A stretch of 64,000 bases of DNA, from contig CACZKE010000001.1 in the NCBI GenBank assembly GCA_902781705.1, forward strand, positions 62,001 to 126,000. The letters run 5' to 3'. The DNA comes from an uncultured Bacteroidia bacterium. Lineage in GTDB: Bacteria; Bacteroidota; Bacteroidia; Bacteroidales; UBA932. The first letter of the stretch is position 1; every line of letters starts with the position of its first letter. A model generated the notes under the pieces. That model ran no database searches. It saw only the letters and a program-made list of their open reading frames with translations, and was not told the DNA's origin. Both the position numbers and the translations under genes were made by a program. Shown here in pieces: positions 1-64,000 of this stretch.

Positions 1-1860
1 GAGAGTTTCCGCCGCCTGCGCGGCTATGACATGAAGGCCTGGATGCCCGTCCTGACCGGCGAAATCATCGGTTCCGCCGACGAGAGCGAGCGTTTCCTCC
101 ATGACTGGCGTGCCACGATCGGCGACCTGATCGCCGATAGTTATGCCCAGTTGACCGACATCATCCGCAAGGATTACGGCATGGTCGGCGGCTATTATGA
201 GTCCCACGAAAGCGGTCGCGCCTACGTCGTGGACGGCATGGACGTCAAGCGGACGTCCAGCGTTCCGATGGGCGCGATGTGGGTCGAATCCCCTTGGCTC
301 CGGAGGGGACCGGACGGCCGGTTCGACCGCCGGGGACATGAAGCCGACCTCCGGGAATCCGCTTCCGTCGCCCACATCTACGGGCAGAACTACGTCGCGG
401 CGGAATCCATGACCACCTGGGGCGACCAGCTCCAGTACCAGTATGCTCCGGAAGACCTCAAGGAAACGGCCGATCAGGAGCTGGCGAACGGCGTCAACCG
501 CTTCTACGTCCATCTCAGCGCCCACCAGCCGCGCGAGACCGTGCCGGGCATCGGCATGGGCAACATCATCGGCCAGTGGTTCAACCGCCACGAAACCTGG
601 GCGGAAATGGCCGGCGCCTGGGTGGACTACATCTCCCGCACCAGCTACCTTCTCTCGTCCGGTCTCAATGTGGCCGACGTGCTCTATTACTACGGCGAGG
701 ATTCCAATGTGACGGCCCTGTTCGGACGCGGCAGCGGGGTTCCTGCCGGCTACCAGTGGGACTACTGCAATCCGACGGCCCTCAAGGACGAGATGGTCGC
801 CACGAAGGACGGCCGTATCCTCGCCAAGACGGGCAAGACGGAGTACAGCCTCCTCTGGATGGACCGGAACGTCGATTACATGTCGATGGACGTGCTCCGC
901 AAGATCGCGTCGCTGGTCCGGGACGGCGTGCAGCTGGGTGGCGTCCGTCCGAAGCATGCCGCTTCCCTCAACGACGATCCGGAGGAATTCGATGCGCTCG
1001 TGAAGGACATCTGGGATACCGGCCGGGCCAACGTCCACGAGTCCAACGACATGCTCGCCGTCCTTCAGGAAATCGGCATCCGTCCCGACGTGGACATCGA
1101 CGACAGTTTCCGCTTTCTCCACCGTGACTGCGGGGATGCGCAGGTCTATTGGATCAACAAGCCCCTCTCCGAAGGTGGTGACGCGACCCTTTCGTTCCGC
1201 GTTTCCGGCCTGAAGCCGTCCGTCTGGCATGCCGAGACCGGGAAGATGGAGGAGGTCTCCTACCGCGTGGTCGGGGACCGTACGGAAGTCGACCTGCACC
1301 TCGTACCGAATGACGCGGTCTTCGTCGTCTTCTCCGGCAAGGGCGAGGCGTCCCATACGGTCGCCAGCCCGGTCCAGCGCGAAGTCCTGACGATTGCCAC
1401 GCCTTGGACGGTGAAGTTCCAGGAGAACCGCGGCGCTCCCGCCGAGGCCGTTTTCCCGGAGCTGAAATCGCTCTCCGAGTCGGACGTCTTCGGCATCAAA
1501 TACTTCTCCGGCGTCGCGACTTACAGCAACACGCTTTCCGCCTCCAAGCTGGAAGGTCGTGCGATCCTCGATCTCGGCAAGGTCAAGAACATCGCCGAGG
1601 TCTACGTCAACGGCAAATACTGCGGTACGGCCTGGAAGACTCCTTGGACGGTCGATGTGACGGATGCGTTGAAGGAAGGGGACAACACCCTGGAAATCAA
1701 GGTCGCGGACCTCTGGATCAACCGGCTCGTCGGCGACAACCAGCCCGACGCCCCGGAGCGGATCTGCACGACCCCGGGTGTCCAGTCCATCTATCCGGCG
1801 GACTATCCGCTCAAGGAATCCGGCCTGATCGGCCCGGTCCGGCTTATAGAAAACAAGTAA
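1..1860 (+). CDS. GH106-type alpha-L-rhamnosidase, 5' end cut by window edge
   Basis: The frame is open from base 1, and the residues before the Met at base 31 (ESFRRLRGYD) align with an internal part of the complete paralogue at 11252-14554 (AFRERRGYDLKQW), so this is the C-terminal ~620 residues of a protein of about 1,100, not a gene starting at base 31. Shared blocks include PVLTGEI, YYYGEDSNVT, GYQWDY, VYWINKP and a C-terminal galactose-binding-like beta-sandwich (VYVNGKYCGTAW, DNTLEIKV). GH106 enzymes cleave terminal alpha-L-rhamnose from plant glycans or glycosides, usually in the periplasm; the export signal would lie upstream. It is followed after 9 nt by the flavin reductase gene, which suggests co-transcription. 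Confidence 0.88.
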   Translation, partial: ESFRRLRGYDMKAWMPVLTGEIIGSADESERFLHDWRATIGDLIADSYAQLTDIIRKDYGMVGGYYESHESGRAYVVDGMDVKRTSSVPMGAMWVESPWLRRGPDGRFDRRGHEADLRESASVAHIYGQNYVAAESMTTWGDQLQYQYAPEDLKETADQELANGVNRFYVHLSAHQPRETVPGIGMGNIIGQWFNRHETWAEMAGAWVDYISRTSYLLSSGLNVADVLYYYGEDSNVTALFGRGSGVPAGYQWDYCNPTALKDEMVATKDGRILAKTGKTEYSLLWMDRNVDYMSMDVLRKIASLVRDGVQLGGVRPKHAASLNDDPEEFDALVKDIWDTGRANVHESNDMLAVLQEIGIRPDVDIDDSFRFLHRDCGDAQVYWINKPLSEGGDATLSFRVSGLKPSVWHAETGKMEEVSYRVVGDRTEVDLHLVPNDAVFVVFSGKGEASHTVASPVQREVLTIATPWTVKFQENRGAPAEAVFPELKSLSESDVFGIKYFSGVATYSNTLSASKLEGRAILDLGKVKNIAEVYVNGKYCGTAWKTPWTVDVTDALKEGDNTLEIKVADLWINRLVGDNQPDAPERICTTPGVQSIYPADYPLKESGLIGPVRLIENK

Positions 1861-1869
1861 AACAAGAGT

Positions 1870-3819
1870 ATGCCAACGGATTCTTTCCCCCTGCTGAACA
1901 GCCCCATCCAACTCGGCCGCGTCGTTTTCCGGAACCGGATGTTCTCTGCGCCGATGGGCGCGACGGACATCACCGCCGACTGCTGTCCCGGACCCCGTGT
2001 CCAGGGATTCTACGAGCTTCGTGCCAAGGGCGGCGCGGCGGCCGTGACGGTGAGCGAACTGGTCGTACATCCCGAAACGGACGGCAGCCACATGCTGCAC
2101 TTGAACCTCGAGACGCCCGGCTGCCTGGCCGCCCATGCATTCGTGGCGGACGGCATCCGCCGCCACGGAGCCGTCCCGAGCATCGAATTCTCGCACTCCG
2201 GCCAGTACGCCGGCACCTACATGTCCGACAAGAACAAGAAGGCCTCGCTGAACCAGTGGGGCCCGAGTGACGGGGTGCGTCCCGATGGCCGGCCGGTCAA
2301 GGGGCTTTCGAAGGAACAGATTGCCGATATCGTAAAAGCTTACGGCGAAGCAGCCGTATTGGCCAAACGCGCCGGTTACGAGATGATCATGGTCCATGCC
2401 GGTCATGGCTGGCTGCTGAACCAGTTCCTCTCGCCGTACTTCAACCACCGCACCGACGAGTACGGCGGGAGCCTCGAGAACCGCGTCCGCCTCACGCGCG
2501 AGGTCCTGCAGGCCGTACGCGCCGGTGTCGGCCCCGGCTTCCCGATCGAAATCCGCATGAGCGGCAGCGAACTTTTTGATGGTGGATACGGTATCGAAGA
2601 AGGCTGCCGGATCGCGCAGGCTGTAGAAGACCTCGTGGACCTGATTCACGTTTCCGCCGGCTCCTACCAGTTCGGATTCTTCAACACCCACCTGCCCATG
2701 TTCGCCGACCACGGCGCCAACGTCCACCTCGCCGCCGAAATCAAGAAGCACGTCTCCAAGCCCGTCGCCACGATCGGCGCCCTGAACGATCCCGCCCAGA
2801 TGGAACGGATTCTGCGGGAGGGCAAGGCCGACGTCATCTACATGGCCCGGGAACTGCTGGCTGATCCTTTCCTGCCGCAGAAGGTGGCCGCCGGCCAGGA
2901 GGACCGGATCGTCCGCTGCCTGCGCTGCTTCACCTGCATGGCCGAACGTCCCACCACGTTCACCCGCCGCTGCGCCGTAAACCCGCTCATCGGACGGGAA
3001 CTGGAAGGCATGGAGGTGACGCCTGCCCCACGCAGGAAGAAAGTGCTGGTGGCCGGTGGGGGTGTCGCCGGCTTGAAAGCGGCCATTACAGCCGCTCAGC
3101 GCGGCCACGAAGTGATCCTGTGCGAGAAGTCGGACCGGACGGGCGGTATCCTGAAAAGCGAACAGGCCATTCCTTTCAAGTACGAAATGTATCAGCTGGG
3201 TCTGTCTTTGGAACGCCAGGCCCGGGACGAAGGGGTGGATATCCGCCTGAATACGCCGGTCACTCCCGAGTACGTGGCCGCAGAAAAGCCCGATGCCTTG
3301 ATTCTCGCGGTGGGATCCCGTCCCATCGTGCCGCCGCTTCCTGGCATTGACGGAGGAAACGTAGTGGTTGTCAATGACTACTATCTGGAAAAGGACAAGG
3401 TCCAGGATACCGTGGTCGTGCTGGGCGGTGGTCTGGCCGGCTGCGAGTGCGCCGTTCACCTGGGCATGCAGGGAAAGAAGGTCCATTTGGTGGAGATGCG
3501 CGATACCCTTGCTCCGGACTGCAACGTTCGGCACAGGCCCATCCTGATGAAGCAGATCGACACGTACGTGACGGCCCATACCGGCCTGGCCGGTCTCCGA
3601 GTCACCCCGGAAGGGCTGGTTTGCCGTGACAAGGATGGCAACGAGGTTCTGGTTCCGGGCAAGACGGTCGTCTGCGCCGTCGGCCAGCGAGCCAACCGGG
3701 CCGACGTGGACGCTCTCCGGCGCTGCGCTCCCTTCGTGCGCGAGGTGGGGGACTGCGTCCGTCCCGCCAACATTACCAAAGCTGTTTACGAAGGCTTCCA
3801 CGCCGCATTGGATATCTGA
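1870..3819 (+). CDS. Old-yellow-enzyme family NAD(P)H:flavin oxidoreductase with 4Fe-4S and FAD domains
   Basis: A 649-residue three-domain protein of the 2,4-dienoyl-CoA reductase / 2-enoate reductase / BaiCD-BaiH type. Residues 1-340 form the FMN TIM barrel with the OYE signature around 176-205 (HAGHGW, LSPYFNHRTDEYGGS). Cys350, Cys353, Cys356 and Cys368 form the CxxCxxC-x11-C ligand set for a 4Fe-4S cluster. From about 390 follows the pyridine-nucleotide disulphide oxidoreductase fold with two dinucleotide motifs (VAGGGVAGLKAA, VLGGGLAGCECA). No signal peptide, so cytoplasmic. Relatives reduce activated C=C bonds of enoates, bile-acid intermediates or trimethylamine-like substrates; here the esterase and rhamnosidase neighbours make a plant phenolic acid a reasonable guess. 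It ends 2 nt before the MFS gene. Confidence 0.88.
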   Translation: MPTDSFPLLNSPIQLGRVVFRNRMFSAPMGATDITADCCPGPRVQGFYELRAKGGAAAVTVSELVVHPETDGSHMLHLNLETPGCLAAHAFVADGIRRHGAVPSIEFSHSGQYAGTYMSDKNKKASLNQWGPSDGVRPDGRPVKGLSKEQIADIVKAYGEAAVLAKRAGYEMIMVHAGHGWLLNQFLSPYFNHRTDEYGGSLENRVRLTREVLQAVRAGVGPGFPIEIRMSGSELFDGGYGIEEGCRIAQAVEDLVDLIHVSAGSYQFGFFNTHLPMFADHGANVHLAAEIKKHVSKPVATIGALNDPAQMERILREGKADVIYMARELLADPFLPQKVAAGQEDRIVRCLRCFTCMAERPTTFTRRCAVNPLIGRELEGMEVTPAPRRKKVLVAGGGVAGLKAAITAAQRGHEVILCEKSDRTGGILKSEQAIPFKYEMYQLGLSLERQARDEGVDIRLNTPVTPEYVAAEKPDALILAVGSRPIVPPLPGIDGGNVVVVNDYYLEKDKVQDTVVVLGGGLAGCECAVHLGMQGKKVHLVEMRDTLAPDCNVRHRPILMKQIDTYVTAHTGLAGLRVTPEGLVCRDKDGNEVLVPGKTVVCAVGQRANRADVDALRRCAPFVREVGDCVRPANITKAVYEGFHAALDI

Positions 3820-3821
3820 CC

Positions 3822-5057
3822 ATGAACCTGGACAAGAAACGTTGGATCGTCCTGGCAGCCAGCTGCCTGATCAACCTGTGCATCGGCTCCATCTATGCGT
3901 GGAGCGTGTTCTCGGCCCCGCTGGCCGAGAAACTCACGGCCTTGCTGGGCCATGCGGTCACGGCGGCGGATCTCGCCATCGTGTTCACGGTGGCCAATGC
4001 CGTGGGACCCATCACCATGATTTCCGGCGGATTCATCAACGACCGGCTGGGACCGCGCGGCGTCTTGCTGGTGGGTGGAAGCATGTTCGGCGTGGGCATG
4101 ATGCTTACCGGCCTTGCCTCCAGCGTGGGCGGCCTCATCGTCACCTACGGTCTGGTGCTGGGCCTGGGTCTCGGAATGGCCTACGGGGCCACCATCAGCA
4201 ATTCCGTCAAGTTCTTCCCGGACAAGAAGGGCTTGGTGGGCGGCATCGCGACGGCTACCTACGGTCTCAGTTCGGTCATCATCCCTCCCATCGCCAACGC
4301 AATCATCCAGAAAGCCGGCATCGGCAATGCCTTCCTCATCCTGGGCGGCGTGTTCCTGGCGGTGATCCTGGTGTGCTCTTTCCTGGTGGTCAAGTGCCCG
4401 GCCGGGTATGCCCCGGAAGGCTATATGCCTCCCGTGCAGGCCGCACGGGCTGGAGGCATGGACAAGAACTGGAAGCAGATGCTGCAGGATCCCGTATTCT
4501 ACGTGATGATCGTGATGCTGACCTGTGGTGCGTTCAGCGGTCTCATGATGACCTCCCAGGCATCGCCGATGGCCCAGAAGATGGTGGGCATGAGCGTTTC
4601 GCTGGCTGCAACGGCCGTGTCCGTGCTGGCGCTCTTCAATGCCGCCGGCCGCATCGTGGCCGGAACGCTGTCCGATCGCTTCGGCCGCATCGCCGTCCTC
4701 CGGGGCGCTTTCGTGCTGGAGATCATCGGCCTGGGTCTGCTCTTTGTCGCCGGCGAGGGGCAGACGCTCCTGTTCATGACGGCGATCTCCCTCATCGGTC
4801 TGTGCTTCGGGGCCCTCATGGGCGTCTATCCCGGTTTCACCGCCGACCGTTTCGGCCTCCGGAACAACAGCGTGAACTATGGCATCATGTTCATCGGCTT
4901 TGCCGTGGCCGGCTACTTCGGTCCGACCACCTGCGGCCGCATCCTTTCCCGGACCGGTGCCTATTCCTCCGCCTTCCTGGTAGCCATGGGATTGGCACTT
5001 GCGGGCATCGTCCTGTCCATTTTCCTGGTCCGTCTCATCCGGAAAACGGATGACTGA
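3822..5057 (+). CDS. MFS transporter, oxalate/formate antiporter (OFA)-like
   Basis: 411 residues with about twelve hydrophobic segments and an N-terminal opening (KKRWIVLAASCLINLCIGSIYAWSVF) typical of the OFA branch of the major facilitator superfamily, plus the loop NDRLGPRG after TM2 and SDRFGR in the second half, the MFS motif-A pair. OFA members exchange or take up small organic anions such as oxalate, formate or lactate across the inner membrane. The gene begins 2 nt after the flavin reductase stop, so both probably serve one substrate; transport of the reductase's substrate or product is inference. The spacing to the next gene (91 nt) contains a separate promoter, so this is probably the end of the upstream transcription unit or an internal promoter follows. 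Confidence 0.85.
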   Translation: MNLDKKRWIVLAASCLINLCIGSIYAWSVFSAPLAEKLTALLGHAVTAADLAIVFTVANAVGPITMISGGFINDRLGPRGVLLVGGSMFGVGMMLTGLASSVGGLIVTYGLVLGLGLGMAYGATISNSVKFFPDKKGLVGGIATATYGLSSVIIPPIANAIIQKAGIGNAFLILGGVFLAVILVCSFLVVKCPAGYAPEGYMPPVQAARAGGMDKNWKQMLQDPVFYVMIVMLTCGAFSGLMMTSQASPMAQKMVGMSVSLAATAVSVLALFNAAGRIVAGTLSDRFGRIAVLRGAFVLEIIGLGLLFVAGEGQTLLFMTAISLIGLCFGALMGVYPGFTADRFGLRNNSVNYGIMFIGFAVAGYFGPTTCGRILSRTGAYSSAFLVAMGLALAGIVLSIFLVRLIRKTDD

Positions 5058-5111
5058 AGAAAATGCGGAGAATCTTGAAGATTCTGTGCATTTTTCAAGG
5101 GGGCAATTTTC

Positions 5112-5119
5112 TATCTTTG
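5112..5119 (+). promoter_or_regulatory. Bacteroidota -7 element (TATCTTTG)
   Basis: Exact TAnnTTTG match 29 nt upstream of the metallo-hydrolase ATG, in the 91-nt gap after the MFS gene. A T-rich stretch (TTTTTC, 5091-5096) lies about where a -33 element is expected. Confidence 0.6.
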
Positions 5120-5148
5120 CCAATAGTCAGACAAACAAGTTACGAGAT

Positions 5149-6069
5149 ATGGAAACCATTTCACGCCGAAACGCCCTCAAATGGCTGGGCCTTGGGGCCG
5201 CCGCCCTCGCTTTCTCGCCCTATGTCCGGGCGGAGGAGCTGTTCAACAAGCCCCTTTTCCGTGATCCGCTGCATCCGCAGGGTCCGCAAGGCATGCCGCC
5301 CCTCAAATATGACGAACCGGTGGTTTATGAAGGTCCCGATGTGATTATCCGGCAGATCGACGCCCATACCTGGGAAGGCAACGGCCACCTGATGGCCAAT
5401 GAGACGATCTACCTCGTCGAGGGAAAGGACAAGGCCCTGCTGATCGACGCCGGCACCAAGATCGACGACCTGGACAAGATTGTCGCCGGAATCACCCAAA
5501 AGCCGGTCATCCTCGTCGCTACCCATGTCCATCCGGACCATACCGGCAGTGCCATCCACTACTTCCCGGAGATCTGGATCAACGCCGCCGACACCGTGAA
5601 CGTACCGATGTTCATGGCGGACTACAAGGGCAAGATCAACTATCTGGAGGACGGCCAGGTGTTCGACCTGGGCGGCCGCCGCATCGAGGTGATCTTCACC
5701 CCCGGCCATACCCCGGGCAGCGCGACCTTCTTCGAGATGGAAAGCGACCGGAAGTGGGGCTACAGCGGTGATGCGTTCGGCAGCGGCAACCTGCTGCTGA
5801 CCACGAATTTCTCCACCCTCCTCGCGACCACCACCCGCATCGAGGCCTATATGAAGCGCCACGGAATCGAAAAGATGTACCCGGGCCACTACATGGGGCG
5901 GAACCCCGAAACCCTCCAGCGCATCAGCGACCTGAGGCGCATGTCGGAGGAAATGATCGAGGGAACCCGTCAGGGAAGCACGAACGGCCAGGCGATGATG
6001 GGCCTCAACGGCCGCATCCGCGACTTCGGCGTGAACATCAGCTACCGCGACCCGGAGGGCGTGAAATGA
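5149..6069 (+). CDS. Metallo-beta-lactamase fold hydrolase with twin-arginine signal
   Basis: 306 residues starting at ATG 5149; an upstream in-frame Met would overlap the MFS gene and bury the promoter, and this start exposes a Tat signal (SRRNALKWLGLGAAALAF, residues 5-22). The zinc motif is H126-x-H128-x-D130-H131 (THVHPDH), followed by GHTPGS, GDAFG and a late PGH histidine, the full MBL ligand order. Tat export fits a protein that folds with bound metal before crossing the membrane, so it likely acts in the periplasm. The substrate cannot be read from sequence; a lactone, thioester or ester linkage would suit the neighbours. It is followed by the DUF1593 gene after 1 nt. Confidence 0.85.
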   Translation: METISRRNALKWLGLGAAALAFSPYVRAEELFNKPLFRDPLHPQGPQGMPPLKYDEPVVYEGPDVIIRQIDAHTWEGNGHLMANETIYLVEGKDKALLIDAGTKIDDLDKIVAGITQKPVILVATHVHPDHTGSAIHYFPEIWINAADTVNVPMFMADYKGKINYLEDGQVFDLGGRRIEVIFTPGHTPGSATFFEMESDRKWGYSGDAFGSGNLLLTTNFSTLLATTTRIEAYMKRHGIEKMYPGHYMGRNPETLQRISDLRRMSEEMIEGTRQGSTNGQAMMGLNGRIRDFGVNISYRDPEGVK

Positions 6070-6070
6070 T

Positions 6071-7585
6071 ATGAGAAGGATTCCGTCCCTGGCGATAGCC
6101 CTCTCCATCCTCGCGACAGCCTGCCAGAGTGCCGTTGCACCGCAGGAAACGGTGAAGCCCCGTACGATCGTCACGACCGACGGGGAGTGCGACGACTACG
6201 ATTCGTTCATCCGACTGCTCCTGTATGCCAATGACATGGACATCGAGGCCATCGTCTATTCCGCTTCCCAGTGGCACTGGGAAGGGGATGGAAAGGGTAC
6301 TCTGCTAGTGCCGGAAAACCGGGTGGAGGGTCGGCGCGGCGGCATGGCCCCTCAGTTCGACGCTCCCGTGGAGAGTTTCCGCTGGATTGGCCGGACCTGG
6401 GTGCAGGATTTGATTGACGCCTACGCCGTCTGCTACCCGAACCTGTTGAAGCACGATGCCGGATACCCGTCGCCGGAGTATCTGCACAGCATCGTGAAGA
6501 CCGGAAATACCCGGGTCGAAGGAGACATGGCGGAGCCCACGGAAGGTTCGGAATACATAAAGGACATCTTCCTGGATGATGAACCCGGTCCGGTATATGC
6601 TCAGATCTGGGGTGGGACCAACACGGTCGCCCGCGCGCTCCTGTCCATCGAAGAAGAATACAAGGAGAAGCCCGAATGGGACGAGGTGTATCGGAAAGTC
6701 TCCGACAAGGTGATCCTCCACATCATCCAGGACCAGGATGGCACCTACCGGAACTACGTGGAAAAGAACTGGCCTGAAATCCGGACTGTCTATAATGGTT
6801 TCCAGTTCTTCAGTTTCGCGTATATGTGGCCGCGGGCTGTTCCGCAGCCTGCACAGGGATGCCTGAAAGGCGACTGGTTCGAGAAGAATATCCTGCACGG
6901 ACATGGTCCGCTCGCGGCCAGGTACCTGGGACTTGGCTCCGGCTATGACTTGGGCGATCCCGATGACGATTGGGGCACGCCAGCCGCCCTGGCCCGCATC
7001 CCTGGCTCCCGCGTCAACGATTTTATCTCCGAGGGCGACAGCCCGTCCTATTTCCTGCTGCTGGACTTCGGTCTCCGGAGCCTGGAGCATCCCGATTGGG
7101 GGAGCCTGGGCGGCCGGTTCCATCAGACGCGTCCCCGTTTCTGGGTGGATGCGGAAGATTTCAACCCTTATACCGGGCAGAAGGACCGCTTTTATCCGCA
7201 AACCCGCTGGGTGGAAGTCCTCCAGAACGACTTTGCTGCCCGCGCAGACTGGTGCGTAAAAGACTATGCCGATGCGAACCACCGCCCCGCCGTTTCCGTG
7301 AAGGGAACGCTGGACCGTACGGCGAAGCCGGGGGAAACGGTCCGCCTGGAGGCATCGGCCACCGATCCCGACGGGGATGGCGTCGCCTTTGCCTGGTGGC
7401 AGTACCGGGAAGCCGGAACCTCGGACGCAGAGCTAGCCATCGAGGGCGCGGATACCGCATCGGCATCGTTCACGATCCCCGCCGATGCCGTTCCCGGAAC
7501 CACGCTGCATGTCATCCTGGAGGCTGTCGATGACGGGTCTCCCGCGCTGACTTCTTTCCAAAGAGTGATCATAACTGTCAAGTAA
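6071..7585 (+). CDS. DUF1593 nucleoside-hydrolase-like lipoprotein
   Basis: 504 residues with a lipoprotein signal (ILATAC, Cys18). The block VTTDGECDDYDSF at about residues 36-48 matches the Asp-rich calcium/ribose-binding start of the nucleoside hydrolase fold, and IYSASQWHW-like text follows as in DUF1593 proteins. The last ~90 residues (from about PAVSVKGTLDRTAKPGE) form the Ig-like C-terminal domain found in the Saccharophagus Sde_0182 group. Members sit in polysaccharide loci and are thought to act on glycosides or bind glycans; no reaction is established. The gene is packed between the MBL hydrolase (1 nt) and the esterase fusion (2 nt), so it is part of the same operon. Confidence 0.82.
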   Translation: MRRIPSLAIALSILATACQSAVAPQETVKPRTIVTTDGECDDYDSFIRLLLYANDMDIEAIVYSASQWHWEGDGKGTLLVPENRVEGRRGGMAPQFDAPVESFRWIGRTWVQDLIDAYAVCYPNLLKHDAGYPSPEYLHSIVKTGNTRVEGDMAEPTEGSEYIKDIFLDDEPGPVYAQIWGGTNTVARALLSIEEEYKEKPEWDEVYRKVSDKVILHIIQDQDGTYRNYVEKNWPEIRTVYNGFQFFSFAYMWPRAVPQPAQGCLKGDWFEKNILHGHGPLAARYLGLGSGYDLGDPDDDWGTPAALARIPGSRVNDFISEGDSPSYFLLLDFGLRSLEHPDWGSLGGRFHQTRPRFWVDAEDFNPYTGQKDRFYPQTRWVEVLQNDFAARADWCVKDYADANHRPAVSVKGTLDRTAKPGETVRLEASATDPDGDGVAFAWWQYREAGTSDAELAIEGADTASASFTIPADAVPGTTLHVILEAVDDGSPALTSFQRVIITVK

Positions 7586-7587
7586 CT

Positions 7588-9510
7588 ATGAATAAAGCCT
7601 GTTTCCTGTCCATCGTTTCCGCCGTTCTCGCCGGATCTTTCTTCGTGAGTGCGGCATCCTGTGGCAGCGCCCGGATGAACGGTTCGGACACCCTGAAGAT
7701 CAACACGACCGATTTTACCGAAGACATCATCGGATACAACGGCCCCACCCCTGTCGAAATCACCGTGGTTAAAGGCGTGATTACCGATATCGAGGCATTG
7801 CCCAACCGGGAAGGGCCCCGTTTCCTGCAGACCGTCCTTGCCAGCGGCTTGCTGGAAAAGTTGAACGGCCTGACCCTGAAAGAGGCCAAGGCCGTGACGC
7901 TGGATGCCGTTTCCGGCGCCACGTTCACGTCCACGGCCCTGATCAAGAACATCCAGGCCGGCCTTGAAGACGGCGGTGCCTATCAGAAGAGCATCAAGGT
8001 CATCACCGAAGCGACGGTGAAGCAGGGCAAGGTGAAGGGTGTCGTGGAGCGTGGCCTGGGTACCTTCAAGGCCATTCCGTTCGCCGAGGCTCCCGTGGGA
8101 AACCTCCGCTGGAAGGCACCGGTGCCCAAGAAGCCTTGGCAGGGTGTCTATGCGGCAACGGAATTCGGCGGCATGCCTCCGCAGCAGGTCCGCACCTGGC
8201 CCGGCGCCCCGGCGCCCAAGGTGTCCGAGGATTGCCTGTATCTGAATATCCAGACGCCTGCGGAATCGGCCAAGGAGGCCCTTCCGGTGCTCGTCTGGAT
8301 CCATGGCGGCGGCTTCATCACGGGGGATGCCAATTCCAATGACGGCGCCAAGTTCGCCAAACAGGGCATCGTGTACGTGAGCCTGAGCTACCGGACCGGT
8401 GCGCTCGGTTTCCTTTCGCTGCCGGAACTCTCCGCCGAGAACGAGCGGGGTATTTCGGGCAACTACGGCCTCCTGGACATGATCGAGGGCCTGAAGTGGG
8501 TGAAAGAGAATATCGCGGCCTTCGGCGGCGATCCTGCCAAAGTGACCATCATGGGCGAGAGCGCCGGCGCCATCGCAGTGTCCATGCTTTGCGCTTCGCC
8601 TCTAGCGAAGGGCCTCTTCCGCGGGGCTATCTCTGAAAGCGGCGGCTCCTTCTGCCCGGTGGACGCGGTCCGCGTGGACAACAACGGGATCCGTGATGTG
8701 AAGGGCTCCGAGCAGTACGGCCTGGATTGGATGAAACGTGTGGGCGTGTCTTCGCTGGCTGAGCTTCGGGAGACGCCCTGGGAGACGCTGGTCTCCGATG
8801 CGCAGTCCGGCGGCGTGGGCGGCTTCTGGCCTACGGTGGACGGCTATGTCCTTCCGGACGACCAGTACAAGATGTATGAGGCCGGGAACTACAACGACGT
8901 GAACGTCCTCATCGGCACGAATTCCGACGAAGGCGCCATGTTCTGCCGTCCGACCGAACTCAAGAAGTATCAGGCCGATATTCGTGCTGAGTACGGTCCT
9001 TTTGCCGAGCGGATGCTCCAGCTATACCCCGCCAAGACCGATGAGGAGACCTTCGGCGCCCTCTCCGACATTTTCCGCGAGACGGCGTTCGCCTGGCCTA
9101 CCTGGGCCTGGGCGGTCCTTCAGCAGAAGACCGGAAAGGGAAAGGTCTATATGTACTATTTCGACCAGTTCGACGCGAACCGTCCCATGTTCGGAGGTCC
9201 GAACGCCCCGAAACCCCGCGGTGCGAACCATGCTTCCGAGCTCCAGTACGTCTTTGCCAGCCCCTGGGGCCGTCCTTTCGAGGGAGGCGACAAGGCCGTG
9301 AGCGATGCGATGAACACCTACTGGGGCAACTTCGTGAAGACCGGAGACCCCAATGGCGAAGGTCTGGCCGACTGGCCTGTGTACAAGGACGGTGAGAACA
9401 CGGTGATGCTCTTCAAGAACGGGACTTCCCTCATCGCCACACCCAACAAACCCCAGCTCCAGGTTATGGAAGACTATTTCGCCTGGAAACGGCAGCAGCC
9501 TATTCGATAA
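7588..9510 (+). CDS. FMN_bind domain fused to type-B carboxylesterase, lipoprotein
   Basis: 640 residues. A signal peptide ends in a possible lipobox (SAASC, Cys25). Residues 34-128 are an FMN_bind domain with the flavinylation motif D106-AV-S109-G-A-T112, in which the Thr is normally esterified to FMN by the ApbE flavin transferase. From about 145 follows a carboxylesterase type B domain: HGGG oxyanion loop at 239-242, SEDCLYLN at 213-220, nucleophile Ser325 in GESAG, an acid residue in TNSDEGA and His in ANHASEL. FMN_bind normally rides on reductases or electron-transfer proteins, so joining it to an esterase is unusual. It might hydrolyse an ester and pass electrons to the freed acyl group; that is inference. 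Located 2 nt after DUF1593. Confidence 0.85.
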   Translation: MNKACFLSIVSAVLAGSFFVSAASCGSARMNGSDTLKINTTDFTEDIIGYNGPTPVEITVVKGVITDIEALPNREGPRFLQTVLASGLLEKLNGLTLKEAKAVTLDAVSGATFTSTALIKNIQAGLEDGGAYQKSIKVITEATVKQGKVKGVVERGLGTFKAIPFAEAPVGNLRWKAPVPKKPWQGVYAATEFGGMPPQQVRTWPGAPAPKVSEDCLYLNIQTPAESAKEALPVLVWIHGGGFITGDANSNDGAKFAKQGIVYVSLSYRTGALGFLSLPELSAENERGISGNYGLLDMIEGLKWVKENIAAFGGDPAKVTIMGESAGAIAVSMLCASPLAKGLFRGAISESGGSFCPVDAVRVDNNGIRDVKGSEQYGLDWMKRVGVSSLAELRETPWETLVSDAQSGGVGGFWPTVDGYVLPDDQYKMYEAGNYNDVNVLIGTNSDEGAMFCRPTELKKYQADIRAEYGPFAERMLQLYPAKTDEETFGALSDIFRETAFAWPTWAWAVLQQKTGKGKVYMYYFDQFDANRPMFGGPNAPKPRGANHASELQYVFASPWGRPFEGGDKAVSDAMNTYWGNFVKTGDPNGEGLADWPVYKDGENTVMLFKNGTSLIATPNKPQLQVMEDYFAWKRQQPIR

Positions 9511-9527
9511 ACACGTAAAACACTGAT

Positions 9528-11255
9528 ATGAAAAGGATTATTACTTTGGCCATTGCGGTGGCCCTGCCTCTTGTAGCTTTCGCCCAGCCGGGCGGACGGG
9601 AAGTCGGCCAGAACGTACCCGGCGCCGGGCGCCGTTTCATCCCGGATCCCGACCCGGAAAACGTGGTCCTGAACCGCCGCGCCGCGATGCCTTTCGGGGC
9701 CGGTGCCACGAACTTTGACGGACGTTCCTTCAACAACGCCCCTACCTTCTTCGTCTATCCTGACACGAAACTGGACCAGGCGGGTGCTGATGCGCTTGTC
9801 AACGAGCTGGGCCTTCAGCCCATCCTGGAGAACAACTTCGGCAGTGTCGTCGTCATCAATCCGGTGGGCGCGAAGTATGATGCCTCGGCCGATTTCGACT
9901 GTTTCGTCAAGATGTTCAACAAGTCCCGTTCCGGCAACCTGAAGGTGATCGGCTTCGGGGAGGGTGCGACGTTCGTGAACCAGGTCATCGCCCTCCAGGC
10001 GGCCGACCATATCGCCGGCATCGTGACGGTGGGCGGAAAGCCTGCGAAACTGCCGAAGGGTTTCACCTCCTATGGCGTCCCGGCCTTTGTTGCCGGCAAG
10101 ACGGCGGCGAAGGTCGCCAAGGAATATGAGACGCTGAATGCCGCCTGCGCGCCGGCCGAGCCGCTGCTGCAGGTCGTCACCTCCGCCGCGTCCGAGCCCG
10201 GTTCCGTTTTCGCGGAGGCTTGGGAGAAGGTGCTTTCCCGCAACTTCCGCTATAACAACTACAAGCATACGCACTACGAGGGCGCCAGCTTCGGCCAGTA
10301 CGGGCCTTATGAGCTGGAACCCTACACCGACTGGGAACGCCTGGGCATCGAACGCATCAAGGTGGAGCAGCCGATGGCCTTCGGGCCCCAGGGCCAACAG
10401 GGACCGGACGTTCCCAGGCAGCTCTGGTACGAGTATTGGCCGAAGGAGCTCAAGGAGGGCGCCGCCCCCCGGAGCGTGCCGATGGTCGTCCTCCTGCACG
10501 GAAACGCCAACGATCCGCGTACCCAGGCTGAGACTTCCGGATTCCTCCAGGTGGCGGGCGAGGAACGCTTCTTCGTCGTGGAAATGGAGTGGCAGGGAAG
10601 CCGGTCCTTCCAGGCCATGGGCCAGGACGGCGTGGAAACCGTCGTTTACCAGCTTCTCTCGAAGTATCCCCAGCTGGATCCGGCCCGGGTCTATGCCGAA
10701 GGCCTTTCCGCCGGTTCGATGACCGCGACGGCCCTGGGTATCAAGAAATCACATGTTTTCGCCGCGGTCGGCGGCCATTCCGGCGGCCTGTTCGGCGGCA
10801 TGGGCGCCGGCCCGTTCCCGGGCTTCGAGGCCATTTGGAACGAAGCCACGCAGAAGCGGGGCGCCGTGGAAACCGCCTACTGCTCCGTGTTCGGCACCAT
10901 GGATACCACCGTTCCCTACATGACCCCGGAGAACTGGAGAGGGAACAGCTACCTCAATGCCTGGAATGCCTATGAGCAGATGAACGGGATGACCGTCGTC
11001 CGCGACATGGACTTCTCCGTGGACCCGGTCTTCGGCCAGGTCCTCCGAGACCGCGAAAGCCTGAAGACCGCCAAGGGCGCGGGCATCGTCATGGAAACGG
11101 GCCAACTCTACAAGGGGGAGACGCCCCTTATCCGGCTCGTGGCCGTCATGGACTACGGCCATTGGAACTTCATGCCCACCGCCCGGGTGATGTGGGATTT
11201 CTTCAAGCATTACAGCCGCGACCCCGAAACCAAGAAACTCGTGTACAGCAAATGA
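9528..11255 (+). CDS. Secreted alpha/beta-hydrolase (PHB-depolymerase/feruloyl-esterase-like), possibly tandem
   Basis: 575 residues with a signal peptide (MKRIITLAIAVALPLVAFAQ). The C-terminal half is a clear alpha/beta-hydrolase: oxyanion strand VVLLHGNAND at 320-329 and nucleophile elbow GLSAGS with Ser394; a catalytic His is likely in the GHWNF segment near the end. The N-terminal half (about 70-240) looks like a second hydrolase fold with strand SVVVINPVG and a degenerate elbow GFGEGA (Gly144 where Ser is expected). Similar secreted enzymes cleave feruloyl, acetyl or polyester bonds; the substrate is unknown. Its TGA overlaps the ATG of the next rhamnosidase (ATGA, 11252-11255), so the two are translationally coupled. 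Confidence 0.78.
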   Translation: MKRIITLAIAVALPLVAFAQPGGREVGQNVPGAGRRFIPDPDPENVVLNRRAAMPFGAGATNFDGRSFNNAPTFFVYPDTKLDQAGADALVNELGLQPILENNFGSVVVINPVGAKYDASADFDCFVKMFNKSRSGNLKVIGFGEGATFVNQVIALQAADHIAGIVTVGGKPAKLPKGFTSYGVPAFVAGKTAAKVAKEYETLNAACAPAEPLLQVVTSAASEPGSVFAEAWEKVLSRNFRYNNYKHTHYEGASFGQYGPYELEPYTDWERLGIERIKVEQPMAFGPQGQQGPDVPRQLWYEYWPKELKEGAAPRSVPMVVLLHGNANDPRTQAETSGFLQVAGEERFFVVEMEWQGSRSFQAMGQDGVETVVYQLLSKYPQLDPARVYAEGLSAGSMTATALGIKKSHVFAAVGGHSGGLFGGMGAGPFPGFEAIWNEATQKRGAVETAYCSVFGTMDTTVPYMTPENWRGNSYLNAWNAYEQMNGMTVVRDMDFSVDPVFGQVLRDRESLKTAKGAGIVMETGQLYKGETPLIRLVAVMDYGHWNFMPTARVMWDFFKHYSRDPETKKLVYSK

Positions 11256-14200
11256 AACAGACTGCTTTGACAGGCCTCCTGCTCGCCGCCCTGGTGGCGG
11301 CAGCCTGCGGGACCAAGCCGGCTATCCGGTCCGGGGGCTTCGCGTCCACGGCCTCCGAGTTGGAAAAGGGCTGGGCGGATCCGCCCCAGTCCGCCCGCAC
11401 CCGCGTGTGGTGGCATTGGATGAACGGGAACATCACCAAGGACGGCTTGCAGAAGGACTTGGAGTGGATGGACCGCATCGGACTGGGCGGTGTGCATAAT
11501 TTCGACGCCGCGCTGGGAACGCCCACGGTCGTGGACAAAAGGCTCATCTATATGGACGAGGGCTGGCAGGATGCCTTCCAGCACGCGGTCCGGACCGCCG
11601 ATTCTCTGGACCTCGAATTCACTATCGCCTCCGCCCCCGGCTGGAGTTCCACCGGAGGTCCCTGGGTCGCTCCCAAGGATGCGATGAAGCGTCTGGTCTG
11701 GCGGACGGTGGAGGGGAGCGGTGCCATCGACACGGTATTCCCGGAACCCTTTACGCATACCGGCGCGTTCCAGAACGGGGCGGCGGCCGGCCGGGGCAGC
11801 GGGGCGGAACTGGATTTCTACGAGGACATCGCTGTGATTGCCGTCCGGCAGCCGGAAGGGCGCCGGAGCGCGGCTTCGCTCGGCGCCGTCGTGACTTCCA
11901 GCGGCGGAGACTTCACGCTGGAACAGCTCACCAATGGTGATATTGCCGACGGAATCCTCCTCCCGAGGGACGACAAGGCGGGTTTCGCCTGGATCCAATA
12001 TGCTTTCCCCGAGCCGGTTACCATCCATTCCCTGACCATGGTCGGGGCCGGTGGAGGCGGATTCGGCGGTGGTCCATCGACTACCGTGCTGGAGAGCGGC
12101 GATGACGGAATCGCCTTCTCCAAGGTCTGCGATGTCCGTGGTGGCCGGGTATCCGAAGTCACGCTCAGCGTTCCCGAAACCACGGCCCGGTTCTTCCGTG
12201 TCCGGGTAGCGAATCCCCGGGCGATGGGCGGCGGCTTCTTCGGCCTGGGCGGCGGCCCCTCGGCCGTTCCCTCCGGTACGGTCATTTCCGAGTTGGAGCT
12301 CTTCCCCTATAGCCGGGTGCACCGGTTCGAGGACAAAGCCGGTTTCTCCACGGCTTCCAACATGACGGCGGAGGCGACGCCCGCTTCGGCGGAGGTTTTT
12401 CCCGCGCCTGCCGACGTGATTGACATTTCCGACCATTTCAAAGAGGGAAAACTGCGCTGGGATGCTCCCGAGGGCACCTGGAAGATCTATCGTTTCGGAT
12501 ATGCACTGACCGGCAAGCAGAACCATCCGGCGCCCCTCGAGGCGACCGGCCTGGAGGTGGACAAACTGGATCCGGATGCCTGGACGCGCTATTTCCGGAC
12601 CTATTTGGACATGTACAAAAAGGCCTCCGGCGGCCGGATGGGCGCACGTGGCGTGCAGTATGTCCTAACGGACAGCTACGAGGCCGAGTGCGAAACCTGG
12701 ACCCCGGCGATGTTCTCCGCATTCCGGGAACGCCGCGGGTATGACCTGAAGCAGTGGCTGCCGGTGCTGACCGGCGAGATCGTCGGCTCTCCGGCCGAGA
12801 GTGACGCTTTCCTCTGGGATTGGCGGAAGACTCTCGGCGACCTCATTGCTGACAATTATGCGCTTCTTTCCCGGATCGCCCGGGAAGAATACGGCATGCT
12901 GGGTACCTATGTGGAGTCCCATGAGGCCGGACGGGCGTTCGTGGGGGACGGTATGGACCTCAAGCATGCCGCCCAGGTGCCGATGGGCGCGATGTGGGTG
13001 ACCGCTCCCTGGGTGCCCATGGGCCCTGACGGCCAGCCCGACATGAGCGTCTATGACGCGGATGACCGGGAATCCGCCTCCGTGGCCCATCTCTACGGCC
13101 AGAATGTGGCGGCGGCCGAGTCCATGACCGCGCCCGGACAGGGCGGCCTGGCCTATTCCTATCATCCCGGCAACCTGAAGTATGTCGCCGACCGGGAAAT
13201 GTCCAGTGGCATCAACCGCTTTGTCATCCATGAAAGCGCCCATCAGCCGGATGATGTCCACGTTCCGGGCATGTCCCTCGGCGGGATCGGCCAATGGTTC
13301 AACCGTCACGACACCTGGGCGGAAATGGCCGGGGTATGGGCGGACTACATGGCCCGCAGCTGCTTCATGCTGCAGGCGGGGCATAGCGTGGCTGACATCC
13401 TCTACTACTACGGCGAGGATTCCAACGTGACGACCGTGTTCAACCGTCCGCCGCAGATCCCGTCCGGTTACCAGTGGGATTATCTGAGCCCGAACGCCCT
13501 GCTGGAGCAGATTTCCTGCCGTCGCGGGCAGCTGACCTCCGCAAGCGGCACTGCCTACAAGGTCATCTGGATGGACCGCAACATGGATTATGTGTCTGTG
13601 CCGGTGCTCCGGAAACTCGCCGCCCTCGCAAAGGAAGGCGCCTGGATCGGCGGCGTGAAGCCAAAGTTCCCGGCCTCCCTGTCCGATGACAAGGCGGAAT
13701 TCGATGCGCTCGTCGCCGACCTCTTCGGTCGGAAGAACGTCATGGAGACCACCGATTTGCAGGCATTCCTCACGGCTGCGGGCGTGGCCCCCGACGTCGT
13801 TCTTCCCGAAGGATACCGCTACCTGCACCGCACCCTTTCGGACTGCGAAGTCTATTGGATCAACAAGCCTTCCCGGGAGAATGCGGATGTGACGCTGTCC
13901 TTCCGTACGGCCGGCGGTCGTCCGACGCTCTGGCATCCCGACAACGGGACGGTGGAGGATGTGACTTATGCCGTCAGGGACGGCCGCACCGAGGTGCAGT
14001 TGCACCTGGTTCCGGACGATGCCGTATTCGTGGCCTTCTCCGGCAAGGGCAAGTCCTCCGAGACGGTTCCTGCCGTCGATGAAAAAGTCGTTTTGGATGT
14101 GACCGGTCCCTGGCAGGTCGCCTTCCAGGAGAAGCGCGGAGCTCCGGCCACGGCTACGTTCGATACGCTTTCCAGTTATACGGATTCCGAGGTCTTCGGT

Positions 14201-14554
14201 ATCAAATACTTCTCCGGTGTCGCTACCTATACGAAGACGGTGCATGTCGATACCGTCCAGGGGAAGATGTCCATCGACCTGGGACAGGTGTGCGACCTGG
14301 CCGAGGTCTATGTGAACGGAACCTACTGCGGCACAGCCTGGAAACAGCCCTACCGCGTGGACGTGACCGATGCGCTGAAGCCCGGAGACAATACGCTGGA
14401 AATCAAGGTGGCGAACACCTGGCCCAACCGGCTTATCGGCGACGAGCAGCCCGGTGCCGTCCGCGTCGCCTGGACGGATTCCCGCGCCTACCGGGCCGAG
14501 GATCCGCTTCGTCCCGCCGGCCTGCTGGGTCCGGTCAAAATGGTGGTCCGGTAA
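11252..14554 (+). CDS. GH106 alpha-L-rhamnosidase, lipoprotein
   Basis: 1,100 residues beginning at ATG 11252, which overlaps the previous stop; an earlier in-frame Met at 11162 lies inside the esterase and would hide the signal peptide. The signal ends in a lipobox (LVAAACG). GH106 hallmarks: WWHWMNGNI at about 50, KDLEWM, FTIASAPGWSSTGGPWV, YGEDSNVT, and a C-terminal beta-sandwich (VYVNGTYCGTAWK). A Gly-rich insert lies around 267-280 and again near 330. The family releases alpha-L-rhamnose from RG-I, RG-II or plant secondary glycosides, here at the cell surface or in the periplasm. It is a paralogue of the partial gene at 1-1860; the two bracket the operon. The stop lies 15 nt from the convergent ligase stop. 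Confidence 0.92.
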   Translation: MKQTALTGLLLAALVAAACGTKPAIRSGGFASTASELEKGWADPPQSARTRVWWHWMNGNITKDGLQKDLEWMDRIGLGGVHNFDAALGTPTVVDKRLIYMDEGWQDAFQHAVRTADSLDLEFTIASAPGWSSTGGPWVAPKDAMKRLVWRTVEGSGAIDTVFPEPFTHTGAFQNGAAAGRGSGAELDFYEDIAVIAVRQPEGRRSAASLGAVVTSSGGDFTLEQLTNGDIADGILLPRDDKAGFAWIQYAFPEPVTIHSLTMVGAGGGGFGGGPSTTVLESGDDGIAFSKVCDVRGGRVSEVTLSVPETTARFFRVRVANPRAMGGGFFGLGGGPSAVPSGTVISELELFPYSRVHRFEDKAGFSTASNMTAEATPASAEVFPAPADVIDISDHFKEGKLRWDAPEGTWKIYRFGYALTGKQNHPAPLEATGLEVDKLDPDAWTRYFRTYLDMYKKASGGRMGARGVQYVLTDSYEAECETWTPAMFSAFRERRGYDLKQWLPVLTGEIVGSPAESDAFLWDWRKTLGDLIADNYALLSRIAREEYGMLGTYVESHEAGRAFVGDGMDLKHAAQVPMGAMWVTAPWVPMGPDGQPDMSVYDADDRESASVAHLYGQNVAAAESMTAPGQGGLAYSYHPGNLKYVADREMSSGINRFVIHESAHQPDDVHVPGMSLGGIGQWFNRHDTWAEMAGVWADYMARSCFMLQAGHSVADILYYYGEDSNVTTVFNRPPQIPSGYQWDYLSPNALLEQISCRRGQLTSASGTAYKVIWMDRNMDYVSVPVLRKLAALAKEGAWIGGVKPKFPASLSDDKAEFDALVADLFGRKNVMETTDLQAFLTAAGVAPDVVLPEGYRYLHRTLSDCEVYWINKPSRENADVTLSFRTAGGRPTLWHPDNGTVEDVTYAVRDGRTEVQLHLVPDDAVFVAFSGKGKSSETVPAVDEKVVLDVTGPWQVAFQEKRGAPATATFDTLSSYTDSEVFGIKYFSGVATYTKTVHVDTVQGKMSIDLGQVCDLAEVYVNGTYCGTAWKQPYRVDVTDALKPGDNTLEIKVANTWPNRLIGDEQPGAVRVAWTDSRAYRAEDPLRPAGLLGPVKMVVR

Positions 14555-14569
14555 GGAACGAATAAAATA

Positions 14570-16192
14570 CTACACCGCTTGCAGCAGGCCTTTCGCGAGG
14601 TCTGCTGCCGCGTTTTCCTTCGCCTGGACATGGCGCTTCTTCCCGGTGGCAGTGTAAGGGACGGAATCCACGAAGCGATAGTAGCGGGGACGCTTGAAGT
14701 TGGCGATGTAAGGGCTCTCCTTGCAGAAAGCGTCCAGTTCGGAAACCGTGAGCGATCCGTCTTTCGGGACGATGTAGGCGGTGACCAGCTGGCCGCGGAC
14801 CTGATCGGGGACGGAGGTCACCACGCAGTCCTTGACCCGCGGGTTCATGGACAGGACCGCTTCCACTTCGGTGGGGTAGATGTTTTCGCCGGAGGAGATG
14901 ATCATGTCGTCCCGGCGGCCGACGATGGTGATGAAACCTTTCCCGTCCCAGGTGGCGAGGTCGTTCGTGTACAGGAATCCCTTGTAGTACTTGCGCTCGG
15001 TCTCGGACTGGTTGTCGTAGTAGAGATAGGGCGATTTCGCGGGGGAGGAAAGGATGACTTCGCCGATTTCGGTGCCGTCCTGGGCGACCAGTTCGTCCGG
15101 TTCGGTGCGGCGGCCGTCGTGGAGGCGCACGACGCGGACGTCGTCATCGACACAGGATGCTCCGGCCGTGCCGGCGCCTTCGGGCAGGTCGAAGGGGCGG
15201 AGGAAGGTGTTCCAGAAGGTCTCCGTGGTTCCGTAACCGTTGAAGATATTGGGTGTCAATACTTTCTGATAGCGGATGCAGGCGGCTTTCTCCAGCGGGC
15301 TGCCCATGGTGACGATCCCTTTCAAGGTAGAGAGGTCGTGCGGATTCCTTTCCTGTTCATCTGCCAGACCGCCCAGGACGGTCGGGACACCCACCAGGAA
15401 GGTGATGCCGTACTCGGCCACGTAGTCCAGGGCCGTCTTCGCATCGAATTTGGGAAGGATGACGACCGTGGCGCCGGCATAGAAAGCCGGGCAGGGGCCT
15501 GCGCAGTGGAGGCCGCCGCGGTGGAACCAGGGCGTCGTGTTCATCGTCACGTCCCGGTAGCTCATCGGGAAATGGATCATCACGTCGTGGGCCGACAGCA
15601 CCTCGTTGATGCTGGTCATCGGGATGGCCTTGGGATGGCCGGTCGTGCCGGAGGTGTACAGGCGGCAGGTCTCGTCATAGATATTGTGCTCGACGTCCGG
15701 CTCCTCGCAGGAGGCGCATTCCACGAAGCGTCCGTAGGAGAGAAATCCGCTTTCGGGAGTATCCTCCGCCGTCAGGACCAGGTCGGGCCGATGCGAGGCC
15801 AGTTTCAGCGCCTCTTCCACGGTCTCCCGGTAAGCGGCATTGAAAAGGAGCACCTTGGGGTGGGAATCGTCGATGCTCCAGGCCAGTTCTCCCGGAGAGA
15901 AGCGGAAGCTGGCCGGGCAGCACACGGCGCCCGTCTTGTGGGCGGCGAGGTAGCCGAAGACGAATTCGGGGCAGTTGCACAGCTGCATCATGATGACGTC
16001 CCCTTTCCGGAGGCCGGCTGCGAGGAGGGCCTGCGCGAAGCGGTTGCTCTCGGCATCCAGCTCCCGGTAGGTCCAGTGGCGTCCGTCGGCGGGATTCACC
16101 ATCGCCAGGCGGTTGCCGTAGCGCCGAACATTCCGAAGAAAGCCCTCGATCCAAGTATAGTGTGATTCGAATATCTGTTTGAAATTTTCCAT
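14570..16192 (-). CDS. AMP-forming acyl-CoA / aryl-CoA synthetase (ANL superfamily)
   Basis: 540 residues from the Met at 16192 (MENFKQIFESHYTW). The frame continues upstream to another Met at 16246, but that would run through the promoter elements. ANL motifs are complete: P-loop YTSGTTGHPKA, GYGTTE, hinge YTNDLATWDG followed by GRRDDMIISSGENIYP, and the C-terminal lysine in TGKK. It forms an acyl-adenylate and then a CoA thioester in the cytoplasm. It resembles medium/long-chain or aromatic (4-coumarate type) ligases; sequence alone does not separate these. It converges on the rhamnosidase operon and is divergent from the AraC regulator, so that regulator may control it. Confidence 0.87.
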   Translation of the reverse strand: MENFKQIFESHYTWIEGFLRNVRRYGNRLAMVNPADGRHWTYRELDAESNRFAQALLAAGLRKGDVIMMQLCNCPEFVFGYLAAHKTGAVCCPASFRFSPGELAWSIDDSHPKVLLFNAAYRETVEEALKLASHRPDLVLTAEDTPESGFLSYGRFVECASCEEPDVEHNIYDETCRLYTSGTTGHPKAIPMTSINEVLSAHDVMIHFPMSYRDVTMNTTPWFHRGGLHCAGPCPAFYAGATVVILPKFDAKTALDYVAEYGITFLVGVPTVLGGLADEQERNPHDLSTLKGIVTMGSPLEKAACIRYQKVLTPNIFNGYGTTETFWNTFLRPFDLPEGAGTAGASCVDDDVRVVRLHDGRRTEPDELVAQDGTEIGEVILSSPAKSPYLYYDNQSETERKYYKGFLYTNDLATWDGKGFITIVGRRDDMIISSGENIYPTEVEAVLSMNPRVKDCVVTSVPDQVRGQLVTAYIVPKDGSLTVSELDAFCKESPYIANFKRPRYYRFVDSVPYTATGKKRHVQAKENAAADLAKGLLQAV

Positions 16193-16215
16193 TTTTCCGT
16201 GCTTTTGTGTCGTAA

Positions 16216-16247
16216 CAAAATTATCAATTGCGGGGATTTTGGGCAAA
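16216..16247 (-). promoter_or_regulatory. Promoter of the acyl-CoA ligase (-33 TTTG, 20 nt, -7 TAATTTTG)
   Basis: On the minus strand, TTTG (16247-16244) is separated by 20 nt from TAATTTTG (16223-16216), the Bacteroidota sigma consensus, 23 nt before the ATG. Confidence 0.72.
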
Positions 16248-16296
16248 TTTTGGCGGAAAAATGGTTGTTCTTGTGGGAAATATGGAAATCAGTTTT

Positions 16297-16304
16297 TATC
16301 TTTG
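16297..16304 (+). promoter_or_regulatory. -7 element of the AraC gene (TATCTTTG)
   Basis: Exact TAnnTTTG in the 151-nt divergent gap, 39 nt before the regulator ATG. A TTG at 16271-16273 is slightly too far to be a convincing -33 box. Confidence 0.6.
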
Positions 16305-16343
16305 TGAAAACCTTGTGGGATAATTTGACATTTTTGTGCCCTT

Positions 16344-17282
16344 ATGGAACATCCGCTCGACAAAACCCTCCGCCTGGACATGGTCCCGCGGACGGCGAAC
16401 ACCATCTATGTGAAGGACGAATTCGTCATCTCCGACAACCTGTCCATCCGGGTCCCGCCCGCCCTCTCCGCCCTGCTGGACAAGGGACGGCCTACCCGCA
16501 CCCTCCGGCCCGGCTGGATGGTTTTTCCCTACCGGATCGGCTTCAATGCCATCCTGTTCGTGGAGACGGGCGTCGTGGACTGCGTCCTCAATCTGGAGTC
16601 TTTCCATGTTGAGGGCAGGTCCGTCCTGCTCCTCCCGTCGGCCACGCTCCTGCGCGAGCTCAACTGGCAGGCCGGGACGCGGTACATCCTGATCGGCTAC
16701 AACGACGGCAAGCTCTTCTCCGGGATGAACTCCCGTTCCGCGAAGATCCTCCGTTCGTCCATGATCGCGCCTTTTTCCATCGCCATGCGGAAGGAGCGGA
16801 TGGACAGGTACTTACACCTCATCGAAGTCCTCATCCACGTGGCGGAAGGCGGTCCGGACTATTATTTCCAGGACGACATCATCCGCGGCGCGGCCGAGAT
16901 GATGTGCGGCGGCCTGGCCCGCCTCGTCGTGGAACGGACGGAGCAGCGCACCCGGATTCCCCGGGAACTCGCCATCACGCAGGACTTCATCCGTCTGGTC
17001 CAGGCCGCCTGCCTGGAGCACCGCGACCTGGACTATTACGCCCGGGAACTGTGCATCACCCCGAAATACCTCTCCCGCATCGTCAGCAAGGTTTCCGGGA
17101 AAAAGGCGCTCCTGCTTATCCAGGAGAGCGTCATCGCCGAGGCGGAAACGCTCCTGAAAGACGGGTCCTACAGCGTCCGGCAGGTCAGCGACCTCCTTCA
17201 TTTCCCCAGCCCCTCCTATTTCTGCCGATATTTCCGCAAGGCCACCGGCCAGACCCCGCGGGCGTACATGCTGGGAGAGTGA
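16344..17282 (+). CDS. AraC-family transcriptional regulator
   Basis: 312 residues. The C-terminal ~100 residues are an AraC/XylS double helix-turn-helix: DYYARELCITPKYLSRIVSKVSGKK is the first recognition unit and VSDLLHFPSPSYFCRYFRKATGQTPRAY the second, ending in the usual P-x-x-Y. The N-terminal ~200 residues are a cupin-like effector domain without recognisable sugar ligands. It lies between a divergent acyl-CoA ligase and a downstream cellobiose phosphorylase with its own promoter, so either could be its target; no rhamnose-specific signature was found, although many rhamnose genes lie in the window. Confidence 0.88.
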   Translation: MEHPLDKTLRLDMVPRTANTIYVKDEFVISDNLSIRVPPALSALLDKGRPTRTLRPGWMVFPYRIGFNAILFVETGVVDCVLNLESFHVEGRSVLLLPSATLLRELNWQAGTRYILIGYNDGKLFSGMNSRSAKILRSSMIAPFSIAMRKERMDRYLHLIEVLIHVAEGGPDYYFQDDIIRGAAEMMCGGLARLVVERTEQRTRIPRELAITQDFIRLVQAACLEHRDLDYYARELCITPKYLSRIVSKVSGKKALLLIQESVIAEAETLLKDGSYSVRQVSDLLHFPSPSYFCRYFRKATGQTPRAYMLGE

Positions 17283-17288
17283 GCGCAC

Positions 17289-17319
17289 TTGCTTTTCAGG
17301 CGCAAATCCCTTACCTTTG
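17289..17319 (+). promoter_or_regulatory. Promoter of the GH94 gene (TTG, 20 nt, TACCTTTG)
   Basis: TACCTTTG at 17312-17319 with TTG at 17289-17291, 20 nt apart, 25 nt upstream of the ATG. It begins 7 nt after the AraC stop. Confidence 0.62.
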
Positions 17320-17344
17320 AAAACTTTGACGTGAAACAAAGCAT

Positions 17345-19735
17345 ATGAAAGAATACGGACACTTCGACGACGCCCGCCGGGAGTACGTCATCACGGATCC
17401 GGCCACCCCGTGGCCGTGGATCAACTACATGGGGACGGAGGATTTCTTCTCCCTGATTTCCAATACCGCAGGCGGCTACTGCTTCTGCAAGGATGCCAAG
17501 TTCCGCCGGATCCTCCGCTACCGCTACAACGGTGTGCCCATGGACGCCGGCGGCCGCTATTACTACATCAAGGACGGCGACACGGTCTGGAATCCGGGCT
17601 GGAAGCCCTGCAGGACCGCCCTCGACGCCTATGAGTGCCGCCACGGCATGGGCTATACCCGGGTGACGGGGGAGAAGGACGGGCTGAAGGCCGATGTCCT
17701 CTTCTTCGTGCCCATCGGCCATCGCTGTGAGGTGCACCGGGTGAAGCTCACGAATACCGGTGCGGCGAAAAAGTCCTTCCAGCTCTATTCCTTCGTGGAA
17801 TGGTGCCTCTGGAACGCCTCCACCGACATGGAGAACTTCCAGCGGAACCTCTCCACGGGTGAAGTGGAAATCGACGGGAACGTCCTCTATCACAAGACCG
17901 AATACCGCGAGCGCCGCGACCATTACGCCTTCTTCGGCGTGAACCGTCCCTTCGACGGCTTCGACACGGACCGGGAAACCTTCATCGGCATGTACAACGG
18001 TTTCGAGGCGCCGCAGCAGGTCCTCGCCGGCATTTCCGGGAACTCCGTGGCCCATGGCTGGAGCCCCGTCGCCTCGCACCGGTTCGACCTGACGCTGGAA
18101 CCGGGAGCGTCCACGGAACTGGTGTTCGTCCTCGGCTATGTGGAGAATGCGCCGGAGGAGAAGTTCGTCGCCCCTGCCGTGATCAACAAGGCCAAGGCAC
18201 GGGCGATGATGGAAGCCTTCGCGACCGGGGAGCAGGTCGATGCGGCCTTCGCAGCCCTGAAAGCCTACTGGGACGACCTCCTGTGGCGTTTCACCGTGGA
18301 ATCCGACGTGCCGGAACTGGACCGGACCGTGAACATCTGGAACCAGTACCAGTGCATGATCACCTTCTTCTTCAGCCGGAGCGCCAGCTATTTCGAGAGC
18401 GGCATCGGCCGGGGCATGGGCTTCCGCGATTCCAACCAGGACCTCGCCGGCATCGTCCATCTCATCCCGGAGCGGGCGCGGCAGCGGATCATCGACATTG
18501 CCTCCACGCAGTTCCCGGACGGCGGCTGCTACCATCAGTACCAGCCCCTGACCAAGCGGGGCAACAACGACATCGGCGGCGGTTTCAACGATGACCCGCT
18601 CTGGCTTATCTTCGGTACGGTGGCCTATATCCGGGAAACCGGCGATTTCGGTATCTTGCAGGAGCCGGTCCCGTTCGACAACAAGCCCGGGACGGAGGTA
18701 TCCCTGCTGGACCACCTGAAGATCAGCTTCAAGCATGTGACCGACAACCTAGGGCCCCACGGGCTTCCGCTCATCGGCCGGGCCGACTGGAACGACTGCC
18801 TGAACCTGAACTGCTTCTCCGACAATCCCGACGAGTCCTTCCAGACCACCGAGAACAAGACCGAGGGCTCCAAGGCGGAATCCCTGATGATCGCCGGCCT
18901 GTTTGTCGCCGAGGGACGCGATTTCGCGGAGCTCCTCTCGCATCCTTCCGTGGCCGAGGATCCCGAGTATGTGCTGGGCGTCAAGGAGGCCGTGGCCGCC
19001 ATGGAAGAAGCCGTGAAGAAGTACGGCTGGGACGGCGAGTGGTTCCTCCGCGCCTACGATTATTACGGCCGGAAGATCGGCTCCAAGGAATGCGAGGAGG
19101 GAAAGGTCTTCATCGAAAGCCAGGGCTGGTGCACCATGGCCCGGATCGGGGCCGACGAAGGGCTCTGTGACAAGGCTTTGGACTCCGCCGTCAAGTATCT
19201 GGAATGCGAGCACGGCCTGGTCCTGAACAACCCCGCTTACACGCGCTACATCAAGGATTACGGCGAAATCAGCTCCTACCCGGAAGGCTACAAGGAAAAC
19301 GCTGGCATCTTCTGCCATAATAACCCTTGGGTGATCATCGGCGAGGCCATGGCCGGCCGGGCCGACGACGCCTGGCGGCACTATCGGAAGATTACGCCGG
19401 CCTTCTGCCAGGACCAGGAGCTGCGTAAGGTGGAGCCCTATGTCTTTTGCCAGATGGTCGCCGGCAAGGACGCCGCCCGTCCCGGCGAAGGCAAGAACAG
19501 CTGGCTTACCGGCACGGCCGCATGGACCTGGAAGGCCGTGAGCGAAGCCCTCCTGGGCATCAAGCCGCAGTTCGACGGCCTCCTCGTCGAACCCTGCATC
19601 CCCATCGGCACCTACCGCATCCGCCGCCGCTTCCGCGACGCCGACTACGACCTCACCATCCGCAACACCGGCCGCGGCGGCAAGGTCTTCATCCCCTATA
19701 AGCCCGGCAAGCAGGTGCTGACTGTGGAGGTTTAA
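17345..19735 (+). CDS. GH94 cellobiose phosphorylase
   Basis: 796 residues, the usual length for cellobiose phosphorylase, with the family opening [14 protein letters not shown] and [10 protein letters not shown]. The segment [10 protein letters not shown] contains Asp481 and Asp484; the catalytic acid lies in this motif. Other family blocks are [25 protein letters not shown] and [19 protein letters not shown]. No signal peptide, so it acts in the cytoplasm, splitting cellobiose with phosphate to glucose-1-phosphate and glucose and saving one ATP. It likely works on disaccharide freed by the beta-glucosidase type enzymes nearby. It has its own promoter and is followed by a strong hairpin. Confidence 0.92.
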
Positions 19736-19805
19736 GCCTTCCGCCCTGAGGATTGCGGGCTTTGTCTTTATAAACTGTTGATTTGCAAATCGATATGAAT
19801 CCTTC

Positions 19806-19843
19806 TCCCGCAGGCCCTTCCTTTTTTTAGGAGGCCTGCGGGA
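19806..19843. terminator. Strong hairpin after GH94
   Basis: An 11-bp perfect stem, TCCCGCAGGCC (19806-19816) and GGCCTGCGGGA (19833-19843), extended inside by TCCT/AGGA around a T-rich loop. The T-tract lies in the loop and only a short ATTTTG follows, so it may terminate in a factor-assisted way or shield the mRNA end. The rest of the 222-nt gap 19736-19957 shows no other feature except a related GCAGGCC motif near 19891. Confidence 0.6.
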
Positions 19844-19957
19844 TCTCATTTTGTATGGGCTTGATAATCAGTTATCGACAAAACCCGCCTCCGCAGGCCA
19901 TTTCGGGAGACGTAATTCCGGAGTTGATGTGTTTATAGGGTGAAAGGAGATTCGTAA

Positions 19958-20518
19958 GTGTTTCGGGATTTGAACGAGCAGGAACTGGCCAGATACTGCT
20001 CGGAGGGGAACAGGGAGGTCCAGGATGAACTGTATAGGAGATATGCAGCCAGGGTGCTTACACTCTGCCGTCGATACGCCGGCAGTCCGGATGATGCGAA
20101 AGATCTGATGCAGGACGCGTTATTGAAAGCACTTGACAGGATATCGACTTATCATTACACTTCAGACGGCTCCCTGTACGGATGGATTCGGCGGATTGTC
20201 ATCAATCTGGCGCTGAATAGGATCCGGCGGAAACGTTGGCGGATGATTCCGCTGGATTCCCGGGTGGAGGAGTCCGTCCCGGATCCGAGTGATGAGGAAG
20301 TTATGGCAATCCCCCAGGAGCGTCTGCTGGAAAGCATATCGCGTTTGCCCGAAGTGCGGAGAATGGTTTTCAATTTGTACTGCCTGGATGGCTATTCGCA
20401 TCGGGAGATCGGGAAAATGTTGGGAATCAGCGAAAAGGGATCTGCAGGCATCCTGGCGAAAGCCAGAAGACAGCTGAAAGAAGAAATCAACCGTTATTTG
20501 AAAGATACGGAATTATGA
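19958..20518 (+). CDS. ECF-type RNA polymerase sigma factor, GTG start
   Basis: 186 residues with sigma-70 region 2 (DELYRRYAARVLTLCRRYAGSPDDAKDLMQDALLKAL, residues ~25-60) and region 4 (LYCLDGYSHREIGKMLGISEKG, near 145-165). The start is fixed as GTG at 19958: an in-frame TAA is immediately upstream at 19955-19957 and a good Shine-Dalgarno (AAAGGAGA, 19943-19950) sits at the right spacing, rare in this window. The stop overlaps the next gene by 4 nt (ATGA), the usual coupling of an ECF sigma factor to its anti-sigma. The region is visibly less GC-rich than its neighbours. Confidence 0.9.
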   Translation: MFRDLNEQELARYCSEGNREVQDELYRRYAARVLTLCRRYAGSPDDAKDLMQDALLKALDRISTYHYTSDGSLYGWIRRIVINLALNRIRRKRWRMIPLDSRVEESVPDPSDEEVMAIPQERLLESISRLPEVRRMVFNLYCLDGYSHREIGKMLGISEKGSAGILAKARRQLKEEINRYLKDTEL

Positions 20519-21600
20519 GCCACTGGGAGAATATCATAAAAGACAGGCTGGAAGGCTACGAAAGCCCCCTTCCGGAGGATGGCCTTGCCGAGTTCCGTGC
20601 CCTATATGACAGAAAGAAGGGATCGGTTGTAAGGAAAGCCATCCCTTGGATGTCCGGTTTGGCACTGGCTGCGGCGGCGGGTTTGGCGGCTGTCCTGTTC
20701 CTGAAAAAGCCTGCGGCCCCGGAGGAGGGGTTTCCGCCCGAGGTCCCGGTGGCGGTAACCGAAGCCATAGTCCGCGATTCGGTGGATATCGAAATCCCCG
20801 AAGCAGTAAAACCATGGATTGAACGGGCGGTTCCGCGTCGGAAAACAGCGGCCGTATCCCGGGATTTGCCGGAAGTGGTACGGGATGCCCCAATGGTTTC
20901 GGAACAGACCGATGAAAAACCGGATTCATCGGAAATCGACCTTGTTGAAGCAACCGTCGCGGAATCGGTCCCTTCGGTCGCGCTCCCTTCTTCGCCGATC
21001 CGGGACATGGGGATGGGAATCGCTCCTGCCGCGGGGGGAGTCTTGGGTGCAGGTGCATTGGCAGCCCTGGTATCGACGCTGGCGGACGGCGGGAACTCCC
21101 TGCATGTTCTCGATCCTTCCACCAACGAGGTGATTTCCTTCCATCATTCGATGCCGCTCAAGTTCGGTATCTCTGCCTGGATCCCTGTCGCGGAACGGCT
21201 CCGTGTGTCCACGGGGCTGGCCTATTCCCTGTATTCTTCCCAGGTGAACAGTGGGATTTCGGGTGAGACGGTGCAATGGGCCCATTATCTGGGTGTCCCG
21301 GTCCGTTTGGATTATATCATTGCATCCAATACGCGGTTTGACGTGTATGCAGGAGCTGGGGCGCAAGGGGAAATCTGCCTGAATGCCACATATGCAGGTT
21401 ATGGAATCACGAAGGACGGGTTCAGCCTTTCGCTGCTTGGTGTCGGCGGTATCCAGTGGAACGTCACCCGCCGGCTGGGCTTTTATATCGAGCCGGAGCT
21501 GAGTTGGAGAGTGCCGGTCGGCGAACTTGTCCTGGAAACCTACCGGGATCGTTTCCCGGTGATGTTTTCGGTGGGTACCGGAATAAGGATCAATCTTTAA
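20515..21600 (+). CDS. Hybrid protein: anti-sigma-like N-terminus, one TM helix, beta-barrel-like C-terminus
   Basis: 361 residues. Residues 1-40 (HWENIIKDRLEGYESPLPED) look like the cytoplasmic segment that precedes the membrane helix in Bacteroidota anti-sigma proteins; a single TM helix follows at ~46-67; residues 68-180 are acidic, Pro/Val-rich linker; from about 205 the sequence has alternating amphipathic strands (LRVSTGLAYSLYSS, FDVYAGAGAQGEI, GFYIEPELSWRVP-like) ending in an aromatic-poor GIRINL, like an 8-stranded OMP_b-brl domain. It overlaps the sigma gene by 4 nt, so it probably regulates that sigma factor. How one chain could span both membranes is unclear; the barrel-like part may be periplasmic. 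Confidence 0.7.
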   Translation: MSHWENIIKDRLEGYESPLPEDGLAEFRALYDRKKGSVVRKAIPWMSGLALAAAAGLAAVLFLKKPAAPEEGFPPEVPVAVTEAIVRDSVDIEIPEAVKPWIERAVPRRKTAAVSRDLPEVVRDAPMVSEQTDEKPDSSEIDLVEATVAESVPSVALPSSPIRDMGMGIAPAAGGVLGAGALAALVSTLADGGNSLHVLDPSTNEVISFHHSMPLKFGISAWIPVAERLRVSTGLAYSLYSSQVNSGISGETVQWAHYLGVPVRLDYIIASNTRFDVYAGAGAQGEICLNATYAGYGITKDGFSLSLLGVGGIQWNVTRRLGFYIEPELSWRVPVGELVLETYRDRFPVMFSVGTGIRINL

Positions 21601-21613
21601 AATACCATAAGTT

Positions 21614-22099
21614 ATGAAACGATCCACTTACTTATTGTTTGTTTTGCTGCTGGTCGTATCCTGTGGCAAATACAAGCTGCCGCATTCGATGGATATGCTC
21701 AGCAGCGGTTGCATCTCTGACACCCGGGCGGGGGAGGATGATTTCCCTGCGCTGGATCCGGAGGATACGGCCCCTGAGCTGTTCCTGGAGTACACGCCGG
21801 AGGGACTAGCCGTGACGAGAAAGAATGCCAAGCTGAACTGCGGTATCAAGAACTCCGGCATCTCCTGTGAGGCTACGCTGTCCGGGAATGTGCTCACATA
21901 CAGGGCGTACGAGTCGGACGGTCTCCAAACGAACTGCTTATGCCTGGTCCAGTGGATGACTTCCACTGTCCCGGGTTTACAGGAAGATACGGAGTACACA
22001 CTGGAATATACCTGTGGACACGAGTACCTCCCCATCCAGTTCCGCTACCGGAAAGGCATGTCACTCCGATTTGACCTGAAGATGTACGAAAAGTATTGA
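21614..22099 (+). CDS. Hypothetical lipoprotein in the sigma operon
   Basis: 161 residues with a lipoprotein signal (LLLVVSCGK, Cys18). The mature part is Cys-containing (six further Cys) and strand-rich with no recognised domain. It starts 13 nt after the hybrid anti-sigma/barrel gene and is followed by a terminator, so it is the third gene of the sigma operon. A role as surface partner or target of the sigma response is inference. The lower GC content matches the two genes before it. Confidence 0.72.
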   Translation: MKRSTYLLFVLLLVVSCGKYKLPHSMDMLSSGCISDTRAGEDDFPALDPEDTAPELFLEYTPEGLAVTRKNAKLNCGIKNSGISCEATLSGNVLTYRAYESDGLQTNCLCLVQWMTSTVPGLQEDTEYTLEYTCGHEYLPIQFRYRKGMSLRFDLKMYEKY

Positions 22100-22140
22100 G
22101 CCGTTTTTCGTAACTGGTTGAGAATGAGCTTAATGCCGAA

Positions 22141-22174
22141 AGTGCTTTATGCAGATTCGCATAAGGCGCTTTTT
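22141..22174 (+). terminator. Rho-independent terminator of the sigma operon
   Basis: A 12-bp stem (with two G-U pairs), 22141-22152 paired with 22159-22170, loop AGATTC, followed by a run of five T (22170-22174). It lies 42 nt after the lipoprotein stop. Confidence 0.85.
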
Positions 22175-22255
22175 ATATGTGCCTGGAAATCAGCATTTTG
22201 AAGAAAACGGCAAATGTTTCGAAGAAAATGAGACGGGGCGCGTGTGATAATTTCG

Positions 22256-22263
22256 TATCTTTG
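22256..22263 (+). promoter_or_regulatory. -7 element of the PNPOx-like gene (TATCTTTG)
   Basis: Exact TAnnTTTG, 19 nt before the ATG at 22283; no clear -33 box. Confidence 0.6.
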
Positions 22264-22282
22264 GCAATAAAATGATAGCCAC

Positions 22283-22801
22283 ATGAAACGTTTACTGATC
22301 TTTGCCGCTGCGGCCCTCTGCCTGGCTTCCTGCGGCGCCAACACTGAAAAGAAACAAGAACAACCTGTTGAAACCATGATTGTGAAGACTACTCCGAATC
22401 CCGAAAATGCCTTGCGGGCCCAGCAGTTCCTGAAGAAAGCCGGAACCTATTACCTGGCGACCGAGGAGGGCGGCCAGCCTCGCGTCCGTCCCTTCGGTAC
22501 GGCCGAAATCTTCGAAGGAAAGCTGTACATCCAGACCGGCAAGGTCAAGAACGTGTACAAGCAGCTTCTCGCGAATCCCCGGGCCGAAATCTGCGCCTTC
22601 GTGGACGGCGAATGGCTCCGCATCGCCTGCGAACTCATTCCTGACGAACGCGTCGAGGCGAAAAAGGACATGCTGGACAAGAATCCCGACCTTCGCGGCA
22701 TGTACAATGAGACGGATGACAATACCATCGTCCTGTATCTGCGCAATGCGCATGCGACGCTGAACGCATTCACCCATCCGGCCGAAGAATTTGAATTTTA
22801 G
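22283..22801 (+). CDS. Pyridoxamine 5'-phosphate oxidase-like lipoprotein
   Basis: 172 residues. Residues 1-18 are a lipoprotein signal (LCLASCG, lipobox Cys18); from about 38 a small split-barrel flavin-binding fold of the PNPOx-like family follows (TYYLATEEGGQPRVRPFGT, LYIQTGKVKNVYKQL, EICAFVDGEWLRI). Such domains normally are cytoplasmic and bind FMN or F420; carrying a lipobox suggests attachment to a membrane and activity in the periplasm or at the surface. It has its own promoter and is followed after 15 nt by a GH78 gene. The substrate is unknown. Confidence 0.82.
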   Translation: MKRLLIFAAAALCLASCGANTEKKQEQPVETMIVKTTPNPENALRAQQFLKKAGTYYLATEEGGQPRVRPFGTAEIFEGKLYIQTGKVKNVYKQLLANPRAEICAFVDGEWLRIACELIPDERVEAKKDMLDKNPDLRGMYNETDDNTIVLYLRNAHATLNAFTHPAEEFEF

Positions 22802-22816
22802 GTAAGGTTCCGTTCC

Positions 22817-25234
22817 ATGAGACATCATCCAGTCCTTCTCCTTCTCACACTTTTCCTTGCCCTTGCGCAGGCGTCTGCACAGCCGGGAGCAAGGCGGGAT
22901 CCCGCCGCCCCTTTCGGCCTGGAAACCGAACACTGGAACGCCCGCTGGATCAGCGTCCCGGAAACGGGGGCGCAGGATTATGGGGTGTACTACTTCCGCA
23001 AGGACATCGACTTGGCGGCTGTCCCCGGCCGTTATGTCGTGCATGTGACGGGCGACAACCGGTACAAGCTGTTCGTCAATGGGCAGCTGGTGTCCCTGGG
23101 CCCGGCCAAGGGGGACCTCACCCACTGGAATTACGAGACGGTGGACCTGGCCCCTTGCCTGCACGGCGGGAAGAATGTGATCGTGGCCCTGGTTTACCAC
23201 GAAGGCGCGGGCAAGCCCGATTCCCAGCTTTCCGTCGAGGCGGGCTTCCTGCTCCAGGGAGAGGGGGAAGCGGCCGGCCTGGTCACGGACAAGACCTGGA
23301 AGTGCATCCAGGATCCCTCCTACAGCCCGATCAGGCCGATTGTCAACGGCTACTATGTGGCCGGCCCCGGGGAGAGAGTGGACATGAACGCCGGCATTCC
23401 GGACTGGAAAGAGGCCGATGCCGACCTCTCTGCCTGGCTGCCGGCCCGGGTAGGCGGTGAGGGAGAACCCATGAACGTCCTGAACGCCGAACAGACGGCC
23501 GGACACCGGCTCCGCCCCTCCACGCTCCCGCAAATGGAACGGACGCCCTTCGCCCTGAGCGAGGCATTTACGGTCCCGGCCCATTCGAAGAAGGAGCTTT
23601 TGCTGGATAACAAGGTGCTGACCAATGCCTATTTCAATCTCCGGATGAGCGGCGGCCAGGGCGCCCGGGTACGGATCGGTTATGCCGAAGCCCTGTATAT
23701 CCCTTCCCAGGAACAGCGCCCGCAACTCTCGGAGGAGGAACTCTCCAGAATACCGGAAGAACACCGGTATTTCCTGCGGATTCCCCGGGTCATCGGCAAG
23801 GGAAACCGCAACGAAACGGAAGGGAAGATTTTCATCGGCCGGGAGGACGAACTCATTTCCAGCGGCGCGAAAGGCCAGCAGTTCACCACCCTTTCCTGGC
23901 GTACTTTCCGGTATGTGCGGCTGCAGGTGGAGACCGGCGACGATCCGTTGACAGTGGACGAGGTTACCGGCACATTCACCGGTTACCCTTTCACGCTGGA
24001 CGCCCGTCTGGACACGGACCGGAAGGAGCTGCAGGACATCCTGGAGATCGGCTGGCGCACGGCCCGGCTCTGCGCCACGGAAACCTATATGGACTGCCCG
24101 TATTATGAACGGCTTCAGTATCTGGGCGACACCCGGATTCAGGCGCTGATCACCCTGTACAACAGCAAGGACGACCGCCTGGTGAAGAATTTCCTTCATC
24201 TGGCCGACATTTCCCGCGGCGCCGACGGCATTACCAAGAGCCGCTATCCCACGACCATTCCGCAGCATATCCAGCCCTATGCCCTCAGTTACATCTATGC
24301 GATGCATGATTATCTGATGTACGGCGCGGACACGCAGTTCGTCCTGGACCTCCTGCCCGGTGCGGAGCAGATCCTGAATTATTTCTCCCGCTACCAGCTG
24401 CCTGACGGCCGCGTCCGGAACCTTCCCGGCTGGAATTTCTCCGACTGGGTGAACAACCGGAAAGACTGGCAGAACGGTGCGCCCCGGAGAGGGGCCGACG
24501 GCTGCTCCATCCTCATGGACCTGCAACTCCTGTATGCCTTCCAGATGATGGCCGAGATGGAAGGAGTCCGGGGCAATACCTGGGCGAAGGAAACCTACGA
24601 AGCCCAAGCCGTGAAACTCGCGGAGAGCGTGAAAAAAGCCTATTGGAACGAGGAGAAAGGCCTTTTTGCCGACCGCATCGAGCAGGATCAGTACAGCCAG
24701 CATGCCAATGCGCTCGCCATCCTGTGCGGCATCGTGGACGACCCTAAATCCATGGCGGAGAAACTCCTGACCGACAAGTCCCTGGCCCAGTGCACCATCT
24801 ATTACAAATTCTACCTCTACCAGGCGTATGTGAAAGCCGGCCTGGGAGACGGGTATCTGAACTGGCTGGACACCTGGCGGGAGAACATCGCCATGGGCCT
24901 CACCACCTGGGGCGAGGATGCCAATGTCTTCGGCACCCGCTCCGACTGCCATGCCTGGGGCGCCAGCCCGAACATCGAGCTGTACCGCACCGTGCTGGGC
25001 ATCGACTCCGATGCCGTGGCATTCAAGCGCGTGCGCATCGAGCCGCATCTGGGGGACCTGAAGGAAATCGGCGGTGCCATGCCGCATCCGGACGGTGAAA
25101 TCTCCGTCCGCTACCAGGTGAAAGGAAAGCGTCTGCACGCAGAAATTAGCCTTCCTGATGGCGTGGACGGCCGTTTTGTCTGGAAAGGAAAGACGGCGGA
25201 ACTCCACGGCGGGAAGAATAGTTTAACGCTCTGA
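22817..25234 (+). CDS. GH78-type alpha-L-rhamnosidase
   Basis: 805 residues with a type I signal peptide (LLLLTLFLALAQASAQ). An N-terminal beta-sandwich binding domain (~30-170) precedes the (alpha/alpha)6 barrel. Family motifs: ETYMDCPYYERLQYLGDTR near 420, the acidic WNFSDWVNN, and TTWGEDAN with RSDCHAWGASPN near 700; the Glu in TTWGE is the expected catalytic base. It is exported and would cut alpha-L-rhamnose from oligosaccharides or glycosides. It lacks the extra N-terminal domains of the larger GH78 protein at 27621-31172. It is 15 nt downstream of the PNPOx-like gene, probably the same transcript. Confidence 0.88.
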   Translation: MRHHPVLLLLTLFLALAQASAQPGARRDPAAPFGLETEHWNARWISVPETGAQDYGVYYFRKDIDLAAVPGRYVVHVTGDNRYKLFVNGQLVSLGPAKGDLTHWNYETVDLAPCLHGGKNVIVALVYHEGAGKPDSQLSVEAGFLLQGEGEAAGLVTDKTWKCIQDPSYSPIRPIVNGYYVAGPGERVDMNAGIPDWKEADADLSAWLPARVGGEGEPMNVLNAEQTAGHRLRPSTLPQMERTPFALSEAFTVPAHSKKELLLDNKVLTNAYFNLRMSGGQGARVRIGYAEALYIPSQEQRPQLSEEELSRIPEEHRYFLRIPRVIGKGNRNETEGKIFIGREDELISSGAKGQQFTTLSWRTFRYVRLQVETGDDPLTVDEVTGTFTGYPFTLDARLDTDRKELQDILEIGWRTARLCATETYMDCPYYERLQYLGDTRIQALITLYNSKDDRLVKNFLHLADISRGADGITKSRYPTTIPQHIQPYALSYIYAMHDYLMYGADTQFVLDLLPGAEQILNYFSRYQLPDGRVRNLPGWNFSDWVNNRKDWQNGAPRRGADGCSILMDLQLLYAFQMMAEMEGVRGNTWAKETYEAQAVKLAESVKKAYWNEEKGLFADRIEQDQYSQHANALAILCGIVDDPKSMAEKLLTDKSLAQCTIYYKFYLYQAYVKAGLGDGYLNWLDTWRENIAMGLTTWGEDANVFGTRSDCHAWGASPNIELYRTVLGIDSDAVAFKRVRIEPHLGDLKEIGGAMPHPDGEISVRYQVKGKRLHAEISLPDGVDGRFVWKGKTAELHGGKNSLTL

Positions 25235-25278
25235 CAAACATTTGGACTCATGAGAAAAAGGGCTTTGCCAGGAAGTCC

Positions 25279-25286
25279 TACCTTTG
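25279..25286 (+). promoter_or_regulatory. -7 element of the GH3 gene (TACCTTTG)
   Basis: TAnnTTTG match 31 nt before the GH3 ATG in an 83-nt gap; -33 not clear. Confidence 0.55.
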
Positions 25287-25317
25287 CGTGCAGAAAACTT
25301 TAAACCACTACACAGAT

Positions 25318-27618
25318 ATGAAGAAAGTCTTACTGACCGTAGCCGCGCTGAGTCTCGCGCTCGGCGCCCTCGCGCAGCCGCAGCTCCGCGAAGACAACAT
25401 CGAAGAAGTCCTGAAGGCGATGACCCTGCAGGAAAAGGCCACCCTGCTCGTGGGCGGCGCCCGGGCCGCCGTCGTGAACGGCGTCACCTCCGGCGTGGCC
25501 TGGCAGGTCCCCGGTGCGGCGGGCAACACCCGTCCGATCGAACGCCTGGGCATTCCCGGCACCGTCCTGGCCGACGGCCCTGCCGGCCTGCGCATCCAGC
25601 CTACCCGTCAGGGTGACAGCAACACCTACTACTGCACCGGTTTCCCGGTGGGAACCCTCCTCGCGAGCTCCTGGGATACGGAAATGGTGGAGGAGATGAC
25701 GAAAGCCATGGGCAATGAAGTCTTGGAATACGGCGTGGACGTCCTCCTCGCCCCGGGTATGAACATCCACCGCAACCCGCTCTGCGGACGTAACTTCGAG
25801 TATTTCTCCGAGGATCCGCTCCTCTCCGGAAAGATGGCCGCGGCCTACGTCCGAGGCATCCAGTCCAACGGGGTGGGCACTTCCATCAAGCACTACGCTG
25901 CGAACAACCAGGAGACCAACCGCAACGAGAACGACGCCCGCATCAGCCAGCGCGCCCTCCGCGAGATCTACCTGAAGAACTTCGAGATCGCCGTGAAGGA
26001 GGCCGATCCCTGGACCGTCATGTCCTCCTACAACCAGCTCAACGGCGAGTACACCCAGCAGAAGCTCGACCTTCTCACCACGGTCCTCCGCGACGAATGG
26101 GGCTTCCAGGGCATCGTCATGACCGACTGGGGCAACAAGGCGGGCACCGTGAAGTCCGCCAAGGCTGGCAACGACCTGATGGAACCGGGCAACCAGAACG
26201 AGATTGACCGCATCGTCGCGGGTGTCCAGGACGGCACCATTTCCCAGGAGGAACTGGACCGCAACGTCCGTAACATGCTCAAATACATCGTCCGTACCCC
26301 GCACTTCAAGGGCTACAAGTTCTCCAACAAGCCGGACCTGAAGGCCCATGCCGCCGTGGCCCGCAAGGCCGCCGCCGAGTCTATCGTCCTGCTCCGCAAC
26401 GAGAAGGAGACCCTCCCGCTCAAGGGGAATGAGAAAGTGGCCCTTTACGGCATCTCCGCCCTCGATTTCGTCGCCGGCGGCACCGGCTCCGGCGATGTGA
26501 ACAAGGCTTACGTCGTGAACATGAAGGACGCGATGGAGAACGCCGGCTTCACCCTGGACAAGACCCTGGCCGACTACTATGAGGCCTATGTCTCTTATGA
26601 CAAGGCCCAGACCGCCCTTTCCGGAACGACCTTCTCCTGGTTCTCCCGCCGCAAGCTCGCCGAGATCGCCATCCCGACTGCCGCCATCGGCAATGAGGCG
26701 AAGGCCAATGACGTCGCCGTCGTGGTCCTCGGCCGCAACGCCGGCGAGGGCGCCGACCGCAAGCAAGTTGATGATTTCGAACTCACTACCGTCGAGCGTG
26801 ATCTCCTCCGCGATGTGAGTACCGCCTACCATGCCGCCGGCAAGAAGGTCGTCGTGGTCCTGAACATCGGCGGTGTCATCGAGACCGCTTCCTGGAAGCA
26901 CATGGTGGACGCCATCGTCCTCCCTTGGTCCCCGGGCCAGGAAGGCGCCAACGCCGTGGCCGACGTCCTCACCGGCAAGGTGAACCCCTCCGGCAAACTC
27001 CCGATGACCTTCCCCGTGAACTTCATGGACCACCCGTCGTCCGCCAACTTCCCTTACAGCTACAATCCGCAGCAGAGCCGTGGCTTCAGCTGGGGGCCCC
27101 GCCAGCCGCAGAAGGATGTGGACTACACCGACTATGCCGAGGGCATCTGGGTGGGCTACCGTCACTTCCAGACCCGTGGCGTGGAAGTCTCCTATCCTTT
27201 CGGATACGGCCTTACCTACAGCTACTTCGTGTATTCCAATCCGGTCGTGAAGGCCACCGCCGACGGTTTCGAGGCCTCCGTCACCATCAAGAACGAGGGC
27301 ACCGTGGCCGGTAAGGAAGTCGTCCAGGTGTATGTCCATGCCCCGGAAGGCGGCCTGGAGAAGCCCGACCAGGAACTCAAGGCCTTCGCCAAGACCAAAC
27401 TCCTCGCCCCGGGTGAGAGCCAGACCCTGACCTTCCAGGTCGATGCCTACTCCCTCGCTTCCTTCAATGAGGCCGCGAGTGCCTGGGAAGCCGCCGCCGG
27501 GGTCTATACCGTGAACTTCGGCGCCTCCATCCAGGACCTCCGCCGGAGCGGTTCCTTCAAACTCAAGAAAGCCCAGTCCTGGCCGGTGCACAACGTCCTT
27601 GCACCGGTAAGCGAATAG
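25318..27618 (+). CDS. GH3 beta-glucosidase, secreted
   Basis: 766 residues from ATG 25318 (MKKVLLTVAALSLALGALAQ signal); the frame opens 10 codons earlier, but that would start within the promoter leader. GH3 domains: TIM barrel with KHYAANNQETNR and the nucleophile Asp270 in MTDWGNK; alpha/beta sandwich with VLLRNEKETLPL and VVVLGRNAGEGADR; C-terminal fibronectin-III-like domain from about 660 (VQVYVHAPEGGLEKPDQELKAF). Exported beta-glucosidases of this type remove terminal glucose or related sugars, fitting rhamnosyl-glucosides such as rutinosides after rhamnose removal. It converges with the GH78 gene with a 2-nt gap, leaving no room for a terminator. Confidence 0.92.
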   Translation: MKKVLLTVAALSLALGALAQPQLREDNIEEVLKAMTLQEKATLLVGGARAAVVNGVTSGVAWQVPGAAGNTRPIERLGIPGTVLADGPAGLRIQPTRQGDSNTYYCTGFPVGTLLASSWDTEMVEEMTKAMGNEVLEYGVDVLLAPGMNIHRNPLCGRNFEYFSEDPLLSGKMAAAYVRGIQSNGVGTSIKHYAANNQETNRNENDARISQRALREIYLKNFEIAVKEADPWTVMSSYNQLNGEYTQQKLDLLTTVLRDEWGFQGIVMTDWGNKAGTVKSAKAGNDLMEPGNQNEIDRIVAGVQDGTISQEELDRNVRNMLKYIVRTPHFKGYKFSNKPDLKAHAAVARKAAAESIVLLRNEKETLPLKGNEKVALYGISALDFVAGGTGSGDVNKAYVVNMKDAMENAGFTLDKTLADYYEAYVSYDKAQTALSGTTFSWFSRRKLAEIAIPTAAIGNEAKANDVAVVVLGRNAGEGADRKQVDDFELTTVERDLLRDVSTAYHAAGKKVVVVLNIGGVIETASWKHMVDAIVLPWSPGQEGANAVADVLTGKVNPSGKLPMTFPVNFMDHPSSANFPYSYNPQQSRGFSWGPRQPQKDVDYTDYAEGIWVGYRHFQTRGVEVSYPFGYGLTYSYFVYSNPVVKATADGFEASVTIKNEGTVAGKEVVQVYVHAPEGGLEKPDQELKAFAKTKLLAPGESQTLTFQVDAYSLASFNEAASAWEAAAGVYTVNFGASIQDLRRSGSFKLKKAQSWPVHNVLAPVSE

Positions 27619-27620
27619 GA

Positions 27621-30600
27621 TTACCGGATTTCGATCCGTCCTTCGCCGATGGTGAACTCCCAGGTCCCGGCCGGGAGGAAGTACTGGGCGACGGAGTGAC
27701 CGAGCCGGGTGCAATTCCCCTCATGAACGGCGCCGTCCACCTCCCCGTAGGTTTGGACGGCGTCTTCGTCGATGGGGAGGTAGAGCGTGGCGGTCGTGTT
27801 GGCCGGGACGGTACAGCGGTAGGTCTTCATCACGCCCTGGTCCGCGGTCCAGGCGCTGCAGATGCGCCCGTAATTGGAATCGTAACTGCCCTCCAGAGCC
27901 GTGTATATCCCGCCGCAGGTGGGCTGGAGCACGAAGTGCCTGTAGCCCGCCTCGCCTTCGTCATAGGCGGCGGTGATTCCCAACTGGTATTCGAACATCC
28001 ATTCTCCCACGGCGCCGAGGGCGAAGTGATTGAACGAATTCATGCTGTTCTGGTTGACGCCGGCGAAGGCCGTGTCCCGGGAGTTCCAGCGTTCCCAGAT
28101 GGAAGTCGCCCCCTGGGTGACCGGGTAGAGCCAGGATGGATACTCGGTGCTGGAAATCATCCGGAAGGCTTCTTCGCTGCGGCCGGCCCGGCTCAGGGCG
28201 GGCAGGATGTTCGGGGTGGCGGAGAAACCGGTGGTGATGGTATAGGGCCGGTAAGGGTAGTCCGGACCGAGCGATTCCGGGTGGGTGATGAGCATGGCCA
28301 GGTGCTGCTGCGCCTTCTCCTGGTTGTCCAGGTTGAACGCGTTGAAATTCAGGGGAGTGGCGTAGGAAGCCTGCGTATGGACCGTCTCCCCGGACAAGGC
28401 GCGCGTCTTGCCCGTCACAGGGTCCACATAGGCCTTGTTCCAGTCCTCGACGGCCCGTTCACGGCGCTCCCGGAGCAGGGTGGCTTCCGCGTGGCGGCCG
28501 ATGGCGTCGGCCATGGTCGCCGTCACTTCCATCATGCGGATGTAGATGGCGTTGTTCAGCAGGTCCGGCGGGGTGCGGCCGTCCAGGGCCAGGTGGTCGG
28601 CCAGACCGCCGGTGGCCGTGGACAGGTACGGGTAATCAGGGTTCTTGTAGAAGGCCATTCCATTCAGCCAGTCCATCATCACCTGGAAGTTCTCCTCGAT
28701 GATGCGGGTGTCGCCATACTGGTTGTACAGCTGCCAGGGGACCATGCAAACGGCCGCGCTCCAGGTGGTGCTGGGCGCGAAGATCGTATCGTCCGCTTTG
28801 TTGAAGGTGGGAACGGTCGTGCCGATGCCGCCGGCGATTTCGTGGTCGTCGCCGATGGCCTGGTCGGCCCGGAGGGAGACCATCCACTGCCGGAAGAGGG
28901 TCTGCAGGTCTCCCTGGTAGGTCCCGGTGCGGGTGTAGGCCTGGGCGTCCCCGGTCCAGCCCATCCGTTCGTTCCGCTGCGGGCAGTCGGTCGGAATCGT
29001 CAGGGTGTTGCCGAGCTGGCTGCGCTGGATGTTCCGGAACAGCTGGTTGACCAGCTCTCCGGTCTTGTTCCCGTCGGAAGTCGTGGCGTTGTAGCGGCCG
29101 GTCGGAATCTCCGTGGAGGAGAGGACGAGTCCTTTGACGTTCTCCAGGGGCAATGCGCCTTCATGGGCGGGGATGTACACCTGGATGTACTGATAACCCC
29201 GGAAGGTCTTGGTGGGCCGGATGGTGACGGCACCGGAGCCGGCGGCGGTATAGAAGTCGGTGTCCAGGGCGGCCCGGTTGGACTCGTAGAGGATATGCCC
29301 CGCAACGTTCCGCCCCTTCTTCCCGAAGCGGTTTACGTATTCCCGGGAGTCTCCCTTGAGGCCGGGATAGAGCTGTTCGCCGTACGTGAGGATGACGGTG
29401 TCGCCGGCCTTCAGCCAGCCGGCGGGGATGGTGATTTCCGGAACGCCCACCATGTTCGTGCCCATGTCGTAGATGTGCGTATGCGGGTCCGAGGCCGGCA
29501 TCAGGCGCCGGGCCGTCAGGACTTCCCGGAGCCGGACCGGCTCGTCGTAGCGGGCCATGAGGTCGAAATCGACCCAGTCCCGGCGTCCGATGATTTCCGC
29601 GCTCACCCAGTCTCCGTCGTCGAATCCGGTCTCGGTCCATCCCTGGGTCTCCTTGCGGGCGTCGTACCGTTCGCCCTGGTAGAAGCTTCCGAGGCGTACG
29701 GGGCCGTCCTTGAAGGCCTTCCAGGTGTCCGGGCGGGTGACGATTTCCTCCCGCGATCCGTCCTCGTAGGTAATGACCAGGCGGGCGAGGAGGGCGGCGT
29801 AGTCCCCGAAGAAGTTGAAATTCGCGGCCGAGAAGGTCATGTAACCGCTGAACCAGCCGCCGGCGAGGGAGGCCGCGAGGGCATTCCCTCCTTCCTGCAG
29901 CAGGTCCGTCACGTCGTACTTGTGGTAGCCCATGATCTCCCGGTACTGGCTGTCTCCCGGCGTGAACCAGCTGTCACCGACGTGTTTCCCGTTGAGGAAA
30001 AGGTCATAGATGCCCATGGCCGTAGCGTACAGGCGGGCTTGCTTGATCCTTTTCCCGACCTGGAATTCGGTACGGAGCTGCGTCTCCGCGCCGTGGGAGG
30101 GATCGGCCCATCCCTGGAGCATCTCCGGGCCGGTGTTGGCAACCCGGATCTCTCCGTCCCGGACGGTCACGCCGGGAATGCCGGCGAAGATGCCGTACCG
30201 CTCTTTGTCGAAGACGATGCGGTCTTCGCTCTGTCCGGAATTCAGGATTTGATAGTTTCGGAATACGACCGTGGAACCCGGTGTGGCGGCGAAACCGACC
30301 GAACACAGGTTCGGGTAGGAAATGTAATCTCCGCCGTCTCCCATCCTGTTCAGGCTCAGCCGGGACGTCCCCGTCGTAAGGTCTTGCCCGTCGATCCGGA
30401 AACGGATGACGCTGTTCTCCACATGGATTTCGAGGGTGTGGTCTGGACCGTCGGACAGGATGTCCCCGAGGTTCGTCTCCGGAAAGACCGTCCGGTTGAT
30501 GGTGAGGAGGGGCTTGTCCGCGCGGTCTTCCGGGAAGTAGCCGACCCGGAAAATGCGGATCTCGGGAAGGGAGGGTTCCACTTCCACCCGGAAATAGTTC

Positions 30601-31172
30601 TCTCCGGCCATGCCGAAGACGTTCTGGAAAGCATGCTGCAGGCGGAAATCATCTGCTCCCAGGATCAGGGCGGCGGTGTTTCCCTCCTCGATCCGGAAAT
30701 CCGTGCGGATGTCGAAGATGCACTGGGACGTGGCATCCAGCGTAAGTTCCTTGGAACCGATCCATTTCGCTCCCTTCCAGGCACTTTGCCTGGGGCTCAA
30801 CAGGCTGGTCTCGAAGCGGGTGCGGGCTTCGTGCGTGCCGCCGTCCTGGTCCCAGACGGTGAGTTTCACCCCGTAACCCATCTCGGGCTGCAAGGCCGCT
30901 CCGCCATAGCGGATGCCTTGTGAACGCCCGTCTTCCACGCGTCCGCTGTCCCACACTTCGCTGCCGTCGCTTTCGCGGGTGACTTGCAGGCGCCAGGCGG
31001 TCTGGGCGGCGCCGCGCCGGTCCGACTCCATCCGCCAGCCGAAGTCGGGCTGCCGGTCTTCGACGGCGATGGGTTCATGGCTGTTCTGGACCCGGAGGTC
31101 CGTGATGCGTGTCTGGGCGGCCGCGACCAGGGTGCAGGCGGCGGCGAGCAGGAATGTGGTCAGTCTCTTCAT
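27621..31172 (-). CDS. Large multi-domain GH78 alpha-L-rhamnosidase
   Basis: 1,183 residues from the Met at 31172 (MKRLTTFLLAAACTLVAAAQ signal); an upstream in-frame Met lies beyond the -7 box. Order: Ig-like N-terminal domain (ITDLRVQNSHEPIAVEDRQPDFGW), a central insertion of jelly-roll type (~150-330, IRIFRVGYFPEDRADKPL), the Bac_rhamnosid N domain (QARLYATAMGIYDLFLNGKHVGD) and the (alpha/alpha)6 catalytic domain with DCPQRNERMGWTGDAQAY and TSIWERWNSRD, followed by a C-terminal sandwich. It is exported and specific for alpha-L-rhamnose. It is divergent from rhaB across 153 nt, which places release and catabolism of rhamnose under neighbouring promoters. Confidence 0.92.
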   Translation of the reverse strand: MKRLTTFLLAAACTLVAAAQTRITDLRVQNSHEPIAVEDRQPDFGWRMESDRRGAAQTAWRLQVTRESDGSEVWDSGRVEDGRSQGIRYGGAALQPEMGYGVKLTVWDQDGGTHEARTRFETSLLSPRQSAWKGAKWIGSKELTLDATSQCIFDIRTDFRIEEGNTAALILGADDFRLQHAFQNVFGMAGENYFRVEVEPSLPEIRIFRVGYFPEDRADKPLLTINRTVFPETNLGDILSDGPDHTLEIHVENSVIRFRIDGQDLTTGTSRLSLNRMGDGGDYISYPNLCSVGFAATPGSTVVFRNYQILNSGQSEDRIVFDKERYGIFAGIPGVTVRDGEIRVANTGPEMLQGWADPSHGAETQLRTEFQVGKRIKQARLYATAMGIYDLFLNGKHVGDSWFTPGDSQYREIMGYHKYDVTDLLQEGGNALAASLAGGWFSGYMTFSAANFNFFGDYAALLARLVITYEDGSREEIVTRPDTWKAFKDGPVRLGSFYQGERYDARKETQGWTETGFDDGDWVSAEIIGRRDWVDFDLMARYDEPVRLREVLTARRLMPASDPHTHIYDMGTNMVGVPEITIPAGWLKAGDTVILTYGEQLYPGLKGDSREYVNRFGKKGRNVAGHILYESNRAALDTDFYTAAGSGAVTIRPTKTFRGYQYIQVYIPAHEGALPLENVKGLVLSSTEIPTGRYNATTSDGNKTGELVNQLFRNIQRSQLGNTLTIPTDCPQRNERMGWTGDAQAYTRTGTYQGDLQTLFRQWMVSLRADQAIGDDHEIAGGIGTTVPTFNKADDTIFAPSTTWSAAVCMVPWQLYNQYGDTRIIEENFQVMMDWLNGMAFYKNPDYPYLSTATGGLADHLALDGRTPPDLLNNAIYIRMMEVTATMADAIGRHAEATLLRERRERAVEDWNKAYVDPVTGKTRALSGETVHTQASYATPLNFNAFNLDNQEKAQQHLAMLITHPESLGPDYPYRPYTITTGFSATPNILPALSRAGRSEEAFRMISSTEYPSWLYPVTQGATSIWERWNSRDTAFAGVNQNSMNSFNHFALGAVGEWMFEYQLGITAAYDEGEAGYRHFVLQPTCGGIYTALEGSYDSNYGRICSAWTADQGVMKTYRCTVPANTTATLYLPIDEDAVQTYGEVDGAVHEGNCTRLGHSVAQYFLPAGTWEFTIGEGRIEIR

Positions 31173-31176
31173 ACTG

Positions 31177-31184
31177 CAAAAATA
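31177..31184 (-). promoter_or_regulatory. -7 element four nt before the GH78 ATG (TATTTTTG)
   Basis: TATTTTTG on the minus strand followed by CAGT and the ATG, so the transcript would start at or inside the start codon. The same TTTGCAGTATG arrangement occurs at the M48 gene. Confidence 0.55.
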
Positions 31185-31291
31185 ACCAAAAACACCTTTT
31201 CCTGGAACAGGGGTCAAACCGGGGAATTGAAAAAATCAAAATTCAAAGTTTTTATCGCATATTCTTCACGGGAAGAGTGGGGGATATACCA

Positions 31292-31299
31292 TATTTTTG
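31292..31299 (+). promoter_or_regulatory. -7 element of the rhaB operon (TATTTTTG)
   Basis: TAnnTTTG match 26 nt before the rhaB ATG, in the divergent gap with GH78. No clear -33 box, which would suit a promoter needing an activator. Confidence 0.6.
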
Positions 31300-31325
31300 C
31301 AATCGACACCAAACGATAACCTGTT

Positions 31326-32753
31326 ATGGCACAAAAACACAACTTCCTGGCTTTCGACTGCGGCGCCACTTCGGGACGCGCGGTGCTGGCCACTTTCATG
31401 GATGAAACCTTCGAGATGCGCGAGGTGTACCGCTTTCCGAGCGGTATCATCGAACTGGGCGGCAAGTATTACTGGGACGTCCTGGCCATTTACGACCATT
31501 TCCGCAAGTGCTTGAGCGAATTGGGAAAAGAGGGTGTCGAGATCGATTCCATCGGTATTGACACCTGGGGCGTGGACTTCGGTTTCGTGGCCGATGACGG
31601 TTCCCTTCTGGGGAATCCCCGCGCCTATCGCGACCCCTATACGGACGGCATTCCGGAGGAGGTTTTCCGGGTCATTCCCCGGGAGGAACTCTACGGGGCG
31701 ACCGGTATCCAGATCCTGAATTTCAACTCCATTTTCCAGCTGTATGCGCAGGTCCGGGAAGGCTTCGCGCCCCTGCGCTGCGCGAAGAACATCCTGTTCA
31801 TGCCGGATTTGCTGTCCTACATGTTGACAGGAAACAAAGTTTGCGAGTACACCATCGCCTCCACCTCCGGTATGATGGACCAGACTTCCCGCCAGTTCAA
31901 CAATGGACTGCTCGAGAGACTGGGGATCCGCAGCGACGTGCTCCTGCCCATCGTCCAGCCCGGCGAGGCCGTGGGCATGCTCCGCAAGGAAATCGCCGAG
32001 GCCTGCGGGGTTCCGCAGGTTCCGGTCATCGCCGTCGCCGGCCATGACACGGCGTCCGCCATCGCCGCCGTTCCGGCCGCGGACGAGAAGTTCGCCTACC
32101 TGTCCAGCGGCACGTGGAGCCTGATGGGCATCGAGGCCCCGGCCCCGATCATCAACGAGGCCTCCACCCGCCTGAACTTCACCAATGAGGGCGGTATCGA
32201 CGGAACCACCCGTTTCCTCAAGAACATCACCGGCATGTGGCTCCTGGAACAGAGCCGCAAGGTCTGGGCAGCGGAAGGACGCACTTACAACTACGGCGAA
32301 CTGGAGAAGATGGCCCGCAGCGAGGCTTCCTTCCCGTCCGTCATCGACCCGGACGATCCGCGTTTCGCCGCCCCGGCCAACATGGTCGAGGCCATCGCCA
32401 GCTATCTCCGCGAGAAAGGACAGCCGGTCCCGGAAAACGACGCGCAGTACGTCAGTTGCATTTATCACAGTCTGGCCGCCAAGTACAAGGAGGTCGTGGG
32501 CATGCTCCAGCAGTTCGCGCCCTTCAAGATCGAGAAACTCCACGTGATCGGCGGCGGCAGCGCCAACGACACGATGAGCCAGTGGACGGCCGACGCCCTG
32601 GGCATCCCCGTCGTCGCCGGGCCCACCGAGGCCACGGCCATCGGCAACGTGATGCTCCAGGCCCGCACCGCCGGCCTCGTCAAGGACCGCTGGGAGATGC
32701 GGAAGATGATCGCCGATGCGTTCGAAGTGAAGACCTTTTATCCTGCGGAATAG
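31326..32753 (+). CDS. rhaB: Rhamnulokinase
   Basis: 475 residues of the FGGY kinase family: FDCGATSGRAVLA at residues 8-20 is the phosphate-1 motif, IDTWGVDFG, GHDTASAIAAVPA and YLSSGTWSLMGIE are rhamnulokinase-specific blocks. It phosphorylates L-rhamnulose at C1 in the cytoplasm. The next genes are rhaA and rhaT, confirming the pathway. The stop codon lies at the first bases of a dispersed repeat. It is the first gene after a promoter divergent to a rhamnosidase. Confidence 0.95.
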   Translation: MAQKHNFLAFDCGATSGRAVLATFMDETFEMREVYRFPSGIIELGGKYYWDVLAIYDHFRKCLSELGKEGVEIDSIGIDTWGVDFGFVADDGSLLGNPRAYRDPYTDGIPEEVFRVIPREELYGATGIQILNFNSIFQLYAQVREGFAPLRCAKNILFMPDLLSYMLTGNKVCEYTIASTSGMMDQTSRQFNNGLLERLGIRSDVLLPIVQPGEAVGMLRKEIAEACGVPQVPVIAVAGHDTASAIAAVPAADEKFAYLSSGTWSLMGIEAPAPIINEASTRLNFTNEGGIDGTTRFLKNITGMWLLEQSRKVWAAEGRTYNYGELEKMARSEASFPSVIDPDDPRFAAPANMVEAIASYLREKGQPVPENDAQYVSCIYHSLAAKYKEVVGMLQQFAPFKIEKLHVIGGGSANDTMSQWTADALGIPVVAGPTEATAIGNVMLQARTAGLVKDRWEMRKMIADAFEVKTFYPAE

Positions 32754-32803
32754 ATTTCTCGACTTCGCTCGAAATGACAACGGAGACTTCGCTCGAAATG
32801 ACA
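32752..32803. repeat. Dispersed palindromic repeat, one full and one partial copy (rhaB-rhaA gap)
   Basis: The full copy at 32752-32779 begins AGATTTCTCGACTTCG and ends CGAAATGACA; a partial tandem copy at 32783-32803 shares GACTTCGCTCGAAATGACA. It fills the 73-nt gap and overlaps the rhaB stop codon. Members recur at 36507, 41546, 43562, 44962, 55482 and 60473. Confidence 0.85.
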
Positions 32804-32826
32804 AAACAACACAAAACACTGATATT

Positions 32827-34077
32827 ATGAAAGAAGCACAAATCCTCAAAGCGTACGAGATCGCCAAGGAGCGGTATGCCGCCATCGGCGTCGACACCGA
32901 CAAGGCTGTCGAAATCCTCGAAAAGACCCCTATCTCCCTGCACTGCTGGCAGACCGACGACGTGATCGGTTTCGAGAGCAAGGCCGGCCTCTCCGGCGGC
33001 ATCCAGACCACCGGCAACTATCCGGGCCGCGCCCGCAACATCGACGAGGTCCGTGCGGACGTCAAGTTCGCCAAGAGTCTCATCGCGGGCAACCACCGCC
33101 TGAACCTGCACGAGATCTACGGAGACTTCAAGGGCGAGTTCGTGGACCGCGACCAGTGCGAGGTCAAGCACTTCGAGAGTTGGATCCAGTGGGCGAAGGA
33201 GAACAACATGAAGCTGGACTTCAACTCCACTTCCTTCGGCCATCCCAAGAGCGGCAACCTGTCCCTCGCGAACCCGGATCCCGCCATCCGCGAGTTCTGG
33301 ATCGAGCACACCAAGCGCTGCCGCCGCATCGCCGACGCGATGGGCAAGGCCCAGGGCGATCCCTGCATCATGAACATCTGGGTCCATGACGGTTCCAAGG
33401 ACCAGACCGTGGAGCGCAAGCGCTATCGCGAGATCTTCGCCGCGGCCCTGGACGAGATCCTGAAGGAAGACCTTCCGGGCATGAAGACCTGCCTGGAGGC
33501 GAAACTCTTCGGCATCGGCCTTGAAAGTTACACCGTGGGCTCCCACGACTTCGTCGCCGGTTACTGCGCCACCCGGAAACTGATGTACACCCTGGACACC
33601 GGCCACTATGAGATGACCGAGAACGTGGCCGACATGGTCGCCTCGCTCCTGCTCTTCGTTCCGGAGCTGATGCTGCATGTCTCCCGTCCGATCCGCTGGG
33701 ACTCCGACCACGTGACCATCATGAACGACCAGACCCTGGACCTGTTCAAGGAGATCGTCCGGGCGGACGCGCTGAACCGTTCCCACATCGGCCTGGACTA
33801 CTTCGACGCCGCCATCAACCGCATCGGCGCCTATGTCATCGGCACCCGCGCCACGCAGAAGTGCGTCCTCAGCGCCCTCCTGGAGCCGCTCGCAAAGCTC
33901 CGCGAATATGAGGATGCCGGCAAGGGCTTCCAGCGTCTCGCCCTCCTCGAGGAGGCCAAGACCCTCCCGTTCGGCGCCGTGTTCGATTATTTCAACTACA
34001 AGAACGGCGTGCCCGTGGGCGAGGAGTTCATCCCTTGCATCGAGCAGTACGAGAAAGAGGTTACATCAAAGCGTTAA
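32827..34077 (+). CDS. rhaA: L-rhamnose isomerase
   Basis: 416 residues, matching the E. coli-type RhaA length and text: ISLHCWQTDDVIGFES, GGIQTTGNYPGRARN and RLNLHEIYGD at residues ~37-95, with metal-site residues later in IWVHDGSKD and YTLDTGHYE. It interconverts L-rhamnose and L-rhamnulose in the cytoplasm using Mn/Zn. It follows rhaB and is 3 nt before rhaT. Confidence 0.96.
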   Translation: MKEAQILKAYEIAKERYAAIGVDTDKAVEILEKTPISLHCWQTDDVIGFESKAGLSGGIQTTGNYPGRARNIDEVRADVKFAKSLIAGNHRLNLHEIYGDFKGEFVDRDQCEVKHFESWIQWAKENNMKLDFNSTSFGHPKSGNLSLANPDPAIREFWIEHTKRCRRIADAMGKAQGDPCIMNIWVHDGSKDQTVERKRYREIFAAALDEILKEDLPGMKTCLEAKLFGIGLESYTVGSHDFVAGYCATRKLMYTLDTGHYEMTENVADMVASLLLFVPELMLHVSRPIRWDSDHVTIMNDQTLDLFKEIVRADALNRSHIGLDYFDAAINRIGAYVIGTRATQKCVLSALLEPLAKLREYEDAGKGFQRLALLEEAKTLPFGAVFDYFNYKNGVPVGEEFIPCIEQYEKEVTSKR

Positions 34078-34080
34078 GCC

Positions 34081-35103
34081 ATGAATCTCATCATTGGTCT
34101 TTTAATCATCGCGATCGGGGCGTTCTGCCAGAGTTCGAGCTACGTCCCGATCAACAAGATCAAGCGTTGGAGCTGGGAAAGCTACTGGATGGTCCAGGGA
34201 GTCTTTGCCTGGCTCCTCTTCCCGTTTTTCGGCGCCCTGCTGTCCCTGTCCGGGACCGGCGGCAGCTTCGGCGACCTGCTCGCCCTGATGAATGCCGACC
34301 CCAAGGCCACCTGGATGACCATCCTGTTCGGTGCGCTGTGGGGCGTGGGCGGCCTGACCTTCGGCCTTTCCATGCGCTACCTCGGCGTCGCCCTGGGCCA
34401 GAGCATCGCCCTCGGTACCTGTTCCGCCCTCGGCGCCATCCTGGGCCCCGTCTTCACTGGGCATGCCCATGACCTTACCAGCGCCGTCATCATCGGTGTC
34501 GTCGTGACGCTCATCGGCATCGCCATCATCGGCGTCGCCGGCGCGATGAAGTCCGCCGCCCTGCCGGAGGAGGAAAAGAAGAAGGCCGTGAAGGACTTCA
34601 ATTTCGGCAAGGGTATCGCCGTGGCGCTGCTCGCCGGCTTCATGAGCGCCTGCTTCAACATCGGCCTGAACTTCGGCCAGAACCTGTATCTGCCGGGTAC
34701 GAAGCCCATTTTCCAGACGCTCCCGGCCACGATGCTCGTGACTTTCGGCGGCTTCCTGACGAACGCGGTCTATTGCTTCTACCAGAACAGCAAGAACAAG
34801 ACCTGGGGCGACTACGGCCAGAAGGCCCTCTGGGGCAACAACCTGGTGTTCTGCTGCCTCGCCGGCCTGCTGTGGTACAGCCAGTTCTTCGGCCTGAGCC
34901 TGGGCAAGGGCTTCCTGACGGACTACCCGGTCCTCATCACCTTCAGCTGGTGCATCCTGATGTCGCTGAACGTGGTGTTCTCCAATGTCTGGGGCATCAT
35001 CCTCAAGGAGTGGAAGGGCGTTTCCAAGAAGACGGTCGCGGTCCTGGTGACCGGTATCGTCGTGCTCATCATCAGTACTTTCCTGCCGCAGTTGCTGGCA
35101 TAA
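34081..35103 (+). CDS. rhaT: L-rhamnose/proton symporter
   Basis: 340 residues, ten hydrophobic segments, with the RhaT N-terminus (IGAFCQSSSYVPINKIKRWSWESYW) and the MRYLGVALGQSIALGTCSALGAI segment of the DMT-type rhamnose transporter. It imports free L-rhamnose across the inner membrane with a proton. It is packed between rhaA (3 nt) and the E2 gene (10 nt). Confidence 0.94.
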   Translation: MNLIIGLLIIAIGAFCQSSSYVPINKIKRWSWESYWMVQGVFAWLLFPFFGALLSLSGTGGSFGDLLALMNADPKATWMTILFGALWGVGGLTFGLSMRYLGVALGQSIALGTCSALGAILGPVFTGHAHDLTSAVIIGVVVTLIGIAIIGVAGAMKSAALPEEEKKKAVKDFNFGKGIAVALLAGFMSACFNIGLNFGQNLYLPGTKPIFQTLPATMLVTFGGFLTNAVYCFYQNSKNKTWGDYGQKALWGNNLVFCCLAGLLWYSQFFGLSLGKGFLTDYPVLITFSWCILMSLNVVFSNVWGIILKEWKGVSKKTVAVLVTGIVVLIISTFLPQLLA

Positions 35104-35113
35104 ATACGTTAGA

Positions 35114-36508
35114 ATGGCAAGTGTAGTAATCATGCCCAAACAAGGGCAGAGCGTGGAGAGCTGCATCGTTTCCGAGTTCAAAGTGAAGGTCGGGGACGCC
35201 GTGAAGGCGGGCGATGTGCTCTTCGGATACGAAACGGACAAGGCGACCTTCGAGGAGGAAGCCAAGGTCGACGGGACGGTCCTGGCGATCTTCTGGAAGG
35301 ACGGGGACGAGATCCCCTGCCTGGAGAACGTCCTCGTGATCGGCAACCCCGGCGAGTCTTTTGAGGAATTTACGCCTAAGGGCAATGGTGGCGAGACGGC
35401 TTCGGCTCCGGAGAATATACCTTCGGAAACCGCCTCCGCTTCGCTCCGGCCCCTCCCACCGGCAGAGCCGGCGGGCCCCTCCCTCTTATCTGGCCGAGGG
35501 TGGCCAGAGGTTTCCGAAGGTATATCCTCCTCCGGCTCCGCCGTCTCGCCCCGTGCACGAAAGATTGCCAATGAGAAGGGCGTGGATGTGACGAGAATCG
35601 CTGGGAGCGGGCCGTATGGAAGGGTGATTGCCAGGGATGTGGAGGCGGCGGCCGAGGCGCAGGGAAGGCTGACGGGGCTGGCGAAGGCTCGCCTGGCCGA
35701 AGGCGGCCTGGCGTCGCCCGGTGCGGGAACCGGCCTGGCCGGTGCCGTGAAGGGCGCCGACCTGAAGGTTTGGAAGCCCAGCCATACCGACATTGCCGGC
35801 GAAGGTGCCGAGTTCGAGGTGGTGAAGATGTCCAACATGCGCAAACTCATTGCCAAGAGCATGTACAACTCCCTCCAGAACTCTGCCCAACTCACCCACA
35901 TGCTGGGTGCCGACGCGCGCCGGATCCAGGCCCTCCGGAAGAAAGCCAAGAAAGCGCTGGAGGAGGGGAAGGTCGATGCCAACATCACCATCAACGACTT
36001 TGTCTGCTATGCTGTCATCAAGGCCCTGCAGAAGTTCCCGAACCTGAATTCCCACTGCCTGGGCGATGCCATGCGGCTGTTCAAGCCCGTGAATCTGGGC
36101 GTCGCCGTGGATACGGAGCGGGGACTCATGGTCCCGGCCGTGCCGCATGCCGACGAACTTTCCATCGTGGAGCTGTCCAAGCGCCTCAAGAAAGTGGCCG
36201 ACGACAGCAAGAAGGGGAGCATCAATCCCGACCTGCTGTCCCCGGAGGCCGCGTCCTTCACGGTGTCCAACCTGGGCGGATTCGGCGTGGAGTGGTTCAC
36301 CCCCATCATCAACGTGCCGCAGAGCGCCATCCTGGGCGTCGGCACCATCGTCCCGAGGCCGAAGGACCTGGGCGGCGGGGTGTATGCCTTCGTCCCGTAC
36401 ATGGGTCTGAGCCTGACCTACGACCACCGGGCGGTGGACGGCGGTGAAGCCACCCGCTTCCTGAAGCAGGTCGCGGCGGAAATAGAGAATCTCGAGGTGG
36501 AGTTTTAG
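35114..36508 (+). CDS. pdhC: Dihydrolipoamide acyltransferase (E2) of a 2-oxoacid dehydrogenase complex
   Basis: 464 residues. The lipoyl domain carries Lys43 (ETDKATFEEEA); the peripheral-subunit-binding domain is at ~145-178 (SPRARKIANEKGVDVTRIAGSGPYGRV); the catalytic domain ends in the signature TYDHRAVDGG with His438 and Asp442. It transfers the acyl group from lipoate to CoA and forms the core of the complex. The linker between lipoyl and binding domain (residues ~93-146) is encoded by a 161-bp imperfect palindrome, unlike a normal Ala/Pro linker. E3 and the fused E1 follow at once, but three rhamnose genes precede, an unusual setting. Confidence 0.92.
   Translation: MASVVIMPKQGQSVESCIVSEFKVKVGDAVKAGDVLFGYETDKATFEEEAKVDGTVLAIFWKDGDEIPCLENVLVIGNPGESFEEFTPKGNGGETASAPENIPSETASASLRPLPPAEPAGPSLLSGRGWPEVSEGISSSGSAVSPRARKIANEKGVDVTRIAGSGPYGRVIARDVEAAAEAQGRLTGLAKARLAEGGLASPGAGTGLAGAVKGADLKVWKPSHTDIAGEGAEFEVVKMSNMRKLIAKSMYNSLQNSAQLTHMLGADARRIQALRKKAKKALEEGKVDANITINDFVCYAVIKALQKFPNLNSHCLGDAMRLFKPVNLGVAVDTERGLMVPAVPHADELSIVELSKRLKKVADDSKKGSINPDLLSPEAASFTVSNLGGFGVEWFTPIINVPQSAILGVGTIVPRPKDLGGGVYAFVPYMGLSLTYDHRAVDGGEATRFLKQVAAEIENLEVEF
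35390..35550. repeat. Long inverted repeat inside the E2 linker
   Basis: Arms 35390-35431 and 35509-35550 are inverted copies: the outer ten bases (GGCGAGACGG) and the inner seventeen (ATATACCTTCGGAAACC at 35415-35431) pair perfectly with the other arm. The centre (35432-35508) is GC-rich and itself contains CCGGCAGAGCCGG. The reading frame stays open through it. Confidence 0.85.
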
Positions 36509-36533
36509 ATTCTTCACTTCGTTCAGAATGACA
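36507..36533. repeat. Dispersed palindromic repeat (E2-E3 gap)
   Basis: A diverged copy of the family (starts AGATTCTTCACTTCG, ends CAGAATGACA) that overlaps the last bases of the E2 stop codon and occupies most of the 44-nt gap before lpdA. Confidence 0.8.
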
Positions 36534-36552
36534 ATTATACGAAACGATAACG

Positions 36553-37935
36553 ATGTTTGATTTAGCAATTATCGGAGGAGGCCCCGGTGGATACGTGGCG
36601 GCCGGACGGGCCGGTGCGGCTGGTCTCTCCGTAGTCCTTTTCGAGAAAAGGGAACTGGGCGGCGTGTGCCTGAACGAGGGCTGCATCCCCACCAAGACGC
36701 TGCTGTACAGCGCCAAAGTGTATGATTATACCCGCCATGCGGACCAGTATGGCGTCAACGTGGACGGCTCCTCGATCGACTTCGGGGCGATCTTCAAGCG
36801 TAAGCAGAAGGTGGTCAAGAAGCTCGTCGGCGGTGTCAAGGCGCAGATGAAAGGTGCCAAGGTGGAAGTCGTCAAGGGCGAGGCGGTGATCCAGGGCCGG
36901 AGTGCCGAGGGTATCACCATCGTCAGCGGCGAAGCTTCCTATCAGGCCCGCAACCTCCTCATCTGCACGGGTTCCGAGGCGGCCGTTCCGCCGATCCCGG
37001 GCCTTCGTGAGGGCCTCGGTGGCGCCGTGGTCACGAACCGGGAGATCCTCTCCCTGGAGGAGCAGCCGGAGCGCCTGGTCGTCATCGGCGGCGGCGTCAT
37101 CGGCATGGAGTTCGCCAGTTTCTTCAATTCCATCGGCACGAAGGTGACGGTGGTGGAGATGCTCCCGAAGATCCTGGGCCCGCTGGACGATGAGATCAGC
37201 GCGATGCTCCAAGCCCAGTATGAGAAGAAGGGCGTTGAATTCCACCTCAGCTGCAAGGTCGTCGCCGTGGAGGGGAACGATGTCGTCTATGAGGATCCGG
37301 AAGGGAAGACTTGCCGGGCCACCGGCGACAAGATCCTCGTCTCCGTGGGGCGCCGGGCCAATTTCCAGGGCATCGGACTGGAGAACATCGGCGTGGAACT
37401 CGCGCTGAATCCAGCCGGACGTCCTTACGGCATCAAGGTCGATGAGAAGATGCGCACGAACATCCCGAACGTGTATGCGGCGGGCGACGTGACCGGCTTC
37501 TCCATGCTGGCCCATACCGCCTCCCGCGAAGGCGAGGTGGCCGTGAACAACATCCTCGGAAAGGCCGACCGGATGCGCTACGACGCCATTCCGGGCGTGG
37601 TGTACACGAATCCGGAAGTGGCCGGCGCCGGCGTCACCGAAGCCGAGGCCGCGAAGAAGGGCCTGGATTACACCGTCGTCAAGCTTCCCATGGCCTACGC
37701 GGGCCGCTTCGTCGCCGAGAACGAGCGCGGCGAGGGCCTGTGCAAGGTCATCGTGGGCAAGAAATACCATGAGGTGCTGGGCGTCCACATGCTGGGCAAC
37801 CCCTGCTCCGAGATGATCCACAGCGCCTGCATCGCCATCGAGCAGGAAATGACCGTGGAGCAGCTCAAGGAAGTGGTCTTCCCGCACCCGACCGTCTCCG
37901 AAATCCTGAAAGAAACCGTTTTCACCCTGAAATAA
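36553..37935 (+). CDS. lpdA: Dihydrolipoyl dehydrogenase (E3)
   Basis: 460 residues with FAD motif IGGGPGGYVAA at 7-17, redox disulphide Cys39/Cys44 (GGVCLNEGCIPTKT), NAD motif VIGGGVIGMEFASFF and the C-terminal His-Glu pair in FPHPTVSEI. It reoxidises dihydrolipoamide of E2 with NAD+ in the cytoplasm. The gene lies between E2 and E1, 3 nt before E1. Confidence 0.95.
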   Translation: MFDLAIIGGGPGGYVAAGRAGAAGLSVVLFEKRELGGVCLNEGCIPTKTLLYSAKVYDYTRHADQYGVNVDGSSIDFGAIFKRKQKVVKKLVGGVKAQMKGAKVEVVKGEAVIQGRSAEGITIVSGEASYQARNLLICTGSEAAVPPIPGLREGLGGAVVTNREILSLEEQPERLVVIGGGVIGMEFASFFNSIGTKVTVVEMLPKILGPLDDEISAMLQAQYEKKGVEFHLSCKVVAVEGNDVVYEDPEGKTCRATGDKILVSVGRRANFQGIGLENIGVELALNPAGRPYGIKVDEKMRTNIPNVYAAGDVTGFSMLAHTASREGEVAVNNILGKADRMRYDAIPGVVYTNPEVAGAGVTEAEAAKKGLDYTVVKLPMAYAGRFVAENERGEGLCKVIVGKKYHEVLGVHMLGNPCSEMIHSACIAIEQEMTVEQLKEVVFPHPTVSEILKETVFTLK

Positions 37936-37938
37936 GCC

Positions 37939-40419
37939 ATGCCGAAATCCTTATACATCGACCCCAATGAAGTGCTCCGCCCCCAGGAGCACGAGATCAA
38001 GTTCCCGGAAATCCCCGTGATGAAATATGACAAGTCCGTGAAGGACGAACTGGCCGAGGGGAATTTCACGGCCGATGACCTCAAGCGCATCTACCGTGAC
38101 ATGTCCGTCATCCGGGAGTTTGAGACGATGCTGAACCTCGTCAAGACGACGGGTGGCTACAACGGTGTCGCCTACAACAACCCGGGTCCCGCCCACCTTT
38201 CCGCCGGCCAGGAGGCCGCCGCCGTGGGCATGGCTTACAACCTCACCACCGACGACTTCATCTTCGGCAGCCACCGTTCCCACGGCGAAATCCTCGCCAA
38301 GGGTCTCCGTTCCATCGAAATCCTCCCCGAGGAGGACCTGAAGAAGGTGATGGAGGAGTTCTGGGGCGGTGCCACGCTCGCCGTCGCCGGAAAGGGCTTC
38401 GAGGGCTCTACGAAGGAACTCGGCATCCGCTTCCTCCTGTACGGGGCGATGGCGGAGATCTTCGCCCGTACGACCGGCTTCAACAAGGGCCTGGGCGGAT
38501 CCATGCACACGTTCTTCACCCCCTTCGGCATCTATCCGAACAACGCCATCGTGGGCGGTTCCGGTTCCATCGCCGTGGGCGCGGCCCTTTACAAGAAAGT
38601 CAACCGCAAGAAGGGCATCGTCGTCGCCAACCTCGGTGACGGCGCCATGGCCCGCGGCCCGGTCCTGGAAGGCATGACGTTCGCCTCGATGGACCAGTTC
38701 AACACCCTCTGGGAGGGCGACATGAAGGGCGGCCTTCCGATCCTCATCAACGTGATGGACAACCAGTACGCGATGGGCGGCCAGACCCGCGGCGAGACCA
38801 TGGGCTACACCTATCCGGCCCGCCTGGGCGCCGGCTTCAATCCGGAGTCCTGGCACGCCGAGCGCGTGGACGGCTACAACCCGCTCGCGGTCATCGACGC
38901 CTTCCGCCGCAAGAAGGCCCTCCTCGAGAAGAAGGAAGGCCCGTGCCTGCTGGATGTCGTGACCTACCGCTACAGCGGCCATTCCCCGTCCGACCAGTCC
39001 TCTTACCGGACCAAGGAGGAGATGGAGGCCTGGCAGGCCGAGGACTGCATCCTCGGATTCGGCCGGAAACTCGTCGAGGCCGGTGTCGCCACCGAGGCCG
39101 ACCTGGAAGCCATCCAGGCCCATGTGAAGGACGTCATCTTCGAGATGTACAAACTCGCCATCGACGAGACCGTGTCTCCGCGCATGGACCTCGTGAAGGA
39201 CAATGAACTCCTGGGCGAGATGATGTTCTCCAACGGCAGTGTCGATTCCTTCGGCGACGCCACGCCCGAGGTCAATCACCCCATGGCGGAGAATCCGCGG
39301 GTGAAGCAGATAGCCGGCAAGAGCCGCTTCTACAAGGATGCGGAGGGCAAGCCGGTGAGTTCCATGAAGATGTACAACTTCCGCGACGGCGTGTTCGAGG
39401 CCATCGTGGACCGTTTCTACAAGGATTCCTCCCTCATCGCCTACGGTGAGGAGAACCGCGAGTGGGGCGGCGCCTTCGCCGTGTATCGCGGCCTGACCGA
39501 GGCGCTTCCGTACCACCGCCTGTTCAACTCTCCCATCGCGGAGGCGGCCATCATCGGCACGGCCATCGGCTATGCCATGTGCGGCGGCCGGGTGATCCCG
39601 GAAATCATGTACTGCGACTTCCTGGGCTGCTGCGGCGACGAAATCTTCAACCAGCTTCCGAAGTGGCAGGCGATGTCCGGCAACATCCTCAAGATGCCCG
39701 TGGTCGTGCGCGTGTCCGTGGGCTCCAAGTACGGTGCCCAGCACTCGCAGGACTGGACCTCCCTGTGCACTCACATCCCGGGCCTTAAGGTGGTCTTCCC
39801 GGTCACGCCGTACGATGCCAAGGGCCTCATGAACAGCGCCTTGCAGGGAACCGACCCGGTCATCTTCTTCGAGAGCCAGCGCCTGTACGGCATCGGCGAG
39901 CAGTTCCATGAGGGTGGTGTGCCCGAAGGCTATTATGAGATTCCGCTGGGCGAGCCCGACGTGAAGCGCGAAGGCAAGGACGTGACGTTCCTCACCATCG
40001 GCGCGACGCTGTACCGGGCGCTCCAGGCGGCCGACGAACTCAAGGAGAAGTACGGCCTGGAGGCGGAGGTCATCGACGCCCGCACCCTGGTTCCGTTCAA
40101 CTACGAGAAGGTCGTGGAATCCGTGAAGAAGACCGGCCGCATCATCATCGCCGGCGACGCTTCCGCCCGCGGCTCCTACCTGAACGACCTGGCGGCGAAC
40201 ATTACCGACCTGTGCTTCGACTACCTCGATGCGGCGCCGGTGGTCCTGGGTTCCCGCAACTGGATCACGCCGTCGCACGAGCTGGAGGCAGCCTTCTTCC
40301 CGCAGCCGTCCTGGTTCCTGGACGCCATCAACGAGAAGATGATCCCGCTCAAGGATTACGTTCCCGTGAGCAACCAAACCTGCGCGCAGGCGATGCTCCG
40401 TTCCAAGAAGGGCATTTAG
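37939..40419 (+). CDS. Fused alpha-beta E1 of a pyruvate-dehydrogenase-type complex
   Basis: 826 residues. The alpha-like half (about 1-430) has the thiamine diphosphate motif NLGDGAMARGP ... NVMDNQYAMGG (GDG-x~27-N) and SHRSHGEI; the beta-like half (from about 460) has FNSPIAEAAIIGTAIGYAM, FLGCCGDEIFNQ and VIDARTLVPFN. Fusion of the two chains is known in Bacteroidota. It decarboxylates a 2-oxoacid and acetylates E2 lipoate; pyruvate is the likely substrate, but 2-oxobutyrate or branched-chain acids cannot be excluded from sequence. Together with E2 and E3 it completes the complex in the middle of a rhamnose operon. Confidence 0.9.
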   Translation: MPKSLYIDPNEVLRPQEHEIKFPEIPVMKYDKSVKDELAEGNFTADDLKRIYRDMSVIREFETMLNLVKTTGGYNGVAYNNPGPAHLSAGQEAAAVGMAYNLTTDDFIFGSHRSHGEILAKGLRSIEILPEEDLKKVMEEFWGGATLAVAGKGFEGSTKELGIRFLLYGAMAEIFARTTGFNKGLGGSMHTFFTPFGIYPNNAIVGGSGSIAVGAALYKKVNRKKGIVVANLGDGAMARGPVLEGMTFASMDQFNTLWEGDMKGGLPILINVMDNQYAMGGQTRGETMGYTYPARLGAGFNPESWHAERVDGYNPLAVIDAFRRKKALLEKKEGPCLLDVVTYRYSGHSPSDQSSYRTKEEMEAWQAEDCILGFGRKLVEAGVATEADLEAIQAHVKDVIFEMYKLAIDETVSPRMDLVKDNELLGEMMFSNGSVDSFGDATPEVNHPMAENPRVKQIAGKSRFYKDAEGKPVSSMKMYNFRDGVFEAIVDRFYKDSSLIAYGEENREWGGAFAVYRGLTEALPYHRLFNSPIAEAAIIGTAIGYAMCGGRVIPEIMYCDFLGCCGDEIFNQLPKWQAMSGNILKMPVVVRVSVGSKYGAQHSQDWTSLCTHIPGLKVVFPVTPYDAKGLMNSALQGTDPVIFFESQRLYGIGEQFHEGGVPEGYYEIPLGEPDVKREGKDVTFLTIGATLYRALQAADELKEKYGLEAEVIDARTLVPFNYEKVVESVKKTGRIIIAGDASARGSYLNDLAANITDLCFDYLDAAPVVLGSRNWITPSHELEAAFFPQPSWFLDAINEKMIPLKDYVPVSNQTCAQAMLRSKKGI

Positions 40420-40436
40420 TAATACGCAGATTGAAT

Positions 40437-41573
40437 ATGTTAGACGTTAACGCTCATTTGCATACTCCGTACTCGTTCAGTGCCTTCTCTTCGATTGGGG
40501 AGGCACTGGACAAGGCGGCGGAAGAAGGCGTGAAGGTCGTGGGAATCAATGACTTCTACTCTACCGACGGGTATGGGGAGTGGAAGGAAGGATGCGCACG
40601 GAGGGGGCTTTTCCCGCTGTTCGGGATCGAGTTCATCGCGCTGAATGCGGAGGACCAGGCCGCGGGACTGCGGGTCAATGACCCGAACAATCCGGGCCGG
40701 ACGTACATCAGCGGCAAGGGATTGGCGTGCCCGCCCATCCTTTCCGGCGAGCCGCTTCGGCAACTCGAGGCCGTCCGGGCGGAATCCAACGCCCAGGTGG
40801 AGCGCATGTGCGCGAAACTGAACGAGTGGCTGAAGGCCGAAGGTTACGGTATCGTGTTGGATTTCAAGGAGATCCGGGAGAAACTCACGATGGGCTCCAT
40901 CCGTGAGCGGCACCTGGCGAAGGCGCTTCGCCTGGCGCTGGAGAGATGCAGATGCCCGGTCGGAGCCGGGCATGACGTCCTCCCCGACAGTAACAAGCAC
41001 AACGTCATCCCCGACCAAAACAAGCACAACGTCATCCCCGACCTGATCGGGGATCCCGCCACCATCGAGAACACCCTCCGCAGCAAACTCCTCAAGGCTG
41101 GAGGCCCGGCCTTCGTGCCCGAAGATCCGAAGGCGTTCCTGCCCATGGAAACGGTCCAGCGCATCATCGAGGCAGCGGGCGGCATTCCTACCTATCCGTT
41201 CCTGGCCGATGATGCGAAGGGGCATTTCACGGACTTCGAGGGGGATCTGCAGCAGGCGGCCGATACGCTCAAAAAGCGTGGCTTCCGCAGCGTGGAGTTC
41301 ATTACGACGCGCAACACGACGGCCGTGCTGGAGCAGTATGCCGGCTATCTGGAGGACGAGGGTTTCATCGTGACCTTCGGCTCCGAGCACAACACCCCGG
41401 CGATGGAGCCCATCCGGCTCCGGACCCGCGACGCTGCGGAACTGTCCCCGAAGCTCAAGGCTATCAACTGGCGCGGTGCCTGCGCCGTGGCGGCCCATCA
41501 GGCCGGCAAGGACAGCATCGCCGCCGGTGAGGATTTGATTTCTTCTGTCATTTCGAGCGAAGGCGAAGCCTGA
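40437..41573 (+). CDS. PHP-domain metal-dependent phosphoesterase-like protein with repeat-derived insert
   Basis: 378 residues starting at ATG 40437, 17 nt after the E1 stop; the frame is open further upstream but only inside E1. HLHTPYSF (His7, His9) and INDFYSTDGYGEW are the PHP N-terminal metal motif; FGSEHNTP near 320 is another likely metal site. Residues ~172-207 (CPVGAGHDVLPDSNKHNVIP...) are encoded by dispersed repeat sequence, and the last residues (SSVISSEGEA) and stop codon come from another repeat. The function is unknown; location between PDH and the bifunctional aldolase points to sugar-phosphate metabolism. Loss of function by the insertions is possible, though the frame is intact. 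Confidence 0.78.
   Translation: MLDVNAHLHTPYSFSAFSSIGEALDKAAEEGVKVVGINDFYSTDGYGEWKEGCARRGLFPLFGIEFIALNAEDQAAGLRVNDPNNPGRTYISGKGLACPPILSGEPLRQLEAVRAESNAQVERMCAKLNEWLKAEGYGIVLDFKEIREKLTMGSIRERHLAKALRLALERCRCPVGAGHDVLPDSNKHNVIPDQNKHNVIPDLIGDPATIENTLRSKLLKAGGPAFVPEDPKAFLPMETVQRIIEAAGGIPTYPFLADDAKGHFTDFEGDLQQAADTLKKRGFRSVEFITTRNTTAVLEQYAGYLEDEGFIVTFGSEHNTPAMEPIRLRTRDAAELSPKLKAINWRGACAVAAHQAGKDSIAAGEDLISSVISSEGEA
40952..41052. repeat. GTCATCCCCGAC-type repeat cluster inserted in the PHP gene
   Basis: It contains a palindrome ATGCCCGG-tcggag-CCGGGCAT (40952-40973), two 25-nt direct copies (40992-41016 and 41019-41043, each ending GTCATCCCCGACC) and a palindrome CCCCGA-cctga-TCGGGG (41036-41052). 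This resembles a known class of dispersed intergenic bacterial repeats but here lies inside an open frame. Confidence 0.85.
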
Positions 41574-41585
41574 GTCGAGAAATCT
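41546..41585. repeat. Dispersed palindromic repeat overlapping the PHP gene stop
   Basis: Begins TGTCATTTCGAGCGAAGG and ends CGAGAAATCT. The TGA stop (41571-41573) lies inside, so the repeat supplies the last eight or nine residues of the PHP protein. Confidence 0.85.
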
Positions 41586-41594
41586 GAAAGGAAT

Positions 41595-43541
41595 ATGGAA
41601 ACGAGTATTCAAAAACTGATTGACATCTCCCGCAAGTACGGTGCCGACTCCCGCTTTGTCATCGCCGGGGGGGGGAACACCTCCTACAAGAGTGTCGACC
41701 GGCTGTGGGTGAAGGCCAGCGGCCACGCCCTGGCCACCATCGGCGAGGACGGATTCGCCGTCCTGGACCGGTCGAAACTCAATCCGATGGGGGAGAAGGA
41801 GTACAGTGCCGATGTCGCCGAGCGGGAGGCCCAGGTGAAGGAAGACCTGGCAATGGCCTGCATCACGAAGGACCGCCGTCCTTCCGTGGAGACCTCCCTG
41901 CACAACTGTATGGGCTTTGCCTATGTCGTGCACCTGCATCCGACCCTGGTGAACGGCCTGATGTGCTCCAACGAAGCGGCCCAGACCTGCACGGGTCTCT
42001 TCCCGGATGCCCTCTACATCGAATATACCGACCCCGGTTATACCCTCTTCAAGAAGGTGTACGAACGGATCAAGGCCTACAAGGCCATCCGGGGCCGGGA
42101 GCCCCAGGTCATCTTCCTGCAGAACCACGGCGTCTTCGTCGCGGCCGACACGACGGAGGAGATTGACCGGATCTATGCCGACATGATGGCCAGGCTGGAA
42201 CAGTGCGTGAAACCGCTTCCGGACGGCGTGGGCGAGAAAGTCCCCGCCTCGGTCACGGAAATCATCCCGGCCATCCGGCAGATCCTTTCCCGCGGCGGAC
42301 GTGGCCTCAAGACCCTGCAAGTCACCCGGAACGCGCTGGTGGACCGTTTTCTGGAGAATCCGGAGGCGGTGCTCCTTCCGTTCACCCCGGACATCATCGT
42401 CTATTGCAAGAGCGAATATATCGTCCTGGATTCCGACGACCTCGTGAAGGAGGCCGAGGAGAAAATCGAGGCCTACGTCGCCCGGCGTGGACATACGCCC
42501 AAGGTTCTGCTGGTCAAGGGCATCGGCCTTGTGGCCGTGGGCGACAGCGCCAAGAACGCCGGCATCATCACCGAGGTCTTCCTGGATGCGATGAAGGTTG
42601 CGTTCTACGCAGGCAGTTTCGGCGGCGCCCATGGGATGGAGCCCGCCTGGATCGACTTCATCGACAACTGGGAAGTGGAGAACTACCGCCGCAAGGTGGC
42701 TTCCGGCGCCTCCGCCGGCCGGGTCGAGGGCCGGACCATCATCGTGACGGGTGCCGCCCAGGGCTTCGGCGAGGGCATCGCCCGCGAACTGATGGCCCAG
42801 GGAGCCAACATCGTCGTGGCGGACCTGAATGAGGTGACCGGTGCGGCCACCGCCGCCTCCCTGAACGAGAGTGCCCGGAACAACCGCGCCATCTTCGTCA
42901 AGACCAACGTGGAGGGCATGGACAGTCTCCAGAACCTCATGAAGCAGACCATCCTGAACTTCGGTGCGCTGGACGTCTTCGTTTCCAACGCGGGCGTTCT
43001 TCGTGCCGGCGGCCTGGAGGCCATGACGCCGGAGAACTTCGAGTTCGTCACGAAGATCAACTACCAGGCCTACTTCTACTGCGCCAAGGTGGCCTCCCAC
43101 ATCATGAAGATCGAGACCGCGGCCGATCCGGAATACTTCGCCGATATCGTCCAGGTCAACTCCAAGAGCGGCCTCCGCGGCTCCAAGGCGAATTTCGCCT
43201 ACGCCGGCGGCAAGTTCGGCGGCATCGGCCTCACCCAGTCCTTCGCCCTGGAACTCGCCCCCTTCCGTGTGAAGGTGAACAGCATCTGCCCGGGCAACTT
43301 CTACGACGGTCCCCTCTGGAGCAATCCCGAAAACGGCCTGTTCGTCCAGTACCTCGCCGCCGGCAAGGTCCCCGGCGCCAAGACCGTCCAGGACGTCAAG
43401 GACTTCTACCTCGCCCAGGTCCCCATGCGCAAGGGCTGCACCCCGGCCGATGTCACCAAGGCCATCCTCTACGCCATCGACCAGACCGGCGAGACCGGCC
43501 AGGCGATTCCTGTCACCGGCGGCCAGGTGATGCTTGCTTGA
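41595..43541 (+). CDS. Bifunctional class II aldolase / short-chain dehydrogenase (RhaEW-like)
   Basis: 648 residues. The N-terminal ~390 residues are a class II aldolase domain with GGGNTSYK at 25-32, the zinc pair His113-x-His115 (VHLHPTL) and the third ligand in QNHGVF. The C-terminal domain is a short-chain dehydrogenase with TGAAQGFGEG, NAGVL and the catalytic Tyr-x3-Lys in YAGGK. Enzymes of this layout split rhamnulose-1-phosphate to DHAP and L-lactaldehyde and oxidise the lactaldehyde; the rhamnose context supports that, although the N-terminus differs from the classical family and another ketose-phosphate is possible. It starts 9 nt after a repeat. Confidence 0.85.
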   Translation: METSIQKLIDISRKYGADSRFVIAGGGNTSYKSVDRLWVKASGHALATIGEDGFAVLDRSKLNPMGEKEYSADVAEREAQVKEDLAMACITKDRRPSVETSLHNCMGFAYVVHLHPTLVNGLMCSNEAAQTCTGLFPDALYIEYTDPGYTLFKKVYERIKAYKAIRGREPQVIFLQNHGVFVAADTTEEIDRIYADMMARLEQCVKPLPDGVGEKVPASVTEIIPAIRQILSRGGRGLKTLQVTRNALVDRFLENPEAVLLPFTPDIIVYCKSEYIVLDSDDLVKEAEEKIEAYVARRGHTPKVLLVKGIGLVAVGDSAKNAGIITEVFLDAMKVAFYAGSFGGAHGMEPAWIDFIDNWEVENYRRKVASGASAGRVEGRTIIVTGAAQGFGEGIARELMAQGANIVVADLNEVTGAATAASLNESARNNRAIFVKTNVEGMDSLQNLMKQTILNFGALDVFVSNAGVLRAGGLEAMTPENFEFVTKINYQAYFYCAKVASHIMKIETAADPEYFADIVQVNSKSGLRGSKANFAYAGGKFGGIGLTQSFALELAPFRVKVNSICPGNFYDGPLWSNPENGLFVQYLAAGKVPGAKTVQDVKDFYLAQVPMRKGCTPADVTKAILYAIDQTGETGQAIPVTGGQVMLA

Positions 43542-43561
43542 GTTTGTTTGTGGAAACACTT

Positions 43562-43683
43562 AGATTTCTCCACGCGCTTCGCTTGGTCGAAATGACAGAA
43601 AAGTGTTGCTTGGTCGAAATGACGGGACGGAATGATGTCATTGTCATTTTGAGCGGAGACCGAAGGTCGGAGTCGAAAAATCT
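43562..43683. repeat. Cluster of three dispersed repeat copies
   Basis: A near-complete copy at 43562-43597 (AGATTTCTCCACGCGC...AATGACA), a half copy at 43608-43623 (GCTTGGTCGAAATGAC) and an inverted copy at 43642-43683 (TGTCATTTTGAGCGG...AAAATCT). They fill the 159-nt gap and leave no obvious promoter. Confidence 0.82.
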
Positions 43684-43700
43684 AAATATTAGCTAAGAAT

Positions 43701-44972
43701 ATGAAAACCAAAGCAGTACGTCTTTACGGAAAGGACGATTTGAGACTGGAGGAGTTTGAGCTTCCCGCCCTGAAGGAAGATGAGATCCTCGCCAGGGTGG
43801 TGAGCGACAGCATCTGCATGTCCTCTTACAAGGCCGTCCATCAGGGAACGGCCCACAAGCGCGTTCCGAACGATGTCGCCGAGAAGCCGACCATCATCGG
43901 TCACGAGTTTGCCGGCGAAATCGTCGAGGTGGGCGCGAAATGGAAGGACGCCTTCAAACCCGGCGACAAGTTCTCCATCCAGCCCGCGATGAACGATCCC
44001 CGCGGCCCGGTGGGCATCTACAGCGCCCCCGGCTATTCGTATCCGAACATCGGCGGTGACGCTACCTATGTGATCATCCCCAGCGAGGTGATGGAAAACG
44101 GGTGTCTGCTGCCGTTCAAGGGAGAGGGTTTCTACCCGGCGTCCCTCAGCGAGCCGCTGTCCTGCGTCATCGGCGCCATGCATGCCAATTACCACGCGAA
44201 ACCGGGCTCCTACGTACACCAGATGGAGATCCGGGACGGCGGAAAGATGGCGCTCCTCGCGAGCGTCGGGCCCATGGGCCTGGCCGCCATCAACTATGTG
44301 CTGCACCGGGAGGACCGGAAGCCGTCGCTGCTGGTGGTCACGGACATCGACCAGGCCCGCCTGGACCGCGCTGCATCGCTGTACACGGTGGAGTTTGCCG
44401 CATCCCGTGGCATCGAACTCCATTATGTCAATACCCGGGTGGAGGATCCCGTCACTCTCTTGATGGACCTCTCCGGCGGCAAGGGTTATGACGATGTTTT
44501 CTGCTTCGCCCCGGTTCCCGCCGTGGTGGAGCAGGCCGACGACATCCTCGCCTTCGACGGCTGTCTGAACTTCTTCGCCGGCCCGTCCAAGGCCCCCTTC
44601 AAGGCCCCGTTCAATTTCTACAACGTCCATTACAACTCCACGCATGTGGTAGGCACCTCCGGCGGCAACACCGACGACATGAAGGAAGCCCTTCACTACA
44701 TGGGCAAGGGCATGGACCCGGCCGGTCTCGTGACGCACATCGGCGGCCTCGGCGCCGTCATCGACACGACCATGAACCTTCCGACCATTCCCGGCGGCAA
44801 GAAGCTGATATACACGCATATCGACCTCCCGCTCACCGCCATTGCCGATTTCGGCCAGTCCGAGAACCCGGTGCTTCGGGAACTCGACCGCATCTGCCAG
44901 GCCCATAACGGCCTCTGGAACGTCGAGGCCGAAACCTACCTCCTTGCCCATGCGGCAGAACTGTCATTCTGA
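43701..44972 (+). CDS. Zinc-type medium-chain dehydrogenase, SorE (sorbose-1-phosphate reductase)-like
   Basis: 423 residues. The opening TKAVRLYGKDDLRLEEFELP, CMSSYKAVHQG, IIGHEFAGEI and LSEPLSCVIGAMHANYH matches the long MDR subgroup that includes L-sorbose-1-phosphate reductase; nucleotide motif near 190 (ASVGPMGLAAINYVL). Catalytic Zn ligands are probably the Cys in SICMSS, the His in GHEF and the Glu in SEPLSC. It would reduce or oxidise a sugar or sugar phosphate in the cytoplasm with NAD(P). The last residues (LSF) and its TGA are encoded by a dispersed repeat. Its place in a rhamnose operon suggests a side product such as lactaldehyde or rhamnulose phosphate as substrate; unproven. 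Confidence 0.82.
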   Translation: MKTKAVRLYGKDDLRLEEFELPALKEDEILARVVSDSICMSSYKAVHQGTAHKRVPNDVAEKPTIIGHEFAGEIVEVGAKWKDAFKPGDKFSIQPAMNDPRGPVGIYSAPGYSYPNIGGDATYVIIPSEVMENGCLLPFKGEGFYPASLSEPLSCVIGAMHANYHAKPGSYVHQMEIRDGGKMALLASVGPMGLAAINYVLHREDRKPSLLVVTDIDQARLDRAASLYTVEFAASRGIELHYVNTRVEDPVTLLMDLSGGKGYDDVFCFAPVPAVVEQADDILAFDGCLNFFAGPSKAPFKAPFNFYNVHYNSTHVVGTSGGNTDDMKEALHYMGKGMDPAGLVTHIGGLGAVIDTTMNLPTIPGGKKLIYTHIDLPLTAIADFGQSENPVLRELDRICQAHNGLWNVEAETYLLAHAAELSF

Positions 44973-44990
44973 GCGAAGCGAAAGAATCTA
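44962..44990. repeat. Dispersed palindromic repeat overlapping the dehydrogenase stop
   Basis: Starts TGTCATTCTGAGCGAAGCG and ends GAATCTA; the TGA at 44970-44972 is inside it. It fills the 21-nt gap to the next gene. Confidence 0.85.
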
Positions 44991-44993
44991 GCT

Positions 44994-46298
44994 ATGAAAA
45001 AAATCGATACCAAACTCATGCACCCGGCCGAGCAGATCGCCCTGATCATCGGCCGCATCTATCGCCGGAAGATGACGACCACATCCGGCGGAAACCTGTC
45101 CATCATGGACGACAACGGAGATATGTGGATCACCCCGGCCGGCATCGACAAGGGCTCCCTGACCCCGGCCGACATCATGTGCGTCAAGGCCGACGGAACC
45201 ATCGTCGGTCCGCACCGTCCTTCGTCCGAATACCCGTTCCACCGCGCGCTGTACAAGATGCGCCCGAAACTCCGCAGCGTCATCCATGCCCATCCCCCGG
45301 GACTGGTGACCTTCAGCATCGTGCACCAGGTGCCCGATACCAGCATCATTCCGCAGGCCCGCGGCGTGTGCGGCCCCGTCGGCTTCGCCCCGTATGCCCT
45401 TCCGGGCAGCGAACTGCTGGGCGAGAAGATCTCCGAGGAGTTCGCCAAGAATCCGGAGTACAAGGCTGTCATCATGGAGAACCACGGCGTGGTGCTCATG
45501 GGCGATGACATCGCCGATGCCTACCAGCGCCTGGAAACCCTCGAACTCTGCGCCCGGACCATCCTGAATGCCAAGACTTTGGGCAAGCCCGTCTATCTGA
45601 CGGAAGAGCAGATCCTTGCCCATGAAAAAGCCATCCATGTGGATTTCAAGCACTTCATGAACGTGGAGCATCCCTCCGACGAACGGGCCATTCGCACGAA
45701 CATGTGCGAGATCGTCCGCCGCGCCTGCGCCCAGGGACTGATGTGCTCTTCCTACGGCACGGCCTCCGTCCGCTGGAGAGGGGACGATTTCCTCATCACC
45801 CCGTCCGACAAGCAGCGCTGGGACATCGAGCCTGAGGATATTGTCCAGGTACGGGACGGCATGGTCGAGGCAGGCAAGAACGCCAGCCGCTCCGTCGCCC
45901 TGCATTACGAGATCTACCGCCGGAATCCGAAGATCAATTCCATCATCCTCACCCAGACGCCCTACCTGATGGGCTATGCGACAACGGGCGTGAAGTTCGA
46001 TGTCCGGACCATCCCGGAGAGCTGGATCTTCCTCCAGGACGTGCCGCAGTATCCCTTCGGCAGCCAGTACCATGACATCGAGAAAATGGCCGAGGGTTTC
46101 AAGAAACTCCCTTGCGCCCTCCTCTCCAACGATTCCGTCATCGTGACGGGCGACAAACTCATCAACACCTTCGACAAACTGGAAGTCGCCGACTTCAGCG
46201 CCCGCTCCCTCATCATGGCCGCTCCCGTGGGCAAACTCAACCCCATCACCGATGCGGAAATAGAGGACTTACGGGTTGCTTTCCATGTAGGCGAGTAG
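44994..46298 (+). CDS. Tandem class II aldolase/adducin protein, second domain degenerate
   Basis: 434 residues made of two aldolase/adducin folds. In the first (1-215) the zinc and acid residues are present: TTSGGNLS at 29-36, Glu79 (SSEYPFH), His98-x-His100 (IHAHPPG) and His164 (MENHGVV). The second (about 225-430) keeps the fold (SSYGTASVRWRGDDFLITPSDK) but the HxH is replaced by ILTQTPY and the NHG by LSNDSVI, so metal binding is lost. One half is probably catalytic, the other structural. It may be the dedicated rhamnulose-1-phosphate or a fuculose-type aldolase. Its 3' end overlaps a convergent gene by 30 nt. Confidence 0.83.
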   Translation: MKKIDTKLMHPAEQIALIIGRIYRRKMTTTSGGNLSIMDDNGDMWITPAGIDKGSLTPADIMCVKADGTIVGPHRPSSEYPFHRALYKMRPKLRSVIHAHPPGLVTFSIVHQVPDTSIIPQARGVCGPVGFAPYALPGSELLGEKISEEFAKNPEYKAVIMENHGVVLMGDDIADAYQRLETLELCARTILNAKTLGKPVYLTEEQILAHEKAIHVDFKHFMNVEHPSDERAIRTNMCEIVRRACAQGLMCSSYGTASVRWRGDDFLITPSDKQRWDIEPEDIVQVRDGMVEAGKNASRSVALHYEIYRRNPKINSIILTQTPYLMGYATTGVKFDVRTIPESWIFLQDVPQYPFGSQYHDIEKMAEGFKKLPCALLSNDSVIVTGDKLINTFDKLEVADFSARSLIMAAPVGKLNPITDAEIEDLRVAFHVGE

Positions 46299-46832
46299 TG
46301 CCGGTGCAATGAACTTTTTTACCTCGGGAAAGGTCGGCAGATGTTTCCCGGGGTATTCTTTTGCGCGTCCGGGATACAGGGAGGCGAATTCCTCCCCGCA
46401 CTGGACCAGCTCGTCCTGGTCAGCGAAAAGGCCCAGGAGGGTCTCCGGATCCGGTTCGACGAAGCCTTCCAGGGCTTCATAGCGGTCACAGAGCGCAGGC
46501 GTAATTTCAAAAGCAGTCGTCCCGTCTTTCCGGGGGGACAGGTACGGAACCGGGCCCACCTTCGTACGCATGAGCCGCGATACATGGAGGTCCGGGTTGA
46601 TGAGCGCGCGGCGGATGCCCTGGAGCCGGTGCACCAGGAAACCGCCCCAGGAAAGTCCCACGACGAGGTCGGGACGCTCCGTTTCGCACAGGCGCCGCAG
46701 AAGCTCCAAGGCCTCAGAGGGGTCGATGGGAAGATCCGGCGCCACGACTTCCGCCCGGAGCGTCATGCGCAGCATGTCGGCGAGCTTGTAGGCCCCGGAG
46801 GAGGCCAGGCCGTGGGCAAAGAGGATCTTCAT
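46269..46832 (-). CDS. YqiA-like alpha/beta-hydrolase
   Basis: 187 residues. FAHGLASSG at 5-13 is the oxyanion strand and GLSWGG the nucleophile elbow with Ser61; a short lid and a late His (GKHLPTF) complete a small esterase fold like the UPF0227/YqiA group. No signal peptide. It is the last gene of a five-gene operon; its ATG overlaps the porin stop by 4 nt, and its end overlaps the convergent aldolase gene by 30 nt. The substrate is unknown. Confidence 0.8.
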   Translation of the reverse strand: MKILFAHGLASSGAYKLADMLRMTLRAEVVAPDLPIDPSEALELLRRLCETERPDLVVGLSWGGFLVHRLQGIRRALINPDLHVSRLMRTKVGPVPYLSPRKDGTTAFEITPALCDRYEALEGFVEPDPETLLGLFADQDELVQCGEEFASLYPGRAKEYPGKHLPTFPEVKKFIAPALLAYMESNP

Positions 46833-47824
46833 CGCTTGTAGATGTTGAACCGCCAGGTGATGCCCACGTCGAAGTTGTTCACCCGGTCGTGGTTGTCGCG
46901 GAAATAGACGGCGTGCAGCCGCAGCCGGTCGTCGCCGAGCGGGAAGTATTCCACCCCGGCACCGCCGTAGAGGAAATCGTGCCCGGCGGGAAGGACGAGG
47001 TCGTAGGAGATGCCGTTCTCATCGACATTCTCCGCTGCGTTCTTTTCATATCCGAACTTCGTACACAGGTTCCATTTCCCGACCGTCCAGATGGCCTTGA
47101 CGATGGCGGTCCAGTCCGTCAGGAAGAAGCGGGGCTGCTTGAAGGCGGCCCGGTTCAGCAGGTCCACGTCCACGACGAGGTCTCCGAAGAAAAACTTGTT
47201 GCCCAGCACGATCCAGTTCATCTTCCGGTGGAGTTCGTCCTCCACGTAATTGTAACTCCAGGTGGTTTTCCAGATGGGGCCGATGTGCCCGCTCCAGTAC
47301 AGGTTGTAGGAATACGCATCCTGCGTACCCGGCGAGATGGGGGAGGGACAGAATTCGAAGGAAATGTCCTGACCCGGCGCGGGCGAGTAGGTCGCCGTGG
47401 CCCCGAAGGCATAATACTGGTAGAGCCGGCTGCTGAAAGCGCCGTAGTAATAGACATCGATCGGGGGAGAGTCGATCTCGTATCCGCCGATGAGGATGGC
47501 CTGCTTGCCCGCCGTGAAGGACCACTTGGGGGATGCCTGCCACTTGAGCCAGAGGAAGTCCGTGGCCCTGAAAGGATTCTTCTCGTCGATTTCCTTGTTC
47601 AGCCGCTGCCGGACGCGGAAGGTGAGATTGTCCGCAAGCTGTCCCTTGATGTGGAGGTTCAGGTAGTCCCCCTGGAAATGGGAGTCATAGACGCCGTCCG
47701 TCGTCTGCTGGTGGAAAGTCGCGCGCGTGTCGATGGAAACCTCGTCCACGTGCGTCTGTGCGTGAAGAAGTGCTCCTGTGAACAGAAACGCAATGAAAGC
47801 CAGAAGTTTAGGTTGCATAGGCAT
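46829..47824 (-). CDS. Outer-membrane porin (OprO/P-like beta-barrel)
   Basis: 331 residues with signal peptide (LLAFIAFLFTGALLHAQ) and regular amphipathic strands through to the C-terminal FNIYKR. Segments such as FLWLKWQASPKWSFTAGKQ and GGYEIDSPPIDVYYYG resemble Bacteroidota phosphate-selective-porin-like proteins. The first ATG (47824) overlaps the serB TAA (TAATG); a second Met two codons later is also possible. It probably forms a small channel in the outer membrane. Confidence 0.8.
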   Translation of the reverse strand: MPMQPKLLAFIAFLFTGALLHAQTHVDEVSIDTRATFHQQTTDGVYDSHFQGDYLNLHIKGQLADNLTFRVRQRLNKEIDEKNPFRATDFLWLKWQASPKWSFTAGKQAILIGGYEIDSPPIDVYYYGAFSSRLYQYYAFGATATYSPAPGQDISFEFCPSPISPGTQDAYSYNLYWSGHIGPIWKTTWSYNYVEDELHRKMNWIVLGNKFFFGDLVVDVDLLNRAAFKQPRFFLTDWTAIVKAIWTVGKWNLCTKFGYEKNAAENVDENGISYDLVLPAGHDFLYGGAGVEYFPLGDDRLRLHAVYFRDNHDRVNNFDVGITWRFNIYKR

Positions 47825-49053
47825 TACATCTTTCCCTGCTCTCCCAGGTTGCTGTCCTTGAATCCCAGGAAATACAGCACACCGTCCAGGCCGATGGTGT
47901 TGATGCTCTGGCGGGCACTCTTGACCACCCGCGGTTTCGCGTGAAAAGCGATTCCCAGGCCGGCTTCCGAGAGCATAGGCAGGTCGTTCGCCCCGTCGCC
48001 TACGGCGATCGTCTGGGCGAGGTTCACCTTTTCCGTCTGGGCGATGAGTTTCAGAAGGTCCGCCTTCCTCCTTCCGTCCACGATCTCTCCGAGATAGCGG
48101 CCGGTGAGTTTCCCGTCCTCGCCGATTTCGAGTTCGTTGGCATAGACATAATCCACACCGAAACGCCGGCGGAGGTACTCCCCGAAGAAGGTGAAACCGC
48201 CGCTGAGGATGGCGATCTTGTAGCCGTAGGTCTTGAGGACGGACATCAGCCGGTCGGCGCCTTCGGTGATGGGAAGGTGTTCGGCGATATCCTGCATCAC
48301 GCTCACGTCCAGCCCCTTAAGCAGGGCGACGCGGCGGGTGAAACTTTCCCGGAAATCAATTTCCCCGCGCATGGCGGACTCGGTGATGGCGCGGACCTCG
48401 GCCCCGACGCCATTGCGCTCGGCCAGTTCGTCGATGCACTCGGTCTGGATGAGGGTGGAGTCCATGTCGAAGCAGATCAGGCGCCGCATCCTCCGGTACA
48501 TGTCGTCCCGCTGGAGGGAGAAGTCCATGCCCATTTCCGTGGACAGGTGCATCAGGTCTTGCTGCATCGCCCGCTTGTCCACCGGCGTGCCCCGGAGGGA
48601 AAACTCGATGCAGGAACGGGTGTTCCGCTCGGGATGTGCGATGGAGAGACGGCCGGTCAGGCGTTTGATGGAGTCGATGTCCAGTCCCTGGTCCGCTACA
48701 ATCCTGGCAGCCGCCTCGATCTGCGCGGCGGACAGGCTGCGACCAAGGACCGTGAGGATGTAGCGCTTCCGCCCCTGGCGTCCGGCCCAGTCCTCGTACT
48801 CGTCGTCCGGGACCGGCTCGAAGCCGATCTGGACGCCCAGTTCCGTGGCCTTGAAAAGGAGTTCCTTCATTACCTGGCCGGAATGCTCCTCGTCCATCCG
48901 GATCAGAAGGCCGAGGGACAGGGTGGAGTGGATGTCGGCCTGGCCGATATCCAGAACTTGCGCGTCATACCGGGCCAGGATGCCGGTGAAGGCGGCGGTG
49001 AGTCCGATCCGGTCTTTGCCGGTGATGCGGACAAGGATCTGCTCGAAACCCAT
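47824..49053 (-). CDS. serB: Phosphoserine phosphatase with N-terminal ACT domains
   Basis: 409 residues from the ATG at 49053, which overlaps the stop of the previous gene (TAATG); a longer frame upstream is shadow. Two ACT-like regions at about 1-170 (FEQILVRITGKDRIGLTAAFTGILARY) precede the HAD phosphatase: FDMDSTLIQTECIDELA near 195, then AILSGGFTFFGE and AVGDGANDLPML. It makes L-serine from phosphoserine in the cytoplasm; ACT domains suggest feedback by serine. Confidence 0.95.
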   Translation of the reverse strand: MGFEQILVRITGKDRIGLTAAFTGILARYDAQVLDIGQADIHSTLSLGLLIRMDEEHSGQVMKELLFKATELGVQIGFEPVPDDEYEDWAGRQGRKRYILTVLGRSLSAAQIEAAARIVADQGLDIDSIKRLTGRLSIAHPERNTRSCIEFSLRGTPVDKRAMQQDLMHLSTEMGMDFSLQRDDMYRRMRRLICFDMDSTLIQTECIDELAERNGVGAEVRAITESAMRGEIDFRESFTRRVALLKGLDVSVMQDIAEHLPITEGADRLMSVLKTYGYKIAILSGGFTFFGEYLRRRFGVDYVYANELEIGEDGKLTGRYLGEIVDGRRKADLLKLIAQTEKVNLAQTIAVGDGANDLPMLSEAGLGIAFHAKPRVVKSARQSINTIGLDGVLYFLGFKDSNLGEQGKM

Positions 49054-49805
49054 TACTTGGCGGAACTCACAGGTGCGTCGATGAAATGGAGGTAGCCCCA
49101 GCGGGCGGGCAGGTGCATGTTCACCTCGCCGGTGGGATTCCAGACCCAGTTCTCCTCCGGACCTTCCTTCTTGAGCCATTCCACGCGGGAGAAGTTGATC
49201 CGCCAGGTCTTGAGTTTCGCCGGGGAATCGAAACCGATGGTCAGGGAATCGAAGGGAATGGCCCATTCCACGGTCCAGCCCTTGTCGGTCTTCCGGGCGT
49301 TGTTGATCTTTCCGTCCACATGGACCTTCAGCCGGACGTACTTGCAGTCCCAGGGCATGAAGAAGTTGCCGCCCTCATTGTACGGCTTGTCCATGATCAG
49401 GTCCATCAGGGTGCCGTAGGCGTTGCACTCGAACTCGAAGTAGAACTTCCCGTCCCCGTCCGGGTCGATGAAGACCTCGAAGTCGTTGTCCCGGTAGATG
49501 ATGGCGTCGCGCTCCTTGAGGGAGGCCGTGACCTCGTCCTCCTCGATGATGCCGGCGATGTACAGGCACTGGTCGTCCCAGACCATCTTCATGTGCGTCT
49601 GCTTGGTCGGAGCGGGCTTGAAATCCACGCCGCGGATGTCCACGAAGGGTTCCGACAGGGGTGCCGCCTGCCAGGAGGCCTCATTGAGTTTGCCATCGAC
49701 CTTGATCTTGTCGATGGTCCGGTAGCAGTCGTAGGAACGGTGTCCCTGGGCCGCGGCGGTGAGGGTGGCGGCGAGCAGGGCGGTAAGAGTCAGTATCTTG
49801 CGCAT
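49053..49805 (-). CDS. Secreted CBM9-like carbohydrate-binding family protein
   Basis: 250 residues with signal peptide (LTLTALLAATLTAAAQ). The body matches the CBM9-like fold of the DUF1083 group: IDGKLNEASWQAAP, DQCLYIAGIIEEDEV, DNDFEVFIDPDGDGKFYFEFECNAYGT and WTVEWAIPFDSL. Such proteins occur in glycan-using Bacteroidota but their ligand is mostly unknown. It is coupled by TAATG overlaps to trkA upstream and serB downstream, strange company for a binding protein. Confidence 0.82.
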   Translation of the reverse strand: MRKILTLTALLAATLTAAAQGHRSYDCYRTIDKIKVDGKLNEASWQAAPLSEPFVDIRGVDFKPAPTKQTHMKMVWDDQCLYIAGIIEEDEVTASLKERDAIIYRDNDFEVFIDPDGDGKFYFEFECNAYGTLMDLIMDKPYNEGGNFFMPWDCKYVRLKVHVDGKINNARKTDKGWTVEWAIPFDSLTIGFDSPAKLKTWRINFSRVEWLKKEGPEENWVWNPTGEVNMHLPARWGYLHFIDAPVSSAK

Positions 49806-51172
49806 TATTTGAAGAATTTATCCACTTCCTTGACGGTGTCCGGGAGCGCGAAAACGGCCACGCGGTCGTAGGGCTCGATCCGGGTGTCTCCCACGGCGAT
49901 GAACGCGTCGCTGCCGCGGATGACGCCGCCGATGATGGCGTTGCGGGGGAACTCGATATCCTTGAGGGCGGCCCGGGTGATCCGGGAATCCGGGGCGGCG
50001 GTGTATTCCAGCACTTCCGCGTCCGTCCCGCTCATGTAGCGGACGAAACGGACCTTGTCGGAGAGGGTGAACTTGAAGATGCGTCCCGCCGTGATGAGTT
50101 TCTTGTTGATGACCGCATCCACACCCATGTCTTCCGCAAGGCGCACATATTCAAGGTTTTCCACCTGGGCGACGGTGCGGGCGACACCGAACTTCTTCGC
50201 CACGACGCAGGCGAGGATGTTCGCCTCGTCGTTGCCGGTGACGGCGACCACGGCGTCATAGTCCCGGATGCCTTCCTCCACGAGGAAGTCGGAGTTGCGG
50301 CCGTCGCCGTTGGCCACGATGACCTCGGAGGGGAGCCGCTCGGAGAGTTCCCGGCAGCGGTTCGGGTCGATTTCGATGATTTTCACGGCCTTGAGCTGGT
50401 GCCTCACGAGCTGGGCGGAGACCATCTCCGCGATTTCGCTGCCGCCGAGGATCATGACGCTGTCCACCTCCACGTTGTCCTTGCCGATGAACTTCATGAT
50501 GGCCGGAATACCTTCGCGCTTGGCTATGATGTACAGGTGGTCGTTGTAGTTGAACTTGGTGTCGCGCTTGGGGATGAGGGTTTCGCCCTTCCGGGCGATG
50601 GCGATGATGCGGAACTGGACTTCCCGGGAGGCCGCCGTCATCGCGGCCGTGAATTCGGCGACGCTCATGTCCAGGACGGGGGAGTCGTCCTCCAGGCGGA
50701 ACACCACCATCTGGAGCTTGCCGCGGGCGAAGTCCATGGAGTCGGTCGTCGCGGTATGCTTGAGCATGTCGATGATCTCGTCGCTGGCGATCTTCTCCGG
50801 ATAGAAGAGCATGTCGATGCCCATGTCCTTGAACATGAGCTTGTTCTCGGGAACGAGGTAGGCCTCGTCATCCACGCGGGCGATGACCCTTTTCGTTCCC
50901 AGCTTCTTCGCCAGCAGGGCGCTGACGATGTTCACGGTCTGGGTGGTTAGGGGATTCACGGCGATGAAGAGGTCCGCCTTCGCGCACCCGGCGTCCCGGA
51001 GGACCTTGATGGACGAAGGGTCGCCGAGGACGGTGACCACATCGGCCACGGTCGTGAGCTGCCGCAGGCGCGCCTCGCTGTCGTCGATGACGGTGATGTC
51101 GCTGCCTTCGTGGCTGAGCATCTTGGCCAGGTGGGAGCCCACCTGCCCGGCCCCTTCGATGATGATCTTCAT
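49805..51172 (-). CDS. trkA: Trk potassium uptake regulatory subunit
   Basis: 455 residues from the ATG at 51172 (MKIIIEGAGQVGSHLAKML); the frame runs on upstream through the promoter and the M48 gene but carries no homology. Two RCK_N/RCK_C pairs: GAGQVGSHL near 7 and ILGGSEIAEMV near 235 bind NAD/NADH. TrkA sits on the cytoplasmic face of TrkH and gates K+ uptake; no trkH lies in the window. It heads a coupled operon. Confidence 0.95.
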   Translation of the reverse strand: MKIIIEGAGQVGSHLAKMLSHEGSDITVIDDSEARLRQLTTVADVVTVLGDPSSIKVLRDAGCAKADLFIAVNPLTTQTVNIVSALLAKKLGTKRVIARVDDEAYLVPENKLMFKDMGIDMLFYPEKIASDEIIDMLKHTATTDSMDFARGKLQMVVFRLEDDSPVLDMSVAEFTAAMTAASREVQFRIIAIARKGETLIPKRDTKFNYNDHLYIIAKREGIPAIMKFIGKDNVEVDSVMILGGSEIAEMVSAQLVRHQLKAVKIIEIDPNRCRELSERLPSEVIVANGDGRNSDFLVEEGIRDYDAVVAVTGNDEANILACVVAKKFGVARTVAQVENLEYVRLAEDMGVDAVINKKLITAGRIFKFTLSDKVRFVRYMSGTDAEVLEYTAAPDSRITRAALKDIEFPRNAIIGGVIRGSDAFIAVGDTRIEPYDRVAVFALPDTVKEVDKFFK

Positions 51173-51194
51173 ACGCTTTGGTCTATAATATCTA

Positions 51195-51202
51195 CAAATA
51201 TA
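51195..51202 (-). promoter_or_regulatory. -7 element of the trkA operon (TATATTTG)
   Basis: TAnnTTTG on the minus strand, 22 nt before the trkA ATG, in the 63-nt divergent gap. Confidence 0.6.
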
Positions 51203-51223
51203 ATCATTTTTGGAAAGAATTCT

Positions 51224-51231
51224 TATATTTG
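51224..51231 (+). promoter_or_regulatory. -7 element four nt before the M48 ATG (TATATTTG)
   Basis: TATATTTG followed by CAGT and the ATG at 51236, so transcription would start at or within the start codon; identical in layout to the GH78 gene at 31172. Confidence 0.6.
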
Positions 51232-51235
51232 CAGT

Positions 51236-52021
51236 ATGATGAAACGATTCCTCGCCTTCGCAGCCGGCGCGCTCATGCTCGTCTCCTGCTCCGAAACCTT
51301 CAATGCGCAGCGCGCCCTCCAGGGCGGCCTCATCGCCGCGCAGGCCCTGTCCATCACCGACGAGCAGGTCCAGGCCTATGTCCACCAGTACATCACCCAG
51401 CTCGACGCCCAGAGCAAAGTGCTCCCCGAGAGCAACGCCTACACGAAGCGTCTGCGGAACCTGACGAAAGGGCTGACTTCCGTGGATGGTGTTCCGCTGA
51501 ACTTTAAAGTTTACCAGGAGGACCAGGTGAACGCCTTCGCCTGCGCCGACGGCAGCGTCCGCGTCTATACCGGCATCATGGACGTGATGACGGACAACGA
51601 ACTGCTGGGCGTGATCGGCCACGAGATCGGCCATGTCGCCATGAAGCACACGAAGAAGGAAATGCGCACCTCGCTCCTGACCAGCGCCGCCCTCGAAGGC
51701 CTTGCCTCCACGAGCCAGACGGCCGCCGTCCTCACGGACTCCCAACTCGGCGCCATCGGCAACGCCGTCATGAACGCCCAGTACTCCAAGAAGCAGGAGA
51801 GCCAGGCCGACGACTACGGCTACGAGTTCCTCAAGGCCTGCGGCAAGAACCCCTGGGGCATGGCCATGTCCTTCGAGAAACTCCAGGCCGTCGCCAACGG
51901 CTCCGGCGCCCGTGCCACGGCCGTCCAGAAACTCTTCTCCTCCCACCCCGACACCGAAACCCGCATCAAAAGAATGGCCACCCGCGCCACCCAGGAAGGC
52001 TACAAGCGGCCCTCCAAATAG
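51236..52021 (+). CDS. M48-family zinc metalloprotease, lipoprotein
   Basis: 261 residues from ATG 51236 (MMKRFLAFAAGALMLVSC, lipobox Cys18). The zinc site is HEIGH (His129, Glu130, His133) and the third ligand Glu lies in QESQADDYGYEFL. The protein is like LoiP/YcaL outer-membrane lipoprotein proteases, which degrade misfolded envelope proteins. The promoter overlaps the start region so the message is probably leaderless. It stands alone, divergent from trkA and followed by a hairpin. Confidence 0.9.
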   Translation: MMKRFLAFAAGALMLVSCSETFNAQRALQGGLIAAQALSITDEQVQAYVHQYITQLDAQSKVLPESNAYTKRLRNLTKGLTSVDGVPLNFKVYQEDQVNAFACADGSVRVYTGIMDVMTDNELLGVIGHEIGHVAMKHTKKEMRTSLLTSAALEGLASTSQTAAVLTDSQLGAIGNAVMNAQYSKKQESQADDYGYEFLKACGKNPWGMAMSFEKLQAVANGSGARATAVQKLFSSHPDTETRIKRMATRATQEGYKRPSK

Positions 52022-52034
52022 CCTTTCCGGCCCC

Positions 52035-52088
52035 GGCATCGGCATCGTCACTGGCATCGGCACCGGCACCAACACCAGCACCAGCATC
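52035..52088. repeat. Nine-unit degenerate hexamer tract (GGCATC/GGCACC)
   Basis: Nine consecutive hexamers, ggcatc x2, gtcact, ggcatc, ggcacc x2, aacacc, agcacc, agcatc, directly after the M48 stop. Confidence 0.85.
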
Positions 52089-52097
52089 TCGCCGGGA

Positions 52098-52174
52098 ACG
52101 TTTTTGCCCACTTATGCGCCCTCCCGCGTGCTCCAGCACGCCCGAGGGCACATTTTTGCCCCTTTTCGTGCCCT
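52098..52174. repeat. Imperfect 25-bp direct repeats flanking a hairpin
   Basis: Copies at 52098-52122 and 52150-52174 share about 19 of 25 positions (both with TTTTTGCCC and end GCCCT) and flank the hairpin at 52118-52149. Confidence 0.65.
52118..52157 (+). terminator. Hairpin with T-tract after the M48 gene
   Basis: GCCCTC (52118-52123) pairs with GAGGGC (52144-52149), and inside CGTGCT (52127-52132) pairs with AGCACG (52135-52140); CATTTTT follows. Confidence 0.6.
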
Positions 52175-52322
52175 GACCCGGACTCAAATAGCGGGAAAAC
52201 TTATACGTTCGCTACATCAAACCACAACCCGGGCTTCTATGCACCGTCCTTCACGAAGGCAGTGCACGGAAGATCGTACACGAACTGTCGAATGTAAGTT
52301 GTTTATAATAAGACTATTATGC

Positions 52323-52356
52323 AAAAGTACCCGAGATAATACTCCCGGGTACTTTT
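52323..52356. terminator. Bidirectional terminator
   Basis: Perfect 11-bp arms AAAAGTACCCG (52323-52333) and CGGGTACTTTT (52346-52356) with A/T tails on both sides, between two convergent genes. Confidence 0.85.
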
Positions 52357-52422
52357 ACATAATTGTTTGGTAATCAGCAGGTTGCATTCGACGCTGCTTA
52401 CCGTAGGACGTCGTTCGGTTCC

Positions 52423-54636
52423 TTATTCCGCAGGAGCCTCTTCCACGACGGGTTCGGCGACGGCTTCCGGGGTGGCGGCGGGCTCTTCGGCGGCAGGTTC
52501 CTCGATGACTTCCTCGACGGGCTGCGGCTTGTGGAACGGGAGGCCGTAGGGGGCGAGGCGGTCGGTGAAGAAGAAGAAGCAGAAGGCGGCGATGAGCAAG
52601 GCCAGGAGGCAGAGCCAGAAGCGGCGCCAGGCGACCCGGCGGCGTTCGGCGGGATCCACGGCGGTGAGTTTCGGGAACTTGGCGAGTTGGGTGAGGCCCT
52701 TGCCGAACTTCACGCTCACGAGGGAGGCGGCGTTGATGGCCCAGCCGTTGGCGTTGAGGACCGGACCGAGGTCACGCTTGCGGAGTTTCCGCCAGGCGAT
52801 GAACACGGACGGCAGGGAGATGACGAGCATCAGGCCCACGATGAGGACGATCCACTGCCACCAGGTGAGGGACTTCAGGACGGCGAGGATGGCCGTGAAG
52901 ACACCGGCGACCGCAGCGAAAGCGATGGTGATACCGGCGATCTTGCCCACATCGAACGGGGCGGCCTTGGTGGCGGTCTGAACGCCGTCGGCCGGTTTGG
53001 CGGTGGCGCTTTCCGTGATGGTTGACAGGGTGCCTTCGCCCTTGGCGGCCTTGTCGGACGCTGCCTTGTTGACCTTGTCGGAGATCCAGCGTGCGGCCTT
53101 CTTGTACGGGGCCCAGAAGGCCTCGCGGAGACTGATCGGGTTCTCCACGATGCTCGTGACCGTGGCGCTCCAGTCGTTGCCGTCGCGGTCGTAGAACACG
53201 GCGTTCTTGCCCGGACGGAGACCGTCCACGTCACCGTCGGTGAGGACGGCGGCGATGTTCATGGCCTTGCCGAGTTTCTCGCTCTTGCACGCGCAGTAGA
53301 GGATGTACATGCCGCTGAGGCCGGAGATTTCCGGGCTGGGACCGTCCACGCGGATACAGAGGTCGGTGGAACGCTGGTCGATGTACAGGCGGCCGGCCTG
53401 GAAGATGGCCTTCCGCTCGGGATCGTAGAAGTCCGCGAAGACGACGTAGTTGTTCAGGAAGTCGTAGAAGTTGTGGTTGAGGCGGAGGAGTTTGTCCACG
53501 GCCTCGATCGAGAGGGCCTCTTCCTCGAGGGCCTTGTCGGCCTCGACGAGCTTCAGGAGGGCTTCCTTCTGGTCGGCCTTCAGGATTTCCTTGACCTTGT
53601 CGATGCCCAGGCCTTCCACTTCGGCGCCCTTCTTGGCATCCATCCAGGCGGTGTAGGGGGCGAACTTGCCCACGACCTCGGCCCATTCGGCTTCGGTGAG
53701 GGTCTTCTTGCCTTCCTCCAGCACGAGGGCGCGCATCGCCTCGACGGCGGGTTTCCAGGCCGGGTTCACGGCCTCCAGCGGAAGGACACCGTCGGCGGCG
53801 GGCTTGGCCAAGGGTTCTTCACAGATGCCGGCGGCCTCGGCGAGATTGCCTTCGATGGCGCCGATCTTGTCCACGGAGATGCCCACGGCCGGGGCGGCGT
53901 CCGCGTCGAACTTGATGAGTTTGCAGCGCATGAAGAAGTCGGCGACCTTGTCTTTCAAGGCATTGACGGCAGCCAGGGCGTCTGCGGTCTTGTCCGCGAA
54001 CGGGAAAACGTCCTTCGTGCCGGCATCCTGCCAGGCGGCGTAGTCGGCGAGGGCGGTGTAGAAGGCTTCGATATGATCGGCGGTGACACCGTCGGCCCCG
54101 CTGCGGTCCGTCGCCTTGCCGATGACCTCGGTGATGCAGGTGATGAGGGCGGCGAGGGCCTCGTCGTCCGGAGTGGCCGGGGTGATGATACCGTCGCCGT
54201 TGAGTTTGGTCTCGGCGAAGATCTTCACGTTGTCGGCCGTGTCTTCGAGGGCGATGGACTCTTTCTCCAGTTTCAGGTTCCTGAGGATCTGCTTCGCGGA
54301 GGCGAGGAGTTTCGCTCCGTCGGGATTCTCCTCGTTGAAGGCGGAGAAGGGAAGTTCGGTGCCGCGCTCAAGCAGGACGTCCGGATCCTTGAGGACGCCG
54401 GTGAGCCACTGGGCAGTGGCGATGACTTCGTCCACGCGGATGCTGCCATCCTTGTCGGCGTCAATCAGTTCCAGCGTCTTCTGGTCGAATTCGAGGTTCT
54501 TCGCCGGGCAACTGAGCACGGTCCACATTTTGCGGTCCAGTTCACCCAGGTGGGCGATGTCGGACCCGGAGTTGATCTTCACGCGGACGGCTCCGCCGAC
54601 CGGTGTGAAGGTCCAGATGTGAGGGATGTTTGCCAT
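52423..54636 (-). CDS. EF-hand-containing large membrane protein of unknown function
   Basis: 737 residues. A canonical EF-hand loop lies at 59-70 (Asp59, Asp61, Asp63, Gly64, Ile66, Glu70), with a degenerate copy at 144-155 (LNGDGIITPAT). Residues ~170-570 are helical with no domain I can name. Three hydrophobic segments sit near the C-terminus (FAAVAGVFTAILAVL, WWQWIVLIVGLMLVI, FWLCLLALLIAAFCFFFF), then a Pro/Glu/Ala-rich tail. No signal peptide, so the large N-terminal part is probably cytoplasmic. Calcium-sensing or a scaffolding role is a guess. A promoter with -33 and -7 boxes precedes it; it stands alone. Confidence 0.8.
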   Translation of the reverse strand: MANIPHIWTFTPVGGAVRVKINSGSDIAHLGELDRKMWTVLSCPAKNLEFDQKTLELIDADKDGSIRVDEVIATAQWLTGVLKDPDVLLERGTELPFSAFNEENPDGAKLLASAKQILRNLKLEKESIALEDTADNVKIFAETKLNGDGIITPATPDDEALAALITCITEVIGKATDRSGADGVTADHIEAFYTALADYAAWQDAGTKDVFPFADKTADALAAVNALKDKVADFFMRCKLIKFDADAAPAVGISVDKIGAIEGNLAEAAGICEEPLAKPAADGVLPLEAVNPAWKPAVEAMRALVLEEGKKTLTEAEWAEVVGKFAPYTAWMDAKKGAEVEGLGIDKVKEILKADQKEALLKLVEADKALEEEALSIEAVDKLLRLNHNFYDFLNNYVVFADFYDPERKAIFQAGRLYIDQRSTDLCIRVDGPSPEISGLSGMYILYCACKSEKLGKAMNIAAVLTDGDVDGLRPGKNAVFYDRDGNDWSATVTSIVENPISLREAFWAPYKKAARWISDKVNKAASDKAAKGEGTLSTITESATAKPADGVQTATKAAPFDVGKIAGITIAFAAVAGVFTAILAVLKSLTWWQWIVLIVGLMLVISLPSVFIAWRKLRKRDLGPVLNANGWAINAASLVSVKFGKGLTQLAKFPKLTAVDPAERRRVAWRRFWLCLLALLIAAFCFFFFTDRLAPYGLPFHKPQPVEEVIEEPAAEEPAATPEAVAEPVVEEAPAE

Positions 54637-54666
54637 ATAGGTCGGGTTTAGAATTGTCTATCCAAA

Positions 54667-54698
54667 CAAAAATCGCAAAAAAAAATGATTCGCGCAAA
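54667..54698 (-). promoter_or_regulatory. Probable promoter of the EF-hand gene
   Basis: On the minus strand TTTG (54698-54695) is 20 nt from GATTTTTG (54674-54667), one base off the -7 consensus. Confidence 0.5.
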
Positions 54699-54702
54699 AG
54701 AT

Positions 54703-54733
54703 TTTGCAATTGTCGGAAAAATCCGTATCTTTG
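54703..54733 (+). promoter_or_regulatory. Promoter of rplU-rpmA (TTTG, 19 nt, TATCTTTG)
   Basis: TTTG at 54703-54706 and TATCTTTG at 54726-54733, one of the best consensus matches in the window. It leaves a leader of about 90 nt before rplU. Confidence 0.8.
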
Positions 54734-54739
54734 CCGTCC

Positions 54740-54830
54740 AAAAATGAGATGACCGCTGAGCTCCGCGAAGAGGCAGGCACGATGGCCGGCCCGCTTACGG
54801 TCCGAAACTTTAACAAAGTTTTTAGTTAAC
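54740..54830 (+). promoter_or_regulatory. rplU 5' leader, possible L21 autoregulatory element
   Basis: A ~90-nt leader with a 7-bp A/T hairpin (AAACTTT, 54805-54811, with AAAGTTT, 54815-54821) followed by Ts just before the rplU start. Ribosomal protein operons often carry leaders bound by the encoded protein; no specific family could be recognised. Confidence 0.4.
54782..54829 (+). CDS. Candidate 15-residue leader peptide upstream of rplU
   Basis: ATG at 54782 to TAA at 54827-54829 encodes MAGPLTVRNFNKVFS and ends 1 nt before the rplU ATG. It overlaps the A/T hairpin. The abutting stop suggests possible coupling to rplU, but so short a frame may be chance. Confidence 0.3.
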   Translation: MAGPLTVRNFNKVFS

Positions 54831-55142
54831 ATGTACGCAATCGTTGACATTGCAAGCCAGCAGTTCAAAGTGGAAGCTGGAATGGACATCTTTGTGAACC
54901 GCCTGGCGGCCCACAATGGTGAGTCTGTCGAGTTCGACAAGGTGCTCCTCATCGACGAGGCCGGCGCCGTGAAGGTCGGAACTCCGTATGTAGAGGGAGC
55001 CGTCGTGAAGGCCACCGTCGTCGATGACGACGCCAAGGCGAAGAAAGTGCTCGTATTCAAGAAGATCCGTCGCAAGGGATTCCAGACGCTGAACGGCCAC
55101 CGCCAGAAGCTCACCAAGATCCACATTGACGCTATCGCTTAA
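54831..55142 (+). CDS. rplU: 50S ribosomal protein L21
   Basis: 103 residues beginning MYAIVDIASQQFKVEAG, the typical L21 start, with KVLVFKKIRRKGFQTLNGHRQ near the end. It binds 23S rRNA in the large subunit. It is followed after 18 nt by rpmA, the standard order, and shares its promoter. Confidence 0.97.
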   Translation: MYAIVDIASQQFKVEAGMDIFVNRLAAHNGESVEFDKVLLIDEAGAVKVGTPYVEGAVVKATVVDDDAKAKKVLVFKKIRRKGFQTLNGHRQKLTKIHIDAIA

Positions 55143-55160
55143 TTACAGGAGGAATCAACT

Positions 55161-55421
55161 ATGGCACACAAAAAAGGTCAGTCCAGTTCCAAGAACGGTC
55201 GTGAGTCCCATTCCAAGCGACTCGGCATCAAGAAGTTCGGTGAGGAAGTCGTGAAAGCCGGCAACATCATCGTCCGTCAGCGCGGCACCGCCCACAATCC
55301 CGGCCTGAACGTCGGCATGGGCAAGGACCATACCCTGTACGCCCTTGTGGACGGCACCGTCAAGTTCGCCCGCAAGCGCAATGACAAGTCCTTCGTTTCC
55401 GTAGTTCCTTTCGAGAACTAA
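55161..55421 (+). CDS. rpmA: 50S ribosomal protein L27
   Basis: 86 residues with the N-terminus [16 protein letters not shown] and [12 protein letters not shown], typical of L27, whose N-terminal tail reaches the peptidyl-transferase centre. It follows rplU on the same message, preceded by AGGAGG about 11 nt before the ATG, a strong Shine-Dalgarno unusual in this window. Confidence 0.97.
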
Positions 55422-55444
55422 TTCCGCAGGACACCGTAGATTTC

Positions 55445-55482
55445 AGGAGGACTCGTGCCCGCAAGGCGTGCAGTCCTCCTTT
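55445..55482 (+). terminator. Terminator of rplU-rpmA
   Basis: AGGAGGACT (55445-55453) pairs with AGTCCTCCT (55472-55480); the interior adds GCC/GGC around CGCAA; TTT follows. Confidence 0.7.
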
Positions 55483-55553
55483 GTCATTTCGAACTTGTCT
55501 CTTTTGTCATTTCGAGCTTGTCTCCTTGTCATTTCGAGCTTGTCGAGAAATCT
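55482..55553. repeat. Three tandem dispersed-repeat half/complete copies
   Basis: Copies at 55482-55499, 55505-55522 and 55527-55553 each contain TGTCATTTCGA(A/G)CTTGTC; only the last one continues to GAGAAATCT. They lie between the rpmA terminator and serS. Confidence 0.87.
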
Positions 55554-55565
55554 AATTACCTTATC

Positions 55566-56837
55566 ATGCTTACACTCAAACTTCTTCGGGACGATCCCGA
55601 ATATGTGATCAAGAAACTCGCCGTCAAGCATTTTGACGCCCGCGCCATCGTGGAGAAGGTCATCGCCCTGGACGATAACCGCAAGGCCCTCCAGACCGAG
55701 TCCGACGCCCTCCTCTCCCAGCAGAAGAAGGCGGCCGCCGCCATCGGCGCCCTGATGAAACAGGGCAAGAAGGAGGAGGCCGAGGCCGCCAAGGCCGAGG
55801 TCGCCGCCCTCAAGGCCCGTTCCACCGACCTCCTCAAGCAGGCCGACGACAACAATGCCGAACTCCAGGCCCAACTTGTTCTCCTTCCGAACATCCCGTG
55901 CGACCTCGTTCCCGAGGGAGCCGGCGCCGAGGACAACCTCGTCGTGAAGATGGGCGGTGCAGAGCCGCAACTCCCCGAAAACGCCCTCCCGCACTGGGAA
56001 CTCGCCAGAAAGTACGACATCATCGACTTCGACCTGGGCGTGAAGATCACCGGTGCCGGCTTCCCGGTCTATAAGGGCAAGGGAGCCCGCCTGCAGCGCG
56101 CCCTCATCAACTTCTTCCTGGACCGCAACACCGCCGCCGGCTACCAGGAGGTGGAACCTCCGGTGATGGTCAATGCCGCTTCCGGCTTCGGTACCGGCCA
56201 GCTTCCCGACAAGGAAGGCCAGATGTACCACGCCACGGTCGATGACTTCTACATGGTCCCGACCGCCGAGGTCCCGGTGACGAACATCTACCGTGACGTC
56301 ATCCTCTCAGCCGACCAGTTCCCGCAGAAGCTGACGGCTTACACACCGTGCTTCCGCCGCGAGGCCGGTTCCTACGGCAAGGATGTCCGCGGCCTGAACC
56401 GCCTCCACCAGTTCGACAAGGTGGAGATCGTCCGGATCGAGAAGCCGGAGAACAGCTACGCCGCCCTCGACGAGATGGTGGCCCATGTGGAGAAGCTGGT
56501 CCAGGAGCTGGGCCTGCGGTACCGGATCCTCCGCCTCTGCGGCGGGGACCTGAGCTTCACCTCCGCCATCACCTACGACTTCGAACTCTGGTCCGCCGCC
56601 CAGGGCCGCTGGCTTGAGATTTCCTCCGTCTCCAACTTCGAGAGCTACCAGGCGAACCGACTGAAGTGCCGCTACAAGGACGAGAACGGGAAGACGCAGC
56701 TGGTCCACACCCTGAACGGCAGCTCCCTTGCACTGCCGAGAGTCGTGGCTGCGCTCCTGGAGGACAACCAGAAGGACGGCTACATCGAGATTCCGGAAGT
56801 CCTGCGTCCCTACACCGGCTTCGACCGCATTGGATAA
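55566..56837 (+). CDS. serS: Seryl-tRNA synthetase
   Basis: 423 residues from ATG 55566 (MLTLKLLRDDPEYVIKKL); the frame opens earlier through the repeat but has no homology there. An N-terminal antiparallel coiled coil (~25-100, Lys/Glu/Ala-rich) is followed by the class II catalytic core: PTAEVPVTN, motif 2 FRREAGSYGKDVRGLNR and motif 3 near NGSSLALPRVVAALLE. It charges tRNA-Ser in the cytoplasm. The stop overlaps the ruvC start by 8 nt. Confidence 0.96.
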   Translation: MLTLKLLRDDPEYVIKKLAVKHFDARAIVEKVIALDDNRKALQTESDALLSQQKKAAAAIGALMKQGKKEEAEAAKAEVAALKARSTDLLKQADDNNAELQAQLVLLPNIPCDLVPEGAGAEDNLVVKMGGAEPQLPENALPHWELARKYDIIDFDLGVKITGAGFPVYKGKGARLQRALINFFLDRNTAAGYQEVEPPVMVNAASGFGTGQLPDKEGQMYHATVDDFYMVPTAEVPVTNIYRDVILSADQFPQKLTAYTPCFRREAGSYGKDVRGLNRLHQFDKVEIVRIEKPENSYAALDEMVAHVEKLVQELGLRYRILRLCGGDLSFTSAITYDFELWSAAQGRWLEISSVSNFESYQANRLKCRYKDENGKTQLVHTLNGSSLALPRVVAALLEDNQKDGYIEIPEVLRPYTGFDRIG

Positions 56838-57387
56838 GCCGCGCATCATACTCGGTATCGACCCCGGAACCCAGCTGCTGGGTTTCGGGGTGATCCGCAG
56901 TATCGGGAAGAAGGCCGAATACGTGGACATGGGCATCCTGGACCTGAGGAAGGAAAAGGACGCCTACACGAAGCTCCAGGCCATCTACGACACCATCGGC
57001 GAGGTCTGCAAGTCGTATCATCCCGACGAGCTCGCCATCGAATCGCCGTTCTACGGCAAGAATGCGCAGGTCGTGCTCAAGCTCGGCCGCGCCCAGGGGG
57101 CTGCCATCATCGCCGCCCTGGAAAACGGGGTCGCTTCCGTGACGGAATATGCGCCCCGCAAGGCCAAGGAGGCCATTGTCGGCAACGGGGCCGCCTCCAA
57201 GGAGCAGGTCCAACTCATGCTGGAGAAGACGCTGGGTGTCGCACTTGCCGCGGAGCATCTGGATGCGACGGACGCCCTGGCCATCGCCTTGTGCCATCAC
57301 TATGAAACTTCGAATCCGCTCGCTTCCGTGAAAGGGAAGGGCGGCTGGGAGCAGTTCCTGAAGGATCATCCCGAAAGAATCAAATAA
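56830..57387 (+). CDS. ruvC: Holliday junction resolvase RuvC, TTG start
   Basis: 185 residues from TTG at 56830: this gives DKPRIILGIDPGTQLLGFGV, the normal RuvC N-terminus; the only in-frame ATG is 34 codons upstream inside serS. Acidic catalytic residues: Asp11 in GIDPGT, Glu in AIESPFYGKNAQ and the late pair in HLDATDALAIAL. It cuts Holliday junctions as a dimer with RuvAB. It overlaps serS by 8 nt, suggesting coupled translation. Confidence 0.93.
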   Translation: MDKPRIILGIDPGTQLLGFGVIRSIGKKAEYVDMGILDLRKEKDAYTKLQAIYDTIGEVCKSYHPDELAIESPFYGKNAQVVLKLGRAQGAAIIAALENGVASVTEYAPRKAKEAIVGNGAASKEQVQLMLEKTLGVALAAEHLDATDALAIALCHHYETSNPLASVKGKGGWEQFLKDHPERIK

Positions 57388-57482
57388 TTTTTCGGACACG
57401 GGTTAAACTTTCGCGTGCGCGTGTTGTCTAACCCTGTGTTTGTTCCCTTGGTAAGGGAGTAGTGTGTATTAGTACGAACTGT

Positions 57483-60470
57483 ATGACAATGAGAAGGATT
57501 CTTCTGACGATCGTGAGCCTGTTCGCCGCTTTGGCGCTCCAGGCCCAGAATTTCAATGTGACCGTTAAACTCGAGGATGCCTCCAACGGCGAGCCGGTGG
57601 GCTTCGCCACCGTATCCCTGACTCCCGCCAAGGGCAATGCCAAGTATGCCCTGACCAACCATGAGGGCAAGGGTACCATCGAGAAGGTACGGGCCGGAAA
57701 ATACACCCTGAAAGCTGAAATCATGGGCTACAGGACCCATTCGGCCGATGTGGAGATCAAGGAAGGCGCCACCGACCTCGGGACCATCAAACTGGAACTG
57801 GACCAGGAAGTCCTGGACGCCGCTTCCGTTTCCGCGACGGGCAACCCGATCATCATCAAGAAGGATACCGTGGAGTATAACGCTTCTTCGTTCAAGACGA
57901 CTGATACGGACATGCTCATCAACCTGCTGAAGAAACTCCCGGGCATTGAGGTAGATGACAACGGTACCATCACCGCAAACGGCGAGACCATCAACAAAAT
58001 CACCATCGACGGGAAGACCTTCTTCCTGGACGACCCGCAACTCGCCTCGCAGAACCTTCCTGCCAAGATGATCGAAAAGGTGAAAGTCGTGAAGAAGAAA
58101 TCCGAACAGGCCGAGTTCACCGGCATCGACGACGGAGAGGACGAGACCATCATCGACCTGTCCGTCCAGAAAAGCATGATGCAAGGTCTGATCGGGACGG
58201 TGACGGCCGGTGCCGGCCACGACATCCCGTCCAAGGAAAACGACATGAACGACTGGCGGTTCAACGGGAATGCCATGGTAGGCCGCTTCACGGACAGCTC
58301 CCAACTGGCGGTCATCGCCAACGGCAACAACGGCGCCGGCGGCATGGGCTTCACCAACCGGGGCGGCAACATGATGGCCCAGATGATGGGCGGCGGCCGG
58401 GGCATGGGCGGCTTCGGCGGCTTCGGGAACGGCGGTGTCACCACTTCCTGGATGGGCGGCGTGAACGGCGCATACGACCTGCTGGACAAAAAGATGCAGC
58501 TCTCCGGCAATTACATGTACAGCGGTTCCCGCACCGAATCCCTGCAGGATACCTATAAGGAAACCTACATGCCGGACGGCTCCACCCAGTATCAGAAGAC
58601 GGACAATACCAGCCTTTCCGGAAACGACGGGCACCGGGTGGGCGTCCGCCTGGAGCACAAGTTCTCCGACAACACGTCCATCCTCTTCCAGCCGCAGTTC
58701 AACGTCAGCAACGGCTCCTATGACCAGTCCAGCGTCTTCAATACCTGGCTGAACGGGATGGAGGACTCCGACCGGGTGAACAGCGGTTTCTCCAAGAACT
58801 ACGGGGTGAACAGCAACTGGTCCACCAACGGTTTCTTCCTGTTCCGCCAGCGGCTCGGGATGCCCGGCCGCACCCTCTCCCTGAATGCGACCTGGAACCT
58901 GTCGAACAACCATTCCGACGGCTACAACCAGTCCCTGACCGAAACTTACGACGGCGAAGACCCGACGCTGGTGAACCAGCATGTGGACCAGTCGTCCCGT
59001 TCCAGGAGCGCCGGCGCCCGTCTCGTGTACACCGAGCCCCTCGGCGGCAATTTTTACCTGGAAGGCAGTTACCAGTACAATTACAGTCAGTCCAACTCCG
59101 AAAAGATCGTTTACAACAGCCTGCTGAACGGCATGGGCGGCTATGACTACGATCCGGTCGCCCATACCATGGTGTATGTCGGGGACGGTGACGTGGACCA
59201 GGACTATTCCAACAGGATCCTGAACCGTTACATCAACCAGAGTGCCGGAATGGCCTTCATGTACCAGGAAAAGAGTGTCAGGGCCCAGCTCGGATTCTCT
59301 GCTAATCCGCAGTATCAGTACAATGAAACGTCCGGGCATAAGGATCCTTATGAAGCCAGGGTCCTGAACTGGTCCCCGCGCGCCATGCTCTTCTACGACT
59401 TCAACGACAACGCCAATGTCCGGTTGTTCTACAACGGCCGCAGCGGCCAGCCTTCCACCTCGCAGCTCATGCCGGTGCTGGACAACTCCAACCCGCTGGC
59501 CATGGCCCTCGGCAACCCGTCCCTGAAGCCGTACTTCAACCACAACGGCCGTCTCGAGTTCGAGTATTCGAACAAGAAGACCTTCTTCACCGCCCGCGTC
59601 AATCTGCAGGGCGGCCTGAACCAGAATCCCATCGTGAACGCCACCTGGTACGACGAGGCCTTCCGCCAGTATTCGTTCCCGGTGAACGGCAAGAACACCT
59701 ATAATGTGGGTGCCCGGGTCATGCTCAATATCCCGATCGCCAAGTCCAACTTCTCCATTTCCAATAACTCCAATATCAATTATTCCAATTCGAACAGTTA
59801 CATGGGCGCCGGCCGGCTGAATGTGGACAAGTATTGGAAGAACGAAGACAAGTCGGTCTTTGATTACGATGCGTTCCTGGCCGATTACCCCGACCTGAAC
59901 GACACGCCCGACTTCATCGCCAATACGACGCAGAACCTCAGCGTCATGGAGAACATCCGCCTGAACTGGCGCAGCGACAACCTGGAACTCACGGCGAACG
60001 CCCGGACCCGGTTCTCCAAGCCCTGGTACAGCGTAGCCCAGGCCGGCCTGCAGGACAACGCCACCTGGAACAACTCCGTGGGCGGTTCCGTGAATTGGAC
60101 CATGTGGACGAACGGACTCACCTTCACCACCGATGCGAACTACAACTGGTACGTCGGCTATAAGACCGACCAGCCTTCCCGCCTGATCTGGAACGCCGGC
60201 CTGCAACTGCCTGTCATCCATAACCAGGCGACGATTTCCCTGAATGCCTATGACATCCTCGGACAGCGCAGGACCCTGAGCGTGAGCGATACGGAAAACT
60301 ATCACCAGGAGAGCCGTGTCAATTCCGTGGGCCGCTACATCATGCTCTCTTTCACCTGGCGCTTCGGCTCCTTCGGCGGCCGCAACGGCCGGATGGGTCG
60401 CATGGGCCCTGGCATGGGCCCCGGTGGTTTCCGCGGAGGCATGGGGGGAGGACGTCCGCCGATGTTTTAG
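57483..60470 (+). CDS. TonB-dependent-receptor-like outer-membrane protein (OMP_b-brl_3)
   Basis: 995 residues (start ATG 57483, with another at 57489). Signal peptide to ALQAQ, a carboxypeptidase-regulatory-like domain (~22-100, GFATVSLTPAKGNAK), a plug-like region (IIIKKDTVEYNASSFKTTDTDMLINLLKKLPGIEVDDNG is its signature stretch in this family), and a large barrel. A Gly/Met-rich loop (MMGGGRGMGGFGGFGNGG) lies near 305 and the C-terminus is again Gly/Met/Arg-rich. No SusD partner is near. The transported ligand is unknown; a metal is conceivable given the Met-rich parts. Confidence 0.85.
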   Translation: MTMRRILLTIVSLFAALALQAQNFNVTVKLEDASNGEPVGFATVSLTPAKGNAKYALTNHEGKGTIEKVRAGKYTLKAEIMGYRTHSADVEIKEGATDLGTIKLELDQEVLDAASVSATGNPIIIKKDTVEYNASSFKTTDTDMLINLLKKLPGIEVDDNGTITANGETINKITIDGKTFFLDDPQLASQNLPAKMIEKVKVVKKKSEQAEFTGIDDGEDETIIDLSVQKSMMQGLIGTVTAGAGHDIPSKENDMNDWRFNGNAMVGRFTDSSQLAVIANGNNGAGGMGFTNRGGNMMAQMMGGGRGMGGFGGFGNGGVTTSWMGGVNGAYDLLDKKMQLSGNYMYSGSRTESLQDTYKETYMPDGSTQYQKTDNTSLSGNDGHRVGVRLEHKFSDNTSILFQPQFNVSNGSYDQSSVFNTWLNGMEDSDRVNSGFSKNYGVNSNWSTNGFFLFRQRLGMPGRTLSLNATWNLSNNHSDGYNQSLTETYDGEDPTLVNQHVDQSSRSRSAGARLVYTEPLGGNFYLEGSYQYNYSQSNSEKIVYNSLLNGMGGYDYDPVAHTMVYVGDGDVDQDYSNRILNRYINQSAGMAFMYQEKSVRAQLGFSANPQYQYNETSGHKDPYEARVLNWSPRAMLFYDFNDNANVRLFYNGRSGQPSTSQLMPVLDNSNPLAMALGNPSLKPYFNHNGRLEFEYSNKKTFFTARVNLQGGLNQNPIVNATWYDEAFRQYSFPVNGKNTYNVGARVMLNIPIAKSNFSISNNSNINYSNSNSYMGAGRLNVDKYWKNEDKSVFDYDAFLADYPDLNDTPDFIANTTQNLSVMENIRLNWRSDNLELTANARTRFSKPWYSVAQAGLQDNATWNNSVGGSVNWTMWTNGLTFTTDANYNWYVGYKTDQPSRLIWNAGLQLPVIHNQATISLNAYDILGQRRTLSVSDTENYHQESRVNSVGRYIMLSFTWRFGSFGGRNGRMGRMGPGMGPGGFRGGMGGGRPPMF

Positions 60471-60472
60471 CC

Positions 60473-60499
60473 AGTCATTCTGAGCGTAGCGAAGAATCT
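60473..60499. repeat. Dispersed palindromic repeat between convergent genes
   Basis: Begins AGTCATTCTGAGCGTAGCG and ends GAATCTTTC; lies 3 nt after the receptor stop and before the convergent rluD. Confidence 0.8.
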
Positions 60500-60518
60500 T
60501 TCTGCTACAAAGAAAAAA

Positions 60519-61580
60519 CTACCTGGCGGTCGTTACATACGACCGCCATTTTTCGATCAGGGCGGTCATGTCCGCGGGGAGGGGAGCCTCCAGGAAGATG
60601 CGCTCGCCGGTGCGGGGGTGGGTGAAACCCAGGGTGCGGGCGTGGAGGGCCTGCCGGGGGCAGAGGGCGAAGCAGTTCTGGATGAACTGGCGGTATTTGG
60701 CGTAGATGGTGCCCTGCCGGATTTCGGCCCCGCCGTAGCGCTCGTCGTTGAAGAGGGGATGGCCGATGGAGGACATGTGCACGCGGATCTGGTGCGTGCG
60801 GCCCGTTTCCAGGCGGCATTCCACGACCGTGATGAAGCCGTAGCGCTCCAGGACCTTCCAGTGGGTGACGGCCCATTTCCCCTTCTCCGGATCATCATAG
60901 ACGCGGAAGCGCAACCGGTCGTTCGGGTCCCGGCCGATGGTGCCGGCGATGGTCCCTTCGTCCTCCGCCAGGTTGCCCCAGACCACGGCCGTATAGACCC
61001 GGTCGATGGAGTGGACGAAGAACTGGTCCGCGAGGTGCGCCTGGGCGGAAGGATTCTTGGCCACGACCAAAAGGCCGCTCGTGTCCTTGTCGATGCGGTG
61101 CACCAGCACGCCCATCCTTTCGTCGCCCTCTTCCGGTCCCTGGGAGATCCCCAGATAGTAGGCCAGGGCATTGACGAGCGTCCCGTTGTAGTTCCCGTGT
61201 CCCGGATGAACCACCATTCCGGCGGGTTTGTTCACGACCAGCACGTCCTCGTCCTCATAGACGATATCCAGGGGAATGTTCTCGGGAAGGATTTCCACGC
61301 CCCGGCGCTCGTAGGGCATCACGAACTTGATGACGTCGCAGGGGCGGATGATGGTATTGGCCTTCGCCGGCTTGTCGTTCACGAGGACATAGCCCAGTTT
61401 GATGGCCTGCTGGACCCGGTTCCGGGACGTCCCTTCCTGGTGGGTGGCGATGAACTTGTCCACCCTCAAGGGCGCCTGCCCCTTGTCTGCGACGAGACGG
61501 AAATGCTCGAACATCTCCTCCTGTCCGTCATCGGCGGCAGGGGAGTCCAGGAGCATGTCTTCCGGAACGAAGTCGGTCAT
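60519..61580 (-). CDS. rluD: Ribosomal large subunit pseudouridine synthase, RluD-like
   Basis: 353 residues with an S4 RNA-binding domain (~35-95, RVDKFIATHQEGTSRNRVQQAI) and the pseudouridine synthase core with the catalytic Asp motif HRIDKDTSGLLVVAKN, then GRTHQIRVHMSSIGHPL. It isomerises uridines in helix 69 of 23S rRNA. Its ATG overlaps the PASTA gene stop (ATGA, 61577-61580), a pairing often seen in Bacteroidota. Confidence 0.92.
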   Translation of the reverse strand: MTDFVPEDMLLDSPAADDGQEEMFEHFRLVADKGQAPLRVDKFIATHQEGTSRNRVQQAIKLGYVLVNDKPAKANTIIRPCDVIKFVMPYERRGVEILPENIPLDIVYEDEDVLVVNKPAGMVVHPGHGNYNGTLVNALAYYLGISQGPEEGDERMGVLVHRIDKDTSGLLVVAKNPSAQAHLADQFFVHSIDRVYTAVVWGNLAEDEGTIAGTIGRDPNDRLRFRVYDDPEKGKWAVTHWKVLERYGFITVVECRLETGRTHQIRVHMSSIGHPLFNDERYGGAEIRQGTIYAKYRQFIQNCFALCPRQALHARTLGFTHPRTGERIFLEAPLPADMTALIEKWRSYVTTAR

Positions 61581-62392
61581 TTCTTCTCGGCCGGCAGTTT
61601 TTCGGAATCCAGCGTCAGGTAGAGATTGACGGCGGTTCCATAGGTACGGGCCTGGCCGGCGTAGTCCTGCTTATAGACGACGGCGTTCATGGAGTCGGCA
61701 TAGGAACGGATGTCGGTGTCGAACCGGACGCGGCCCACGTTCAGACTCCGGTCGTGTAGGGCATCCACGGCCCGGATGTATTTCATGCCGATGACCTTGG
61801 GGACCGTCGTCGGAGCCGCATCGGAGGCGAGGCCCAGGGTGAGGTCCACTTCGGAGCCGCTGACCACCAGGTCGCCGGGGCGTACGGTACGTCCGCGGAC
61901 CGTCTGCCGGAGAACGTTGTTCGTGGCGATATCCTGCGTATAATTGAGTCTTCCGAGACTGAGACCGCGGTTGTTCAGTTCCGAGCGGGCTTCGTTCAGG
62001 GAATAGCCTACGAGGTTGGGCATGACCACTTTCCGGGGAACGATGGAATTGATAGTCAGGAAGATGCTGCGTCCTTTCTTGACCGTGGACCCGGCCTTGG
62101 GGGATTGGCGGTAGATGACTCCGGCCCCGAGGCGCCGTACGAAGACGGAGTCCGTCACTTTTACGCCCACATGGGCATCACGGGCGACATCCTGCGCCTC
62201 TGCGACGGTCATGTTCGTGAAGTCCGGCACCGGTACGGTCTTTCCGTGCCGCGTGATAAGTCCCAGTGCAACCTGCGCGACGATGATGAGGCCTGCCACC
62301 AGTGCCGCGGCCATCAGGAGATTCCGCACGATCCAGTTGGACAGGATGCCCTTCGCCTTGTCTTTCGTATCCTTGGATATTTTCTTGGCCAT
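61577..62392 (-). CDS. PASTA-domain membrane protein
   Basis: 271 residues. A basic N-terminus and one TM helix (~23-45, LLMAAALVAGLIIVAQVALGL), then three PASTA repeats outside the membrane (VPDFTNMTVAEAQDVARDA, MPNLVGYSLNEARSELNNRG, VPKVIGMKYIRAVDALHDRS). No kinase or transpeptidase domain is attached. PASTA domains bind cell-wall precursors or serve in assembly; the role here is unknown. Confidence 0.88.
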   Translation of the reverse strand: MAKKISKDTKDKAKGILSNWIVRNLLMAAALVAGLIIVAQVALGLITRHGKTVPVPDFTNMTVAEAQDVARDAHVGVKVTDSVFVRRLGAGVIYRQSPKAGSTVKKGRSIFLTINSIVPRKVVMPNLVGYSLNEARSELNNRGLSLGRLNYTQDIATNNVLRQTVRGRTVRPGDLVVSGSEVDLTLGLASDAAPTTVPKVIGMKYIRAVDALHDRSLNVGRVRFDTDIRSYADSMNAVVYKQDYAGQARTYGTAVNLYLTLDSEKLPAEKK

Positions 62393-62415
62393 AAGATCCG
62401 TTTCGTTTCAATTTT

Positions 62416-62423
62416 CAAAGATA
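62416..62423 (-). promoter_or_regulatory. -7 element of the PASTA-rluD operon (TATCTTTG)
   Basis: Exact TAnnTTTG on the minus strand, 23 nt before the PASTA ATG. Confidence 0.6.
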
Positions 62424-62470
62424 GCGATTTTTTCCGGAAGTATCATCGGTAAGCAATTATTCGGTCTTTC

Positions 62471-62501
62471 TTTGATTTTTATGTAAAATCGCCTATATTT
62501 G
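62471..62501 (+). promoter_or_regulatory. Promoter of the structured RNA / sensor leader (TTTG, 19 nt, TATATTTG)
   Basis: TTTG at 62471-62474 and TATATTTG at 62494-62501, a full consensus match. The expected transcription start is near 62506-62509, about 185 nt before the next coding start. Confidence 0.82.
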
Positions 62502-62506
62502 TACAA

Positions 62507-62685
62507 ATATTGACGAAAACAAGTCATCTATATGCTTCCTGATAAGTCCTGAACGGGAAAACTAGGGAATATTTCATTACTAAAGGACAGGAAGCTTTTC
62601 CGGAGGCTCTATGCTGGGCATAGTCGCCTCTCCTTTAGTGGTCCCCCTAGGCCATCTCGTTGAGCTCCGGCTGTGCTCTTTTTTT
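62507..62685 (+). ncRNA. Candidate structured RNA (6S/Bacteroidales-1-like or riboregulatory leader)
   Basis: About 179 nt bounded by a consensus promoter and a T7 tract (62679-62685) after a small GAGC/GCTC stem (62662-62665/62675-62678). Nested helices: CTAGGG (62562-62567) with CCCTAG (62645-62650); ACTAAAGGA (62579-62587) with TCCTTTAGT (62631-62639); hairpins 62590-62601 and 62603-62630 (GAGGC, CTATGC-TGG-GCATAG, GCCTC). A competing helix pairs GCTTCCTG (62534-62541) with CAGGAAGC (62588-62595). Promoter-to-terminator layout and size suit a 6S-type or the described Bacteroidales-1 RNA; the closeness to the next ATG (6 nt after the T tract) equally suits an attenuator. Confidence 0.55.
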
Positions 62686-62691
62686 GAGGCC

Positions 62692-64000
62692 ATGCCGAGA
62701 GTTTATTGGATTCTGCTACTGTTTCTGTGGACCTGTGTGTCTGCCGGTTGCCGCCCTGATCAAGAGCGGGAGGAGGCTTTGTCCGCCTTGGAGGAGACCG
62801 CCGCACTGGACCGTGCCGACGTGTTGATAACCAATCCGGACTGCCTGGCCCCCGCCTTGTCCTATATCCCCCGGCACGGGACTGACAAACAGAAGATGAT
62901 GCTATGGTATTACCTGGGCAGGATCCAGACCAACGGGGGCGATTTCGGGGCGGCCTCGCTCTCTTTCGAACGGGCGGAAGCGTTGGAGGATATTGTCGGA
63001 GACCCTCACCTTACAGGGTTGGTCAACCGGGCTTACGCGGGCGTATTCAATTGGATGTACGACGTCCGGGAAGACTCTCTCCATCTGCTCAAGGCAATCA
63101 GGGCTTTCGATGCGGCGGGGGATACCCTCCATGCCGCCGAAGCGGGCCTTCGGCTCGCCGTGGCCTTCTGCAGCGACCGGGAATGGGACAAGTCTTATGC
63201 GCAGTTCATGCGTGTCCGGTCCATGGCCATGAAACATGACATGCTGGCCTTTCGCTATCGGTTGTGCCTGGCCTCTTTCCTGGCGACCGCGCCCGATGAG
63301 TACGATGACCTGGATGCGCTGACCCTCTTCGAGGAGGCACGTACCTTCAATCCTTCCTTACCTGTAGACAATGCGATCGATTACGGGTATATCCTGGCGC
63401 TTTCCGGCCGGGAGAACGAGGGATTGCATATCTGGGACAGTCTGGAGCGTGCACATCCGGAAGGGCTCATGAATCTGGATTACAAGCGCTACCGCTACCT
63501 GGAACAGAAAGGTCGCTTCGAGGAGGCCTCGTTTTATCTGGACCGCGTCGTCCAGAGGCACGATTCCGTTCTCCTGGCCCGGATCTCCGACCTGGCCGGC
63601 AATTCGCAGCGGAACTACCTGGAGACAATGGCCAGGGAAGAACGGGAGGAGAGGGAGCGGGCGCGGAACCTGCAGGCGGGCATCCTGTCCGGGAGCATCT
63701 TCCTGATCATTACCATGCTTCTGGCCGGCATGGCTGTCTATCAGAACGAGCGATCCAAGCGTCTGGAGTCCCAGCATGTCCTGGAAGACACCAGGCGGCT
63801 GGTCTCCCGCCTGGAGGATGCGGAGAAGAAATACCTGATGCGGATCCATACGCTCAGCCGCGATGTCCGCAATACCCGGTCGGCCCTGGATGCGGCCCGG
63901 TCGGATTATCTGTACCTTTTCCGGAGCAGTTACCGCAAACTCGGCGAACTCTTCGAAGCCCGCTACTACGCGAAATCGGAAGTCTCCTTGAGCAAGAAGG
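62692..64000 (+). CDS. TPR-like lipoprotein with TM helix and coiled coil, 3' end beyond the window
   Basis: Open for 436 codons to the window edge. A lipoprotein-type signal (VSAGC, Cys20) is followed by ~290 residues of helical, TPR-like repeats (for example LGRIQTNGGDFGAASLSFERAE and GRFEEASFYLDRVV), a TM helix at about 329-351 (ILSGSIFLIITMLLAGMAVY) and a coiled coil (RLESQHVLEDTRRLVSRLED). This layout resembles Bacteroidota TPR sensor proteins whose cytoplasmic C-terminus often carries a helix-turn-helix or kinase part; that part is not visible. A possible structured leader or ncRNA ends 6 nt upstream. Confidence 0.75.
   Translation, partial: MPRVYWILLLFLWTCVSAGCRPDQEREEALSALEETAALDRADVLITNPDCLAPALSYIPRHGTDKQKMMLWYYLGRIQTNGGDFGAASLSFERAEALEDIVGDPHLTGLVNRAYAGVFNWMYDVREDSLHLLKAIRAFDAAGDTLHAAEAGLRLAVAFCSDREWDKSYAQFMRVRSMAMKHDMLAFRYRLCLASFLATAPDEYDDLDALTLFEEARTFNPSLPVDNAIDYGYILALSGRENEGLHIWDSLERAHPEGLMNLDYKRYRYLEQKGRFEEASFYLDRVVQRHDSVLLARISDLAGNSQRNYLETMAREEREERERARNLQAGILSGSIFLIITMLLAGMAVYQNERSKRLESQHVLEDTRRLVSRLEDAEKKYLMRIHTLSRDVRNTRSALDAARSDYLYLFRSSYRKLGELFEARYYAKSEVSLSKK

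Follow-up and report, generated by a model that had tools for sequence, protein, structure and literature searches.

A probable riboswitch-like transcription attenuator with mutually exclusive pairings in 5′ leaders of diverse Bacteroidota genes

Upstream of a TPR-TM gene in the DNA analysed here (the window, 64,000 nucleotides from an uncultured Bacteroidia bacterium) lies an RNA that we regard, with good confidence, as a member of a cis-acting, riboswitch-like class of transcription attenuators standing before diverse genes of Bacteroidota. It is made of four strands that can pair as 1:2, 2:3 or 3:4, and the use of strand 3 in both makes 2:3 and 3:4 mutually exclusive. Strand 4 leads into a U-tract, which gives 3:4 the look of an intrinsic terminator. 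As read from the sequence, then, a terminator-like stem and a U-run precede the gene, and a competing stem also makes use of strand 3.

The features of the leader in the window are given in Table 1. The promoter, helices, T7 tract and ATG described by the first-pass annotation are all read directly in the sequence. It had further proposed that an 8-bp helix (GCTTCCTG with CAGGAAGC) excludes a 9-bp helix (ACTAAAGGA with TCCTTTAGT). Both pair perfectly and compete as nested helices; they share no bases, however, and a pseudoknot could hold the two at once. A stronger conflict had been overlooked: GGGCAUAGUCG is also complementary to CGGCUGUGCUC, over 11 of 11 base pairs including G-U, 8 of them Watson-Crick, which 1 of 1000 shuffled leaders equalled. 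Strand 3 is thus the 3′ arm of P4 in 2:3 or the 5′ arm of the terminator-like stem in 3:4. The T7 tract is followed by GAGGCC and then by the ATG, as read directly. The first two bases of H1 in the window are common to P1, and P5 shares position 62639 with P3. By eye, P0 has letters that differ on both sides in L088, L089 and L057, and it was not found in L079 and L082.

Table 1 Features of the leader and the downstream gene in the window (positions are those of the window).
Feature	Positions	Strand	Details
Bacteroidota-type promoter	62471-62501	+	TTTG 62471-62474, 19-nt spacer, TATATTTG 62494-62501
P0, 5′ hairpin near the presumed transcript start	62511-62526	+	UGAC/GUCA; assigned by eye
Strand 1	62534-62541	+	GCUUCCUG (DNA GCTTCCTG); partner is strand 2; from pairing tests
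P1, closing helix	62552-62661	+	AACGGGA 62552-62558 with UCUCGUU 62655-62661
H1 hairpin	62557-62575	+	GAAA/UUUC; by eye in the window; loop is the 5′ strand of P2
P2, loop-loop helix	62562-62650	+	CUAGGG 62562-62567 (H1 loop) with CCCUAG 62645-62650 (P5 loop)
P3	62579-62639	+	ACUAAAGGA 62579-62587 with UCCUUUAGU 62631-62639
Strand 2	62588-62614	+	CAGGAAGC 62588-62595, and 5′ arm of P4 (GAGGC 62603-62607, CUAUGC 62609-62614)
Strand 3	62616-62630	+	GGGCAUAGUCG 62616-62626, and GCCUC 62626-62630
P5 hairpin	62639-62654	+	UGG 62639-62641 / CCA 62652-62654; by eye in the window; loop is the 3′ strand of P2
Strand 4	62668-62685	+	CGGCUGUGCUC 62668-62678, then U7 62679-62685
Downstream gene	62692-64000, end at G000:C1:126299 (L046:4300)	+	lipoprotein-like signal, TPR-like repeats, TM, C-terminal HTH-like domain

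A blastn search with the leader against 60 relatives returned the window itself as sole match. Among 29 relatives compared at the flanks of the neighbouring PASTA gene, the TPR gene and the RNA were found together in L017 only, and the covariance model R3 had no match in the other 28. In a congener (G003) the same TPR gene adjoins the PASTA gene, and the elements of the window's leader recur there with compensatory changes. A search with the TPR protein added two genomes (G088, G173) and a distant one (G190, locus L057); in the named genomes it found no related loci. Model R1 matched four of 29 relatives' loci (L050-L078) at E ≤ 0.001, and few members of the TPR family are accompanied by the RNA.

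Covariance models widened the family. Among 400 congeneric genomes the first, built from four leaders, matched 16 when E up to 0.05 was allowed, our own included; for 11 of these E was 1e-5 or lower. At E ≤ 0.01 the second matched 11 of the 299 genomes searched in the family; members in other genera stand before unrelated genes. With the third, 51 of the order's 388 genomes gave a match, representing 40 of 206 genera, as did 13 of 395 genomes of the phylum (11 of 171 genera), our own genome being counted in both searches; some carriers have several copies. As a control, 60 other loci of relatives had no R3 match below E 0.08. Several weak matches were rejected as chance after reading: L090-L094 from the first model (E 0.006-0.05), L100 and L101 from the second (E 0.005-0.008), and one at L046:4300 (E 0.007). 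An exact 21-mer from the 5′ part of the RNA occurs in at least 120 stretches of the named-genome collection, whose carriers include the cultured Alistipes sp. dk3624 and Dysgonomonas sp. 216. At 69 of the 81 such sites in the 80 loci listed R3 has a match on the same strand, the 21-mer pattern overlapping the first ~15 positions of that model, and the same 80 loci hold three further R3 matches away from these sites. The 121 members counted below are not independent: judged by length, L097 and L174, like L099 and L161, look like the same contigs, and some genomes contribute many copies.

Individual copies deserve description. Our own genome holds a second, weaker one (G000:C7:92079-92253, L132; E 4e-4); 201 nt separate it from a following ORF that resembles a TonB-receptor-type protein by sequence. 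Two copies stand in tandem before one gene in L104 (264-396 and 468-619) and in L108 (1501-1635 and 1284-1440, minus strand). L096 and L102 belong to the same genome and share 86% identity across 226 nt that reach past the U-tract; different ORFs follow them. R3 also matches plasmids of Rhizosphaericola mali and Chryseobacterium (L255 2493-2633, L256 2494-2625), where hypothetical genes follow closely, at 2705 and at 2682, respectively, and two viral contigs (L253 9363-9508, L254 12320-12471).

The covariation that the first-pass annotation had suggested looking for among homologous loci is massive. Alignment A9 was made with MAFFT, free of structure, from 82 rows: 81 that similarity thinning retained among the 111 U-tract members, and the window, which thinning had dropped and which was added back; the 10 members lacking a U-tract were excluded. 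With helix columns chosen from one row (L121), 88.2% of the cells of the named structure are paired, against 71.3% after shuffling. Double-change cells number 524 versus 174.5 shuffled (0/500 shuffles as high), and slid partners give at most 164. RNAalifold predicts 28 pairs on A9, 23 of them with at least one compensatory double change. Its fold contains P1, P2 and P4; H1, P3 and P5 are absent, since a nested fold with P2 cannot show them all.

The individual helices agree with this picture. The columns of P1 covary, with up to 47 double changes in one pair, and all six aligned pairs of P2, which joins the H1 loop (GAAA..UUUC) to the P5 loop (GGGU..ACCU), have double changes. H1 is 93.0% paired over the 82 members; P5 is 92.2% paired in rows with letters, the window row being gapped in these columns. 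P3 (helix 6 of A9) reaches 78.1%, with double changes in five of six pairs, and P4, the 2:3 helix, 92.9%. The first G of H1 (column 38) co-varies with two columns, 54 and 227, and therefore has two partners in different states or takes part in a triple. The closing helix P1 and the loop-loop helix P2 enclose 2:3. Judged by these patterns, the 5′ leaders hold a conserved domain of tertiary type, in which P1 and P2 covary and H1 and P5 persist.

The alternative pairings are conserved as well. In A9 the 3:4 helix is 95.2% paired, and 1:2 and 3:4 jointly show 47 double-change cells versus 23.2 shuffled (0/500). Further pair types in the alternative helices are not unusual (24 versus 21.7; 73/500 shuffles as high). 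The column count of 1:2 is weak (59.7% paired), in part from alignment shifts; the best 1:2 helix averages 9 bp in 82 members, with 0/200 swaps as good. In partner swaps among 55 thinned members, none of 300 reached the true value for 1:2, for 2:3 or for 3:4. An end-to-end 1:4 helix finds weak support in the same kind of comparison, with 2/300 swaps as good and at least 6 bp in 37 of the 55; the '1:linker' swap test overlaps P1 and was left unused. Strand 4 gives a similar result by other routes. In nine hand-chosen divergent members, the true 3:4 total was reached by 4 of 362880 partner permutations with G-U and by 10 of 362880 with Watson-Crick pairs only, the true order included in both counts; because these strands were hand-picked for pairing, with hand-set registers, the swap test alone carries weight for this set. 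When the 11-nt strand 4 was typed by hand in 12 members and partners were sought freely, the best was the 3′ arm of the apical hairpin (0-23 of 1000 shuffles as good). An automatic test of the 9 nt that immediately precede the U-tract placed the start of their best partner 42-72 nt upstream in 103 of 111 members; taken singly, only 56 of the 111 reached p ≤ 0.05.

In majority-type members such as L121, by eye, the 1:2 pairing uses bases that P3 also needs; in the window, unlike L121, the two helices are adjacent. Of the 111 members that have a U-tract, 94 carry a run of at least four U (4-8 U); by rule, the tract is missing in 10 of 121. The latter include L079-L083, with UCUU instead, which are five of the seven other members that precede a TPR-type gene; in this group of degenerate U-run, control may be exerted on translation. 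The loop of the 3:4 stem measures 41 nt in the window, which is unusual for an intrinsic terminator. Among nested folds, the minimum free energy of the window RNA is -54.5 kcal/mol with 2:3 and -47.7 kcal/mol with 1:2 and 3:4 forced; as 2:3 comes energetically first, termination would need kinetics or a factor. A conserved leader peptide was considered and set aside: an ATG at strand 1, present in the window as well as in L085 and L086, is absent from L087 and L079.

The position of the RNA relative to promoters and genes is equally regular. The -7 box TAnnTTTG occurs within 160 nt upstream in 103 of 121 members, against 14.7 expected from mononucleotide shuffles. For the 62 members that have a U-tract and 40-330 nt from model end to ATG, it lies upstream of the RNA in 46 (3.6 expected) and between U-tract and ATG in 4 (3.9 expected, hence chance), so the gene seems to depend on the leader promoter and on read-through. 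Where 450 nt or more of downstream sequence were available (101 members), the nearest ORF on that side shares the strand of the RNA in 95, is on the opposite strand in 3 and is lacking in 3; upstream ORFs show no bias (49 versus 44 by strand, 21 with none). For the window row the ORF caller picked the wrong ORF, which leaves the strand unaffected. Start codons cluster near 60 nt past the model end. A GACATA motif is present upstream in 46 of 121 members (5.6 expected), and in 45 of these its distance to the model start is 8-49 nt; as it lies downstream of the -7 box in 40 of 41 members with both, it is probably inside the transcript.

The genes behind the RNA are diverse. Under a simple rule, the N-terminus resembles a signal or TM segment in 70 of the 92 distinct proteins encoded downstream, compared with 136 of 509 control ORFs of the same loci, which are unannotated and may include spurious frames. 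Pfam searches with 79 of the 81 thinned downstream proteins matched 57 families. The 25 of these that were listed are scattered, with many surface types (LRR, BACON, Fib_succ_major, SprB, OmpA, Por secretion tail) and no common pathway or metabolic theme. The TPR-TM protein of the window gave a sub-threshold TPR match and a weak BT3442-family match in protein family scans. A fold search with the HTH-like protein returned nothing below E 0.6 and weak LuxR-type matches at E 1.4 and up, and the label 'HTH' is tentative for that reason. Control of this TPR-TM sensor, as first proposed, is too narrow a scope: the RNA is not bound to that gene and stands before many unrelated ones phylum-wide. In L086-L089 it lies directly before short proteins with only the C-terminal domain of the TPR-TM regulator, and in L097, L099, L116 and L131 it is followed by small proteins that look XRE-like HTH by eye.

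By energy alone the window RNA is unremarkable, with a modest gain over shuffles (z -1.99, 7/200 shuffles as good; z -1.79, 13/200 in a second run), while four relatives reach z -3.5 to -4.7 with 0/200 shuffles as good. No Rfam 15 family matched over the RNA at gathering score in the window and 20 member loci; lax searches gave no more than matches far under threshold over the RNA, and none in 16 loci at E ≤ 1. Matches to mir-485, PyrC leader, MIR821 and Leu_leader, far under their cut-offs, were rejected. Energy and known families leave the question undecided; it is the comparative evidence that decides. The class is new relative to Rfam 15. In the searched text of open-access papers we found no description of it (PMC2864571, PMC7366714, PMC8040213 and PMC9723704 included). 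The 2021 human-microbiome catalogue holds thousands of candidates (PMC8040213); the class may be partly listed there without a name.

We propose the following mechanism. The leader would be transcribed ahead of the gene, and its strands would pair either as 2:3, in the P1-closed domain locked by P2 (H1 with P5), or as 1:2 together with 3:4. Formed directly before the U-tract, 3:4 would serve as intrinsic terminator and end transcription ahead of the gene; with strand 3 occupied by 2:3, RNA polymerase would read through. The folded P1/P2 domain would serve as sensor, and a signal (a small molecule, a protein or another RNA) that stabilises or destabilises it would set the balance. Because the folding energies place the antiterminated state first, we leave the on/off direction of the signal uncommitted. 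Going further, the kissing-loop sensor and the four-strand terminator switch may together form an undescribed class that serves a phylum-wide regulon of surface and secreted proteins with one shared signal, an extension that we put forward tentatively and would stop just short of expecting.

The leader could instead act mainly on translation, the 3:4 stem and a following hairpin hiding the start region with no termination. L079-L083, in which an inverted repeat comes after the UCUU and closely precedes the ATG, would suit such a role, as would the ATG at no more than ~25 nt from strand 4 in the window, L079, L080, L083, L085, L086 and L087. The 4-8 U of most members, and starts that cluster too far from the model end for simple occlusion, make this reading unlikely. 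That the RNA stems from a free-standing small RNA gene that acts in trans, has a promoter and a terminator of its own and only happens to sit upstream of other genes, we consider quite improbable. It has a promoter, most members end in a terminator-like 3′ end, and the 86% identical pair L096 and L102 is followed by different ORFs; against this, the orientation bias is confined to the downstream side, promoters are not enriched between RNA and ATG, tandem copies stand ahead of one gene in L104 and L108, and alternative pairings against the terminator strand are conserved.

A mobile repeat or recombination cassette, whose structure would serve DNA exchange between surface-gene loci and not RNA control, we hold highly unlikely. 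Many copies in some genomes (e.g. Ca. Symbiothrix), the two plasmid-borne members, the L098 copy downstream of a tRNA gene and the 86% identical pair would be expected of such an element; yet the helices stay paired, G-U included, as the sequence diverges, and the 5′ promoter and 3′ U-run are kept. The first-pass annotation had also considered a 6S-like RNA or Bacteroidales-1. A long imperfect rod in the minimum free energy fold, a similar length and weak RF01693 matches in congeners are in its favour. The Rfam search that it suggested was run: 6S, 6S-Flavo and Bacteroidales-1 are absent at the window locus in cmscan up to E 10, and our own genome has no match to RF00013, RF01685 or RF01693 at E ≤ 0.001 with Infernal's stricter filters. 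The congener matches (L009-L012, L014 and L015, around 1501-1686), some with a closing stem and a T-run by eye, are at other loci, and R3 matched none of the six when these were scanned. With multiple copies per genome and the strong cis orientation bias also set against it, this identity carries negligible weight with us. Its other proposal, an undescribed riboswitch or attenuator, draws support at the level of sequence from the conserved alternative pairing into the U-tract, the position, the orientation and the promoter placement.

Among gut bacteria the Bacteroidota are a major group, and little of their cis-regulatory RNA has been charted. Here one RNA class recurs in tens of genera, often multicopy, before unrelated and mostly cell-surface genes. 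If the transcription attenuator reading is true, it would add an unrecognised level to the control of what Bacteroidota show to host, phage and neighbours, and the alignment and the model of mutually exclusive pairings are ready for testing.

Among known RNAs of these bacteria, Bacteroidales-1 (RF01693) is likewise a Bacteroidales RNA of ~180 nt; it differs in having no match here and separate loci in congeners. DUF805 RNA (RF03081), which we take to be a Bacteroidota leader of Rfam type Cis-reg, is a distinct family of 68 positions. In L105 (1378-1446, minus strand) it lies ~54 nt downstream of our RNA, two leader RNAs in series. The candidate HMP2_4205 is described as mostly from Bacteroidetes, near TPR genes and terminator-like (Fremin and Bhatt 2021, PMC8040213); by that description it resembles our RNA in all three respects and differs in being palindromic and 132 bp long.

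Closer parallels are found in mechanism. Purine, lysine and cobalamin riboswitches have loop-loop tertiary helices, and the RNA described here similarly has a P1-closed junction and two hairpins with pairing loops (P2), joined to a terminator switch; it differs from them in having neither an Rfam riboswitch match nor a metabolic gene theme, and its ligand role is putative only. The trp leader is a four-strand transcription attenuator. Unlike it, our RNA has no conserved leader peptide that we could see, its strands are separated by a large conserved domain that includes a loop-loop helix, and the genes, among the families listed, share no pathway. What the two have in common is the mutually exclusive set 1:2, 2:3 and 3:4, with 3:4 ahead of a U-tract.
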